Assembly (NCBI GenBank): GCA_902606525.1
Contig: CACLGW010000005.1
Coordinates: 1 to 55,571, forward strand
Direction: 5' to 3'
DNA length: 55,571 nt
Source of the DNA: an uncultured Bacteroidota bacterium
Lineage (GTDB): Bacteria > Bacteroidota > Bacteroidia > Flavobacteriales > Flavobacteriaceae
The position numbers and the translations under genes were made by a program. A model generated the notes under the pieces. That model did no database searches. It was not told the origin of the DNA and was given only the letters and a program-made list of their open reading frames with translations. Position 1 is the stretch's first letter. Every line of letters begins with the position of its first letter. Positions 1 to 55,571 of the stretch are shown one piece after another.

Positions 1-183
1 AAAATTGAGACTGTTTCTGAAAAGGGGAAAAACCCAATCATTAAACTTATCTCGCACGATAAGCAGTTAGTTGGATATGTTGCATCTAAGATTCGATCTT
101 TTAGAAAACCAGAGCCATATAAGGGAAAAGGTGTAAAATTTGTAGGTGAAAATATACGGAGAAAAGCAGGTAAATCAGCATAA
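1..183 (+). CDS. rplF: 50S ribosomal protein L6, 3' end (truncated by window start)
   Basis: Frame 1 is open from base 1 to TAA at 181-183; ends ...[28 protein letters not shown], typical L6 C-terminus; immediately upstream of rplR. Confidence 0.93.
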
Positions 184-192
184 TTTAGAATC

Positions 193-552
193 ATGGGATT
201 AACAAAATTAGATCGTAGAAAAAGAATTCGAAACAGAATTCGAAAAATTATTAGTGGCACTCCAAGTTTTCCTCGCTTGTCTATATACAGGAGTAATAGA
301 GAAATCTACGCACAGATTATAGACGATAAAAATGGAAAAACTATTATAGCAGCATCTTCTCGTGAGAAGGAAATTAGCAATATGAAATTAGTAGGTAAAA
401 TTGAAATTGCGTCTTCAGTTGGGAAAAGAATCGGTGAACTAGCATCTAAAGCAGGTCTTTTGGAGGTTAAATTTGATCGTGGAGGATATTTATATCATGG
501 TAGAGTCAAAGCACTTGCCGAAGGAGCGCGTGAGAGTGGATTAAAATTTTAA
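193..552 (+). CDS. rplR: 50S ribosomal protein L18
   Basis: 119 aa ORF, L18-like sequence (…[17 protein letters not shown]), operon position. Confidence 0.97.
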
Positions 553-559
553 TTAGCAT

Positions 560-1084
560 ATGTATCAAGATTATAAAAATGTAGAATTAGTAAAGCCTGC
601 TGGTTTAGATTTAAAAGATAGATTAGTTGGGGTACAACGTGTAACTAAAGTTACAAAAGGAGGACGTGCATTTGGTTTTTCTGCAATAGTTGTGGTGGGT
701 GATGAAAACGGTATTGTAGGCCAAGGTTTAGGAAAATCAAAAGAAGTTTCAGAAGCAATTGCAAAAGCTGTTGAAGATGCAAAGAAAAATTTGATTCGTA
801 TCCCTATTGATAAGGGTACATTACCTCATGAACAAAAAGGTAAATTTGGCGGTGCCCGTGTGTTTTTAAAACCTGCTTCTGAAGGTACTGGAGTGATAGC
901 AGGGGGTGCAGTACGCGCTGTATTAGATGCTGTAGGTGTTCATAATGTCCTTTCTAAGTCTCAAGGTTCATCTAATCCTCATAATGTTGTCAAAGCAACT
1001 TTTGATGCATTATTACAACTAAGAAACCCTCAACGTATTGCAGAGCAAAGGGGAATTTCTATCGATAAAGTTTTTAATGGATAA
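560..1084 (+). CDS. rpsE: 30S ribosomal protein S5
   Basis: 174 aa, S5 motifs ([30 protein letters not shown]), operon position. Confidence 0.97.
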
Positions 1085-1095
1085 CAATATATAAG

Positions 1096-1275
1096 ATGGA
1101 AAAAATAAAAATAAAACAAGTCAAAAGTAGCATCAAGCGTTTGCAAAGTCAAAAAAGAACTTTGGAGTCTTTAGGACTTAGAGGCATTGGAAAAGAAGTT
1201 TCCCATGAGTCAACTCCAAGTATATTAGGAATGATAGAAAAAGTAAAACATTTGGTATCGGTTACTAAATTATAA
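1096..1275 (+). CDS. rpmD: 50S ribosomal protein L30 (not in supplied ORF track)
   Basis: ATG at 1096 to TAA 1273-1275, 59 aa [59 protein letters not shown]; between rpsE and rplO. Confidence 0.96.
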
Positions 1276-1285
1276 TCAATTCGTT

Positions 1286-1738
1286 ATGAGTTTAGAAAAT
1301 TTAAGTCCTGCTAAAGGATCTACTAAAGGAGCTGGAAAACGCCTAGGAAGGGGCCAGTCTTCTGGAAAAGGTGGTACTTCGACACGTGGCCATAAAGGGG
1401 CAAAATCTCGTTCAGGTTACTCAAAAAAAATTGGATTTGAGGGTGGACAAATGCCTTTACAAAGACGTGTTCCTAAATTTGGATTCAAAAATATAAATAG
1501 AAAAGATTACCGAGGGATAAACTTGGATACAATTCAAGACCTGATATCGGATAAAAAAATTCAAAAAGAATTAAAAATTGAGCAATTAATTGAGTTGAGA
1601 TTAGCGCATAAAGATGATTTAATTAAAATTTTAGGCAGAGGGAAATTAGATAGTCCAATTAAAATTTTTGCACATAAATTTTCATTATCAGCCAAAGCAG
1701 CAATTGAAAAAATGGGAGGAGAAGCTATAAATATATAA
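1286..1738 (+). CDS. rplO: 50S ribosomal protein L15
   Basis: 150 aa, [27 protein letters not shown] motif. Confidence 0.97.
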
Positions 1739-1749
1739 TTTATCCATAA

Positions 1750-3102
1750 ATGAAAAAAGTTTTAGAAACCCTTTATAATATCTATAAAATTGAAGAATTG
1801 CGCGATCGTGTTCTTCTTACTTTAGGGATGTTATTGGTATATCGAATTGGAGCACAAGTCGTTTTACCAGGGATAGACCCTGTTCAGCTAGCAGCTTTGA
1901 GTAGCCGTACTGATGGGGGAGGTCTTTTAGGAATCTTAAATGCCTTTACAGGAGGAGCTTTTGCTAACGCTTCTGTATTCGCTTTGGGAATTATGCCTTA
2001 CATTTCCGCTTCAATCGTAGTTCAACTGATGGGTATTGCCGTTCCTTATCTCCAAAAACTTCAGAAAGAAGGAGAGAGTGGAAGAAAGACAATTAATCAG
2101 ATTACAAGATGGCTGACTATCGGTATTTGTATTGTTCAAGCACCAGCATATTTATTTGGTTTAAGTGCACTAGGGGTTCCTGAGAGTGCATTTATTCTTG
2201 GTAAAGGGCCCATGTTTATAGGTTCTTCTGTAATTATTCTTGTCACAGGCACTATTTTTGCTATGTGGTTGGGTGAAAAAATTACAGATAAGGGTATTGG
2301 TAACGGCATATCTCTTCTAATTATGGTTGGAATTATTGCAAACCTACCCCTATCTTTCACGCAGGAATTTGTATCCAGGGTATCAGAAAATAACGGTGGT
2401 CTAATGCTAATTTTAATTGAATTGGTTTTATGGATAGTTATTATACTTTTGTCTGTTTTATTAACACTTGCAGTCAGACGCATTCCAGTACAATATGCTC
2501 GAAGACAGGCAGGAGGAAACACCTCTAGCAGATCTATATATGGATCACGCCAATATATACCTCTTAAATTAAATGCCTCTGGAGTGATGCCTATTATATT
2601 TGCCCAGGCTCTGATGTTTGCTCCAGTATATCTTGGAAGTGCATTAGGCGACTCAGACACAGGACAATGGATTCAAGCAAATTTTTCTGACATATTTGGA
2701 TTGTGGTATAATATATTATTTGCTGTTCTGATTATTGTATTTACTTATTTTTATACAGCTATAACAGTTCCTACAAACAAAATGTCTGATGATTTAAAAC
2801 GAAGTGGTGGTTTTGTACCTGGTATACGACCTGGAAACGAAACATCAGAATATTTAGATACAGTTATGTCGCACATAACTTTTCCAGGATCTCTTTTCCT
2901 TGCTGGAATTGCAGTATTTCCTGCGGTCGTTGTAAAGCTTATTGGTATTCAACAAGGATGGGCCCTTTTTTATGGAGGAACTTCCCTTTTGATTATGGTG
3001 GGCGTTGCTATAGATACCATTCAACAAGTCAACTCTTATTTACTAAATAGACATTATGATGGACTGATGAAATCAGGTAAAATGAGAAGGAGTATAAGTT
3101 AA
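1750..3102 (+). CDS. secY: Preprotein translocase subunit SecY
   Basis: 450 aa polytopic membrane protein with SecY motifs; after rplO. Confidence 0.98.
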   Translation: MKKVLETLYNIYKIEELRDRVLLTLGMLLVYRIGAQVVLPGIDPVQLAALSSRTDGGGLLGILNAFTGGAFANASVFALGIMPYISASIVVQLMGIAVPYLQKLQKEGESGRKTINQITRWLTIGICIVQAPAYLFGLSALGVPESAFILGKGPMFIGSSVIILVTGTIFAMWLGEKITDKGIGNGISLLIMVGIIANLPLSFTQEFVSRVSENNGGLMLILIELVLWIVIILLSVLLTLAVRRIPVQYARRQAGGNTSSRSIYGSRQYIPLKLNASGVMPIIFAQALMFAPVYLGSALGDSDTGQWIQANFSDIFGLWYNILFAVLIIVFTYFYTAITVPTNKMSDDLKRSGGFVPGIRPGNETSEYLDTVMSHITFPGSLFLAGIAVFPAVVVKLIGIQQGWALFYGGTSLLIMVGVAIDTIQQVNSYLLNRHYDGLMKSGKMRRSIS

Positions 3103-3105
3103 TAT

Positions 3106-3321
3106 ATGGCAAAACAAGAAGCAATAGAACAAGAGGGTACTATTATAGAGGCATTGTCCAATGCAATGTTTCGTGTAGAATTAGAAAACGGTCATGTTGT
3201 GACTGCTCATATCTCAGGAAAAATGCGTTTGCATTACATTAAACTATTGCCAGGTGATAAGGTCAAATTAGAAATGAGCCCTTATGATCTATCGAAAGCT
3301 AGAATAACATTTAGATTTTAA
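3106..3321 (+). CDS. infA: Translation initiation factor IF-1
   Basis: 71 aa, [41 protein letters not shown]. Confidence 0.97.
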
Positions 3322-3338
3322 AATATTCAACAATTGGT

Positions 3339-3455
3339 ATGAAAGTGAGAGCATCATTAAAAAAACGAAGTGCAGATTGTAAAATCGTTAGACGGAAAGG
3401 GCGTCTGTACGTTATAAATAAAAAGAACCCTAGATTTAAACAAAGACAAGGTTAA
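3339..3455 (+). CDS. rpmJ: 50S ribosomal protein L36, Cys-poor (zinc-independent type); not in supplied ORF track
   Basis: ATG 3339 to TAA 3453-3455, 38 aa [38 protein letters not shown]; between infA and rpsM. Confidence 0.96.
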
Positions 3456-3457
3456 TT

Positions 3458-3832
3458 ATGGCTAGAATATCAGGAGTAGACATTCCAAAGCAAAAAAGAG
3501 GAGTCGTTTCTTTAACTTATATTTTCGGTATTGGCAGAAGTCGAGCACAATCTATTTTGATATCAGCAAAAGTAGATGAAAGTAAAAAAGTTCAAGACTG
3601 GACAGATGAAGAAACATCTAGAATTCGAGAAGCCGTTTCTTCCTTCAAGATTGAAGGTGAGCTGCGTTCAGAGGTGCAATTAAATATAAAGCGTTTAATG
3701 GATATAGGAAGTTATCGAGGTATTCGACACAGAACAGGCCTTCCGTTACGCGGACAACGAACAAAAAACAATTCGCGTACTAGAAAGGGAAAACGTAAAA
3801 CTGTAGCAAATAAAAAGAAAGTAACTAAATAG
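3458..3832 (+). CDS. rpsM: 30S ribosomal protein S13
   Basis: 124 aa, S13 motifs incl. [28 protein letters not shown]. Confidence 0.97.
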
Positions 3833-3846
3833 CAATCCCCAATTAT

Positions 3847-4230
3847 ATGGCTAAAACAGCAGGTAAAAAAAGAAAAGTAATCGTCGAGTCCATTGGTGAA
3901 GCACACATTACGGCTTCCTTTAATAACATTATAATTTCTCTCACGAATAATAAAGGAGAAGTCATTTCCTGGTCTTCAGCTGGAAAGATGGGCTTTAGAG
4001 GTTCTAAAAAAAACACTCCTTATGCAGCACAAACCGCTGCTGAAGATTGTTCAAAGACGGCTCAAGAAGCTGGTTTACGTAAAGTAAAAGTATTTGTAAA
4101 AGGTCCTGGTAATGGACGTGAATCTGCAATTCGTTCACTTCACAATAGTGGAATTGAAGTTTTAGAAATCATTGATGTTACCCCACTTCCACATAACGGT
4201 TGTAGACCTCCAAAAAGAAGAAGAGTATAA
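3847..4230 (+). CDS. rpsK: 30S ribosomal protein S11
   Basis: 127 aa, ends [18 protein letters not shown]. Confidence 0.97.
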
Positions 4231-4314
4231 TAAAAATAACCTTGGATTGATATTAAGCTATCAAAGGAAGCAACCTTAAATCGTAGTGTTCAATCCAAAT
4301 ATAAAACCAATTAA

Positions 4315-4920
4315 ATGGCAAGATATACTGGTCCAAAAACAAAAATTGCTCGTAAATTTGGCGAGCCAATCTTTGGAGACGATAAATCCTTTGAAAAAAG
4401 AAATTATCCTCCAGGACAACATGGAAATGCAAAGCGAAGAGGGAAGAAATCGGAATATGCAATTCAATTAATGGAAAAGCAAAAGGCGAAGTTTACTTAT
4501 GGTATTTTAGAGCGCCAATTTCGAAACCTTTTTGAAAAAGCAAGTAGGAGTAAAGGTGTAACCGGTGAGGTTTTGTTGCAATTGTGTGAATCAAGACTAG
4601 ACAACATTGTTTATCGTTTTGGTTTATCAACCTCTAGAAGAGGCGCTAGACAATTGGTGTCACACCGACATATAACTGTAAATAATTCTATAGTAAATAT
4701 ACCCTCATACCAAGTAAAAGTGGGAGACGTTGTAGGGGTTAGAGAAAAATCTAAGTCTTTAAACATAATTGTAGAAGCAAAAGAAAAGGATTCATCGATA
4801 TATGAGTGGCTGAGTTGGAATAAAGACCAGCTTCAGGGAACATATGTAAGTTTACCTGAGCGAATACAAATTCCCGAAAATATTAAAGAACAACTAATAG
4901 TCGAACTATATTCTAAATAA
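4315..4920 (+). CDS. rpsD: 30S ribosomal protein S4
   Basis: 201 aa, [21 protein letters not shown]… S4 domain. Confidence 0.97.
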
Positions 4921-4937
4921 GTAAACAGAAGCAAATT

Positions 4938-5930
4938 ATGGCAATATTGAATTTTCAAAAACCCGATAAAGTAATTATGATTGATTCATCCGAATTCGAA
5001 GGTAAATTTGAGTTTCGCCCTCTCGAACCCGGATATGGATTAACAGTTGGAAACGCACTGAGGCGTGTTTTACTGTCTTCTCTAGAAGGCTTTGCAATTA
5101 CTTCTGTAAAAATAGAAAACGTTGAACACGAATTCTCAACAATTTCTGGAGTAGTTGAAGATGTTACAGAAATCATTCTAAACCTCAAGCAAGTCCGATT
5201 TAAAAGACAAATTGAAGAACAAGATGAAGAAAAAGTTTCTATCTCTATAGGAGGTCAAGAAAAGCTAAAAGCTGCAGATATTCAAAAATTTATTTCAGGT
5301 TTTCAGGTGTTGAACCCTGACTTGGTAATTTGTAATTTAGAAAAAAGCATGCAGTTAAATATGGAAATAACGATTGAAAAAGGAAGAGGGTATGTCCCAG
5401 CAGAAGAAAATAAAAGAACTAGCACTGAACTTGGGGTGATCGCTATTGATTCTATTTTTACTCCTATAAAGAATGTAAAGTATAGTATTGAAAATTTTAG
5501 AGTAGAGCAAAAGACAGATTATGAAAAACTCATATTTGAAATTATTTCAGATGGCTCTATTCATCCAAAGGATGCTCTTACTGAAGCAGCTAAAACATTA
5601 ATTCACCATTTTTTACTGTTTTCAGATGAAAGAATTACTCTAGAAGCTGACGAAATAGCTCAGACAGAGACATATGACGAAGAGTCTCTTCACATGCGTC
5701 AATTATTAAAAACTAAGTTAGTTGATATGGATCTATCGGTTAGAGCATTAAACTGCCTTAAGGCAGCTGAAGTGGATACTCTAGGAGATTTAGTTTCCTA
5801 CAATAAAAACGATTTGATGAAATTCAGAAATTTTGGAAAAAAATCATTAACTGAGCTTGAGGAATTGGTAGTTCTTAAAGGTCTTTCATTTGGTATGGAC
5901 TTAGTTAAATACAAATTAGATAAAGATTAA
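4938..5930 (+). CDS. rpoA: DNA-directed RNA polymerase subunit alpha
   Basis: 330 aa, N-terminal dimerisation motif ([22 protein letters not shown]) and alpha-CTD. Confidence 0.98.
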
Positions 5931-5952
5931 TTTACATTTTTAAACAAAAAAA

Positions 5953-6513
5953 ATGAGACACGGAAAAAAAGTAATGCATTTAGGTCGAAAAAAGGCCCAC
6001 AGAAAATCAATGCTAGCTAATATGGCTTGTTCTCTAATTGAACATAAACGAATCAATACTACCTTAACTAAAGCTAAAGCTCTCAAGCAATTTATTGAAC
6101 CATTAATTACAAAATCTAAATCAGATTCTACTCACAACAGAAGACTAACTTTCTCTTCGTTGAGAAATAAAAGTGCAGTTGTAGAGTTATTTAGAGATGT
6201 TGCTGTAAAAGTAGGTGATAGACCAGGAGGATATACCCGAGTAATTAAACTTGGAAATCGTCTTGGTGATAATGCTTCTATGGCAATGATAGAATTGGTT
6301 GATTTCAATGAGGTTTACACTTTAGAAGCTAAGCCTAAGAAAAAGTCAAGGAGAAGAGCCGGTGGTAAAGCTAAAAATCAAAGTATTAAGAAAACTAAAG
6401 ATATTATTGAAAAAGGTTCAATTGAGGATGAACTTTCAACAAAAGAAGCAATCACAAATTTACCATCTAAATCACAAACTAAATCTGATAAGGATGAAAA
6501 GAAAAGTCAATAG
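5953..6513 (+). CDS. rplQ: 50S ribosomal protein L17 with Lys/Ser-rich C-terminal extension
   Basis: 186 aa, [34 protein letters not shown]. Confidence 0.97.
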
Positions 6514-6540
6514 TATTTTTTAAAACCCAATTATATTAAA

Positions 6541-6570
6541 GGATAAACGTTTTAGTTTATCCTTTTTTTT
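6541..6570 (+). terminator. Rho-independent terminator of the ribosomal-protein/rpoA operon
   Basis: GGATAAAC-gtttta-GTTTATCC perfect 8-bp stem followed by T8, 27 nt after rplQ stop. Confidence 0.85.
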
Positions 6571-6586
6571 GGTTTATTTTGTATAA

Positions 6587-7687
6587 ATGGAATATAGATC
6601 TAAAAATAAAGCATTCGTACTTCTTGCAGATGGGACTCAGTTTTTTGGTAAGTCTATAGGAATTTTGGGAAGTGCTTTTGGAGAAATTTGTTTTAATACT
6701 GGTATGACAGGCTATCAGGAAATTTTTACCGATCCGTCATATTATGGTCAACTTATGGTAACTACCAATACTCATATTGGAAACTATGGAGTTATTAAAG
6801 AAGAATCTCAATCCAAGGCAATTTCAATTTCAGGTTTAATATGTAAGGATTTTAGCTTTAATTACTCTCGCCCTTCTGGGGAAGAGTCCTTACAGAGCTA
6901 TTTGGAGCATCACAAACTGGTTACCATTTGTGATGTTGACACTCGTGCATTAGTAAATTATATACGTGAAAATGGTGCGATGAATGCGGTGATTTCAACT
7001 GAAACTGGAAAAGAAGAATATTTATTTAAAAAATTATCTGAAGCTCCAATTATGGAAGGTTTAGAATTAGCATCAAAGGTTTCCACTCAAGAAGCTTATA
7101 CCCTAGGTAATCCTGATGCTAAATACAAAATTGCAGCCCTAGATTTAGGAATAAAGAGAAATATTTTAAATCATATGATCGAACGGGATATGTTTGTTAA
7201 AGTTTTTCCATACAATACAACTTATGAACAGCTTGAAGCATGGAATCCAGATGGCTATTTTATTTCAAACGGCCCTGGTGATCCGCAACCTCTAAAAGAA
7301 GCTCAATCTGTTGCTAAAGCCATTATAGAAAATAATAAGCCTCTGTTTGGAATTTGTTTAGGACATCAAATCATAGCTTTAGCTAACGGTATTCCTACCT
7401 TTAAGATGTTTAATGGACATCGTGGAATTAATCATCCTGTAAAAAACTTAATAACAGGAAAAGGTGAAATCACTTCTCAAAACCACGGATTTGCAGTAGA
7501 TATGAAAGCAGCTAAAGATCATCCAGAAATTGAAATTACTCATGTCCATCTTAATGATCAAACTCTAGCAGGTATGCGTATGAAAAACAATAAATGTTTT
7601 TCAGTTCAATATCATCCTGAGGCTGGACCAGGGCCAAATGATGCAACCTATCTCTTTGATATTTTTAAAGATTATATAAATAATTAA
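6587..7687 (+). CDS. carA: Carbamoyl-phosphate synthase small subunit
   Basis: 366 aa, class I glutamine amidotransferase motif (FGICLGHQIIALA). Confidence 0.96.
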   Translation: MEYRSKNKAFVLLADGTQFFGKSIGILGSAFGEICFNTGMTGYQEIFTDPSYYGQLMVTTNTHIGNYGVIKEESQSKAISISGLICKDFSFNYSRPSGEESLQSYLEHHKLVTICDVDTRALVNYIRENGAMNAVISTETGKEEYLFKKLSEAPIMEGLELASKVSTQEAYTLGNPDAKYKIAALDLGIKRNILNHMIERDMFVKVFPYNTTYEQLEAWNPDGYFISNGPGDPQPLKEAQSVAKAIIENNKPLFGICLGHQIIALANGIPTFKMFNGHRGINHPVKNLITGKGEITSQNHGFAVDMKAAKDHPEIEITHVHLNDQTLAGMRMKNNKCFSVQYHPEAGPGPNDATYLFDIFKDYINN

Positions 7688-7704
7688 ATTAGAATTAAAA
7701 CTAT

Positions 7705-8991
7705 ATGAGTATTATCATTAAAGTACACGCTAGACAGATATTTGATTCAAGGGGAAACCCTACAGTTGAAGTTGATGTAATAACAGAAAATGGAGTTATG
7801 GGAAGGGCTGCTGTCCCTTCCGGTGCCTCAACAGGAGAGCATGAAGCTGTTGAAATGCGAGACGGGGGAAATTCTTACATGGGAAAAGCAGTCACTAAAG
7901 CGATTGAAAATGTAAATAAAGAAATTTCTGAAGAAATAATTGGAGTATCAGTTTTTGAGCAGGAGCATTTGGATAATATAATGATTAAACTGGATGGCAC
8001 ACAAAATAAATCAAGACTCGGTGCCAATGCAATTTTAGGTGTTTCATTAGCTGTTGCAAAAGCAGCAGCTAATGAACTTGGACTTCCACTTTATCGATAT
8101 ATTGGTGGTGTAAGTGCAAATACACTTCCTGTACCTATGATGAATATCATAAATGGTGGTTCTCATTCTGATGCCCCAATAGCATTCCAAGAATTTATGG
8201 TTATGCCTGTTGGAGCTTCTTCATTTACAGAAGCAATGAGGATGGGTTCCGAGATTTTTCATAACCTTAAAAATGTTTTACATCAACGGAATTTAAGCAC
8301 CGCTGTAGGAGATGAAGGTGGTTTTGCACCGAAATTAGATGGGACAGAAGATGCTTTAGAAACTATCATTAAGGCAATTAAAAATGCAGGATATAAATCA
8401 GGTTCTCAGGTAATGATAGCATTAGATTGTGCAGCTGCTGAATTTTATAAAGACGGTATTTATGATTATACACTTTTCGAAGGAGAGAAAGGATTAAAGA
8501 GAAATTCCAAAGAACAAGCAACTTATCTTGCAGATTTAGCAAAAAAATACCCAATTATTTCTATTGAAGATGGGATGGATGAAAACGATTGGGAAGGGTG
8601 GAAACTTCTTACCGAAATGACAGGAAATAAGATTCAACTTGTAGGTGATGATTTATTTGTAACTAATGTAAAACGTCTTAATAAAGGAATTGAAGAAGGA
8701 ATTGCTAACTCAATTTTGATTAAAGTGAATCAAATTGGGACACTTTCAGAAACTATTGCTGCTGTTAAAATGGCTCATCGGGCTGGTTATACTTCGGTAA
8801 TGTCACACCGGTCTGGAGAAACGGAAGACAACACAATAGCTGACTTAGCTGTTGCCCTAAATACTGGTCAAATAAAAACAGGATCAGCTTCACGAAGTGA
8901 CCGCATGGCAAAGTATAATCAACTTCTTAGAATTGAAGAAGAGTTAGATGATTTAGCTCACTTCCCTCAAGAAAAGGCTTTTAACCACTAA
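7705..8991 (+). CDS. eno: Enolase (phosphopyruvate hydratase)
   Basis: 428 aa, enolase motifs ([24 protein letters not shown]). Confidence 0.98.
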
Positions 8992-9039
8992 GAAAATAGG
9001 TAAACTAAAACTTTACCATAGACATAAAAATATAAAAGG

Positions 9040-10305
9040 ATGAGCGAAAAAGTAAAACTAACATACAAAAACAAAGAATTTGAATTTCCCTTAATAAATG
9101 GTTCTGAAAATGAGAAAGGAATTGACATCAAAACACTTAGATCTCAAACAGGTTTGATTACATATGATCCAGGATATAAAAATACTGGATCATGTACCAG
9201 TCAAATAACTTTCCTAAATGGTGAAGAGGGGATCTTACGTCATAGAGGATATTCAATTGAAGATTTATGCAAAAATGCGAGTTTTTTAGAAGTAGCATTT
9301 CTCTTAATTTTTGGAAATATGCCTACAGAAAAAGAATTAAATCTATTGAATGATGAAATAAGAAAAGATTCTTTAGTAGATGAAGATTTAAAATTAATAT
9401 TAAAAAGTTTTCCTAAATCAGCTCACCCAATGGGTATTTTGTCTTCTTTAACTTCAGGATTAATTGCATTTAATCCTTCTTCAGTTGATATTGAATCAGA
9501 AGACGATATGCGAGAAGCAATCATTATGTTAATAGCAAAATTCCCTATTCTAGCTTCTTGGACTCATAGAAAAGTAAAAGGACTTCCGCTTAATTATGCC
9601 AATACTTCACTTTCTTATGTCGAAAATATTGCCCACATGATGTTTAAGCTACCTCATCAAGACTTTAAACCTAATCCTGTAGTGGTCAATGCTTTAAATA
9701 AGTTATTGATTTTACATGCTGATCACGAACAAAACTGCTCTACCTCTACTGTACGAATTGTTGGTTCATCGGAAGCTGGGCTTTTTGCATCTGTATCCGC
9801 TGGTGTTTCAGCCCTTTGGGGTAGACTTCATGGTGGTGCTAATCAGGGTGTTATTGAAATGCTTAAAGCAATTAAAAGAGATGGTGGCGATACAAAAAAA
9901 TTCATGGCTAGAGCAAAAGATAAGAATGACAGTTTTAGATTAATGGGTTTTGGTCATCGCGTGTACAAGAATTTTGATCCAAGGGCACGCATTATAAAAA
10001 AAACAGCTAATGAAGTTTTAGGTGAATTAGGAATCAACGATCCAATTTTAAATATTGCAAAAAGTCTTGAAGAGGAAGCACTTAATGATCCATACTTTAT
10101 TGATCGTAAATTATACCCAAATGTTGATTTTTATTCTGGAATCATTTATCGTGCTTTAGGAATTCCAACAGAAATGTTTACGGTAATGTTTGCCATAGGT
10201 AGATTACCTGGATGGATTGCCCAGTGGGCAGAAATGAGAAGAAACAAAGAACCAATAGGAAGGCCTCGCCAAATTTATACAGGAAATACCGAGCGGACTA
10301 TTTGA
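9040..10305 (+). CDS. gltA: Citrate synthase
   Basis: 421 aa, HADHEQNCSTSTVR and GFGHRVYKNFDPRA motifs. Confidence 0.96.
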   Translation: MSEKVKLTYKNKEFEFPLINGSENEKGIDIKTLRSQTGLITYDPGYKNTGSCTSQITFLNGEEGILRHRGYSIEDLCKNASFLEVAFLLIFGNMPTEKELNLLNDEIRKDSLVDEDLKLILKSFPKSAHPMGILSSLTSGLIAFNPSSVDIESEDDMREAIIMLIAKFPILASWTHRKVKGLPLNYANTSLSYVENIAHMMFKLPHQDFKPNPVVVNALNKLLILHADHEQNCSTSTVRIVGSSEAGLFASVSAGVSALWGRLHGGANQGVIEMLKAIKRDGGDTKKFMARAKDKNDSFRLMGFGHRVYKNFDPRARIIKKTANEVLGELGINDPILNIAKSLEEEALNDPYFIDRKLYPNVDFYSGIIYRALGIPTEMFTVMFAIGRLPGWIAQWAEMRRNKEPIGRPRQIYTGNTERTI

Positions 10306-10311
10306 GATTAA

Positions 10312-10755
10312 TCATATTTCTTCTATCGAAGGTGGTATATTTAAAACTTTTTGGGCATTAATTTTTTTAAAGAAACTGTGAATTCCTTTTCTGTCTGCAA
10401 CTATTTTGATGTAGTGATTGTCAAGATAAATCGAGTATTCTTCAGACTTGCCTTTGTATAATTTTAATTTATAATAAGGAATGATAAGCCCATAAGTCTC
10501 TAGTAAACTTCTAAATCGAACGATAATTCCCTTTGGTCGCAATTCTATGTTACAAATATTAACGTTTTGATCTAGTACCAATAAATTATGGATATCAACT
10601 GATGAGCTTTTTATAATTAATTTTTCGGAGCCAATTCCCCCCAAGCCCCATCGTTTTTGAAGTGAAAATGCTTTCCCTACAAGTATATCAATAAGCTTCC
10701 TTTGATTTGAATCGTTGTATGAAATATTTAGTAACATACTATAAATATAGGCCAT
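10312..10755 (-). CDS. Hypothetical protein (true start probably at MLLNISYND…)
   Basis: 147 aa ORF, convergent with gltA with a 6-nt gap; no recognised family. Confidence 0.6.
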   Translation of the reverse strand: MAYIYSMLLNISYNDSNQRKLIDILVGKAFSLQKRWGLGGIGSEKLIIKSSSVDIHNLLVLDQNVNICNIELRPKGIIVRFRSLLETYGLIIPYYKLKLYKGKSEEYSIYLDNHYIKIVADRKGIHSFFKKINAQKVLNIPPSIEEI

Positions 10756-10811
10756 TAAACTAAGGCAGTATAATCAATTGATAATAATTATCTTTATTAA
10801 CAAATTACAAC

Positions 10812-12596
10812 ATGAGTATGAATTATAATATTCATTTCAATAATCATATAAATGGCTTTTTAAAAGTTAAATTTCAAGTTGATGTAGACACTTTTGAGTT
10901 TCAAAAGACAAGAAAAGAATTCCAAGGAGATATTACATTACTTGTATTTCCATTATTAAAGTACATTAAAATAAATCCTGAAAAATTAGCTGAGGATATA
11001 GGTCATATTCTATTAAATGGTCATAAATCAGTTACAGGATACAATGTGGTGAAAGGATTTCTGAATTTAAGCTTAAGTGATACTTTTTATTTAGAACAAT
11101 TTCAATCCATCTATAAATTAAAAAATTACGGTCATAAAACTTTAACTAAAGAATCACCTACTATGATGGTAGAATTTTCATCTCCAAATACAAATAAACC
11201 GCTTCACTTGGGTCATATTAGAAATAATGTATTAGGTTATTCAGTCGCTAGGATTCTTGAAGCAAATGGGAATCGCGTAATTAAAACTCAAATCATTAAT
11301 GATCGTGGAATACATATTTGTAAATCTATGGTTGCCTGGAAGAAATTTGGGAAAGATGAAACTCCTTTAAATTCAAAAGTTAAAGGGGATCAGTTAGTAG
11401 GAAAATACTACATTATTTTTGAATCTGAATACAAAAAAGAAATACAAAGCCTCATTGATGACGGATTTACTAAAGAAGAGGCGAAGCAATCAGCTCCTTT
11501 AATGATAGAAGCTCAAAATATGCTTCGCCTTTGGGAAGCTAATGATCCGGAAATTCGTTCTTTATGGGAAAAAATGAATAAATGGGTCTATTCGGGCTTT
11601 AATACTACATATAAAAACTTAGGTGTTACTTTTGATTCTTACTATTATGAAAGTAGAACATATTTGCTTGGAAAAAAAATTATTAAAAGAGGCATCGAAA
11701 ATAATATTTTTTATAAAAAGAAAGACGGCTCAGTTTGGATAGATCTTACAGATGAGGGCTTGGATCAAAAAATTCTTCTCCGAGCAGACGGAACTTCAGT
11801 GTATATGACTCAAGATCTAGGGACAGCTCTAAAAAGATTTGAAGACGAACCAAGTCTTAGAGGTATGGTCTATACGGTCGGTAATGAACAGGACTATCAT
11901 TTTAAAGTTCTGTTTCTAATATTAAAAAAATTAGGTTTTGGTTGGACTAAATCTCTTTATCACTTAAGTTACGGGATGGTTGATTTACCGAGTGGTAAAA
12001 TGAAAAGTCGAGAGGGTACTGTTATAGATGCTGATGATTTAATGAATGACATGATTAATCAAGCAAAACTTGTTTGTGAAGAGCATGGGAAGCTAGATTA
12101 TTTACCCTCTGAAGAGCTTAAAAATTTATACCAAATAATTGGTCTTGGTGCGTTGAAATATTTCATTCTAAAGGTTGACCCAAAAAAAAATATTCTTTTT
12201 GATCCTTTAGTCTCCATTGATTTTAATGGAAATACAGGACCCTTCATTCAATATACTCACGCACGAATAAAAACAATGATTAAGCGTTCCTCAACACCGA
12301 TTCGTGAATTTAAAACTACATTAATTCTAGAACCTAAAGAAAGAGAGTTAATAAAACTCCTAGGGAGCTATCCAGAACTTGTTAATCTTGCTGGCGAACA
12401 ATACAGTCCAGCTATAATAGCGAATTATTTATACGATTTAGTTAAGAGTTATAACACTTTTTATCAAAATATATCTGTTTTAGGAGTTGATGATATAGAA
12501 TTGAGAAATTTTAGAATTGCACTATCACAAAAAGTTGCTGAGGTGATATCAAGTTCGTCAGAACTTTTAGGTTTTAGTGTTCCAGATAGAATGTAA
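10812..12596 (+). CDS. argS: Arginyl-tRNA synthetase
   Basis: 594 aa; class I HIGH-type motif (SSPNTNKPLHLGHIRNN), ArgRS C-terminal domain. Confidence 0.97.
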   Translation: MSMNYNIHFNNHINGFLKVKFQVDVDTFEFQKTRKEFQGDITLLVFPLLKYIKINPEKLAEDIGHILLNGHKSVTGYNVVKGFLNLSLSDTFYLEQFQSIYKLKNYGHKTLTKESPTMMVEFSSPNTNKPLHLGHIRNNVLGYSVARILEANGNRVIKTQIINDRGIHICKSMVAWKKFGKDETPLNSKVKGDQLVGKYYIIFESEYKKEIQSLIDDGFTKEEAKQSAPLMIEAQNMLRLWEANDPEIRSLWEKMNKWVYSGFNTTYKNLGVTFDSYYYESRTYLLGKKIIKRGIENNIFYKKKDGSVWIDLTDEGLDQKILLRADGTSVYMTQDLGTALKRFEDEPSLRGMVYTVGNEQDYHFKVLFLILKKLGFGWTKSLYHLSYGMVDLPSGKMKSREGTVIDADDLMNDMINQAKLVCEEHGKLDYLPSEELKNLYQIIGLGALKYFILKVDPKKNILFDPLVSIDFNGNTGPFIQYTHARIKTMIKRSSTPIREFKTTLILEPKERELIKLLGSYPELVNLAGEQYSPAIIANYLYDLVKSYNTFYQNISVLGVDDIELRNFRIALSQKVAEVISSSSELLGFSVPDRM

Positions 12597-12597
12597 A

Positions 12598-12622
12598 AAA
12601 ATCGCTCCATTGGAGCGATTTT
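12598..12622. terminator. Bidirectional intrinsic terminator between convergent argS and proteorhodopsin genes
   Basis: AAAATCGCTCC-att-GGAGCGATTTT perfect 11-bp stem; T-tract on the 3' side when read on either strand; lies in the 72-bp gap between the two stop codons. Confidence 0.85.
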
Positions 12623-12668
12623 AGGTCTTTATATAATATGTTAAAATGCTATTATAAGATATGTTAAG

Positions 12669-13388
12669 TTATTTGGAGTCGACGGCTAATTGATATACAA
12701 CTAAACCGAATCCAATCTTATTAATGGCGTCACCTACGTTATATATTACATCCATCTGGAGTCCACCGAATATTCCGCTGTACCATCCTTCAGTTCCTGC
12801 CATGTATCCGATTGGATAAATAGCCCATCCTATTAATACAAACTTGCAAAGTGTTTTATGAGCTGATTGAACAGCTCCACCTGCAGCGGCTGCCAATTTT
12901 GAAGCACCACCCATCCAGATTTCATATACGATGTAAAAATAAGCAATACCGGATACAAGACCCCAAATTTGGGCTTGACTTGTATAAACAGCTTCTCCAA
13001 AGTAACCAGTAACTAACATTACAATAGAGGCAAAAATCATTTTCCACATTAATTGTTTTGTTGCACCGGCTGCTTTAAGGATTAAATAAAACTCAACACA
13101 CATTAAAGGTACAGTTAGTATCCAATCTACATATCTAAAAAATGTAGGAGAGGTCATATTAGTTGCCCAATAGTCACGCATGTACCAATAGTGAACTGCT
13201 GCAATGAACGTAATTAGACCTGACACCAAAATAGATGTTTTCCATTTGTTGTCAAATGAGTTCATTTGAAGAAAGAAGAACGCTGATGCTGCCATCATCG
13301 CCATACATCCTATGAAGAATGTGAATCCCACATAGTCGTCTGTGGCCATCGCTGGCACTACAGTCATTAAACTTAGAATTTTTTCCAT
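12669..13388 (-). CDS. Proteorhodopsin, predicted green-absorbing H+ pump (DTE motif)
   Basis: 239 aa, 7-TM rhodopsin; RYVDWILTVPLMCVEFY gives D88/T92/E99 (= D97/T101/E108), M96 at tuning position 105, Schiff-base K224 in GDAINKIGFG, H66. Confidence 0.97.
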   Translation of the reverse strand: MEKILSLMTVVPAMATDDYVGFTFFIGCMAMMAASAFFFLQMNSFDNKWKTSILVSGLITFIAAVHYWYMRDYWATNMTSPTFFRYVDWILTVPLMCVEFYLILKAAGATKQLMWKMIFASIVMLVTGYFGEAVYTSQAQIWGLVSGIAYFYIVYEIWMGGASKLAAAAGGAVQSAHKTLCKFVLIGWAIYPIGYMAGTEGWYSGIFGGLQMDVIYNVGDAINKIGFGLVVYQLAVDSK

Positions 13389-13471
13389 GATTTAATCAAT
13401 TATTTATTTTTGTTTAGATAAATTTAGAAAAAATTAAACTTATTTGCTTTGTTTTTAATAATTATTTTCTC

Positions 13472-14383
13472 TTGAAAGCATTAACTTCTTCATTTACAAC
13501 AACTAAAAAATTTATATTTTATTTATTTATTACATTAATTTGTATTGTTTTCACGCTTTTTTGTTCTGAAAACCTTCAGAATATTGCTGCAAGCTTAGGG
13601 ATTTTGTCCTTTGGTATCCTTCATGGAGCTAACGATATTAAAATTTTATCCAGTAAAAGAATGAAAATTAACTCTCTTTTCGGCGTGTCTTTATTGCTAA
13701 TTTATTTAGTTGTGGTTTTTTTAGGTATATTATTATTCTACTTTATACCAGGTATAGCTTTAATAAGTTTTATTGCTGTTAGTTGTTATCACTTTGGAGA
13801 ACAACATTGGGAAGATAAATTGAATGATATTAAAAGGCCGTTATTGTTTTATATTACTTATGGATCTTTAATTTTTTTAATGCTTTTCTCTTTTCATTAT
13901 TCTCAAGTTGAGGAAATTATTTTTCAAATTTCGTCTGTTCATATACCGTATCAATTTTTTTTTGTTTCATTAATAATTATCGGTAATATTTTTTTAGTAT
14001 GTATGTTTATTCAATTAAAAAAGATCAAACATATATTATTAGAAACATTGCTCTTAGGGATATTAGGTCTCCTTTTCTATACAGCATCTTTGCTTTTTGC
14101 ATTTGGGCTTTACTTTGTAATATGGCATAGTTTACCTTCATTGAAGTCTCAAATCAAATATCTTTACAGTGAAAAAGAGGATTCACCATATTTCAAATAT
14201 TTTAAATCTGCCTTTTTATATTGGATCATGGCCTTAACTGGATTAATGGCAATATATTTTTTTGGTAGCCTTCCAAAAGATCAATACTTATCAGTTTTCT
14301 TCTCATTTTTGGCTGCTATTACATTTCCACATGTTATCGTAATGGGTTTAATGTTTCATTCACCTAAATTGAATAGCAGTTAA
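13472..14383 (+). CDS. blh: Beta-carotene 15,15'-dioxygenase, Brp/Blh family (retinal formation); TTG start
   Basis: 303 aa polytopic protein with conserved His motifs (GILHGANDI, CYHFGEQHWED, WHSLPS, FPHVIVMGLM); divergent from proteorhodopsin. Confidence 0.92.
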   Translation: MKALTSSFTTTKKFIFYLFITLICIVFTLFCSENLQNIAASLGILSFGILHGANDIKILSSKRMKINSLFGVSLLLIYLVVVFLGILLFYFIPGIALISFIAVSCYHFGEQHWEDKLNDIKRPLLFYITYGSLIFLMLFSFHYSQVEEIIFQISSVHIPYQFFFVSLIIIGNIFLVCMFIQLKKIKHILLETLLLGILGLLFYTASLLFAFGLYFVIWHSLPSLKSQIKYLYSEKEDSPYFKYFKSAFLYWIMALTGLMAIYFFGSLPKDQYLSVFFSFLAAITFPHVIVMGLMFHSPKLNSS

Positions 14384-14398
14384 TTAACACGCATTCCT

Positions 14399-14406
14399 TA
14401 CTTTTG
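14399..14406 (+). promoter_or_regulatory. Possible Bacteroidota -7 element (TAnnTTTG) upstream of ffh
   Basis: TACTTTTG, 23 nt before the ffh ATG; no TTTG at the expected -33 spacing. Confidence 0.3.
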
Positions 14407-14429
14407 TTTAAACTCAAATTAAAGTCAAA

Positions 14430-15758
14430 ATGTTTGATAATCTTAGTAGCAAATTAGATAAAGCTTTTCAGGTACTTAAAGGACATGGGAAAATTACTGA
14501 GATTAATGTAGCTGAGACACTTAAAGAAGTAAGAAGAGCGCTATTAGATGCAGATGTAAATTTTAAAATTGCAAAAGAATTTACAGTTAAAGTTAAAGAA
14601 AAGGCAATTGGGCAAAAGGTTTTAACAAGTTTACAACCGGGTCAACTAATGGTTAAAATTGTTAAAGACGAGTTGACCAATCTCATGGGAGCAGAATCTG
14701 TAAACATGAATTTAAAAGATGAGCCTTCCGTAATTTTAATGTCAGGACTTCAAGGTTCAGGAAAGACAACCTTTTCAGGTAAATTAGCACTCTATTTACA
14801 AAAAAAATATAAGAAAAGACCTTTACTGGTAGCCTGTGATGTTTATCGTCCTGCAGCAATTGATCAATTAGGAGTTATAGCTGAACAAGTTGGCGTTTCT
14901 TTGTATGAGGATCGGGACCAAAAAGATCCAGTCAAAATTGCAATAGCTGCCTTAAAAAATGCCAAAAAGAATAAAAACGACGTAGTTATAATTGATACTG
15001 CTGGTCGTCTTGCTATTGATAAAATTTTAATGGATGAGATAAAATCAATTCACTCTGCTACAAAACCTTCAGAAACTCTTTTTGTTGTTGATTCTATGAC
15101 AGGACAAGATGCTGTAAATACTGCCAAGGCTTTTAACGATATATTAAATTTTGATGGGGTAATCCTAACAAAGTTAGATGGAGACACAAGGGGTGGGGCA
15201 GCTTTATCTATTAAATCTGTTGTTGACAAACCGATTAAATTTATTGGTACTGGAGAAAAAATGGAGGCACTTGATGTTTTTTATCCGGATCGAATGGCAG
15301 ATAGAATACTTGGAATGGGTGATGTGGTTTCTTTAGTAGAAAGAGCCCAAGAACAGTTTGATGAAGAGCAAGCTCGACGTATCAATAAAAAAATTTCAAA
15401 AAATCAATTTGGATTTGACGACTTCCTTTCCCAAATTCAGCAAGTGAAGAAAATGGGAAATATGAAGGATTTAATGGGTATGATTCCTGGAGTAGGAAAA
15501 ATTACTAAAGGAATGGAAATAGACGATAATGCTTTTGTGGGTATTGAAGTTATTATCAGTTCAATGACTCCTATAGAAAGATCTCAACCCCAATTGATTA
15601 ACCATAGTAGAAAACTCCGAATTGCCAAAGGTTCTGGTAAATCTATTCAAGAAGTAAACCAGTTAATCAAGCAATTTGAACAAATGGGTAAGATGATGAA
15701 AATGATGCAGGGTGGTAGAGGTCAGCAAATGATGCAAATGATGCAAAATATGCGATAA
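14430..15758 (+). CDS. ffh: Signal recognition particle protein Ffh
   Basis: 442 aa, SRP54 GTPase motifs (GLQGSGKTTFSGKLA, DTAGRLAID, TKLDGDTRGGAALS) and Met-rich M domain. Confidence 0.98.
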   Translation: MFDNLSSKLDKAFQVLKGHGKITEINVAETLKEVRRALLDADVNFKIAKEFTVKVKEKAIGQKVLTSLQPGQLMVKIVKDELTNLMGAESVNMNLKDEPSVILMSGLQGSGKTTFSGKLALYLQKKYKKRPLLVACDVYRPAAIDQLGVIAEQVGVSLYEDRDQKDPVKIAIAALKNAKKNKNDVVIIDTAGRLAIDKILMDEIKSIHSATKPSETLFVVDSMTGQDAVNTAKAFNDILNFDGVILTKLDGDTRGGAALSIKSVVDKPIKFIGTGEKMEALDVFYPDRMADRILGMGDVVSLVERAQEQFDEEQARRINKKISKNQFGFDDFLSQIQQVKKMGNMKDLMGMIPGVGKITKGMEIDDNAFVGIEVIISSMTPIERSQPQLINHSRKLRIAKGSGKSIQEVNQLIKQFEQMGKMMKMMQGGRGQQMMQMMQNMR

Positions 15759-15766
15759 AAAAATAT

Positions 15767-16639
15767 ATGACAATACTAGATGGAAAAAAAACCTCAAACG
15801 AGATAAAAGAGGAAATCAAAACAAAAGTATCCGCTATGAAAAATATCGGACAGCGACCTCCTCATCTCGCGGCAGTTTTAGTTGGAAATGATGGAGCTAG
15901 TCTTACTTACGTTGGAAGCAAGGTTAGGTCTTGTAAATATGTTGGTTTTGATTCTACTTTGATAAATTTAGAATCGAATATTAGCGAAGTGGATCTTTTA
16001 AAACATATTCATGATTTAAATCAGGATGAAAATCTTGATGGATACATTGTTCAACTACCACTTCCTAAACATATAGATGAACAAAAAATTCTCTTAGCCA
16101 TAGATCCTAAAAAAGATGTTGATGGTTTTCATCCTACTAACTTTGGTAGAATGACCCTTGAGCTGAATGCCTTTATTCCAGCAACACCCTTTGGAATAAT
16201 GGAGTTGCTAGAGCGGTACAAAATTTCTACCAATGGAAAACATTGTGTAGTGGTGGGACGAAGTCATATTGTAGGTCGTCCAATTAGTATTTTAATGAGT
16301 CAGAAGGGACCAGCTGGAAATGCTACAGTGACTGTGGCTCATAGTCAAACAGAAAATTTAGAGAAACTCACACGAAGTGCAGACATTGTTGTAATGGCCT
16401 TAGGAATACCTGAGTATCTTACAGCTGATATGGTTAAAGAAAATGCTGTTATTATAGATGTTGGAATTACCAGAGTTCCCGATAAAAAACACCCAAAAGG
16501 ATATTCGATTAAGGGTGATGTTGCTTATGAAGAAGTTGCAAAAAAAGCTAGTTTTATAACTCCAGTGCCAGGTGGTGTTGGCCCGATGACAATTGCTATG
16601 TTATTAAAAAATACTTTATTAGCTAGAAGCTGGAATTAG
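15767..16639 (+). CDS. folD: Methylenetetrahydrofolate dehydrogenase / methenyltetrahydrofolate cyclohydrolase
   Basis: 290 aa, FolD motifs (GYIVQLPLPKHID, TPVPGGVGPMTIAMLL). Confidence 0.97.
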   Translation: MTILDGKKTSNEIKEEIKTKVSAMKNIGQRPPHLAAVLVGNDGASLTYVGSKVRSCKYVGFDSTLINLESNISEVDLLKHIHDLNQDENLDGYIVQLPLPKHIDEQKILLAIDPKKDVDGFHPTNFGRMTLELNAFIPATPFGIMELLERYKISTNGKHCVVVGRSHIVGRPISILMSQKGPAGNATVTVAHSQTENLEKLTRSADIVVMALGIPEYLTADMVKENAVIIDVGITRVPDKKHPKGYSIKGDVAYEEVAKKASFITPVPGGVGPMTIAMLLKNTLLARSWN

Positions 16640-17510
16640 CCTTAGGATTTTCAATTGCATTAAAGATTTGTAAAATCAAATAGGCAAAAAGAACTCCAGT
16701 CAAAATCAAAACCATTGTTAGATAACCCTCAGCTGAAAATGAAAGTCTTATTAAAATTGTAGCAATAATAAAACCCGTATTTCTTATTAATTTACTGTAC
16801 TCTTCTGTATAACGGAATGATATAAGAAGAATTACAACATCAGCTAAAATTAATAATGTAAAAAATTGGTTAAAGAAAAGACCACCAATAGTTACAATAC
16901 TTTTTTGACTAATAAGCTTAATAATCCAATCACCGAGAGAAGATAAAAGCATTACTCCTAAAACTCCAAAAAGTATTACGCTAACAATTTTTTTTGATGT
17001 AATAAATCTCACTAATCGAGATTCGACTACAGGTTTTTTTGGTAAGATTTGTTTACTTCGATTAAATAAAAATATTAAAAGAAACAATACTAAAAATCCA
17101 ATTAAATCAACAACTAATTCAAGATTGTGTGAACTGTTCATCCAATTATCTGCTAGGTCCATTTGGGGTATATCTCTAAAAATTTCTCGAATAACAATTA
17201 ATGAAATTATTTCAAATTGTTTGGAAACACAAGATGTGAAGGATCTTGGTAAGTAAAAAAGAAGTAAATAGATCTCATAAACCAGAATTAGTGAAAAAGG
17301 AGTATAAATGGCAGAAATTGGATCATTAAATAGCTCTGGATGAAGTGAGGGTAATAATACTATTCCTTGAGATTTAAGAAAAATTATTCCCAAATGGATA
17401 ATAAAGCCTAAAGAAGCTAGTATTAAAATAATTTTCTCGATTAATTTTTGTATTCTAACCGCGAACACCGATGCAAAAATTTTCTCGAATGTTAAATAAA
17501 ATGAATTCAT
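16623..17510 (-). CDS. Hypothetical integral membrane protein
   Basis: 295 aa with several hydrophobic segments; overlaps the folD 3' end by 17 bp. Confidence 0.75.
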   Translation of the reverse strand: MNSFYLTFEKIFASVFAVRIQKLIEKIILILASLGFIIHLGIIFLKSQGIVLLPSLHPELFNDPISAIYTPFSLILVYEIYLLLFYLPRSFTSCVSKQFEIISLIVIREIFRDIPQMDLADNWMNSSHNLELVVDLIGFLVLFLLIFLFNRSKQILPKKPVVESRLVRFITSKKIVSVILFGVLGVMLLSSLGDWIIKLISQKSIVTIGGLFFNQFFTLLILADVVILLISFRYTEEYSKLIRNTGFIIATILIRLSFSAEGYLTMVLILTGVLFAYLILQIFNAIENPKANSSF

Positions 17511-17513
17511 TTA

Positions 17514-17936
17514 TTAGGAAATAAATAATTGATTTATGTTTTTAAAGCTTTTAAATTCTAATGCATTTTCGGATGGGTCATAAAAGAACATAGTTTGCTG
17601 TTCACCAGGTAATCCCTCAAATCGAAGGTAGGGAGGGATTTGGAATTCAATTTTATTGTCTTTCAACTTTTGGCTAAAAGTACTGAATACATTCCATTCT
17701 AGGACTACTCCAAAGTGTGGTATTGGCACTGATTTCCCATCTACTTCATTAAAATGTTTATGCCCTTCATGATTTTTGTCCTCATGTAAAACTAGTTGAT
17801 GTCCAAAAAGAGAGTAGTCTGCCCATTCATTAGAGTATCTTCCAGGGTTGCAGCCTAAAATATTTTCATAAAAATATTTTGAAGTTTTAAGATCCTTAAC
17901 AGGAATAGCTAGATGAAACGGTGATAATAATGCCAT
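17514..17936 (-). CDS. VOC (glyoxalase/bleomycin resistance) family protein
   Basis: 140 aa; FHLAIPVKDLKTSKYFYENILGC and C-terminal FFYDPSENALEFK typical of VOC proteins. Confidence 0.88.
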   Translation of the reverse strand: MALLSPFHLAIPVKDLKTSKYFYENILGCNPGRYSNEWADYSLFGHQLVLHEDKNHEGHKHFNEVDGKSVPIPHFGVVLEWNVFSTFSQKLKDNKIEFQIPPYLRFEGLPGEQQTMFFYDPSENALEFKSFKNINQLFIS

Positions 17937-17993
17937 AAGTAAAGGTACATAATTTTAGTTCAAGGCTATGATAAAGTGGTATCTTTACGTATT

Positions 17994-18623
17994 ATGGAAA
18001 AAACATTACAGGATAAAGTTAATATCGGTAACGCATTACCAATAATGGAAGCATTTTATACAATTCAAGGGGAGGGATATCACAAAGGGAGTGCGGCTTA
18101 TTTTGTCCGCATTGGAGGCTGTGATATTGGCTGTCATTGGTGTGATGTTAAGGAAAGCTGGGATTCTCAAAAACATCCTGTTACACTTGTTCATGATATT
18201 GTTTCACAAGCGATAAAGTATTCCAATATAATTGTAATTACTGGTGGTGAGCCTTTAATGTGGAATATGATGCCTTTGACAAAAGCCTTAAAGGAAAAAA
18301 AAATTCAAATTCATATCGAAACTTCGGGTGCATACAAAATTACAGGTCATTGGGATTGGTTTTGTCTTTCACCAAAAAAGAATAAATTACCTACTCAAGC
18401 TGCTTTCTCTTGTGCCGATGAACTCAAGGTTATAATTTATAACAATGATGATTTTCGATTTGCTGAAAAACAAGCAGAAAAAGTAAATAGAAATTGTATT
18501 TTATATTTACAACCTGAATGGACTAAAAGAGATAAAATGATGCCTTTAATAGTAAATTATATTTTACAAAATCCTAAATGGAAAGTTTCCTTACAAACTC
18601 ACAAATATTTGAATGTTCCTTAA
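17994..18623 (+). CDS. queE: 7-carboxy-7-deazaguanine synthase (radical SAM, QueE-like)
   Basis: ORF track start 17976; ATG at 17994 (MEKTLQDKVNIGNALP…) preferred. FYTIQGEGYHKGSAAYFVRIGGCDIGCHWCDVKESWD with radical-SAM Cys motif. Confidence 0.92.
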   Translation: MEKTLQDKVNIGNALPIMEAFYTIQGEGYHKGSAAYFVRIGGCDIGCHWCDVKESWDSQKHPVTLVHDIVSQAIKYSNIIVITGGEPLMWNMMPLTKALKEKKIQIHIETSGAYKITGHWDWFCLSPKKNKLPTQAAFSCADELKVIIYNNDDFRFAEKQAEKVNRNCILYLQPEWTKRDKMMPLIVNYILQNPKWKVSLQTHKYLNVP

Positions 18624-19813
18624 TTATAGATTAGATATTTTTTCCGAATTTTTTTAAAGGCAATAAGTTTGGATTTCCAACTTTTTCTAATTTCTTCTTC
18701 GCTTATTCCAGAAATTAATTGTTGCTCTAAATCATCATTACCGACAATTCGACTAAATCCTTTCAAAAAAAAATTGTTTGACTTAGGGAAATTTCCGTAT
18801 GCTTCCATAAGCCATTTTAACTCCAGCTGATTTGGCCTAATAACTTGAGTCAGATTCTTTCCATAACATAGAATATTTTTAAATTTTGGATTTTTTGATC
18901 CAAAATTAGATACAGGAGTAAAGGAGAAATTATTTTTTGGAAGTTTCGGATGTCCATATATTTGAAATTGGAAGTTAGTTCCCCTACCTACACTTATAAC
19001 TGTTGGTTCCAAGAGGCACAAGCTTGGATATAATGCTATTGATTGAGCATTAGGAAGATTAGGAGAAGGTCTAACAGATGTTTCATAAGTAGTGTCCCGA
19101 GAATAGTTTTCTACTGGGATAACTTTCAATTCGCAAATTATATTATTTTTTAACCATCTCTCTCCATTAATCATTTTAGCATATTCGCCAATAGTCATTC
19201 CATAGACAATTGGTACTGGATGTAATCCTAAGAAACTAGTATATTTTTTTTCCATTACTGGACCATCTACATAATGTAAGTTTGGATTAGGGCGATCCAA
19301 TACTATTAAAGGTATATTATTTTCAGCACAGGCCTCCATAACATAATGTAAGGTTGAGAGATAGGTAAAAAAACGTACACCTACGTCTTGAAGATCAAAG
19401 AGCATTACTTCTATTCCATTTAATTGTTCAATCGAGGGTTTTTTATTTTTTCCGTAAAGTGAAATTATAGAAATTCCTGTTTTAGAATCTTGCTGATTTT
19501 TAATAAATTCTCCAGCATCAGCCTTTCCTCTAAAACCGTGTTCAGGTGCATAAATACTTTGTATGTCAACCTTGTTTTCTATCAAAAAATCTACAAGATG
19601 CTTGGTACCATTTTTTTCTTGAATTAAACTTGCTTGATGAGCAACAACCCCCACTTTTTTATTAGTCAGATGGTGTAAATAATTCTGTTTTTGATAAGAT
19701 CCAGGAAGCAAAGTCTCCTGACATGAGGAGCCAAAGGAAGATAATAAGAAAAGCCAAAATAAAAATGTACTTTTGATAATATAACTATTAATTTTTTTAT
19801 TTGAATATAGCAT
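18620..19813 (-). CDS. DUF1343 (exo-beta-N-acetylmuramidase NamZ-like) lipoprotein
   Basis: ORF track starts at 19870; the more plausible start MLYSNKK… (ATG, 19813) gives a signal peptide with lipobox-like FGSSC; DUF1343-type motifs (YAPEHGFRG, LFDLQDVGVRFFTYLSTLHYVMEA, LDRPNP). Confidence 0.85.
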   Translation of the reverse strand: MLYSNKKINSYIIKSTFLFWLFLLSSFGSSCQETLLPGSYQKQNYLHHLTNKKVGVVAHQASLIQEKNGTKHLVDFLIENKVDIQSIYAPEHGFRGKADAGEFIKNQQDSKTGISIISLYGKNKKPSIEQLNGIEVMLFDLQDVGVRFFTYLSTLHYVMEACAENNIPLIVLDRPNPNLHYVDGPVMEKKYTSFLGLHPVPIVYGMTIGEYAKMINGERWLKNNIICELKVIPVENYSRDTTYETSVRPSPNLPNAQSIALYPSLCLLEPTVISVGRGTNFQFQIYGHPKLPKNNFSFTPVSNFGSKNPKFKNILCYGKNLTQVIRPNQLELKWLMEAYGNFPKSNNFFLKGFSRIVGNDDLEQQLISGISEEEIRKSWKSKLIAFKKIRKKYLIYN

Positions 19814-21036
19814 TGTTTTTTGCTCGTAAAATGCGAAGTCATAAACAGAACAAAAATACAGTTTCTGCACGAATAATCAATATTGCAATATTTGCTGTCT
19901 CCCTAGGAGTAGCTTCAATTATAATTGCATTATCAACAAGTAGAGGACTTCAAAAAGAAATTCAAAATAAGACAAGCGCTTTTAATGGTCATATTCTAGT
20001 AACTCTATTTGAAAATAATGAATCTAAAATTTCTATCCAACCATTTGAGGATTCAGACTTTTTGAGAAAACTAATCAGTAATAAAAAAAACATAAAAAGC
20101 TTTTATCCAGTAGCAATTAAACCTGGGATGTTAAAAACAGATTCTGATTTTGAAGGAATTTTATTTAAAGGTGTTACTGAAAATTTTGATTGGTCAATTT
20201 TAGATAGTTTTTTAGTAAAAGGGCGTTTTCCAAATTTTTCTAATACATCAAGTGAGGAAATTATGATTTCTGAAACCTTATCACGTTTATTAGATTTAAA
20301 TGTGGGAGATAAAACTAACGCGTTTTTTCAAAATCAATTTAATCAGGCAATACCTAATAAAAGAAGTTTTACAGTTGCAGGCATATATTTTTCTGGTTTT
20401 CCTGACATAGATCGGAATTTAATTTATGGGGATTTAAGACAAATTCAAAGATTAAATCGATGGAATGATAATGAAATTGGAGGATACGAAATATTTGTAA
20501 ATAATTTTTCAAATATTCAAAAAACAGCAGATCAAATATATAATAACCTACCTTCCGAATTGAATTCCATACCAATTTATAATCGTTTTCTAAGTATTTT
20601 TCAATGGATTGCATTATTTGATTTCAACGTTTTAATAATATTGATTGTCATGTTGCTTGTAGGAGTTATTAATATGGCAACTGCGATTTTAGTTTTAATT
20701 TTGGAACGTACTAAAATGGTAGGTTTATTAAAATCCATTGGAGCTAAGAATACGTTTATTCAAAAAATCTTTTTGTACAATGGTATTATAGTTATGTCTA
20801 AGGGTCTATTAATTGGAAATTTGATAGGGTTAGCTTTTTATTACTCTCAAAGCTTTTGGGGTTGGATTAAATTAGATCCAAAAACATATTTTGTGAGTAA
20901 TGCACCTGTGTCAATATCTATATTGGAGCTAATTTCTCTCAACTTATTTTTTCTTTTAACTTCATCCATTCTCCTATGGATTCCTTTAAAAATAATTTTG
21001 AATATTAGTCCTTCTAAAGTCCTTCGATTTAGATGA
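19801..21036 (+). CDS. ABC transporter permease, LolC/LolE/FtsX-like; TTG start
   Basis: 411 aa, N-terminal TM, periplasmic domain, three C-terminal TMs; MVGLLKSIGAKNTFIQKIFLYNG motif. Confidence 0.88.
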   Translation: MNIALFFARKMRSHKQNKNTVSARIINIAIFAVSLGVASIIIALSTSRGLQKEIQNKTSAFNGHILVTLFENNESKISIQPFEDSDFLRKLISNKKNIKSFYPVAIKPGMLKTDSDFEGILFKGVTENFDWSILDSFLVKGRFPNFSNTSSEEIMISETLSRLLDLNVGDKTNAFFQNQFNQAIPNKRSFTVAGIYFSGFPDIDRNLIYGDLRQIQRLNRWNDNEIGGYEIFVNNFSNIQKTADQIYNNLPSELNSIPIYNRFLSIFQWIALFDFNVLIILIVMLLVGVINMATAILVLILERTKMVGLLKSIGAKNTFIQKIFLYNGIIVMSKGLLIGNLIGLAFYYSQSFWGWIKLDPKTYFVSNAPVSISILELISLNLFFLLTSSILLWIPLKIILNISPSKVLRFR

Positions 21037-21082
21037 AAAACTAAAAAAATAAAAGTTATTTTTGTTGAGGATACATAATTAC

Positions 21083-22063
21083 ATGAAATACTTTAATTCA
21101 ATAATTGAAACTATTGGTAATACACCGTTAGTAAAATTAAATAAAATCACAGATGATATTGATGCTTTGGTTTTAGCAAAGTTAGAGAGCTTTAATCCTG
21201 GAAATTCAGTCAAAGATCGTATGGCATTAAAAATGATTGAAGATGCAGAGACCGATGGAAGATTAAAACCTAATGGTACTATTGTTGAAGGAACATCAGG
21301 AAATACAGGGATGGGATTAGCTTTAGCAGCTATTGTAAAAGGGTATAAATTGATTTGCGTTTCTAACGATAAACAGTCCAAAGAAAAATTTGATGTTCTT
21401 CGTGCAGTTGGAGCTGAAGTAGTTGTATGCCCCACTGATGTAGCCCCTGAAGATCCACTTTCCTATTATAGTACCTCAAAGCGAATTGCAAAAGAAACTC
21501 CAAATAGTTGGTATGTTAATCAATATGATAATCCTTCTAATACACAAGCACATTATGAATCAACTGGTCCAGAGATCTGGGAACAAACTAATGGAAAAAT
21601 TACTCACTTTATTGTAGGTGTTGGAACTGGTGGAACTATTTCTGGAGTTGGAAAATTTTTGAAGAAAAAAAATCCAAAAATTAAAATATGGGGCATTGAT
21701 ACCTATGGATCTGTATTCAAAAAATATCATGAAACAGGGATTTTTGATCCTAATGAAATATATCCATACACTACTGAGGGAATTGGAGAGGACATTTTAC
21801 CAGAAAATGTTGATTTCTCGGTTATTGATTTGTTTGAAAAGGTAACTGATAAAGATGCTGCTATTTTTACAAGAAAGTTAGCAAAAGAGGAAGGTATTTT
21901 TGCTGGTAATTCCTGTGGAGCCGCCATTAAAGGGTTATTACAACTAAAAAATAAACTAAAAAAAACAGATGTTGTTGTTGTGCTTTTACATGACTCGGGA
22001 AGTAGATATATAGGTAAAATTTATAATGATAATTGGATGAAATCTAAAAAGTTCTTGACATAA
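21083..22063 (+). CDS. PLP-dependent cysteine synthase family protein
   Basis: MKYFNSIIETIGNTPLVKLNKI…, ESFNPGNSVKDRMA, EGTSGNTGMGLA, GVGTGGTISGVGKFL; ORF track start 21062, ATG at 21083 more plausible. Confidence 0.92.
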   Translation: MKYFNSIIETIGNTPLVKLNKITDDIDALVLAKLESFNPGNSVKDRMALKMIEDAETDGRLKPNGTIVEGTSGNTGMGLALAAIVKGYKLICVSNDKQSKEKFDVLRAVGAEVVVCPTDVAPEDPLSYYSTSKRIAKETPNSWYVNQYDNPSNTQAHYESTGPEIWEQTNGKITHFIVGVGTGGTISGVGKFLKKKNPKIKIWGIDTYGSVFKKYHETGIFDPNEIYPYTTEGIGEDILPENVDFSVIDLFEKVTDKDAAIFTRKLAKEEGIFAGNSCGAAIKGLLQLKNKLKKTDVVVVLLHDSGSRYIGKIYNDNWMKSKKFLT

Positions 22064-22119
22064 TTAATTTAATTCCTTTAATTAAAACTTAATCAAAGCC
22101 TTTTAAAGGCAATTTTAAA

Positions 22120-22151
22120 TAGTTAAATTCGTTAACTATATAATATAGTTA
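22120..22151 (+). promoter_or_regulatory. Three-arm inverted-repeat leader before the giant adhesin gene
   Basis: TAGTTAA (22120-22126), TTAACTAT (22132-22139), ATAGTTA (22145-22151); the middle arm is complementary to both flanking arms; start codon TTG at 22155. Confidence 0.4.
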
Positions 22152-22154
22152 CAA

Positions 22155-25100
22155 TTGAAAAACATTAGGTTTAACTTATTATCAAAGCTTTTTGCTATGG
22201 TTGCTTTATTTATAACAACCTTTGCATTCAGCCAAACACCAAGTTTAACCTTATCTACAAGCCTTGGAGTTGATAATATCACATGTGCTAATACGGCTTT
22301 TACCTTAACTGTTTCCGATTCTACTTTAAGCCTCAGTACAACGTATACTCTTAGTTACGGATCATTTGTTTCCTCCCAAAATACTAACACTGGGAGTGCT
22401 ACTTTTTCTCTTGCTGGAGTAGCTACGGAAACAACTATTACTGTAAATGCTCAAAATCCTAATGGAAATGTTGCAAGTACAACAATAATTTTTGTGCCTA
22501 GATTAGCAACATCAGGAACTATAAGCACAACTGCCCCTTTATTAATTTGTTATGGAGGCATAATTACGGATGCCATTTATGGGGATGGAACAATAGGCAG
22601 TTCATCAGCAACCTTAGCCGCAGGAAGCTCTGCAGCTTCAATACAATATCAATGGCAGTTTAAAACTAATACCGATCCTTGGGAAAATATCCCTGGAGCA
22701 AGTACAGCTAGCACATTGTCAACAAGCACACTATCAACTTTTCAAATTTATGAAAACATCACCATAAGAAGAGTCTCTTATGCTGTTAGTGGAACTGTTT
22801 CTTGTTCGGTTGGAATGACCTATCCTGAGATTTCTGCTGTAGTATCTAATGTTTCCCCACCTGTTATTACATCTGATACTTCTGATTATAATGTTTGTAG
22901 TGATCAAAGCTATAATTTCTCAACAGCTGCTGTAGGTGGAATAACACATTATTGGTATTTAGATGTTACTCAAGTAGCCACAGGTGATTCTTACTATTTA
23001 CCAGCAGGAACAATTTCTACCGACAAAACTTTAGGTCTAATAGCATTTAACGGTACTTGTAGTTCTACTTTAGTAACAAAAACTTTAAAGGTTGCCCCCT
23101 TGCCATCTTTAACTATAACAACTGGTTTAACAGGAGATGTATTGTGTCCTTCAGGTAGTTTTACCCTCAGAGTTCAAGATACTCAGAGTTCCAACACGAC
23201 ATATACCCTTACTTATGGTTCACAACAAGCGATTAAAAACAGTGCTACAGGTATTGCTACTTTTGCAATAAGCGGTATTACCTCTGAGACTATTTTTAGT
23301 GTTGAGGCAGAGTCAGCCGCGGGTTGTTCGGTAACTGCAACAAAGACTGTATTAATGCCGATAATGAATAATGGCGGCACTGTTACTACAACATTTGCGA
23401 CAAGTCTATGTTATGGTGATATAATCAATGATGCTATTTATGGGGATGGAACAATAGGCAGTTCATCAGCTACTTTATCGGCTGATAGTTCAGCGGCTAC
23501 GATAAGTTATACCTGGGAGATAAGCACTACAAGTAATCCAGCATGGACACCTATAGGGGGAGCAATGGGAGCCAATTTAGCTACGAACACTTTGGGTAAT
23601 ATTTACCAGAACACCTCAATACGAAGGGCAGCTTACGCTAGAATAGGAACTGTGAATTGTAATGCTGTTTATTCGAATGAAATAGCCTTCACAGTAGATC
23701 CAGTTATAGATCCAACCATTGACGGTTCCTTATCAATTTGTTCAGACCTTCCCAACCAGTATGATGTAGGTTCAAGCCAACCCGGCTACACCTACCACTG
23801 GTTTATAGGAGGTGCCCACAAAGGTACTGGTCCTAGTTATACTGTTGCAGCTGGATCGATATCGGCTAATACTACCATAGGTTTACAGGGTGTTACTTCA
23901 GGGGGTTGTTCTACAACACTAGTTACAAGTACCATAACATTAAGCACTCCATTAACATTGTCTTTAAATACTGATTTAACAGGAGATATATTGTGTCCTT
24001 CAGAGAGTTTTACCCTTACAGTATCAGATAGTCAGAGTTCCAACACGACATATACCCTTACTTATGGTTCACAACAAGCGATTAAAAACAGTACTACAGG
24101 TATTGCTACTTTTACAATAAGCGGTATTACCTCTGAGACTATCTTTAGTGTTGAGGCAGAGCCAGCCGCGGGTTGTTCGGCAACTGCAACAAAGACTGTA
24201 TTAATGCCGATAATGAATAATGGCGGCACTGTTACTACAACATTTGCGACAAGTCTATGTTATGGTGATATAATCAATGATGCTATTTATGGGGATGGAA
24301 CAATAGGCAGTTCATCAGCTACTTTATCGGCTGATAGTTCAGCGGCTACGATAAGTTATACCTGGGAGATAAGCACTACAAGTAATCCAGCATGGACACC
24401 TATAGGGGGAGCAATGGGAGCCAATTTAGCTACGAACACTTTGGGTAATATTTACCAGAACACCTCAATACGAAGGGCAGCTTACGCTAGAATAGGAACT
24501 GTGAATTGTAATGCTGTTTATTCGAATGAAATAGCCTTCACAGTAGATCCAGTTATAGATCCAACCATTGACGGTTCCTTATCAATTTGTTCAGACCTTC
24601 CCAACCAGTATGATGTAGGTTCAAGCCAACCCGGCTACACCTACCACTGGTTTATAGGAGGTGCCCACAAAGGTACTGGTCCTAGTTATACTGTTGCAGC
24701 TGGATCGATATCGGTTAATACTACCATAGGTTTACAGGGTGTTACTTCAGGGGGTTGTTCTACAACATTAGTTACAAGTACCTTAATGTTAAGCACTCCA
24801 TTAACATTGTCTTTAAATACTGATTTAACAGGAGATGTATTGTGTCCTTCAGAGAGTTTTACCCTTACAGTATCAGATAGTCAGAGTTCCAACACGACAT
24901 ATACCCTTACTTATGGTTCAAGTCAAGATATTGTAAACAGTGCTACAGGTATTGCTACTTTTACAATAAGCGGTATTACTTCAGGTACTACCTTTAGAGT
25001 TGAGGCAGAGCCAGCCGCGGGTTGTTCGGTAACTGCAACAAAGACTGTATCAGTACCCCAATTATCGTCAGTTGGTTCAATAACAACAGCATTCTCAACG

Positions 25101-28100
25101 AGTCTATGTTATGGTGATACAATCAATGATGCTATATATGGAGACGGTACGGCTTCTTCAGCAAGTGCTACGCTTGTAACCGGAAGTCCAGGAATTATAT
25201 CCTATCAATGGCAGGTTAAAACAGGAAGTAACCCAACATGGAGAGATATAGCGGGGGCAACGGGAGCTAACTTAGCTACGAATACTTTAGGAGCACTATA
25301 CGAAAGCGCAAATATTAGACGTGTACCTTATTCTAAAATAGGAACCGTAACTTGTACTATGGACACTCCACCTGCCTATCCTGAAATCATATTTACTGTT
25401 CAAAATTTAGATGGAGGAACAATTTCTCCAGCAACAGTTTATTCCTGTGATGTAAGTGGAGCAACTTATACTATATCAGTTTCTGATAATAGTTTTGGAA
25501 GTTATACATATCAATGGCAATCTTCAACTACAAATACTTCTTCAGCATCGTTTAGTAATATCTCTGGAGAAATAAGAGCATCAATTATTGTGTCAACTAA
25601 TACAACACAGACAACTTATTACAGAAGAATTGTATCCTCGGCGTCAGCTGGAAGCACATGTACACCAGAATATTCTAATGTATTTGAACTAGTACTAAAT
25701 AGTGTTAATCCTGGAACTATTGATGATGTGAGTGGATTGTATTGTGAGGGTTCAGTGCCTCCCGTTTTGGGTCTATCTAGCACAGTAACATCAACTTTTC
25801 CAATTACATATCAATGGTATAAAGCAGAGACAGACGATTTAAGTGCAGTTACTAGTGCCTCATGGAGTGCTATCCCAGGCGAAAACAATAATTCTTATGT
25901 TACCCCAGCACTAAGCTCAACTTCACGTTATATTCTTTATAAAAGAGGTGTTATAGAAGATAGAGGTGCTGCAGCTTCATGTGAGAAATATACAAATGAA
26001 GTAACTTTTGAAATTTTTAATACTATCGACATCGGTTATGTTGAGCCGGCTACTGGAACCCCGGATTTCCCATATTGTGTGGGTGATCAGTTCCCGAATT
26101 TAAGTTTAATTTCCTATGATCCTAATATTTTAGATAATGCTAATTATGCAACATTAACGGCCACTTGGCAGTATTCTACTGATGGAGTAACCTGGCAAAC
26201 TGCTAATGAAATTGTGGATGATCTTAATGAAACGACTTTCAATTTAAGAAATGTTGATTCTAATGCTCCTGCTGATACTTTTTATTTGTCTAATGATTTA
26301 TATTTTAGAGTTAAAGTTGAAAATATTAATACTGGTATTGCCACTTACACATTAACAGGTTATTCCGTTAAGATGATTGAAAATTCAGCTACTCATGATG
26401 TAGGTGATAACTATAAAATAACTATAGGAGCTTCGTCAGTTTCAGTTACAGTTACCGATGTAAATAGCACCACAGCTTTAATTGGAACAGCACTTGCAAA
26501 TAGTATTGATTCTGATATTGCAAATTATAGTGCTTCATATCTAAGTGGTAGTAACATCATTCAAATTGAAGATATAGCATCAAATAATTTTAATATTTCT
26601 GCATCTACTTCTTACACCTTAAATAAAACTCTAGAACTAAATGTGTTTCAAGCTTTCAATAATAATGCAAACGCTAACTGTGTCTACTTTACTTCTGCAT
26701 ACAAAATAGATGTAGTAGATAGACCAACAATTAGTGTTGATGGTGGATCTTCATCTCAAGAGGTCTGTGATGGAACAGCTATAAGCCCAATCCCAATAAC
26801 ATGGACTGGAAGCTCTTCAATTTTAATTATTGATCTTGATGCTGGATTATCAGTAAATGTTGGAACTGGAGCAGAGACAATAGTTGCTGGAAATAAATTA
26901 ATTACAGGCACAAATTCAATTACAATTACTGGGACACCAAATAGCGGCCATACATTTGATATTCGCTTAAATAGTTATTGTAGAGATGATTCTGAATTAA
27001 ACGTTCAATATCAAATAACCAAAACTACTGATCCACCTGCAATTTCAAATTTATTTAGAGATTTTTCTTTTAATTGGGCGGGAACAATTTATTATGATGG
27101 TAGCGGACAAGGATATAATAATACCGTATGTGTTGATTCGTCTGTTTCACCCTCAAATACAGCAAGTTTGACTACAAGTGACATATTTGCATGTTTTGAT
27201 TCCACATCAACAGCATATGGTGGGTACCTTGATTGGGAATTTATTGATAAAGACGGAGTAAATTTATCGGTTTCACCAACATTATCTAATACAGCTTTAG
27301 ATGACATTAATACTTCAATTGAGACTGGTTCAAGGATTACCTGGAATCCTTCCTTCCTTGCTACACCAACAGTTTCAAATGGTGCATGGATTACAGTTAG
27401 GGTTCGAACATCCTCAACATGTAGTGCAACTGTATTTTCAAATTTCTTTGAAAAAGATGTATGGCTTGTGAAGACAAATACACTATCACAAACTAATGGC
27501 TCTCCTGATTTACCAACATTAACAAAACCAACAGCATTACAAGTTACTCATTCTTGCGGTGCAGGAACTCATTATACGAGAGAAATACCCACCTGCGAAG
27601 TACAATCAGTTGCTGCCGTTAATACAACCTTTACACAATTTTTTAGTTCCGCAATTACACCCACCACTAATGATTTCGGATCATTAGAATGGGAATTAAC
27701 AGATCCAAATGCGGGATCTATTAATGAATATGGAGTAGTCGTATGGACTCCTGGATTTTATGGAAATGTAAAAGTTAGAGTTAGACCTGTATCTTGTTTT
27801 AATGGAAATGTATCTAGTAGCGATTGGGTTGAATCTGATATTATAAGCATAAGCCCAGTAAACGAATTGATTCCAAATATTACAAGAACAAATCTACCAA
27901 CTTGTCCAATTCCTACAACAGGAAGTTTATCAACCACTTTAGAATCTGATATTCCCGTAGATTGGTATATAAAAACAACAACTACTGGTGTTGCAACTAA
28001 TTCATATATCAAAGCAGGTACAGTCACATTTACTGGATCACAATATTTAGCTCAAGATTATTACCAAATTGAGGCAAATACAGGAACTGGTGGGTTATTA

Positions 28101-31100
28101 ATTCCTTGGGCAAATTCTGCTTCTGGAACTATATATTTAAAAGCGGTTCCACAGGGATGCAGTGGAACCGAACCTGAATGGGTTAGAGATCTTTCCATTA
28201 GAATTCCTGATAATCCTAGAATGCAAATTGCATCAAATAATATGGGAACGATAAGTCCTGAAATTTGTGAAAACGAAACAGATTTTGTTGATATTATTTA
28301 TGATGTCATTGGAAGATCGGTTACTGGAATTACAGTTTCTGAAACCACAAACCAAGTGTCAGGGTCAATTTTAAATGCAGTTATTGTTCCCAAAAGTCAA
28401 ACAGCAACAATAACTTTTAACGAAACAACTAATACTCTAATTCCAAGATTTATTTTAATCAATATTAATGATAATGATTATAAAATTCAGGCAGGTGTAG
28501 ATGAAACTAGTGATAGTGTTGCTCAGAAACTTGCTAATTTGATAGATGCTGATTCTAATTTATCAGCTAATTATAATAGCACAACAAATAGCTTAGTAAT
28601 TACTGGAAGTGCAGGTTATTACTTTACCATCTATACATCGAATAGTAGTAGTGCTATAACATTATCTGTTAATTTTGATGTAGATAGTCAAGTATACTCA
28701 CAAGTTGAAGTTAGAGGTGTTACCGGGTATATTCCACCTGGAATTTATCAGTTTAGAGTAGATTTAACTCTAGACGCTGGATGTGAACAAGATGGACAGG
28801 TATTAATTAATCTTACTGTAAATGACGACGCAGAATTTACACTTACTTCAGCAGGAACAACTCCAAACCAGGACGTTTGTTATAATGGGGCAATTGATAA
28901 TATTGTATGGGCTATTTCAGGTCTTGATAATCTATCCACAGTTAATGTGAGTGGAGCATTACCTAGCAATATTATAAGCACTCAAACAACTACTACCTTT
29001 ACACTTAGTAATAATGGGACTAATACTGATTATTGGAACACAAGAGTTTTTCCGTATACTATATTAACGGAGGGTGATTTATGTGATGAGGCAACTCAAA
29101 GTGGAGCAATTACCGTTTATCCAAAAGACTATTTAAGAAGAGATCCTGCAGATCTTACAACAAGTCAAGTTATTTGTGAGGGGTCTGCTATGACTCCAAT
29201 TCAATATGAATTTTGGGGTGTAAATACAATCTCAGCTACAATTCAAGATCTAAACGGACTTGGTTTAAGTACATCAGTTACCACAACTACTCAAATTGCT
29301 TCAATCACTTTTGATTCTCTTTTAGGAGTTACATCAACTGATACAACTGAGTTTTACTCAATTTATATTAATGACGAAATTTATACCGTAACTGCTTCAA
29401 CAACAACAACTTATACAGCTACCAATGTTCTTTCACTACTTAGTTCTGCTATATCAAGTACAATTGTTACCTCAACTTTAAATGGTACAGATTTAATTAT
29501 TACTGGTTTAACATCTGGAACAACATTTGCTCTTGAAGGAAGAGAATCTAATGGTTCAAACTTTAGCTTTAACGAACAAATTATGGTAAGGCCTCCAAGA
29601 ATATTAACTATTACAGGAACACCAACCTTATCATCTTTAACTACCCTCACAACAAGGGGAACCTATAGCTTTAATGTTGTGACAGTTGGAGGACAATATT
29701 GTTCTGGGACTGCATCTTCGTCGTTATTAACATATACATTATTTATTGATCCCGTTGCTCGACTAAGCATTGCATCTCCTAAGCAAAATTTAGAAGTTTG
29801 TGATGGATTTTCTTCAGAATTTATAAGGTTTCAAACAACTGGAGGCGCTCCAGCAATAGAAATTAGTGCAACGGCATCACCCTCAGCTCAGTACACATTT
29901 TACCCTTCTTTTGGAGCAGGGACAACTATAGCAAGCTCTACATACGATTGGTACCCTAATATCAAAACAAGTGTAACTACTATTACCACATTTACGTATA
30001 CCGCAACTGCAACTGCAAATTCGTGTGGTGCTAGCCCACTCAGTTCTCTTACAGTAACAGGAACTGTAATTGTTTATCCTCATTATATAAACAAAGAAGT
30101 ATTATCAGGAGATCTAAGTCAATCTATATATGATGGCCAGGATATATCTCCAATTGTTTTTAATTATAGTGGAAATTACTCTGATGCATCAATTGTCTGG
30201 CAAAATGGTGATAATTTAGGTCTTTCATTAATCGCTTCAGGAACAAGCCTTTCACTGTCAGGCACGGCTACTCCAACATCAGCGACTACTACTACTACCT
30301 CTCACCCGTATATAATAACTGTTGAAAGCAAAACTAATCTTTCACCGAATTGTTCACCTCTAACCGTAACTGGTACTATAACTTTAGATCCTCCTTATAA
30401 ATTAACATTAACATCAAGCCCAACTACACTTGATCAAAATATCAGTAGTGGGGACCCTATGACGCCAGTTACAATTGACCTTGAAAATGGTTCATATTCA
30501 TATACAATTGAATGGAGAGACAATATGGGAAATACACTATCTTCAGCTCCACTTGATTTATCAATTACACCATTTCCAGATTTTGCGAATGTATCTAGTT
30601 TGACTCTTTCTGGAACTCTTTCATTACCTTCAGGAACAGTGACTCCTTCAGCTTTATATTATAGAATCTCTACAGTCAGTAGCACAACGGATGCTGGAGT
30701 CTCATTTATTGATGGTAGAATTTTGGGTATTCCTGAAGAGCAAATTATAACCTCCGTAGCCTCAACTACAACAATTTGTCAGGCTGACGATTTAAATCTT
30801 GAGTTTACTTTTACGGGTATTCAAAATTTAAGCTTTACTGCTTCTCCTTCGTTACCCTCAGGATTAACAGTGGTAACACTATACACAACCACCCCTACAT
30901 TTGAAATAGATGTTGTTTCTAGCTCTACTGAAATAAATGAAGTTTTTCAAATTGAAATTTTACAGGAAGATGGTTCTTCACAAAGCTTTAGCTATGTTAC
31001 AACTGCATCAACAACTGCATCATCTACTATAGCTGCAAACTTAGAAAGTGCTATTAACTATGGTGGAATAAATACTTCTGTCAGTGGAAGTAAAATTACA

Positions 31101-34100
31101 CTTGAGGCTGCTAATAATGATTTTGTTTTTAGAGTCAAAGAGAACATACCTTATGTAAGCGACAGTTTCCTTTCAGTATTCAATTCTAAACTCAGGATTA
31201 ATGAGACTATTCCAGTGACTGGATCTTTAACTGTAACAGGTACTATTCTTAACCCATTATCTTCAACAGTCAGTTACGGTTTAACTATAGTAACTCCTGG
31301 TATGTCTGGATCAACAGCTACGAAAACAATTGATCTAGTTGTTAATCCAAATCACTTTATTTCAACTATTACTAGTTCTACTTTAAATCAAACATTATGT
31401 GATAATAATTCAATTGGGCAAGTTGTATTTGAGCTCACAGGTGGAGCGACAAACTATAATATTGTTTGGTCTAATGGAACACCATCAGGGATATCTTTAA
31501 CTTCATCCAATACGGGATCTTCAGTTTCATTAACTATTTCAGGAACATTACAAACTGGCGTGACAACCACTACAACATATCCATATGTAATTTCAACAAC
31601 TGGAAACTCTTGTAGTCCCAGTGCAAGTATTTCAGGAACTATTGTTGTAGAGCCTAATCACTATCTTACTTTAAATGGATCTTCTGGTGCAGCAAATCAG
31701 ACTGTGTGTGATCTATCAGCTATTAATCCTTTGATATTTGATGTATCTGGTGGTGCAACTGGTATTGATGTTACATGGACCCCTTCGAATCCAGGCTATA
31801 CAATTGTTCAAAGCTCTTCCTCATCAACCTCATTTATTATCTCTGATACATTAAATACGGGAATCACGACTGATACAATATACACCTATTTAGTAACAAC
31901 TAATGGCAATAGTTGTGATACACTTACAGCTAGTTTGACAGGACAAATTACGGTTCTTGCTCAACTTCAAATCCAAGTAGACACACCTTTATCTCAAGAT
32001 CAAACTGGAAGTGAAGCCCATTGTGACGGTGATACAATTGATGATATTTCATTTTCATTTACTTCTGGGACTCCTACAAATTTAATAATAACATGGTATG
32101 ATTCTTCTGGGAATATTATTGGAACTCCAGGACCAACCTTGGATTCTGCTAATAATATAATTACAGGTACGATTAATAGTTCTTCTGTAACTCTCACTAC
32201 CTTTAATTACACCTTAACTGCAATCGACAACAATAATCCAACATGTGTTTTTACAGATAGCTTTAGTGGTAGTATTCAAGTTGCTCCAAGTCCAGTGATT
32301 GACCAAAATTATATTTTAAATAACGATGTTATTCATGTTAGTTGCAATGGAGGAAGTGATGGTTCAATAATCATTCCTATAACACCAACATCAGAGTTTG
32401 AAAAAAGAATTATTGGAGGTCAAATTGCAGGAGCACAAATAGATCAGATTTCACTTGTTACAAGTAACACACTTAACCCAGGAGACGTACTTTCGATTGC
32501 AATTAATAGCACCACGATTTCGGTTACTGTTGCAGTTGGAAGAACAGCTACTTCGACTATTATGACTGATTTTATTGAACAAATTAATCTTAAATTATCG
32601 AATATAACGGCTTCGTTAGTTAGTTCTGGAACAGATAGCTTAATTAATCTAACAGCTGATGTCGCAGGGACTGCTTTTACTTCAACTTCACCTACATTAT
32701 CTTCATCTGTTACAGGAACCGTAATAGTCTCTACAATTGTTGCAAATCAATCCTTAAATTACTCTTATGCTTGGAAATATAATGGTGGTGCATATAGTAA
32801 TGATTTGAGTATAGAAAATCTTTCTGCAGGAACATATGAATTGACTGTAAGCGTTAATGGATGCTCTTCAACCTCTGCAACTTTTACAATAGAAGAGCCA
32901 ACAACAACAATAGGTACTGCGTCCTTTACTTGTGATAGAAAAATATCACTTCCTGTCTCAACTTATTTCACTCCAACTCAAATGGCAATTGCAAGTCCAA
33001 AAATTAAAGGGACCTTGTATAAACTAGCAGTTGACGGCACTTACACATCTACAGTTACAACTCAGGAGTTTGTAGCCTCTACTGCGACTTCAACATTTAA
33101 TTTCGACTTTAATGGGGTTACACTAGATGAGGGAGAAAAGTATAAAGTCGATATTTATGATCTATTCTGTAATAATTTTAATTCTATAATTGTAGGACCT
33201 GTTGATAAAGCACTTGCAATTGATGAAAGTCAAATCACAACTGTTGATGAAGAATGTATAGGTGATGGAGGCTCAATTCTTATTGCAAATGGCGCTATAA
33301 GTGGAGGATCTGGTTCTTACTTATATAGTTGGACAAATATAACTGACAATACAACTTATTTCACAAGAGATGTTGTTGGAGCCAGTGATGGAAGTTACAC
33401 ACTAACAATTACTGACCAACTAAGAAACTGTACTTATACTATTGCAACCAATGTTATAGTTCTTCCGGCTGGACCAACAATTGCAGCAAGTTGGGCAACT
33501 GCTACTAATATTACAGTAAATCAATGTGCTGATGGAAGATTAGGTCAATTAGAAATCGTTCCAAGTGGAGGAGGGGGAACGTACTCTTACGAATGGGAAT
33601 TTACACCAGCAACTGCTAGTGGAACTATTTCTAGCACGATCCAAATTTCAAATAACAATGGTAAACTGATACCAGGCAATGCATCCGAAATACCATCAAG
33701 TATGAGTACAACCGGAGATTATAAAGTATATATTTATGATGGGAATATATCAGATGGTTGCCCAGCACTTGAAGAAACAATTTCAATTACTGGACCAACT
33801 CCAGTGTCATTGACATCTAGCTTAACTTTCTCAAATATACTTTGCTCGGGAGACAATAATGGAACTATAGAATTCACTGTAACGGGAGGTATAGCACCCT
33901 ATTTTTATTCGCTTAACGGGGGTACACCATCTACTCCTCTTAGCAGTGGAAATAATACTCATTTAGAAACAGGATTGGCTCCAGGGCAATATAATGTTGT
34001 AATTAAAGACTCATCGCCTGATAGCTGTACTCCGGTAACAGTTGGACAAACTGTTACTATTACTGAGCCAACTGGAGGTCCCCTCGAGTTAACAGAGGGT

Positions 34101-37100
34101 ACAATAACTGAAATTCCATGTAATAATGGAGGAAAAGGATCATTTGAAGTTAACATATCAGGAGGATCAAACCAAAAAGTTAGCTCTGGGACAGTTTCGA
34201 GCGGATCTGCAAGCTTTACTACCAATAATATATATCAGGTTAGAGTTGTTGGGCCTGCAGGGAACTTTACTTTAAACACCTCTATAGATAGCTCTTCTGA
34301 AACTAGTATATTAATTGAAAATATTCCTGCTGCTGGTGATTATGAAGTAACCGTTACAGATGGCAGCGGATTTTGTTCGCAAAACATTACAATCACTATA
34401 CCTTTAGCGGCAGCTGAAAATCTTGCTGCGTCTGCAGAGGCATTTGATGGTGGAGGATGTAATTCTGTTTCTGATGAAGGAGGGTATATTCAAATATCAC
34501 AATTTTCAAAAGGAGATGGTGAAATATCCGGTTATCCACTTTGGCAAAGATTAACATCAAGTGAATTTGATAAATTTAATATTACATTAGCAGGAACTCC
34601 ATCTGGTATTATTGATCTTACTTCAATTGGTGTAATAATAGGAGGTGTTGACACAGTCAATGCATCAGGAGCTAGTTCATCAGGTACTCTTACTGAAATT
34701 AGAGCTCAGCTAGCTGATAATATTAATTTACTTCCAAATTATACAGCAACGCTGAACGGATCTGTAATTTCTGTTGTTGGACAAATTATTGACAGTGTTA
34801 GTGAGATTGGAGCTTCAAGCTCAACGATAAATCTTTCCGTTTCATCAATATCTAAGATAAATCAGTCTTCGTGGTCAAATATACCTGGGGTTGAGGGTCA
34901 AGAAAAAATTGAAAATCTCCAGTCTGGAACCTATAGGGGAATAATAAAAGATGGTTCAGGTTGTGGATCAGCACTTGTTCAAAATGTTGAAGGAGGAACT
35001 ACATTCAGAATAAATGATCCAACATCACTTGAGATAAAAGATTTTAATTTAGTTAAAGCTATTTGTAATAATCCTCAGTCAAGTGTAGAATTCCGGCTTT
35101 CGAATGGAGCCTTTATCTTATCTCCAAATGAAAATACGTATGACATTACTCTAAATTCAATAGCTTTAGTAAATAATGGACCTGTTGGAACAGCTTACAC
35201 AATAAATCCTTCAAAAAATATTTACCAAATTGATAATTTATCAGTAAATAATTATGAACTAACTGTTTTTGATAAAACTACTTCTTGTACTACCAATGTA
35301 AGTTTCGAAGTAGAAGAGCCTATTTCTATAAATTATTCTGGAGAAACAAGCTTTATTATAGATCCTTGCTATGACAATTATCAAGAAGATTTCTTTGACC
35401 CATTATTAATTGAAGGAGGAACACCATTTATAAATCTTGACGGAGATTCGTATTACTCCTTAACTTGGAGGTATTATCCACTCGATACATCATTAGGCGT
35501 AACTACAATAAATTCTTTAAGTAACTCGGTAAACTTTGCTCCAGGACCTGGCAGATATGAATTATTTGTTAAAGATTCTAATGGTTGTAAAATTGTAGAT
35601 TCCAATGGCACAGAAGTTCCAATTGAATTCTCATTCTCAAAAGAATTAGGTACACTAGCTATAAATGGAACTGGAGGATCAAGTGGAGATGAATTATCTC
35701 AGGCTGTAAGTTGTCAAATTAATGCAGAGGATGGACAAATTAATATTGAAGTAGTAAGTGGAGATCCAAATAACTCAGAAATAGGACCTTTTAATCTTGA
35801 ATGGCATGTTCAAGCTCCAAATGATGTGGCTTTTGAACAAAAATTATTAATAGAAGGGACACTTGCTGGTGATAGTCTTGAGGTTTATACAATAAGGTTG
35901 AATGAAATTCCATTTAGTTATACAACGCAAGTGCAAAATGAACCAAAGCAGTCTGTAACTAGTGAACTGATTAAAATAATAAATGATTCACCTCAATTTA
36001 TTGCATCTGAAAACCCTTCTAATCCATTTGAAATAATTTTAACAACAGAATCCTTTGCCTCTCTAGAACTTGAAATAGTTTCACTTAGTACCAAACTTAA
36101 TCTTATAAAAACGACTTCTAATAATGCCTCATGGATTCCACTAGATGGAACTAATGGATATCCTGACTATACGGGCTTCTTAGATCTAAATAATTTAGCT
36201 GAAGGGCTTTACCGTTATACAATAACCTCTGCAAGTGTTGCGATTTGTGCAAATAATACTGAACCAAATAGTGTCCAAGGAACAATTGTGGTTGAAAATG
36301 ATAACATATTAGAAATTAGAGAGGGTCCAGTAATTGACGAATACTTATGTAATGGTCAACCTGGAACTATTTTCATTGATGTCTTTGATGGTGATACAGG
36401 ACCATTAACTTTTAGATACAATGGTTCTCCAGTTACATTTGAAATTGTAGGTACAAACCAGTACATAATTAATATAGATAACCCAGTTGAGACAGCTTCA
36501 CTTGAAATTTATAACTCTGCAAATTGTGGTATTTCAAGAGAAATCAATATTGGTAACGGGACTCCTCTTTTCGATTTTACTTCGACTAACTTCCTTCAAT
36601 CTGGATCATTTTTAGCTAGAGAAGATATTACCTTTTCAGATATTTCAGAAAACGAATATGATTCATTTGAATTTATTTTTGGAGATGGCACTCAGACTGA
36701 TTTATTGGAAAGGAATAATCCTGAGCCAATAATTCATGAATATGCTATATCTGGAACTTATTATGTTACATTAAGAATATACAATGATCTAGGATGTGTT
36801 GAAGAATTAACAAAAACAATAAAAATAGGTAAGGGCTATAGTCTTCTGGTGCCGAACGTTTTTTCGCCAAATGGAGATATTTGGAATAATACTTTCCGCC
36901 CTGTCTTTAACGGATTTAGCGATATTGTTCTGAGAATTTATGATGCTCAAGGAGGTCTACTCTATGAAGAGACTGGGGCAGAAGGTTCAGATCCTAATAT
37001 TGTTGGATTATCTCTAAGGGGTTGGGAAGGTGAAACAAATCTTCCTTCATCTCCATATTTTGTTTATACTATTACTGCGACGACAATTGACGATGAACCA

Positions 37101-37136
37101 GTATTTAGAGATGGAACTTTTATTTTATTGCAATAG
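22155..37136 (+). CDS. Giant secreted adhesin-like protein (4993 aa) with N-terminal tandem repeats, PKD/Ig-like domains, SprB-type repeats, PKD domain and gliding motility-associated (type B T9SS) C-terminal domain
   Basis: Single uninterrupted ORF; signal peptide MKNIRFNLLSKLFAMVALFITTFAFSQ; SprB-like units (CNGGSDGSIIIPIT…LSAGTYELTVSVNGCSS; CSGDNNGTIEFTVTGGIAPYFYSLNGG…); C-terminus VPNVFSPNGDIWNNTFRPVFNGFSDIVLRIYDAQGGLLYEE…GWEGE…PYFVYTITA…FRDGTFILLQ. Confidence 0.93.
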   Translation: MKNIRFNLLSKLFAMVALFITTFAFSQTPSLTLSTSLGVDNITCANTAFTLTVSDSTLSLSTTYTLSYGSFVSSQNTNTGSATFSLAGVATETTITVNAQNPNGNVASTTIIFVPRLATSGTISTTAPLLICYGGIITDAIYGDGTIGSSSATLAAGSSAASIQYQWQFKTNTDPWENIPGASTASTLSTSTLSTFQIYENITIRRVSYAVSGTVSCSVGMTYPEISAVVSNVSPPVITSDTSDYNVCSDQSYNFSTAAVGGITHYWYLDVTQVATGDSYYLPAGTISTDKTLGLIAFNGTCSSTLVTKTLKVAPLPSLTITTGLTGDVLCPSGSFTLRVQDTQSSNTTYTLTYGSQQAIKNSATGIATFAISGITSETIFSVEAESAAGCSVTATKTVLMPIMNNGGTVTTTFATSLCYGDIINDAIYGDGTIGSSSATLSADSSAATISYTWEISTTSNPAWTPIGGAMGANLATNTLGNIYQNTSIRRAAYARIGTVNCNAVYSNEIAFTVDPVIDPTIDGSLSICSDLPNQYDVGSSQPGYTYHWFIGGAHKGTGPSYTVAAGSISANTTIGLQGVTSGGCSTTLVTSTITLSTPLTLSLNTDLTGDILCPSESFTLTVSDSQSSNTTYTLTYGSQQAIKNSTTGIATFTISGITSETIFSVEAEPAAGCSATATKTVLMPIMNNGGTVTTTFATSLCYGDIINDAIYGDGTIGSSSATLSADSSAATISYTWEISTTSNPAWTPIGGAMGANLATNTLGNIYQNTSIRRAAYARIGTVNCNAVYSNEIAFTVDPVIDPTIDGSLSICSDLPNQYDVGSSQPGYTYHWFIGGAHKGTGPSYTVAAGSISVNTTIGLQGVTSGGCSTTLVTSTLMLSTPLTLSLNTDLTGDVLCPSESFTLTVSDSQSSNTTYTLTYGSSQDIVNSATGIATFTISGITSGTTFRVEAEPAAGCSVTATKTVSVPQLSSVGSITTAFSTSLCYGDTINDAIYGDGTASSASATLVTGSPGIISYQWQVKTGSNPTWRDIAGATGANLATNTLGALYESANIRRVPYSKIGTVTCTMDTPPAYPEIIFTVQNLDGGTISPATVYSCDVSGATYTISVSDNSFGSYTYQWQSSTTNTSSASFSNISGEIRASIIVSTNTTQTTYYRRIVSSASAGSTCTPEYSNVFELVLNSVNPGTIDDVSGLYCEGSVPPVLGLSSTVTSTFPITYQWYKAETDDLSAVTSASWSAIPGENNNSYVTPALSSTSRYILYKRGVIEDRGAAASCEKYTNEVTFEIFNTIDIGYVEPATGTPDFPYCVGDQFPNLSLISYDPNILDNANYATLTATWQYSTDGVTWQTANEIVDDLNETTFNLRNVDSNAPADTFYLSNDLYFRVKVENINTGIATYTLTGYSVKMIENSATHDVGDNYKITIGASSVSVTVTDVNSTTALIGTALANSIDSDIANYSASYLSGSNIIQIEDIASNNFNISASTSYTLNKTLELNVFQAFNNNANANCVYFTSAYKIDVVDRPTISVDGGSSSQEVCDGTAISPIPITWTGSSSILIIDLDAGLSVNVGTGAETIVAGNKLITGTNSITITGTPNSGHTFDIRLNSYCRDDSELNVQYQITKTTDPPAISNLFRDFSFNWAGTIYYDGSGQGYNNTVCVDSSVSPSNTASLTTSDIFACFDSTSTAYGGYLDWEFIDKDGVNLSVSPTLSNTALDDINTSIETGSRITWNPSFLATPTVSNGAWITVRVRTSSTCSATVFSNFFEKDVWLVKTNTLSQTNGSPDLPTLTKPTALQVTHSCGAGTHYTREIPTCEVQSVAAVNTTFTQFFSSAITPTTNDFGSLEWELTDPNAGSINEYGVVVWTPGFYGNVKVRVRPVSCFNGNVSSSDWVESDIISISPVNELIPNITRTNLPTCPIPTTGSLSTTLESDIPVDWYIKTTTTGVATNSYIKAGTVTFTGSQYLAQDYYQIEANTGTGGLLIPWANSASGTIYLKAVPQGCSGTEPEWVRDLSIRIPDNPRMQIASNNMGTISPEICENETDFVDIIYDVIGRSVTGITVSETTNQVSGSILNAVIVPKSQTATITFNETTNTLIPRFILININDNDYKIQAGVDETSDSVAQKLANLIDADSNLSANYNSTTNSLVITGSAGYYFTIYTSNSSSAITLSVNFDVDSQVYSQVEVRGVTGYIPPGIYQFRVDLTLDAGCEQDGQVLINLTVNDDAEFTLTSAGTTPNQDVCYNGAIDNIVWAISGLDNLSTVNVSGALPSNIISTQTTTTFTLSNNGTNTDYWNTRVFPYTILTEGDLCDEATQSGAITVYPKDYLRRDPADLTTSQVICEGSAMTPIQYEFWGVNTISATIQDLNGLGLSTSVTTTTQIASITFDSLLGVTSTDTTEFYSIYINDEIYTVTASTTTTYTATNVLSLLSSAISSTIVTSTLNGTDLIITGLTSGTTFALEGRESNGSNFSFNEQIMVRPPRILTITGTPTLSSLTTLTTRGTYSFNVVTVGGQYCSGTASSSLLTYTLFIDPVARLSIASPKQNLEVCDGFSSEFIRFQTTGGAPAIEISATASPSAQYTFYPSFGAGTTIASSTYDWYPNIKTSVTTITTFTYTATATANSCGASPLSSLTVTGTVIVYPHYINKEVLSGDLSQSIYDGQDISPIVFNYSGNYSDASIVWQNGDNLGLSLIASGTSLSLSGTATPTSATTTTTSHPYIITVESKTNLSPNCSPLTVTGTITLDPPYKLTLTSSPTTLDQNISSGDPMTPVTIDLENGSYSYTIEWRDNMGNTLSSAPLDLSITPFPDFANVSSLTLSGTLSLPSGTVTPSALYYRISTVSSTTDAGVSFIDGRILGIPEEQIITSVASTTTICQADDLNLEFTFTGIQNLSFTASPSLPSGLTVVTLYTTTPTFEIDVVSSSTEINEVFQIEILQEDGSSQSFSYVTTASTTASSTIAANLESAINYGGINTSVSGSKITLEAANNDFVFRVKENIPYVSDSFLSVFNSKLRINETIPVTGSLTVTGTILNPLSSTVSYGLTIVTPGMSGSTATKTIDLVVNPNHFISTITSSTLNQTLCDNNSIGQVVFELTGGATNYNIVWSNGTPSGISLTSSNTGSSVSLTISGTLQTGVTTTTTYPYVISTTGNSCSPSASISGTIVVEPNHYLTLNGSSGAANQTVCDLSAINPLIFDVSGGATGIDVTWTPSNPGYTIVQSSSSSTSFIISDTLNTGITTDTIYTYLVTTNGNSCDTLTASLTGQITVLAQLQIQVDTPLSQDQTGSEAHCDGDTIDDISFSFTSGTPTNLIITWYDSSGNIIGTPGPTLDSANNIITGTINSSSVTLTTFNYTLTAIDNNNPTCVFTDSFSGSIQVAPSPVIDQNYILNNDVIHVSCNGGSDGSIIIPITPTSEFEKRIIGGQIAGAQIDQISLVTSNTLNPGDVLSIAINSTTISVTVAVGRTATSTIMTDFIEQINLKLSNITASLVSSGTDSLINLTADVAGTAFTSTSPTLSSSVTGTVIVSTIVANQSLNYSYAWKYNGGAYSNDLSIENLSAGTYELTVSVNGCSSTSATFTIEEPTTTIGTASFTCDRKISLPVSTYFTPTQMAIASPKIKGTLYKLAVDGTYTSTVTTQEFVASTATSTFNFDFNGVTLDEGEKYKVDIYDLFCNNFNSIIVGPVDKALAIDESQITTVDEECIGDGGSILIANGAISGGSGSYLYSWTNITDNTTYFTRDVVGASDGSYTLTITDQLRNCTYTIATNVIVLPAGPTIAASWATATNITVNQCADGRLGQLEIVPSGGGGTYSYEWEFTPATASGTISSTIQISNNNGKLIPGNASEIPSSMSTTGDYKVYIYDGNISDGCPALEETISITGPTPVSLTSSLTFSNILCSGDNNGTIEFTVTGGIAPYFYSLNGGTPSTPLSSGNNTHLETGLAPGQYNVVIKDSSPDSCTPVTVGQTVTITEPTGGPLELTEGTITEIPCNNGGKGSFEVNISGGSNQKVSSGTVSSGSASFTTNNIYQVRVVGPAGNFTLNTSIDSSSETSILIENIPAAGDYEVTVTDGSGFCSQNITITIPLAAAENLAASAEAFDGGGCNSVSDEGGYIQISQFSKGDGEISGYPLWQRLTSSEFDKFNITLAGTPSGIIDLTSIGVIIGGVDTVNASGASSSGTLTEIRAQLADNINLLPNYTATLNGSVISVVGQIIDSVSEIGASSSTINLSVSSISKINQSSWSNIPGVEGQEKIENLQSGTYRGIIKDGSGCGSALVQNVEGGTTFRINDPTSLEIKDFNLVKAICNNPQSSVEFRLSNGAFILSPNENTYDITLNSIALVNNGPVGTAYTINPSKNIYQIDNLSVNNYELTVFDKTTSCTTNVSFEVEEPISINYSGETSFIIDPCYDNYQEDFFDPLLIEGGTPFINLDGDSYYSLTWRYYPLDTSLGVTTINSLSNSVNFAPGPGRYELFVKDSNGCKIVDSNGTEVPIEFSFSKELGTLAINGTGGSSGDELSQAVSCQINAEDGQINIEVVSGDPNNSEIGPFNLEWHVQAPNDVAFEQKLLIEGTLAGDSLEVYTIRLNEIPFSYTTQVQNEPKQSVTSELIKIINDSPQFIASENPSNPFEIILTTESFASLELEIVSLSTKLNLIKTTSNNASWIPLDGTNGYPDYTGFLDLNNLAEGLYRYTITSASVAICANNTEPNSVQGTIVVENDNILEIREGPVIDEYLCNGQPGTIFIDVFDGDTGPLTFRYNGSPVTFEIVGTNQYIINIDNPVETASLEIYNSANCGISREINIGNGTPLFDFTSTNFLQSGSFLAREDITFSDISENEYDSFEFIFGDGTQTDLLERNNPEPIIHEYAISGTYYVTLRIYNDLGCVEELTKTIKIGKGYSLLVPNVFSPNGDIWNNTFRPVFNGFSDIVLRIYDAQGGLLYEETGAEGSDPNIVGLSLRGWEGETNLPSSPYFVYTITATTIDDEPVFRDGTFILLQ
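23131..23979 (+). repeat. 849-bp tandem repeat, copy 1 (283 aa)
   Basis: Period fixed by the recurring ACAGGAGAT(G/A)TATTGTGTCCTTCAG anchor (C of CAGGAGAT at 23131, 23980, 24829). Confidence 0.95.
23980..24828 (+). repeat. 849-bp tandem repeat, copy 2, near-identical to copy 1
   Basis: About 20 differences by eye, mostly near the unit edges; ~540 bp core appears identical. Confidence 0.95.
24829..25410 (+). repeat. Partial/diverged third copy of the 849-bp repeat
   Basis: First ~220 bp near-identical (to …GCAACAAAGACTGTA), then homologous but diverged; a diverged copy also precedes copy 1 at ~22240-23130. Confidence 0.85.
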
Positions 37137-38156
37137 ATGAGGAAACTAATTCAACTATACATGTTTATTTTTTTCATTTCTTTTACTGGATATGGACAAG
37201 AAGATATGATTATAAGTTATTCTAGGTTTATGCAGAAAGTTAATCCAAGTGCATTTGGTATCAATAATATAAATAAGACAGGTGTTCTCTACAATTCACA
37301 GGGATTAATAAATAATAATCGAATTGAAAGTCAATATTTTTTTGGTGCAATTTCCTTTGATGCAGATAATTTTAGTTTGGGCTTAGATGTATATTCTCTT
37401 ACTATGGATAACACAGGTCTTGTGAATACAAAACCAAGATTAAGCTATATTTATAAAATTCAATTTGATAATGAAGTTTATTTTCTACCTTCCATAACCC
37501 TTGGATTAGGAAGTTCAAAACTTGACACAGGAAAACTCATTTTTGAAGATCAGATTTCTTTAGTTTCAGGGTATTTACAAACAGAATCGCAAGATCCAAT
37601 TGTTGATCAAATCGCAAATTCAAATTATTTGGATCTAGGAGCCTCATTTATAGTTCATTCTTCAAACTATCTTTTTGGTGCGAGTATCCAACATTTAAAT
37701 CAACCAAACATTTCTTATAATATAGAGGATACCGACTACACTCTACCAATTAGATTTTCTGCCCAAGGAGCTTATGAATTTGATATAAATCCATATGATA
37801 GGTCAATAATGCCCAGATATTCTACTATTTATACATTTATGAATGTGTCAAAAATGGGAGATAATTATGATATTTTTCTTTCACAGGAAGCACAACTTGG
37901 TTCTTTTTCAATTGGTTTGAATCAGCAATTTAGAAAAACTAGCAATTTTGGTTTTACTAATATTGGCCTATCTGTTGCACTTGCTTATGAAAATTTTGAA
38001 TTTGGTACTCTTTATAATTTCCCTTTTAGAAATGCGACAAATACATCTGTATACTCCCCAAGTACCATTGAACTTTTTTTAACATTTGATTTTAGTCCTT
38101 ATTTGAGAAATAAAAGAGGAGACTATACAAGGCTAAGTATTGATAATTATTATTAA
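37137..38156 (+). CDS. PorP/SprF family type IX secretion-associated outer-membrane protein
   Basis: 339 aa; signal peptide, QEDMIISYSRFMQKVNPSAFGINNINKTGVLYNSQG… and beta-barrel pattern of PorP/SprF; abuts the giant gene (TAG|ATG). Confidence 0.88.
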   Translation: MRKLIQLYMFIFFISFTGYGQEDMIISYSRFMQKVNPSAFGINNINKTGVLYNSQGLINNNRIESQYFFGAISFDADNFSLGLDVYSLTMDNTGLVNTKPRLSYIYKIQFDNEVYFLPSITLGLGSSKLDTGKLIFEDQISLVSGYLQTESQDPIVDQIANSNYLDLGASFIVHSSNYLFGASIQHLNQPNISYNIEDTDYTLPIRFSAQGAYEFDINPYDRSIMPRYSTIYTFMNVSKMGDNYDIFLSQEAQLGSFSIGLNQQFRKTSNFGFTNIGLSVALAYENFEFGTLYNFPFRNATNTSVYSPSTIELFLTFDFSPYLRNKRGDYTRLSIDNYY

Positions 38157-39350
38157 ATGAATCTCAGAATCAGATCATACAATTCTTTTTTTTGTGGATT
38201 AATATCTTTGTTCCTATTTATAAAATGCTCTCCCGATTCCTCTTCAGTAGAATATTTTAGGTCTGAAAGAAATGGAGATTTCAAAGCCAGAATTGTTGTC
38301 GATTCAACTATGATCTATAGAAATAATCGAAATAATGGTCAATTAAGTGTTGATATTAAGTATAAAGCAGTACTCTTAGATTCTGATATTGATTCTATAG
38401 AATGGTTATTTCCAGACGGAAATCCAGAAAATGCAAAAGAAACCTTGAGTGCATCTATAAATTATTCTAACTATGGTACTTTCAACTCTAAACTGATACT
38501 TACAAAAGTAGATACAGTAAACCTGAATAATATTTACTCTTATAAAGATACTATTGAAATATCTAACCCTATTAGAATTGCTTATAAGGAAACCAATTGG
38601 AGTACATTTATTACTACTGACGATCCTAATTGGTTAGTACTCCCAAATAACCAAAACGTAATAATTCGAGAAAATCAAATTTTTGAAGACTCAGATCCTT
38701 TTGAAGCTTATGCATCCTTCAAAGGGTTCAATAATAAAAAATTAAAATTTTCAATTGATTATAAGCTTACTTATAAAAATCCATTAAACGATAATATTAC
38801 TCAAAACCCAAAAATAGATATCCTAGTAGATGACCTTAAAGCTTTTGGTGTTTCTGGGGTGTCAAATGATAAATATTTCACTCAAGAATTTTTCGTAGAC
38901 AATCTAAATGATTTTGATTTTAAAATAAAAAAATATCCTTCAATAACTTCATCGAACTGGCAACTATCACTTACTGCGTCAAGCACAACATTGACTGATA
39001 TTGATATAGCATTATATGATCTTCTAAACCAAAATAAAATAATAGGGTATTTAAACCTTGAACAAACATCAACTTCTACCGAAACTACTTCTTATCAAGC
39101 CCTTTTAAATACCACTATTAATGGAACTATATATAATTTTGGTATTAAAAATCAGAGTATAGTGCTAGACGGAGATCCCATAACAATAAAACCTGGAAGT
39201 AATTACAAAATTATTTTTAATACCGAGGATAGTTTACCAAAGTCTTTTGAGATTTTAAATGAAAATTTTACCACAATACCTGTAAACCTTGAAAATAACG
39301 AATATTTCATAGACGCTACGTTTAAAAAACTATTTATAAGTCTAGAGTAG
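38157..39350 (+). CDS. Putative PKD-domain lipoprotein
   Basis: 397 aa; LISLFLFIKCSPDSSS lipobox-like N-terminus; IEWLFPDGNPENAKETLSASINYSNYGTFNSKLIL resembles PKD; abuts the upstream ORF (TAA|ATG). Confidence 0.75.
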   Translation: MNLRIRSYNSFFCGLISLFLFIKCSPDSSSVEYFRSERNGDFKARIVVDSTMIYRNNRNNGQLSVDIKYKAVLLDSDIDSIEWLFPDGNPENAKETLSASINYSNYGTFNSKLILTKVDTVNLNNIYSYKDTIEISNPIRIAYKETNWSTFITTDDPNWLVLPNNQNVIIRENQIFEDSDPFEAYASFKGFNNKKLKFSIDYKLTYKNPLNDNITQNPKIDILVDDLKAFGVSGVSNDKYFTQEFFVDNLNDFDFKIKKYPSITSSNWQLSLTASSTTLTDIDIALYDLLNQNKIIGYLNLEQTSTSTETTSYQALLNTTINGTIYNFGIKNQSIVLDGDPITIKPGSNYKIIFNTEDSLPKSFEILNENFTTIPVNLENNEYFIDATFKKLFISLE

Positions 39351-39396
39351 TAGTGATAAATTTTTACATTACAGTTATTACAGAATTATATTTTAA

Positions 39397-41200
39397 CTAA
39401 ATAAAATAAGAATTTTCCTTAATGAATCGATCTGCAATTTTAGTTCTAAGTGCAAAGTAGTTTGGAGATTTTATATAATCACCATGTTTCTCAACAGCAC
39501 TAATTAGTTGGTCACGTTCTATTTTATTATCTTCTGTTAAATGAAAAATTATTTCTTTAGCTTTTCTAGTCATTAGGTTTTGTGCTTCAAAAACATAATT
39601 TTGAACCATTTCAATTTGAGTTTCTTGGTTTTTGGCTCCTTCACGATTATAATTTTTAATTGTTCTTAAAATAGCTGATTCACAAAAATAAATCTCTATT
39701 AAGATATCAGATAAAGCTAGGAGAACCTGTTGTTCTTTTTCTAAATTATTACCATACTTTTGAATCACATTTCCAGCAATCATAAGGAACAAATACTTGA
39801 AGTTTTCAATCAATTGATTTTCTTGAAAAAGAGGACTCTCTTGAATTTCTTTCTTTCTTTCAGATCCCATGAGCATCGTTGCTTTCATAACTGCAGGCAT
39901 AAGATCCAAATCTCCTTTAATTCCTTTTTTTAGAATAAGTCCTATAGAAAGCATTCGATTAATCTCATTTGTCCCCTCATATATTCTACCAATTCTTGAA
40001 TCTCTCCATGCAGATTCCATAGGGGTGTCTGCAGAAAATCCCATGCCCCCAAGAATTTGAATTCCATGATCAGCACAATTCTGCATATCCTCAGACGCAC
40101 CAACTTTTATTAATGAACATTCTATTGCAAAATCTTCTACTCCTTTGAGCTCTGCTTCTTGACGATTTAATCCATTATCAATATGGTATTTAATTCTACT
40201 TTCAATATCATATGCAGCTCGGTAACATGCGGACTCTCCAACATAACATGATGACGCCATTTGAGCTATTTTTTCTTTTATTGCTCCAAATGAAGCTATT
40301 GGTTTTTTAAACTGTACTCGTTCTTTTGCATATTGTATAGACTTTGATGTTACTCTCCTTTGTGCCTCTAGACAGGCAACACCTAACTTTATTCTACCAA
40401 CATTTAACGCATTCATAGCAATTTTAAATCCCCCATTACGTTCACCTAACATATTTTCTATTGGAACTTTAGTTTTGTTAAAAAAAGACTTGACGAGTTG
40501 AAGATGCGTGAATACCCAATTTATTCTCTTCTTCCCCGAGTTCTATTCCATTGCTATTTTCTTTTGGTACAATAAATCCTGTAATATTTTTATCATTACC
40601 AATCCGAGCAAAAACAATAAATAGACTTGCAAATCCAGCGTTTGAGATCCACATCTTTTGTCCAGTGATTTCATAATATTTTCCGTCTTCAGTTAAGACT
40701 GCCTTAGTTTTTCCTGAATTTGCGTCTGATCCAGCACCTGGCTCAGTCAGGCAATAAGATGCAAACCATTCCCCAGAGGCTAGTTTTGGGAGATACTCTT
40801 TTTTTTGAGTCTCAGTACCATAAAGCAGTATAGGTAATATTCCTATTCCAGTATGAGCTCCAAAAGCAGTAGATATTGATCCAGAAGCTCCAGATATATA
40901 ATCACAAACAAGCATGGTTGAAACAAAACCCATGCCCATTCCACCGTAATTCTCAGGGACAGGTATACTTAAAAAACCTAATTCACCAGCTTTTTTCATT
41001 AATGATTCTGTAAAAGCATAATCCTTTTTTTCAAATCTTACCTTATTTGGCCAAACTTCTCTGTCTATAAATTCTACAACTGATTCTTTAATCATTGTTT
41101 GTTCTTCACTGAAATCTTCAGGAGTAAAAACTTGATTTGAATCAGTTTTAGATATTATAAAGGCCCCGCCATTAATTTCTTTTGTTGCTATTTTATCCAT
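39397..41200 (-). pseudogene. Acyl-CoA dehydrogenase, split into two ORFs (40478-41200 and 39397-40452) by a +1 frameshift in a 7-nt homopolymer
   Basis: N-part ends …GIHASSTRQVFF*, C-part continues …NMLGERNGGFKIAMNALNVGRIKLG; removing one T from T7 (A7 at 40480-40486 on +) joins them as STRQVFFNKTKVPIENMLGERNGG. Confidence 0.9.
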
Positions 41201-41202
41201 CT

Positions 41203-41652
41203 TTATATAGTTTTTAGTGCTGGTGTAAAATGCTCAAAAATTTGAGCATTCTTTTTAATACAATTCATAACCTCAAAAAAGGTATTTATTTTTTTAGAGT
41301 CTAATGACTTTTCTATCTTTTGATTAAAATTTAGGACAACGGCCTTAGAATCGTCTCTCTTTTCTTTACCGAAGGGTGTTAGATGAATTAAAACACTTCT
41401 TCCGTCATTGGGGTTTTGTGAACGATAAATGAGTTTTCGCTCTTCCATTGTACTTAATAAACGAGATAAACTTGTAGGTTCCATACCCATTTTAGGACCT
41501 AAATTTGTAGATGGGGTTCCTTTTGCATCAATACTTAAAAGCGCAAAACCAGTAGCCATTGTTGAGTCAAATTTATTTGCCTCTTTGTTATACATTTTAC
41601 TCACCATTTGCCATGTAGATCTTAAAATGCTATCAAAAGTTTCTTGTTTCAT
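41203..41652 (-). CDS. MarR family transcriptional regulator
   Basis: 149 aa; winged-helix MarR pattern (GPKMGMEPTSLSRLLSTMEERKLIYRSQNPNDGRSVLIHLTPFGKEK). Confidence 0.9.
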   Translation of the reverse strand: MKQETFDSILRSTWQMVSKMYNKEANKFDSTMATGFALLSIDAKGTPSTNLGPKMGMEPTSLSRLLSTMEERKLIYRSQNPNDGRSVLIHLTPFGKEKRDDSKAVVLNFNQKIEKSLDSKKINTFFEVMNCIKKNAQIFEHFTPALKTI

Positions 41653-41773
41653 AAAATCAAATTTAAAAAATATTTGTTATGCACGCATAATAAATATGAA
41701 AAAAAAGCCCTATTAAATAAAATTTTTCAGCTATCGTTAAATTGATTTAAAAGTTTTTAAATCTTCATAGATT

Positions 41774-43540
41774 TTAATTGTATAACCGGTCAATTAAATC
41801 TTTATATTTTTCACTAACTATTTTTCTTTTGAGTTTCATGGTTGGTGTTAAATGACCATCATCAATTGTCCATTCATTTGGAGTTAGTTCTATTTTCTTT
41901 ATTTGCTCCCAGGAGCCAAAGTTTTCATTATGAAAATTCACTTCTTTTTCTATAGCTTTTTTTAAAAGAGGTTCATTTACTACTTGTGAAAGTGAACTAC
42001 AGGTAATACTATTAACTTCTAGAAAATTAATAGCATGATCTAAATTAGGTTGAATTAAAGCTGCTGGCATTTTTTTGCCTGCACCAACAACCATTATCTG
42101 TTCAATAAATAATGATTGTTTCATTTGATTCTCAATTACTGCAGGTGAAATGTATTTACCTCCGGATGTTTTAAACATTTCTTTCTTTCTATCTGTAATT
42201 TTTAAAAATCCTTCTTCATCAAGCTCTCCAATATCACCTGTATGAAAATAATCTCCTGTCATAACTTCCTGAGTCATTTTTTCTTCCTTGTAATATCCCA
42301 TCATAATGTTAGGACCTTTACAAAGAATTTCCCCATCTTCGGCAATTTTAACCTCAACACCACTGATAACTTTTCCAACAGTACCCATTTTGAGATTTTT
42401 ATTTTTTAGAGATCCAACCGTAATTATTGGAGAGGTTTCTGTAAGACCATATCCTTCAACAGTAGTCATTTCAGCCGCAGAAAAAACTTTTGCGAGTCTT
42501 GATTGAAGAGGGGCACTACCTGATACTATAATTTCTAAATTTCCACCTAATGCTTCCTTCCATTTTGACAAAATAAGTTTTCTAGCAATTTTTAATTTTA
42601 GCTCATACAAAAACCCATTTTTCCCATAGGGTTCATATTGAAGACCAATATTTACTGCCCAATAAAAAAGTATTTTCTTGATGCCAGAAAGTTCTTCCCC
42701 ACGAGCATAAATTTTGTCATATACTTTTTCAAGTAAACGTGGAACTGCAGTCATTCCATTGGGCTTGACTTCTTTTAAATTATCAGCTATTGTTTCCAAA
42801 GATTCGGCAAAATATATTGATATACTATTGAAAGTATAGATATAGAGAATTACACGCTCAAAAATGTGACATATTGGTAAAAAACTTAGTGCTTTTGATT
42901 CTCCTGTGACTAAAGGGAGTCTGTCTGATCCAGAAATTGCATTTTTTACAATATTGTTATGGCTTAACATAACACCTTTGGGAATACCAGTAGTGCCTGA
43001 CGTATAAATTATTGTTGCTAAATCTTTAGGATCAACGGATTCCCGCATAATACTAATTATATCATCGTTATCTAAATTTGATCCTAAATCAAGTAGTTTA
43101 GTCCAGTGGCTACAATTTTGAATTTTATCAAATGAATATATTTTTTTTAACGATTTGACATTCTTTTGAATGGATTTGACCTTATCAAAAACATTTTGAT
43201 CGGATACAAAACAATAAATACTTTCTGAGTGATTTAAAATGTATTCGTAGTCTTTAGAAGAGATTGTTGGATATAGTGGGACACTTACTGCACCCAGAGA
43301 AAGAATTCCAACATCCATTATGCACCATTCTGTTCTATTGTTAGTACATATCATAGCTATTTTATCACCAGCTTTTACACCCATACTCGCTAGTGCTTTA
43401 CTAACAGCTCTTGATTGATCAAGGAATCCTTCAGTAGATAAACTTTGCCACTTTCCATCGTATTTTGTATTGAAAGCTTTTTCTAAAGGGAAATTTTTGT
43501 GTTGATATTCTATAAATTCAAATAATCTTGTTGGTTCCAT
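41774..43540 (-). CDS. Long-chain fatty acid--CoA ligase (AMP-binding)
   Basis: 588 aa; TIIYTSGTTGIPKGVMLSHNNI, EGYGLTETSPI, YFHTGDIGELDEEGFLKITDRKKEMFKTSGGKYISP. Confidence 0.94.
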   Translation of the reverse strand: MEPTRLFEFIEYQHKNFPLEKAFNTKYDGKWQSLSTEGFLDQSRAVSKALASMGVKAGDKIAMICTNNRTEWCIMDVGILSLGAVSVPLYPTISSKDYEYILNHSESIYCFVSDQNVFDKVKSIQKNVKSLKKIYSFDKIQNCSHWTKLLDLGSNLDNDDIISIMRESVDPKDLATIIYTSGTTGIPKGVMLSHNNIVKNAISGSDRLPLVTGESKALSFLPICHIFERVILYIYTFNSISIYFAESLETIADNLKEVKPNGMTAVPRLLEKVYDKIYARGEELSGIKKILFYWAVNIGLQYEPYGKNGFLYELKLKIARKLILSKWKEALGGNLEIIVSGSAPLQSRLAKVFSAAEMTTVEGYGLTETSPIITVGSLKNKNLKMGTVGKVISGVEVKIAEDGEILCKGPNIMMGYYKEEKMTQEVMTGDYFHTGDIGELDEEGFLKITDRKKEMFKTSGGKYISPAVIENQMKQSLFIEQIMVVGAGKKMPAALIQPNLDHAINFLEVNSITCSSLSQVVNEPLLKKAIEKEVNFHNENFGSWEQIKKIELTPNEWTIDDGHLTPTMKLKRKIVSEKYKDLIDRLYN

Positions 43541-43602
43541 ATGTTTGTTTTACTGCAAAATAGGAAATATTTTAAAGCAAAAGAAGAAGTAACAAATCAA
43601 GC

Positions 43603-46600
43603 CTAATTTATAAGCCACTTATGTGCGTTCTCAAAGACCATTACCCAAGGACTTACTTCATCAGAACGGTTTTTGGCGTAGTATGGCCAATTCCACGGGA
43701 ATATAGTTCTTTCTAAATGAGGCATCATTACAAGATGCCTGCCATCTTCACTAGATAACATTGCTGCATTATAGTCTGAACCATTTGGGTTTGAAGGATA
43801 TTGATTGTAAAGATATTTCGCAGGGATTTGATAGCTACTTTCCTCATACGGAAAAGAGAATTTTCCTTCTCCATGTGCGGCCCAAATACCCAAAGTACTC
43901 CCTTCAAGACCACTTAAAATAATTGACTTGCTTTTTTCTATTGTCACAGCAGTAAATATACATTCAAATTTTCCAGAATCATTATTTAACATTTTAGGGC
44001 GTTGTTTGTGATTTGGTGTAATTAATCCTAATTCAATAAACAATTGACAGCCATTACAAACACCTAGCGATAAAGTATCTGGTCTTTTAAAGAAATTTTC
44101 AATTGCAAATTTTGCTTTTTGATTGAACTTAAAAGCACCTGCCCATCCCTTTGCTGAGCCTAAAACATCTGAATTTGAGAAACCTCCGACTGCTACTAAA
44201 AGACTTATATCTTCGAGTGTTTCTCTTCCTTCAATCAAATCGGTCATATGTACATCACGTACTTCAAAACCGCTCAAATCCATCATGTAAGCCATTTCGC
44301 GTTCTGAGTTGCTTCCCTTTTCACGAATTACAGCTGCTTTTATGATTTTTTCTTTAGGGGCAGGTTTTTTTCCATCAAATTCAATAGGGAAATTAAATTT
44401 AAGAGGTTGTTTTGTAACATTTTCAGCTCGAATAGCAGCCAAATCAATTTTTGTTTGCTTTGACTCAAGTTTAGTAGATGTTGCCATCCACGTCTTCCGC
44501 ATTAGTGGTATTGATAAATGAATTTCACCAATAGTTAAAATATTTTGTTTAGTAGTTTTACCAATCTTGACTGCTTTAATTCCCATCTTATCAAAAGAAG
44601 TAGTGAGATTTTCAGTTGATTGAAGAATAACACCTACTTTCTCCGAAAAAAGAATTTTTACTAAATCATCCTCATTTAAACCACTAAAGTCAATTTCTAT
44701 ACCTAATGAAGTAGAGGGGAAGCAAAGTTCTAGTAGGGATGTGATCAAACCTCCTGATCCAATGTCATGGCCTGCATTAATTTTTCCATTTAAGATATGA
44801 TCTTGAACTGAATTAAATGCTTTTTTAAAATAAGCGGCGTTTTGGACAAATGGAGTATCCTTACCAATACAATTTTGACTTTGAGCAAAAGAAGAGCCAC
44901 CTAAATAAAACTGGTCTTGTGCAAAATCAATATAGTATATATCTCCTCCATTTAATGTAGCTACAGGGGTAATAATATTGCAGATATCTTTACATTGACC
45001 TGACGCAGAAATAATAACAGTACCTGGAGCTAATACATCTCCGTCAGAATATTTTTGTTTCATAGAAAGGGAATCCTTTCCTGTGGGAATATTAATACCT
45101 AATGAAATAGCAAAATTAGAACATTCCTGAACAGCTTCATATAAACGAGCATCTTCTCCTGGATTATTGCATGGCCACATCCAGTTTGCTGAAAGCGAAA
45201 TGCTTTTAAGCCCTTCTTCAAGTGGAGCAAAAACAATATTAGTTAATGCTTCAGCTATTGCCGTATTACTTCCTTTTTTAGCACTAATTAGTGCACTGAC
45301 AGGAGCATGTCCAATTGAAGTAGCAATTCCTTTTTGTCCTCTATAATCTAAAGCAATTACTCCACAATTACTTAAAGGTAATTGAAGCTCACCTACACAT
45401 TGTTGTTGAGCTACACGACCAGTTACGCAACGATCAACTTTGTTGGTTAACCAATCTTTGCTTGCAACTGCCTCTATCTGAAGAACTTTCTTAATATAAT
45501 GCTTAATTTCTTTTTGAGAATATGATAATTCATCATATTTATGATTTAATGAAGTATCTTCCATAATGGTTTTTGGGGAGCTACCAAAGAGCGCTGAGAG
45601 TTTTAAATCAATAGATTTTTGATTAGTTTCTCTAGAATAAAAAGAAAAATTGTGATCATTAGTAACCTCGCCAACTATATAAAAGGGAGCACGCTCGCGT
45701 TGAGCAATTCTTTTTAAATGACCTGCGTCTTTAGGAGAAAGAATAAGCCCCATACGTTCTTGTGATTCATTCCCAATTATTTCTTTAGCAGAAAGAGAAG
45801 AATCTCCTAAAGGAAGTCTATCAATATTTATGGCACCTCCAATATCTTCAACTAATTCTGATAAACAATTTAGATGACCTCCAGCTCCGTGATCATGGAT
45901 TGATACAATAGGATTTCTCTTACTTTCAACCAATCCGCGAATAGTGTTTGCAACTCGTTTTTGCATTTCAGGATTGGAACGCTGAATAGCATTAAGTTCG
46001 ATTCTACTTCCAAAAACACCAGTATTAGCTGAAGAAACAGCAGCTCCACCCATACCAATTCGGTAATTATCTCCACCAAGAATAATAATTTTATCTCCTT
46101 TTTTAGGAAGACCTTTTTGAGCTTGCTCTTTTTTCCCATAACCTATTCCTCCTGCAAGCATAATAACTTTATCAAAACCTAGACGTCTGCCATTTTCCTT
46201 ATGTTCAAAAGTAAGTAGAGAACCTGCGATTAGGGGCTGACCAAATTTATTTCCAAAATCTGATGCTCCGTTTGATGCTTTAATTAAAATATCAATTGGA
46301 GTTTGATAAAGCCATTTTCGTTCTTTAAAGGAAGTCTTTCTCCAATCATCTTGGATTCGTGAGTATGGAGTCATGTAAACCGCAGTTCCAGCAAGGGGAA
46401 TAGATCCTTTTCCACCAGCTAAACGATCACGAATCTCTCCTCCTGATCCCGTTGCTGCTCCATTAAAAGGCTCAACAGTTGTTGGAAAGTTATGAGTTTC
46501 TGCTTTTAATGAAATTACACTATCAATAGTTTTTTTCATAAAACTACTCGGGAATTCAGCAGATTGTGGTGCAAATTGTTCAATAATTGGGCCCTCTATA

Positions 46601-47235
46601 AAGGCTACATTGTCCTTATAGGCTGAAATAATTTTATTAGGATTTTTTTTAGAGGTTTTTTTTATAAGATTGAAAAGACTATTTTTTTTAACTTGGCCAT
46701 CAACAACAAACTCCCCATTAAAGATCTTATGACGACAATGTTCAGAATTTACTTGCGAAAATCCAAAGACTTCAGAATCAGTCAAAGGTCTTTCTAAGGA
46801 ATCTGATAATTCATTCAAATAATTTATTTCTTCAGAGTTAAGAGCTAAACCCTCCTTAATATTATAATCTTCAATATCATCAATTTTATAAACCTTTTCA
46901 GGTTTAATATTGATAGAGAAGAGTTTTTGATTTAAACTATTAACCTCAACAAATAACATGGGGTCAATATCTTTAATAGTTTTTTTATTTAAATATTCTT
47001 CAATCCGAAGCACTCCTGCAACACCCATACTTTCGGTAATTTCAACAGCGTTGGTGCTCCATGGAGTAACCATATTTGCTCTTGGTCCCACAAAATTTCC
47101 ATGAATACTAGAGTTTTTAATCTGTGGTGCATTGCCAAAAAGCCACTGTAGTTTTTTGATGTTTTCTGATGTTAGAGATGAAGAAGTTTCAACAACAAAA
47201 ACTTTAGATTTCGTATTGCCAAAAAACAGTAGCAT
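43603..47235 (-). CDS. purL: Phosphoribosylformylglycinamidine synthase (large single-chain form)
   Basis: ~1210 aa; FGAR-AT motifs (SEHCRHKIFNG, KAETHNFPTTVEPFNGAATGSGGEIRD) and C-terminal glutaminase (LGVCNGCQLF); ORF track start 47244 is TTG, ATG at 47235 preferred. Confidence 0.97.
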   Translation of the reverse strand: MLLFFGNTKSKVFVVETSSSLTSENIKKLQWLFGNAPQIKNSSIHGNFVGPRANMVTPWSTNAVEITESMGVAGVLRIEEYLNKKTIKDIDPMLFVEVNSLNQKLFSINIKPEKVYKIDDIEDYNIKEGLALNSEEINYLNELSDSLERPLTDSEVFGFSQVNSEHCRHKIFNGEFVVDGQVKKNSLFNLIKKTSKKNPNKIISAYKDNVAFIEGPIIEQFAPQSAEFPSSFMKKTIDSVISLKAETHNFPTTVEPFNGAATGSGGEIRDRLAGGKGSIPLAGTAVYMTPYSRIQDDWRKTSFKERKWLYQTPIDILIKASNGASDFGNKFGQPLIAGSLLTFEHKENGRRLGFDKVIMLAGGIGYGKKEQAQKGLPKKGDKIIILGGDNYRIGMGGAAVSSANTGVFGSRIELNAIQRSNPEMQKRVANTIRGLVESKRNPIVSIHDHGAGGHLNCLSELVEDIGGAINIDRLPLGDSSLSAKEIIGNESQERMGLILSPKDAGHLKRIAQRERAPFYIVGEVTNDHNFSFYSRETNQKSIDLKLSALFGSSPKTIMEDTSLNHKYDELSYSQKEIKHYIKKVLQIEAVASKDWLTNKVDRCVTGRVAQQQCVGELQLPLSNCGVIALDYRGQKGIATSIGHAPVSALISAKKGSNTAIAEALTNIVFAPLEEGLKSISLSANWMWPCNNPGEDARLYEAVQECSNFAISLGINIPTGKDSLSMKQKYSDGDVLAPGTVIISASGQCKDICNIITPVATLNGGDIYYIDFAQDQFYLGGSSFAQSQNCIGKDTPFVQNAAYFKKAFNSVQDHILNGKINAGHDIGSGGLITSLLELCFPSTSLGIEIDFSGLNEDDLVKILFSEKVGVILQSTENLTTSFDKMGIKAVKIGKTTKQNILTIGEIHLSIPLMRKTWMATSTKLESKQTKIDLAAIRAENVTKQPLKFNFPIEFDGKKPAPKEKIIKAAVIREKGSNSEREMAYMMDLSGFEVRDVHMTDLIEGRETLEDISLLVAVGGFSNSDVLGSAKGWAGAFKFNQKAKFAIENFFKRPDTLSLGVCNGCQLFIELGLITPNHKQRPKMLNNDSGKFECIFTAVTIEKSKSIILSGLEGSTLGIWAAHGEGKFSFPYEESSYQIPAKYLYNQYPSNPNGSDYNAAMLSSEDGRHLVMMPHLERTIFPWNWPYYAKNRSDEVSPWVMVFENAHKWLIN

Positions 47236-47288
47236 AGAAAACAATTTTGAATTTTAAAAATACGTCTTTTCTATTGTTTTTTGATAAT

Positions 47289-47296
47289 CAAAAATA
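47289..47296 (-). promoter_or_regulatory. Possible Bacteroidota -7 element (TAnnTTTG) upstream of purL
   Basis: TATTTTTG on the minus strand ~53 nt before the purL ATG; no clear -33 TTTG partner. Confidence 0.25.
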
Positions 47297-47413
47297 TCAT
47301 AAAAGATCAAGTTGTTGCAGAGTTATTCACAACACTATTAAATATCCTTTCAACTAATTTAATTTTTACTTTTACAATAAATAAGATTTAACTTTTGTAA
47401 GTCTTTATTAAAA

Positions 47414-48625
47414 CTATATTCTAATTAATCGAGCCATATAAAAACCATCTCCTTTTGAGTTTTGAGTTAGTAGTTTTTTTTCTTTTTCTAAACGAAATGA
47501 TTTTCCTGAGTTTGATTTTAGAAAGTTTTGAATTTGTTTTTCATTTTCATTTGAAAAAATTGAGCAAGTTGAATACATTAAAATACCACCTTTTTTAACT
47601 AAAATAGATTGTTTATTGAGTATTTCTTGCTGTATTTGAATTAATTCATCAATCTGTTTTGGATTCATATGCCACTTCAGTGCAGGATTTCGTCTTAACA
47701 CTCCGAGATTACTGCAAGGAGCGTCGATTAAAACAAGATCAACATTTTCTCTATACTTTTTGAATATGTCATCTGAATCTATATTTTGAATTTTAACCAT
47801 TCTTACTCCATTTCTTTTGATACGTATCACGAGTTGTTCTAATTTTTTTTTATTTGGATCCAATGCCATGATACGCCCCTTATTTTCCATTAGATTGGCA
47901 AGATGAAGTGTTTTTCCCCCTGCTCCAGCACAAGCATCGAAAACGAGCATACCTGGTTTTGGATCAGCGAAAAGTGATACTTTTTGAGAATTTGCATCTT
48001 GAACTTCAAACCAACCTTGCTTAAATAATTCTAGATGATTCAGTTTTTGATGTTTATTTAAAAACAGTGCAGTTGGGAATTCTGGTATTATTGTAGATTC
48101 GATTCCATACTTCTTTTTTAATATACTTTTAAGTTTTATAGAAGTTGTTTTAAAAATATTAACCCTAAGTACAAGAGGAGCTTTCTCGTTTAGGCTTTTA
48201 ATCTCTTTTTCCCAGACAGATTTCCCAAAATTTTTTATTCCCAAATTATCTAACCAATCAGGAATGGATTGTAAAATAGCCCTTGCATTTTTTTTAGGCT
48301 TTAATTTTAAAGTCACGGTTTGACTTTTTATTTCTGAAAAAAAATCCCAATCTGGTAAAGGGATATTCTTATTAATGATCCAAATACCCAAAAGACTCCA
48401 ATAATATCGATCTGATTTGGGATCAAGTTTACCCATTTCAGAAAATTTTCTTTTCCATCGGATAATTTCAAAAACACCCTCCCCAACTAGCCTTCGGTCT
48501 CTAGAGCCCCATCTTTTATTTTGTTTTAGTAGCCGATTAAGGGATGGTCTTAAGGCACTTTTATGCTGAAGTATATTTTTAATACAGGATTCGATTCCTA
48601 ATGCAAGATTTTTGTGTAATTTCAT
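47414..48625 (-). CDS. RsmB/NOP family RNA (cytosine-C5) methyltransferase
   Basis: 403 aa; FDACAGAGGKTLHLANLM, DAPCSNLGVLRRNPALKW, STCSIFSNENEKQIQNFL. Confidence 0.92.
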   Translation of the reverse strand: MKLHKNLALGIESCIKNILQHKSALRPSLNRLLKQNKRWGSRDRRLVGEGVFEIIRWKRKFSEMGKLDPKSDRYYWSLLGIWIINKNIPLPDWDFFSEIKSQTVTLKLKPKKNARAILQSIPDWLDNLGIKNFGKSVWEKEIKSLNEKAPLVLRVNIFKTTSIKLKSILKKKYGIESTIIPEFPTALFLNKHQKLNHLELFKQGWFEVQDANSQKVSLFADPKPGMLVFDACAGAGGKTLHLANLMENKGRIMALDPNKKKLEQLVIRIKRNGVRMVKIQNIDSDDIFKKYRENVDLVLIDAPCSNLGVLRRNPALKWHMNPKQIDELIQIQQEILNKQSILVKKGGILMYSTCSIFSNENEKQIQNFLKSNSGKSFRLEKEKKLLTQNSKGDGFYMARLIRI

Positions 48626-48686
48626 TTGACAAAATCTAGGCTAATTACTTTCCTTTTATTTATGTACAATAGTGAAAATAAAAAGG

Positions 48687-50513
48687 TTAATTCATTTTTT
48701 GTATTTGAACCCATTTTTTATAGTGTTTGTTAGCCGTTAGAAGCTCTTTATGTTTACCAGAAGCAACAATTTTTCCTTGATCTAAGACTAAAATGATATC
48801 TGCTTTTTGAATAGTAGAGATTCTGTGGGCAATGACCAGTGAAGTTCGATTTAGCATCAATTTTTCTAAAGCCTGCTGAACTTGTTTTTCAGCCTCCATG
48901 TCTAGTGCTGAAGTTGCCTCATCTAGAATTAATAGCTGGGGATCCTTCAATATTGCACGCGCAATAGTTAAACGTTGTTTTTGACCCCCAGAAAGCTTAT
49001 TTCCTAAGTCACCAATATTTGTATCATATCCATCAGGGAGTTCTTCAATAAACTTATGGGCATTGGCTGCCTTAGCAGCTGAAATAACATCACTTTCACT
49101 AGCATCTGATTTACCTAGTAAGAGATTATTGAAAACAGTATCATTAAAAAGAATTGATTCTTGATTGACCATACCTATATTTTCATATAGACTCTTTTTT
49201 TGAATTTCATTTATTGGAATATTATCAATACTTAAAATTCCCTTGTCAATATCATAAAAACGATTAATTAGGTGAGTTAAAGTGGTTTTTCCACTTCCAG
49301 AAGGCCCAACTAAAGCTACCATTTTTCCTTTTTTGATTTCAAATGATAAATTATTAATCACAGGTTTATTTTCATAACTAAAAAATACTTTATCGAAAAC
49401 AATACTATTTTTAAAACTTTTTAAAATAAAAGGGTTTTCAGCATCTTTTATACTATTTTCTGTATTTAAAATTTCCAAAATCCTGTCTGCTGAAGCATTT
49501 CCTTTCTGAATATTATAAACTGCTTTACTAATTCCCTTAGCAGGGGTTAAAATATTGTATGCTAGACCTATATATGCAATAAATGTAGTTCCACTTATAC
49601 TTTCATCTAAAAGAACCAAACGCCCACCAAACCAAAGTAAAATTCCAATTGCAGCTACACCAAGAAATTCACTTGCTGGACCAGCTAGACTTGATCGGTG
49701 TATGAGTTGATTTGAAAAATTATAAAAACGCTGGGTTGCTGCATAGAATTTATTTTTAAAATGCTCACTAGCATCAAAAGTCTTTATAATTTTTTGTCCA
49801 TTAACTGTTTCATCTATTATTGTTAAAAAATCTCCTTGTTCTTGTTGAATTAGAGCTGAATTTTTTTTCAAACTTTTACCTAAAAGTGAAATAATCCAAC
49901 CAGAAAATGGAATGAAAAATAAAACAAAAAATGTGAGTTTAAAGCTTATAAAAAACATTGCACTTAATGAAAAAAAAATAGTCAAAGGTTCTCTAACAAT
50001 TAATTCAAGAATCGATAAAAATGAATTTTGAATCTCAGTTACATCACTAGTCATTTTGGCCATTAGATCTCCTTTTCTTTTTTTATTAAAGAAGTTGATA
50101 GGTAGTGCAATAATCTTTTGATAAAGTGTATTGCGTAAATCTTTTAAAATACCATTCTTAAGATATGCGATAAAGAATAATGCTAAATAATTGCAGCAAT
50201 TTTTTAAAAGAAATAAACTTAAAACCAGGGCAATTACAAATATTAGAGTTCCCTCGATATTTTCAGCTAATTGATTAGAAATGTAATGGTTTAAAGTATC
50301 TGTTACATATATATGTAAACTAGATAAACCATTATATTCTAACGAAGATATTTTTTTCTCAGTGGACTTGAAAAGAACATCTAACATCGGTATTAAAGAC
50401 ACGAAAGACAATGCACTAAAAAGAGCATAAAGAGAGTTAAAAAAGATGTTTAAAAGAGCATATCCTTTAAAATTGGAACCAAAATGAAGTATTTTTTTAA
50501 AAGAAGTTAACAT
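48687..50513 (-). CDS. ABC transporter, fused permease/ATP-binding (MsbA-like exporter)
   Basis: 608 aa; N-terminal TM domain; Walker A GPSGSGKTT, signature LSGGQKQR, Walker B LLILDEATSALD. Confidence 0.94.
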   Translation of the reverse strand: MLTSFKKILHFGSNFKGYALLNIFFNSLYALFSALSFVSLIPMLDVLFKSTEKKISSLEYNGLSSLHIYVTDTLNHYISNQLAENIEGTLIFVIALVLSLFLLKNCCNYLALFFIAYLKNGILKDLRNTLYQKIIALPINFFNKKRKGDLMAKMTSDVTEIQNSFLSILELIVREPLTIFFSLSAMFFISFKLTFFVLFFIPFSGWIISLLGKSLKKNSALIQQEQGDFLTIIDETVNGQKIIKTFDASEHFKNKFYAATQRFYNFSNQLIHRSSLAGPASEFLGVAAIGILLWFGGRLVLLDESISGTTFIAYIGLAYNILTPAKGISKAVYNIQKGNASADRILEILNTENSIKDAENPFILKSFKNSIVFDKVFFSYENKPVINNLSFEIKKGKMVALVGPSGSGKTTLTHLINRFYDIDKGILSIDNIPINEIQKKSLYENIGMVNQESILFNDTVFNNLLLGKSDASESDVISAAKAANAHKFIEELPDGYDTNIGDLGNKLSGGQKQRLTIARAILKDPQLLILDEATSALDMEAEKQVQQALEKLMLNRTSLVIAHRISTIQKADIILVLDQGKIVASGKHKELLTANKHYKKWVQIQKMN

Positions 50514-52216
50514 TAGTTCATTAAATCTTTGATAAAACGATCTATTTTCTTGTCAAGTTTTTTCTGCTGTTTATGCCACGAACTTTCTTTGTCATATTGA
50601 GATTTAACGCTAAAGTAAAACTTGATTTTAGGTTCTGTTCCACTTGGTCTTAGAGAGATTTTACTTCCATCATGAAGTTTAAAAATTAATACATCTGACT
50701 TTGGCAGATCAATTCTTTCTTTTTTTCTATTTTTTAAATTTATCCTATTGCTCTTCTTGTAATCTTCAATAATACAAACTTTTTCACCTGCTATTTCTTT
50801 GGGCGGCACATTTCTAAATTTTTCCATTAGACTAATAATTTCGTCGGCTCCTTTTTTACCTTCTTTAGTTATTGAAATTAAGCGTTCATGAAATAGACCG
50901 TATTTTTTATAACATTCCAAAAGAAAATCAAAAATACTTTTCCCTATTGATTTTAGCTCAGAGGCAAGCTCACAAGCAAGAAGACTCGCCGAAACAGCGT
51001 CTTTATCGCGGACCTGACTACCAACTAGGTAGCCATAACTTTCTTCACCTCCTCCTATAAAATTTAATTCAGGATGATTTTCGATAAGTTGAGCTATCCA
51101 TTTAAATCCTGTTAAACAACTCTTGAATTTTATATTATACGCTTCAGCAATTGATTTTATCATTGGAGTAGATACAATAGTACTTGCGATAAAAGCATTT
51201 TCACCCAATAAATTTTTAGCTTTCTTTTTGGAAAGAATATATTCAGTTAAGACAACCATAATTTGATTACCGTTGAGATAAAAAGGTTTTTGATCTGAGT
51301 CTAGTATTGCTATTCCTAGTCTATCTGAATCTGGATCTGTCCCTAATATAATATCAGCTTGCTTTTTTTGAGCAAGTTTCATAGCCAAATTTAATGCTTC
51401 TTTTTCCTCTGGATTTGGAGAAACTACGGTTGGAAAATTTCCATCTGGCTTTTCTTGTTCTTTAACTACAAAAACATCTTTATAACCTGCTTTATCTAGA
51501 ACTTGTGGAATAGCAGTTATAGCAGTACCATGAATTGGGGTAAAGATAATTTTAAGTTCACCCTTATCATCATCATGAACTTTTGCATCTTCAATTACTA
51601 CTTTATGATAGGCCGAGTCTAAATTTTTATCTATGAATTTTAAAAGATTTGAATTTCCTAGATATTGAATATCTTTAAAAGCAGTTTTTTCAATTTCATT
51701 TATAACAGCCATATCATCCGGTGGAACAAGCTGTCCCCCGTCTTTTCCATAGACTTTATAACCATTGTAATTTGGCGGGTTATGTGAAGCAGTTAGCATT
51801 ATGCCACAATGAGTTTTTAAATGACGAACAGCAAAAGATAGTTCAGGTGTGGGACGTAAATCACTAAATAGATAACAATAAATATCATTCGCTGTAAAAA
51901 TATCTGCTACAATTTTTGCAAGACTTTTACTTTGATGTCTACAATCAAAAGCTATAACTACTTTAAGTTTTTCTAAAGGATATTTTTTTTTTAGGAAACT
52001 GGACAAACCCTGGGTACTTTTTCCTAATGTGTATTTATTAATTCTATTTGTTCCAACGCCCATAATACCTCTCATGCCACCTGTTCCAAATTTCAGAGAT
52101 GTGTGAAATGCATCTTCAAGTTTTCCAGGGTCTTTCATTAATGACTTTACATGATTTTGAGTCTCTATGTCAAAAGGGGCTGAAAGCCATTCATCGATAA
52201 CATCTTTAGGAATCAT
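50513..52216 (-). CDS. Phosphohexomutase (phosphoglucomutase/phosphomannomutase family)
   Basis: 567 aa; TASHNPPNYNGYKVYGKDGGQ, GTDPDSDRLGIA, GGGEESYGYLVG, RPSGTEPKIKFYF. Confidence 0.95.
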   Translation of the reverse strand: MIPKDVIDEWLSAPFDIETQNHVKSLMKDPGKLEDAFHTSLKFGTGGMRGIMGVGTNRINKYTLGKSTQGLSSFLKKKYPLEKLKVVIAFDCRHQSKSLAKIVADIFTANDIYCYLFSDLRPTPELSFAVRHLKTHCGIMLTASHNPPNYNGYKVYGKDGGQLVPPDDMAVINEIEKTAFKDIQYLGNSNLLKFIDKNLDSAYHKVVIEDAKVHDDDKGELKIIFTPIHGTAITAIPQVLDKAGYKDVFVVKEQEKPDGNFPTVVSPNPEEKEALNLAMKLAQKKQADIILGTDPDSDRLGIAILDSDQKPFYLNGNQIMVVLTEYILSKKKAKNLLGENAFIASTIVSTPMIKSIAEAYNIKFKSCLTGFKWIAQLIENHPELNFIGGGEESYGYLVGSQVRDKDAVSASLLACELASELKSIGKSIFDFLLECYKKYGLFHERLISITKEGKKGADEIISLMEKFRNVPPKEIAGEKVCIIEDYKKSNRINLKNRKKERIDLPKSDVLIFKLHDGSKISLRPSGTEPKIKFYFSVKSQYDKESSWHKQQKKLDKKIDRFIKDLMN

Positions 52217-53175
52217 TTGCGGGTAGTTTCTTCTTTAATAATATAGCGTTTTTTATTTTCTTTAGTTCTTAAAATGATTTCTCCTAAAAATCCTGCTATA
52301 AAGAACTGACTTCCTAATATCATTAGTGTTAAAGCTATATAAAATTCAGGGCGACTAGTTATAAGTCTTGCTTGCACATCAAAAAATAACTTATCAATTC
52401 CTAAATAGAGTGTGAAACTAAATCCAAAAAACAACATTAAACTTCCCCAAAGGCCAAAAAAATACATAGGTCTTTTTCCAAATTTGTTTATATACCATAA
52501 GGTTATTAAATCCAGAAAACCTTTAAAAAAACGATCAGTTCCAAATTTAGTATGGCCAAACTTGCGAGCTTGATGCTGAACAATTTTTTCCCCTATTTTA
52601 TCAAAACCCTTTTGAGCAGCTAGTAAAGGTATATATCGATGCATTTCACCATAAACATCAATATTTTTAATCACCTCATTACGGTATATTTTAATACCAC
52701 AGTTAAAATCGTTTAATTTAATACCAGATACCCTTCTTGCAGCCCAATTAAAAAGCTTTGAAGGTAAATTTTTAAAAATTATAGAGTCAAAACGCTTTTT
52801 CTTCCATCCTGAAATCAAATCATATCCTCCTTCATTAAGATTTACTATTAATTCAGGGATTTCCTCAGGAGAGTCCTGCAGGTCCGCATCTAAGGTAATT
52901 ACATATTTCCCTGTTGCTATTTTAAAACCTGCATGTAATGCCTGTGATTTTCCAAAATTTTTCCGAAAGCGTATTCCTTTAACACTTTTATTCTCAAAAC
53001 TTAATTTTTTGATGATTTCCCAAGATTGATCTGTACTTCCGTCATCAATAAAAATAAGTTCAAAACTATATGAATGACTTTTAAAAACTTTAAAAATCCA
53101 ATTATTTAGATATAATAATGATAGTTCCTCATTCAATAATGGGATAACAATGGAAACGTCTACAGGTTTTTGCAT
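52213..53175 (-). CDS. Glycosyltransferase family 2 (DPM1/DpmG-like, C-terminal TM pair)
   Basis: 320 aa; VSIVIPLLNEELSL, IDDGSTDQSWEII, TLDADLQDSPEEIPEL. Confidence 0.93.
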   Translation of the reverse strand: MQKPVDVSIVIPLLNEELSLLYLNNWIFKVFKSHSYSFELIFIDDGSTDQSWEIIKKLSFENKSVKGIRFRKNFGKSQALHAGFKIATGKYVITLDADLQDSPEEIPELIVNLNEGGYDLISGWKKKRFDSIIFKNLPSKLFNWAARRVSGIKLNDFNCGIKIYRNEVIKNIDVYGEMHRYIPLLAAQKGFDKIGEKIVQHQARKFGHTKFGTDRFFKGFLDLITLWYINKFGKRPMYFFGLWGSLMLFFGFSFTLYLGIDKLFFDVQARLITSRPEFYIALTLMILGSQFFIAGFLGEIILRTKENKKRYIIKEETTRK

Positions 53176-53199
53176 GCCTGTAAATTTAAGAAATTTGGT

Positions 53200-53724
53200 T
53201 TATTCAGGTCTTGATTTTTTGACTATAAGTCCTCCAATAAGTGAGATTATAAAACCAAAAAATAAAGAAAATATTATTTGAACAGCTGAAAAAATTAATG
53301 GACTTGACATTTTCTTTTGTATGGATCTCGCAGTATCTAGTGCTTCCTGAGGAATTTCGGGATTCTGAGCACGCATAGTATCCATGGATAGTTCTAATGA
53401 TTTCTGCATAGTTTCAGGATCTAAAAAGTTTACAAGTAACTGGGTATATATTATATTTATTAGGGTGGAAACTAAAGAAGCTCCTAAGCCAATCTTTAAT
53501 GCTTCTGAGAGCGAAATATATCCTTCGTTGTGTTTTTTAAAATCTATAAATGAGTAGATAATTATACTCGTAGAAATTAAAAGAGCTACAATTCCAGCTG
53601 TTGAATCATTTTTATAATGCATATCTAAAAAAAAGAGCATTAATTGAAAAACAACTGAAATTAAACCCAGAATAATACCATAGTTAATGATACTTGTTTT
53701 AACAGAAGGATTTTTATTTTCCAT
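53200..53724 (-). CDS. DUF4199 family membrane protein
   Basis: 174 aa, four hydrophobic segments, NIIYTQLLVNFLDPE-type pattern seen in DUF4199. Confidence 0.75.
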   Translation of the reverse strand: MENKNPSVKTSIINYGIILGLISVVFQLMLFFLDMHYKNDSTAGIVALLISTSIIIYSFIDFKKHNEGYISLSEALKIGLGASLVSTLINIIYTQLLVNFLDPETMQKSLELSMDTMRAQNPEIPQEALDTARSIQKKMSSPLIFSAVQIIFSLFFGFIISLIGGLIVKKSRPE

Positions 53725-53821
53725 AAATAGGAATTTTAAATTTCAACCCAAATTAAAAAAAAAATGCTGGGTATTACTTATTTAAAAAAATAAAATTAAA
53801 TTTGTAGTCGACTTATAAATA

Positions 53822-54076
53822 ATGAAAGCAGGTATTCACCCAGATAACTACAGGCTAGTTGCATTTAAAGACATGTCAAATGATGACGTGTTTATTACTA
53901 AATCAACTGTCAACGCGAAAGAAACCATTAAGGTAGACGGAATTGAGTATCCTTTAGTCAAACTTGAAATATCAAGAACTTCTCATCCATATTATACTGG
54001 AAAATCAAAACTTGTCGATACAGCAGGGAGAATTGATAAATTCAAAAACAAATATTCAAAATTTAAAAAAGAGTAG
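53822..54076 (+). CDS. rpmE2: 50S ribosomal protein L31 type B (Cys-free)
   Basis: 84 aa [30 protein letters not shown]…[30 protein letters not shown]. Confidence 0.96.
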
Positions 54077-54088
54077 TTCTAATTAATC

Positions 54089-55571
54089 TCATTTCTTCTT
54101 AACATTTTTAAGAATTAAAAGGTTTATAGGATTGATTTTCATCCCCTCTACATCTTTTTGGACAAAACGAACCACCTGATCATAATAAAGTGGGATAATT
54201 GGAAAATCAGACATTAAGATTTTATCCATTTCTTTGTATTTTTTTATTCGTAAACTATCTAAAATCAAGCTTAATGATTCTTGATAAAATGAGTCAAATA
54301 TTGGATTTGAATAATGTGTATAGTTTGGACCATTAGGTGAAAAGTTATGGCTATAGAATAGAGAAAGATAATTCTCTGCATCTGGATAATCTGCGATCCA
54401 ACTGGCACGAAATAACTCTAGTTTTCCTGATGACTTTGCTTGGCGAAGAGAGGCTGTTGGCATTATCTCAATCTGGATTTCTACACCTATTTTTTGCAAC
54501 TCACGTTGTAAATACTCGCAAAGGTCTTGATAACTAGCATCAGTAGCAACTGTTAACTTTGGAGTTTGATTTGTTTCAGCAACAAAGCTTTCAACAAGTT
54601 TCCGTGCATATTTAGGATTATATTCAAAGTCCAGTGAGCTATTGCCAGGGAGCCCTTTTGGAATGAATCCTTTTTTTGCTGGATAACCAATATTATTTCT
54701 TAAATAAGCAATCATTAATTTTCTATCAAAACCTATATTTATAGCATGACGAATTTTTTTAGATTGAATTGCAGGATTTTTATTTTCAAGATAGATTCCA
54801 ATATACTCTGTATTAAGATAAGGACCCCTAAACATATTTAGCTTGTTAATATACTTTGATTTCAGTTCTCCTTTAGGGGTCAACAATTCATCTTTATATG
54901 AAGCATCTAGAGAATTAATGAAATCAAATTTCCCTTGTAAAAAAAGCATGAATTCACTTTGAATGTCTGGAATAAACCGTACAGAAACAGCATCAAGATA
55001 TGGTAGCCTTTTGCCTTGTTCATCATATTCAAAATAGTTTGTATTTTTAAGCATCACTAGCTTTATATTTTCATCCCATCTTTTAAAATAAAAAAGGTCC
55101 CGTACCGATTGGATTGGAACGAAAATTTGATCCATAATGAGATGCTACCTCTTTTGGTACAACCGCGAAATATCGCATTGAAAGTAAACCTAAAAATGCA
55201 GGAAAAGGTTTTTTTAACTTGATTTTAAAAATATTATCACCCTTTGCTTCATAATCTATTACCTGCTGAAGAACCCATCCTCCTGGTGATGCAATTTTTG
55301 GATCTTTTAAACGATCAAAACTATAAACAAAATCTTTGGCAACGACTTTTCTCGTATCTTTTGACGCAAAAAGAGGCGATGAATGAAAGAAAACGTCATC
55401 TCTAAGAATAAAAGTATACGTCAAACCATCTAGGCTTATATTCCAGGAAGAAGCAATTTCTGGTTTTATTCTTAATTTTTCGTCCAATTGAACAAGGCCA
55501 TTGAAAAGTTGATTGATTGGCCAGATGTTTTGAGGATTTCTTGAAAAAGCAGGATCCAAAGAAGTGACGTT
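54089..55571 (-). pseudogene. ABC transporter substrate-binding protein, family 5, frameshifted (ORFs 55083-55559 and 54089-55135), 5' end beyond window
   Basis: N-part ends …SNPIGTGPFLF*, C-part continues KRWDENIKLVMLKNTNYFEYD; deleting one base in TTTTAAAA (55081-55088) gives GTGPFLFKRWDENIKL. Confidence 0.87.

Follow-up and report, generated by a model that had tools for sequence, protein, structure and literature searches.

The 4993-aa protein encoded in the window (the whole 55,571-nt stretch of DNA analysed here) is probably a SprB/SprF-like adhesin with split domains, in which modules related to the extension domain of contractile phage tail sheaths would act as lateral binding or contact knobs. 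Its stalk would consist of Ig/PKD-like and SprB beta domains, several of them 'split': the chain would begin a host fold, exit at a loop, form a module of ~75-100 residues and re-enter to finish the host. Since the insert leaves and re-enters its host at one loop, we infer that the module projects sideways from the stalk. The modules would most likely serve as lateral knobs in contact with ligands or with surface polymers nearby, with the hosts carrying the tension. What is new here is the kinship of the module with the sheath extension domain, which gives a fold and a relative of known structure to a domain that recurs, unannotated, in the giant surface proteins of Bacteroidota.

No ligand, conserved binding site or binding residues were recognised in the modules. 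Their divergence is moderately above that of their hosts, so a fast-evolving receptor tip is not indicated. For these two reasons, a role in packing or spacing has to be taken seriously as a rival, although we hold it to be less likely: the modules would be nested structural elements that space, stiffen or laterally pack filaments and have no external ligand. The relatedness of the module to a structural phage domain and the conservation of its sites over long times agree with such a role; sheath extension domains lie on the outside of the tail and, to our knowledge, no ligand is known for them. The evidence that speaks for contacts instead is indirect: several divergent copies per protein fit varied contacts better than a single packing role, and in described split-domain adhesins the projected domains bind ligands (PMC12077191). 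Based on this analogy with RTX adhesins, we consider the lateral knob role the likeliest. The split-host architecture makes the search for a binding site practical, with the module, and not the stalk, as the part to study.

Module copies and their relatives in phage tails

A preliminary description of this DNA had noticed a pattern of about 100 aa recurring at least seven times in the giant protein. Aligned by themselves, the seven copies (Table 1) have a mean column identity of 36%, and leave-one-out profiles built from the window give the left-out copy -0.8 to 14.2 bits, which is mostly weak evidence. With a profile of all seven copies, relatives turn up in 12 genomes of the genus in addition to that of the window, and iteration over same-genus giant proteins leads to about 65 modules (consensus ...GEVYTITINGITFTYTVTESNTTSSTIAQELAALINADSQVTATVNSGSTITITSSTAGTVFTIS). 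An outside profile, built only with modules from proteins of other genera or families, recovers exactly the seven copies in the 4993-aa protein at 10.3-36.5 bits, whereas no other part of the protein exceeds 1.2 bits and the highest score in 200 locally shuffled versions is 7.2 bits; this profile is mildly circular, its training modules having first been found with a profile that contained the window copies. Every window copy also has an aligned counterpart at its own site in same-genus orthologues, whether these are full-length or partial. Because the similarity within the window is weak, it is the homologues that decide, and on their account we accept the seven segments as real, homologous members of one family. 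The limits first proposed agree with those of the profile to within about 10 nt at the starts and about 30 nt at the ends. Neither Pfam nor NCBIfam has an entry that matches the module above cut-off. Ca_tandemer and the antifreeze adhesin MpAFP were rejected as the identity of the module, both being weak matches unsupported by the family profile search.

Table 1. Coordinates of the adhesin gene, its modules and neighbouring features in the window
Feature	Amino acids	Nucleotides	Strand	Host	Evidence or remark
Giant SprB-like adhesin, 4993 aa		22155..37136	+		TTG start; type B type IX (CHU_C-like) C-terminus
Module copy 1	1395-1499	26337..26651	+	possibly Ig_7-like	module profile
Module copy 2	2082-2173	28398..28673	+	PKD-like	module profile, excision
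Module copy 3	2380-2474	29292..29576	+	PKD-like	module profile, excision
Module copy 4	2912-3011	30888..31187	+	PKD-like, D-E loop	profile, excision, AlphaFold
Two module-free PKD-like units	3077-3171, 3181-3270	31383..31964	+		internal 'empty' controls
Module copy 5	3428-3525	32436..32729	+	SprB repeat	profile, excision; site common to other genera
Module copy 6	4138-4231	34566..34847	+	probable SprB repeat	module profile; host by eye
Module copy 7	4558-4654	35826..36116	+	SprB repeat	profile, excision, AlphaFold and Foldseek; high-confidence fold model
CHU_C type IX secretion signal domain	4898-4975	36846..37079	+		Pfam E 7e-5, just under cut-off
PorP/SprF-family protein, next gene		37137..38156	+		PF11751 over cut-off; TIGR03519 under cut-off

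The order of elements originally read from the letters reappears in the AlphaFold models of copies 4 and 7 as strand, hairpin, helix and hairpin (copy 7: pLDDT mostly 77-93, model residues 481-570). Using the copy 7 model, Foldseek retrieves, as its best trustworthy matches, the contractile tail sheaths of phages phiTE, A-1(L), 7-7-1 and Milano with a probability of 0.99-1.00, the best of them superposing with an rmsd of about 3-5 over ~100 columns; by E-value, these sheaths are interleaved with generic Ig chains matching the low-confidence rest of the model. Searched against predicted viral proteins, the same model finds mostly Ig-like chains and one tail sheath (rank 21, probability 1.00).

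Profile comparisons point to the same relative. Among PDB sequences, sheath and phage structural proteins come on top for the family profile (E 9e-4 to 7e-3). The module consensus matches the PHROG tail sheath family phrog_165 (E 4.5e-6 and 1e-5), and a co-linear hhalign match between the sheath extension domain, represented by seven sheath proteins from phage records, and the module profile from other genera reaches 97.2% (E 3.9e-11, 71 columns) with the shared letters DTA..IA..L..AIN ... VTLTA. The external domain of Milano gp20, residues 91-203, is inserted into the sheath body domain (PMC10811340); the module's nearest relative with a known structure is thus itself nested and outward-facing. 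Taken together, the profiles and predicted folds argue for kinship between the module and the extension domain of contractile phage tail sheaths, a relationship that stops short of proven common descent; the loose likeness to phage-tail units in the preliminary description is thus made specific. The carrier is a SprB-like adhesin, and the module is not found inside the sheath body domain of a tail sheath protein; it is therefore to be regarded as a relative of the extension domain and not as a sheath protein.

Alternatively, the resemblance could be the convergence of a small, simple fold, the module being specific to adhesins and of separate origin. Top7 and protein G do appear weakly among the PDB-sequence matches of the family profile, tblastn of the module consensus against phage records returned nothing, and the phrog_165 sheath, looked for as a local prophage source, was not found in 198 Bacteroidota genomes. 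Nevertheless, we find convergence less likely in view of the co-linear profile match with its shared letters and high hhalign probability, and of best sequence matches that are sheath and phage structural proteins, ahead of Top7.

Nesting in host domains

Host profiles for the PKD-like unit, the SprB repeat and an Ig_7-like unit were built without the window. The PKD-like profile matches the module-bearing units in pieces, one on each side of the module. The best excisions remove aa 2094-2189, 2366-2465 and 2905-3012 for copies 2, 3 and 4, and aa 3406-3525 and 4558-4653 for copies 5 and 7 in their SprB hosts; all five lie close to the limits obtained from the module profile alone, and the joined flanks cover the host profile largely or completely. 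For example, the repeat carrying copy 5 scores 65 bits to the SprB profile after excision, compared to 70 for a module-free repeat. As a control, the weaker flank was shuffled 40 times and the shuffles reaching the best excised score were counted: 1/40 for copy 2 and 0/40 for each of copies 3, 4, 5 and 7. Since excision joins complementary flanks into a near-complete host, nesting is supported by sequence for copies 2-4 in PKD-like units and for copies 5 and 7 in SprB repeats, with a second, complete domain interrupting a domain of the stalk in each case. The earlier reading of a module nested in at least two host types, with copies 2-4 in PKD-like units, is upheld by these five copies. It had also placed copies 5-7 in SprB repeats, which holds for copies 5 and 7; copy 6 (13/40 shuffles) is assigned by eye to a probable SprB repeat. 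For copy 1 (16/40), to which the earlier reading gave no host, the host may be of a third, Ig_7-like type. In copies 1 and 6, excision scores no higher than it does with shuffled flanks.

The model of aa 2862-3290 (10 rows, mean pLDDT 81.6), with strand letters assigned from strand order, gives host strands A-D, the module with connecting strands, then strands E-G. The two module-free units beside copy 4 run uninterrupted from A to G. Because the module splits A-D from E-G where its neighbours run A-G, copy 4 is predicted to sit in the D-E loop of an Ig-like host; strand order and model confidence are what suggest a closed host sandwich. That the flanks form one host with the module between them is supported by strand order for copy 4; the copy 7 model does not resolve its SprB host. 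A Foldseek search with the PKD-unit model returned only generic multi-Ig and cadherin-type proteins. A linear series of separate complete domains, module and flanking stretches alike, would agree with the shuffling results for copies 1 and 6 and with distant giant proteins (L071) whose modules follow one another closely with no evident hosts, but is very improbable given the complementary host-profile parts flanking copies 2, 3, 4, 5 and 7, whose joining restores the host, and the position of copy 4 between host strands D and E.

The loops entered differ between hosts. Compared to the D-E loop of copy 4, copy 5 lies before the 'YSYAW' strand of its SprB host, and copy 7 (copy 6 by eye) after the 'FNLEW' strand ('LW/LEW' strand). 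The corresponding mid-domain positions proposed at the outset are therefore not supported.

Carrier, history and comparison with known systems

SprB repeats (PF13573) exceed the Pfam cut-off in the 4993-aa protein, and Ig_7, PKD_4 and CHU_C fall slightly below. To judge from its SprB repeats, type B C-terminal domain and SprF-family partner gene, the carrier belongs with the SprB/SprF-like adhesins of type IX, type B, with the PorP/SprF-family neighbour as its presumed partner or shuttle. Secretion with an SprF-like partner is established for type B type IX substrates (PMC12618676), and for this reason we expect, by analogy, that the adhesin is secreted by the type IX system in this way; we infer its anchoring likewise. 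The window is contig C5 of a genome that is 57% complete, and same-genus relatives are numerous, at about 2 Mb each. GldJ is over cut-off in this genome, SprA has no match in its 57%, and 22/23 other same-genus genomes sampled contain SprA. A search with the C-terminus led to named loci from Flavobacteriaceae MAGs and from Bacteroidetes isolates, among them one with the label Flavobacteria bacterium MS024-2A; viral contigs scanned with an alignment of this C-terminus gave no match. The RTX adhesin class was rejected for this protein: RTX nonapeptide repeats and a type I secretion signal were not found, no RTX family is among its Pfam and NCBIfam matches, and the C-terminal end is CHU_C-like type IX instead.

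In a tree of 53 modules, which has few columns and leaves the deep forks unresolved, copies group by site across genomes. Each of copies 1, 2, 6 and 7 forms a single branch, strongly supported for copies 2 and 6 and less so for copies 1 and 7. Copy 5 branches with a module from a second giant protein found in the genus, copy 4 is intermingled with modules of neighbouring sites, and window copy 3 falls with L021/L022, apart from the L023 module aligned to it. This grouping by site indicates that the insertion sites are old. Modules at neighbouring sites resemble each other in L023/L024, and L021 has a duplicated stretch of about 508 aa containing module and hosts together. The copy-number changes seen are recent and local, and at least one duplicates host and module together. 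Recent independent hopping of the module between sites finds no support in the tree, within its few columns and unresolved deep forks, and the suggestion that the module alone had recently spread by intragenic recombination is abandoned on account of the grouping by site and the local nature of recent changes, as in L021.

Of 100 other genera in the family, 8 contain the module, as does one distant family within the phylum; the open frames are as long as about 15,000 aa. The same nested arrangement, which the preliminary description had proposed to look for across Bacteroidota, is recognisable at the copy 5 site in giant proteins from other Flavobacteriaceae genera (L063, L064, L067, L068, L069 and L070; L061 more weakly). 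A broader reading, which we offer tentatively, is that contractile phage tails and giant bacterial adhesins share a decoration domain by descent. Having entered several different loops in stalk domains unrelated to each other, it would serve as a general platform for lateral binding, and its nested SprB form would be a conserved, undescribed architecture across Flavobacteriaceae. Such a reading would link phage tail decoration with bacterial adhesion.

The adhesin has in common with the SprB/SprF gliding system of Flavobacterium johnsoniae its SprB repeats, CHU_C-like end and a PorP/SprF gene directly downstream; compared by description and not by sequence, nested modules are not described in the literature consulted on that system. 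Phage nozzle and tail tubular proteins (PF25675, phrog_457) show a weak profile match to the module consensus (E 0.013-0.014, below cut-off). With the sheath extension domain (phrog_165; Milano gp20), the module shares a co-linear profile, the fold and the position as an outward-facing insert within another domain. Unlike in the phage sheath, it occurs here in a bacterial adhesin, in Ig/PKD-like and SprB hosts and in several copies per chain.

The arrangement had at first been taken as not described. Split Ig-like domains are in fact known from RTX adhesins: ligand-binding domains bud sideways from them in AhLap of Aeromonas hydrophila (PMC12077191), and FrhA of Vibrio cholerae is described as a type I-secreted RTX adhesin with split Ig-like domains (PMC10865825). 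What stands of the claim is the sheath-type module in type IX adhesins, and we found no account in the open-access literature of such a module nested in SprB-like type IX adhesins. The split-domain RTX adhesins (PMC12077191) are the closest precedent for the architecture, sharing a giant Ig-like stalk in which some domains are split by a nested one. The RTX adhesins use type I secretion, and the inserts in those sources are a carbohydrate-binding module, an RTX roll and vWFA, whereas the adhesin described here is of the SprB/SprF type, with a sheath-type insert in at least five nested copies. The split-domain rule known for type I RTX adhesins would then also hold for type IX adhesins.

Genes and repeats around the adhesin gene

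The gene directly following the SprF-like gene encodes a 397-aa protein that matches nothing in Pfam or NCBIfam. At several orthologous loci, similar ORFs, ending in 'NEYYLDAsF', come after the adhesin and SprF-like genes. Within the adhesin gene itself, the N-terminal part contains a 300-nt tandem direct repeat in three copies spaced 849 nt apart, and the first copy shares 94% identity with one of the other two and 82% with the other. Elsewhere in the window, a bacteriorhodopsin-like gene adjoins a beta-carotene 15,15'-dioxygenase gene, and the two form a predicted light-harvesting retinal pair.

Coordinates of features in the window
Feature	Position	Strand
Bacteriorhodopsin-like gene, adjoining beta-carotene 15,15'-dioxygenase gene	12669-14383	-, +
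300-nt repeat, three copies	23113-25110	
397-aa protein gene	38157-39350	

SprA in a genome of the same genus

On contig C3 of the same-genus genome G004, SprA is split over several frames, unlike the SprA of its relatives. This broken gene may reflect an assembly error or a pseudogene.

Module-bearing giant proteins in other genomes

The genus has giant proteins of a second class (L025-L029), which differ at the C-terminal end and likewise carry around 6 modules. In a distant family of the phylum (L071-L077), module-containing open frames reach around 15,000 aa, and at L071 several modules are closely spaced with no evident host domains. The richest protein among those examined is found at L061, where a single frame of 5175 aa contains around 19 module matches. 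Several of these modules apparently lie in the loop following 'YYRR' of Ig_7-like domains, a placement that would support the Ig_7-like domain as a third host type, beside the PKD-like domain and the SprB repeat.
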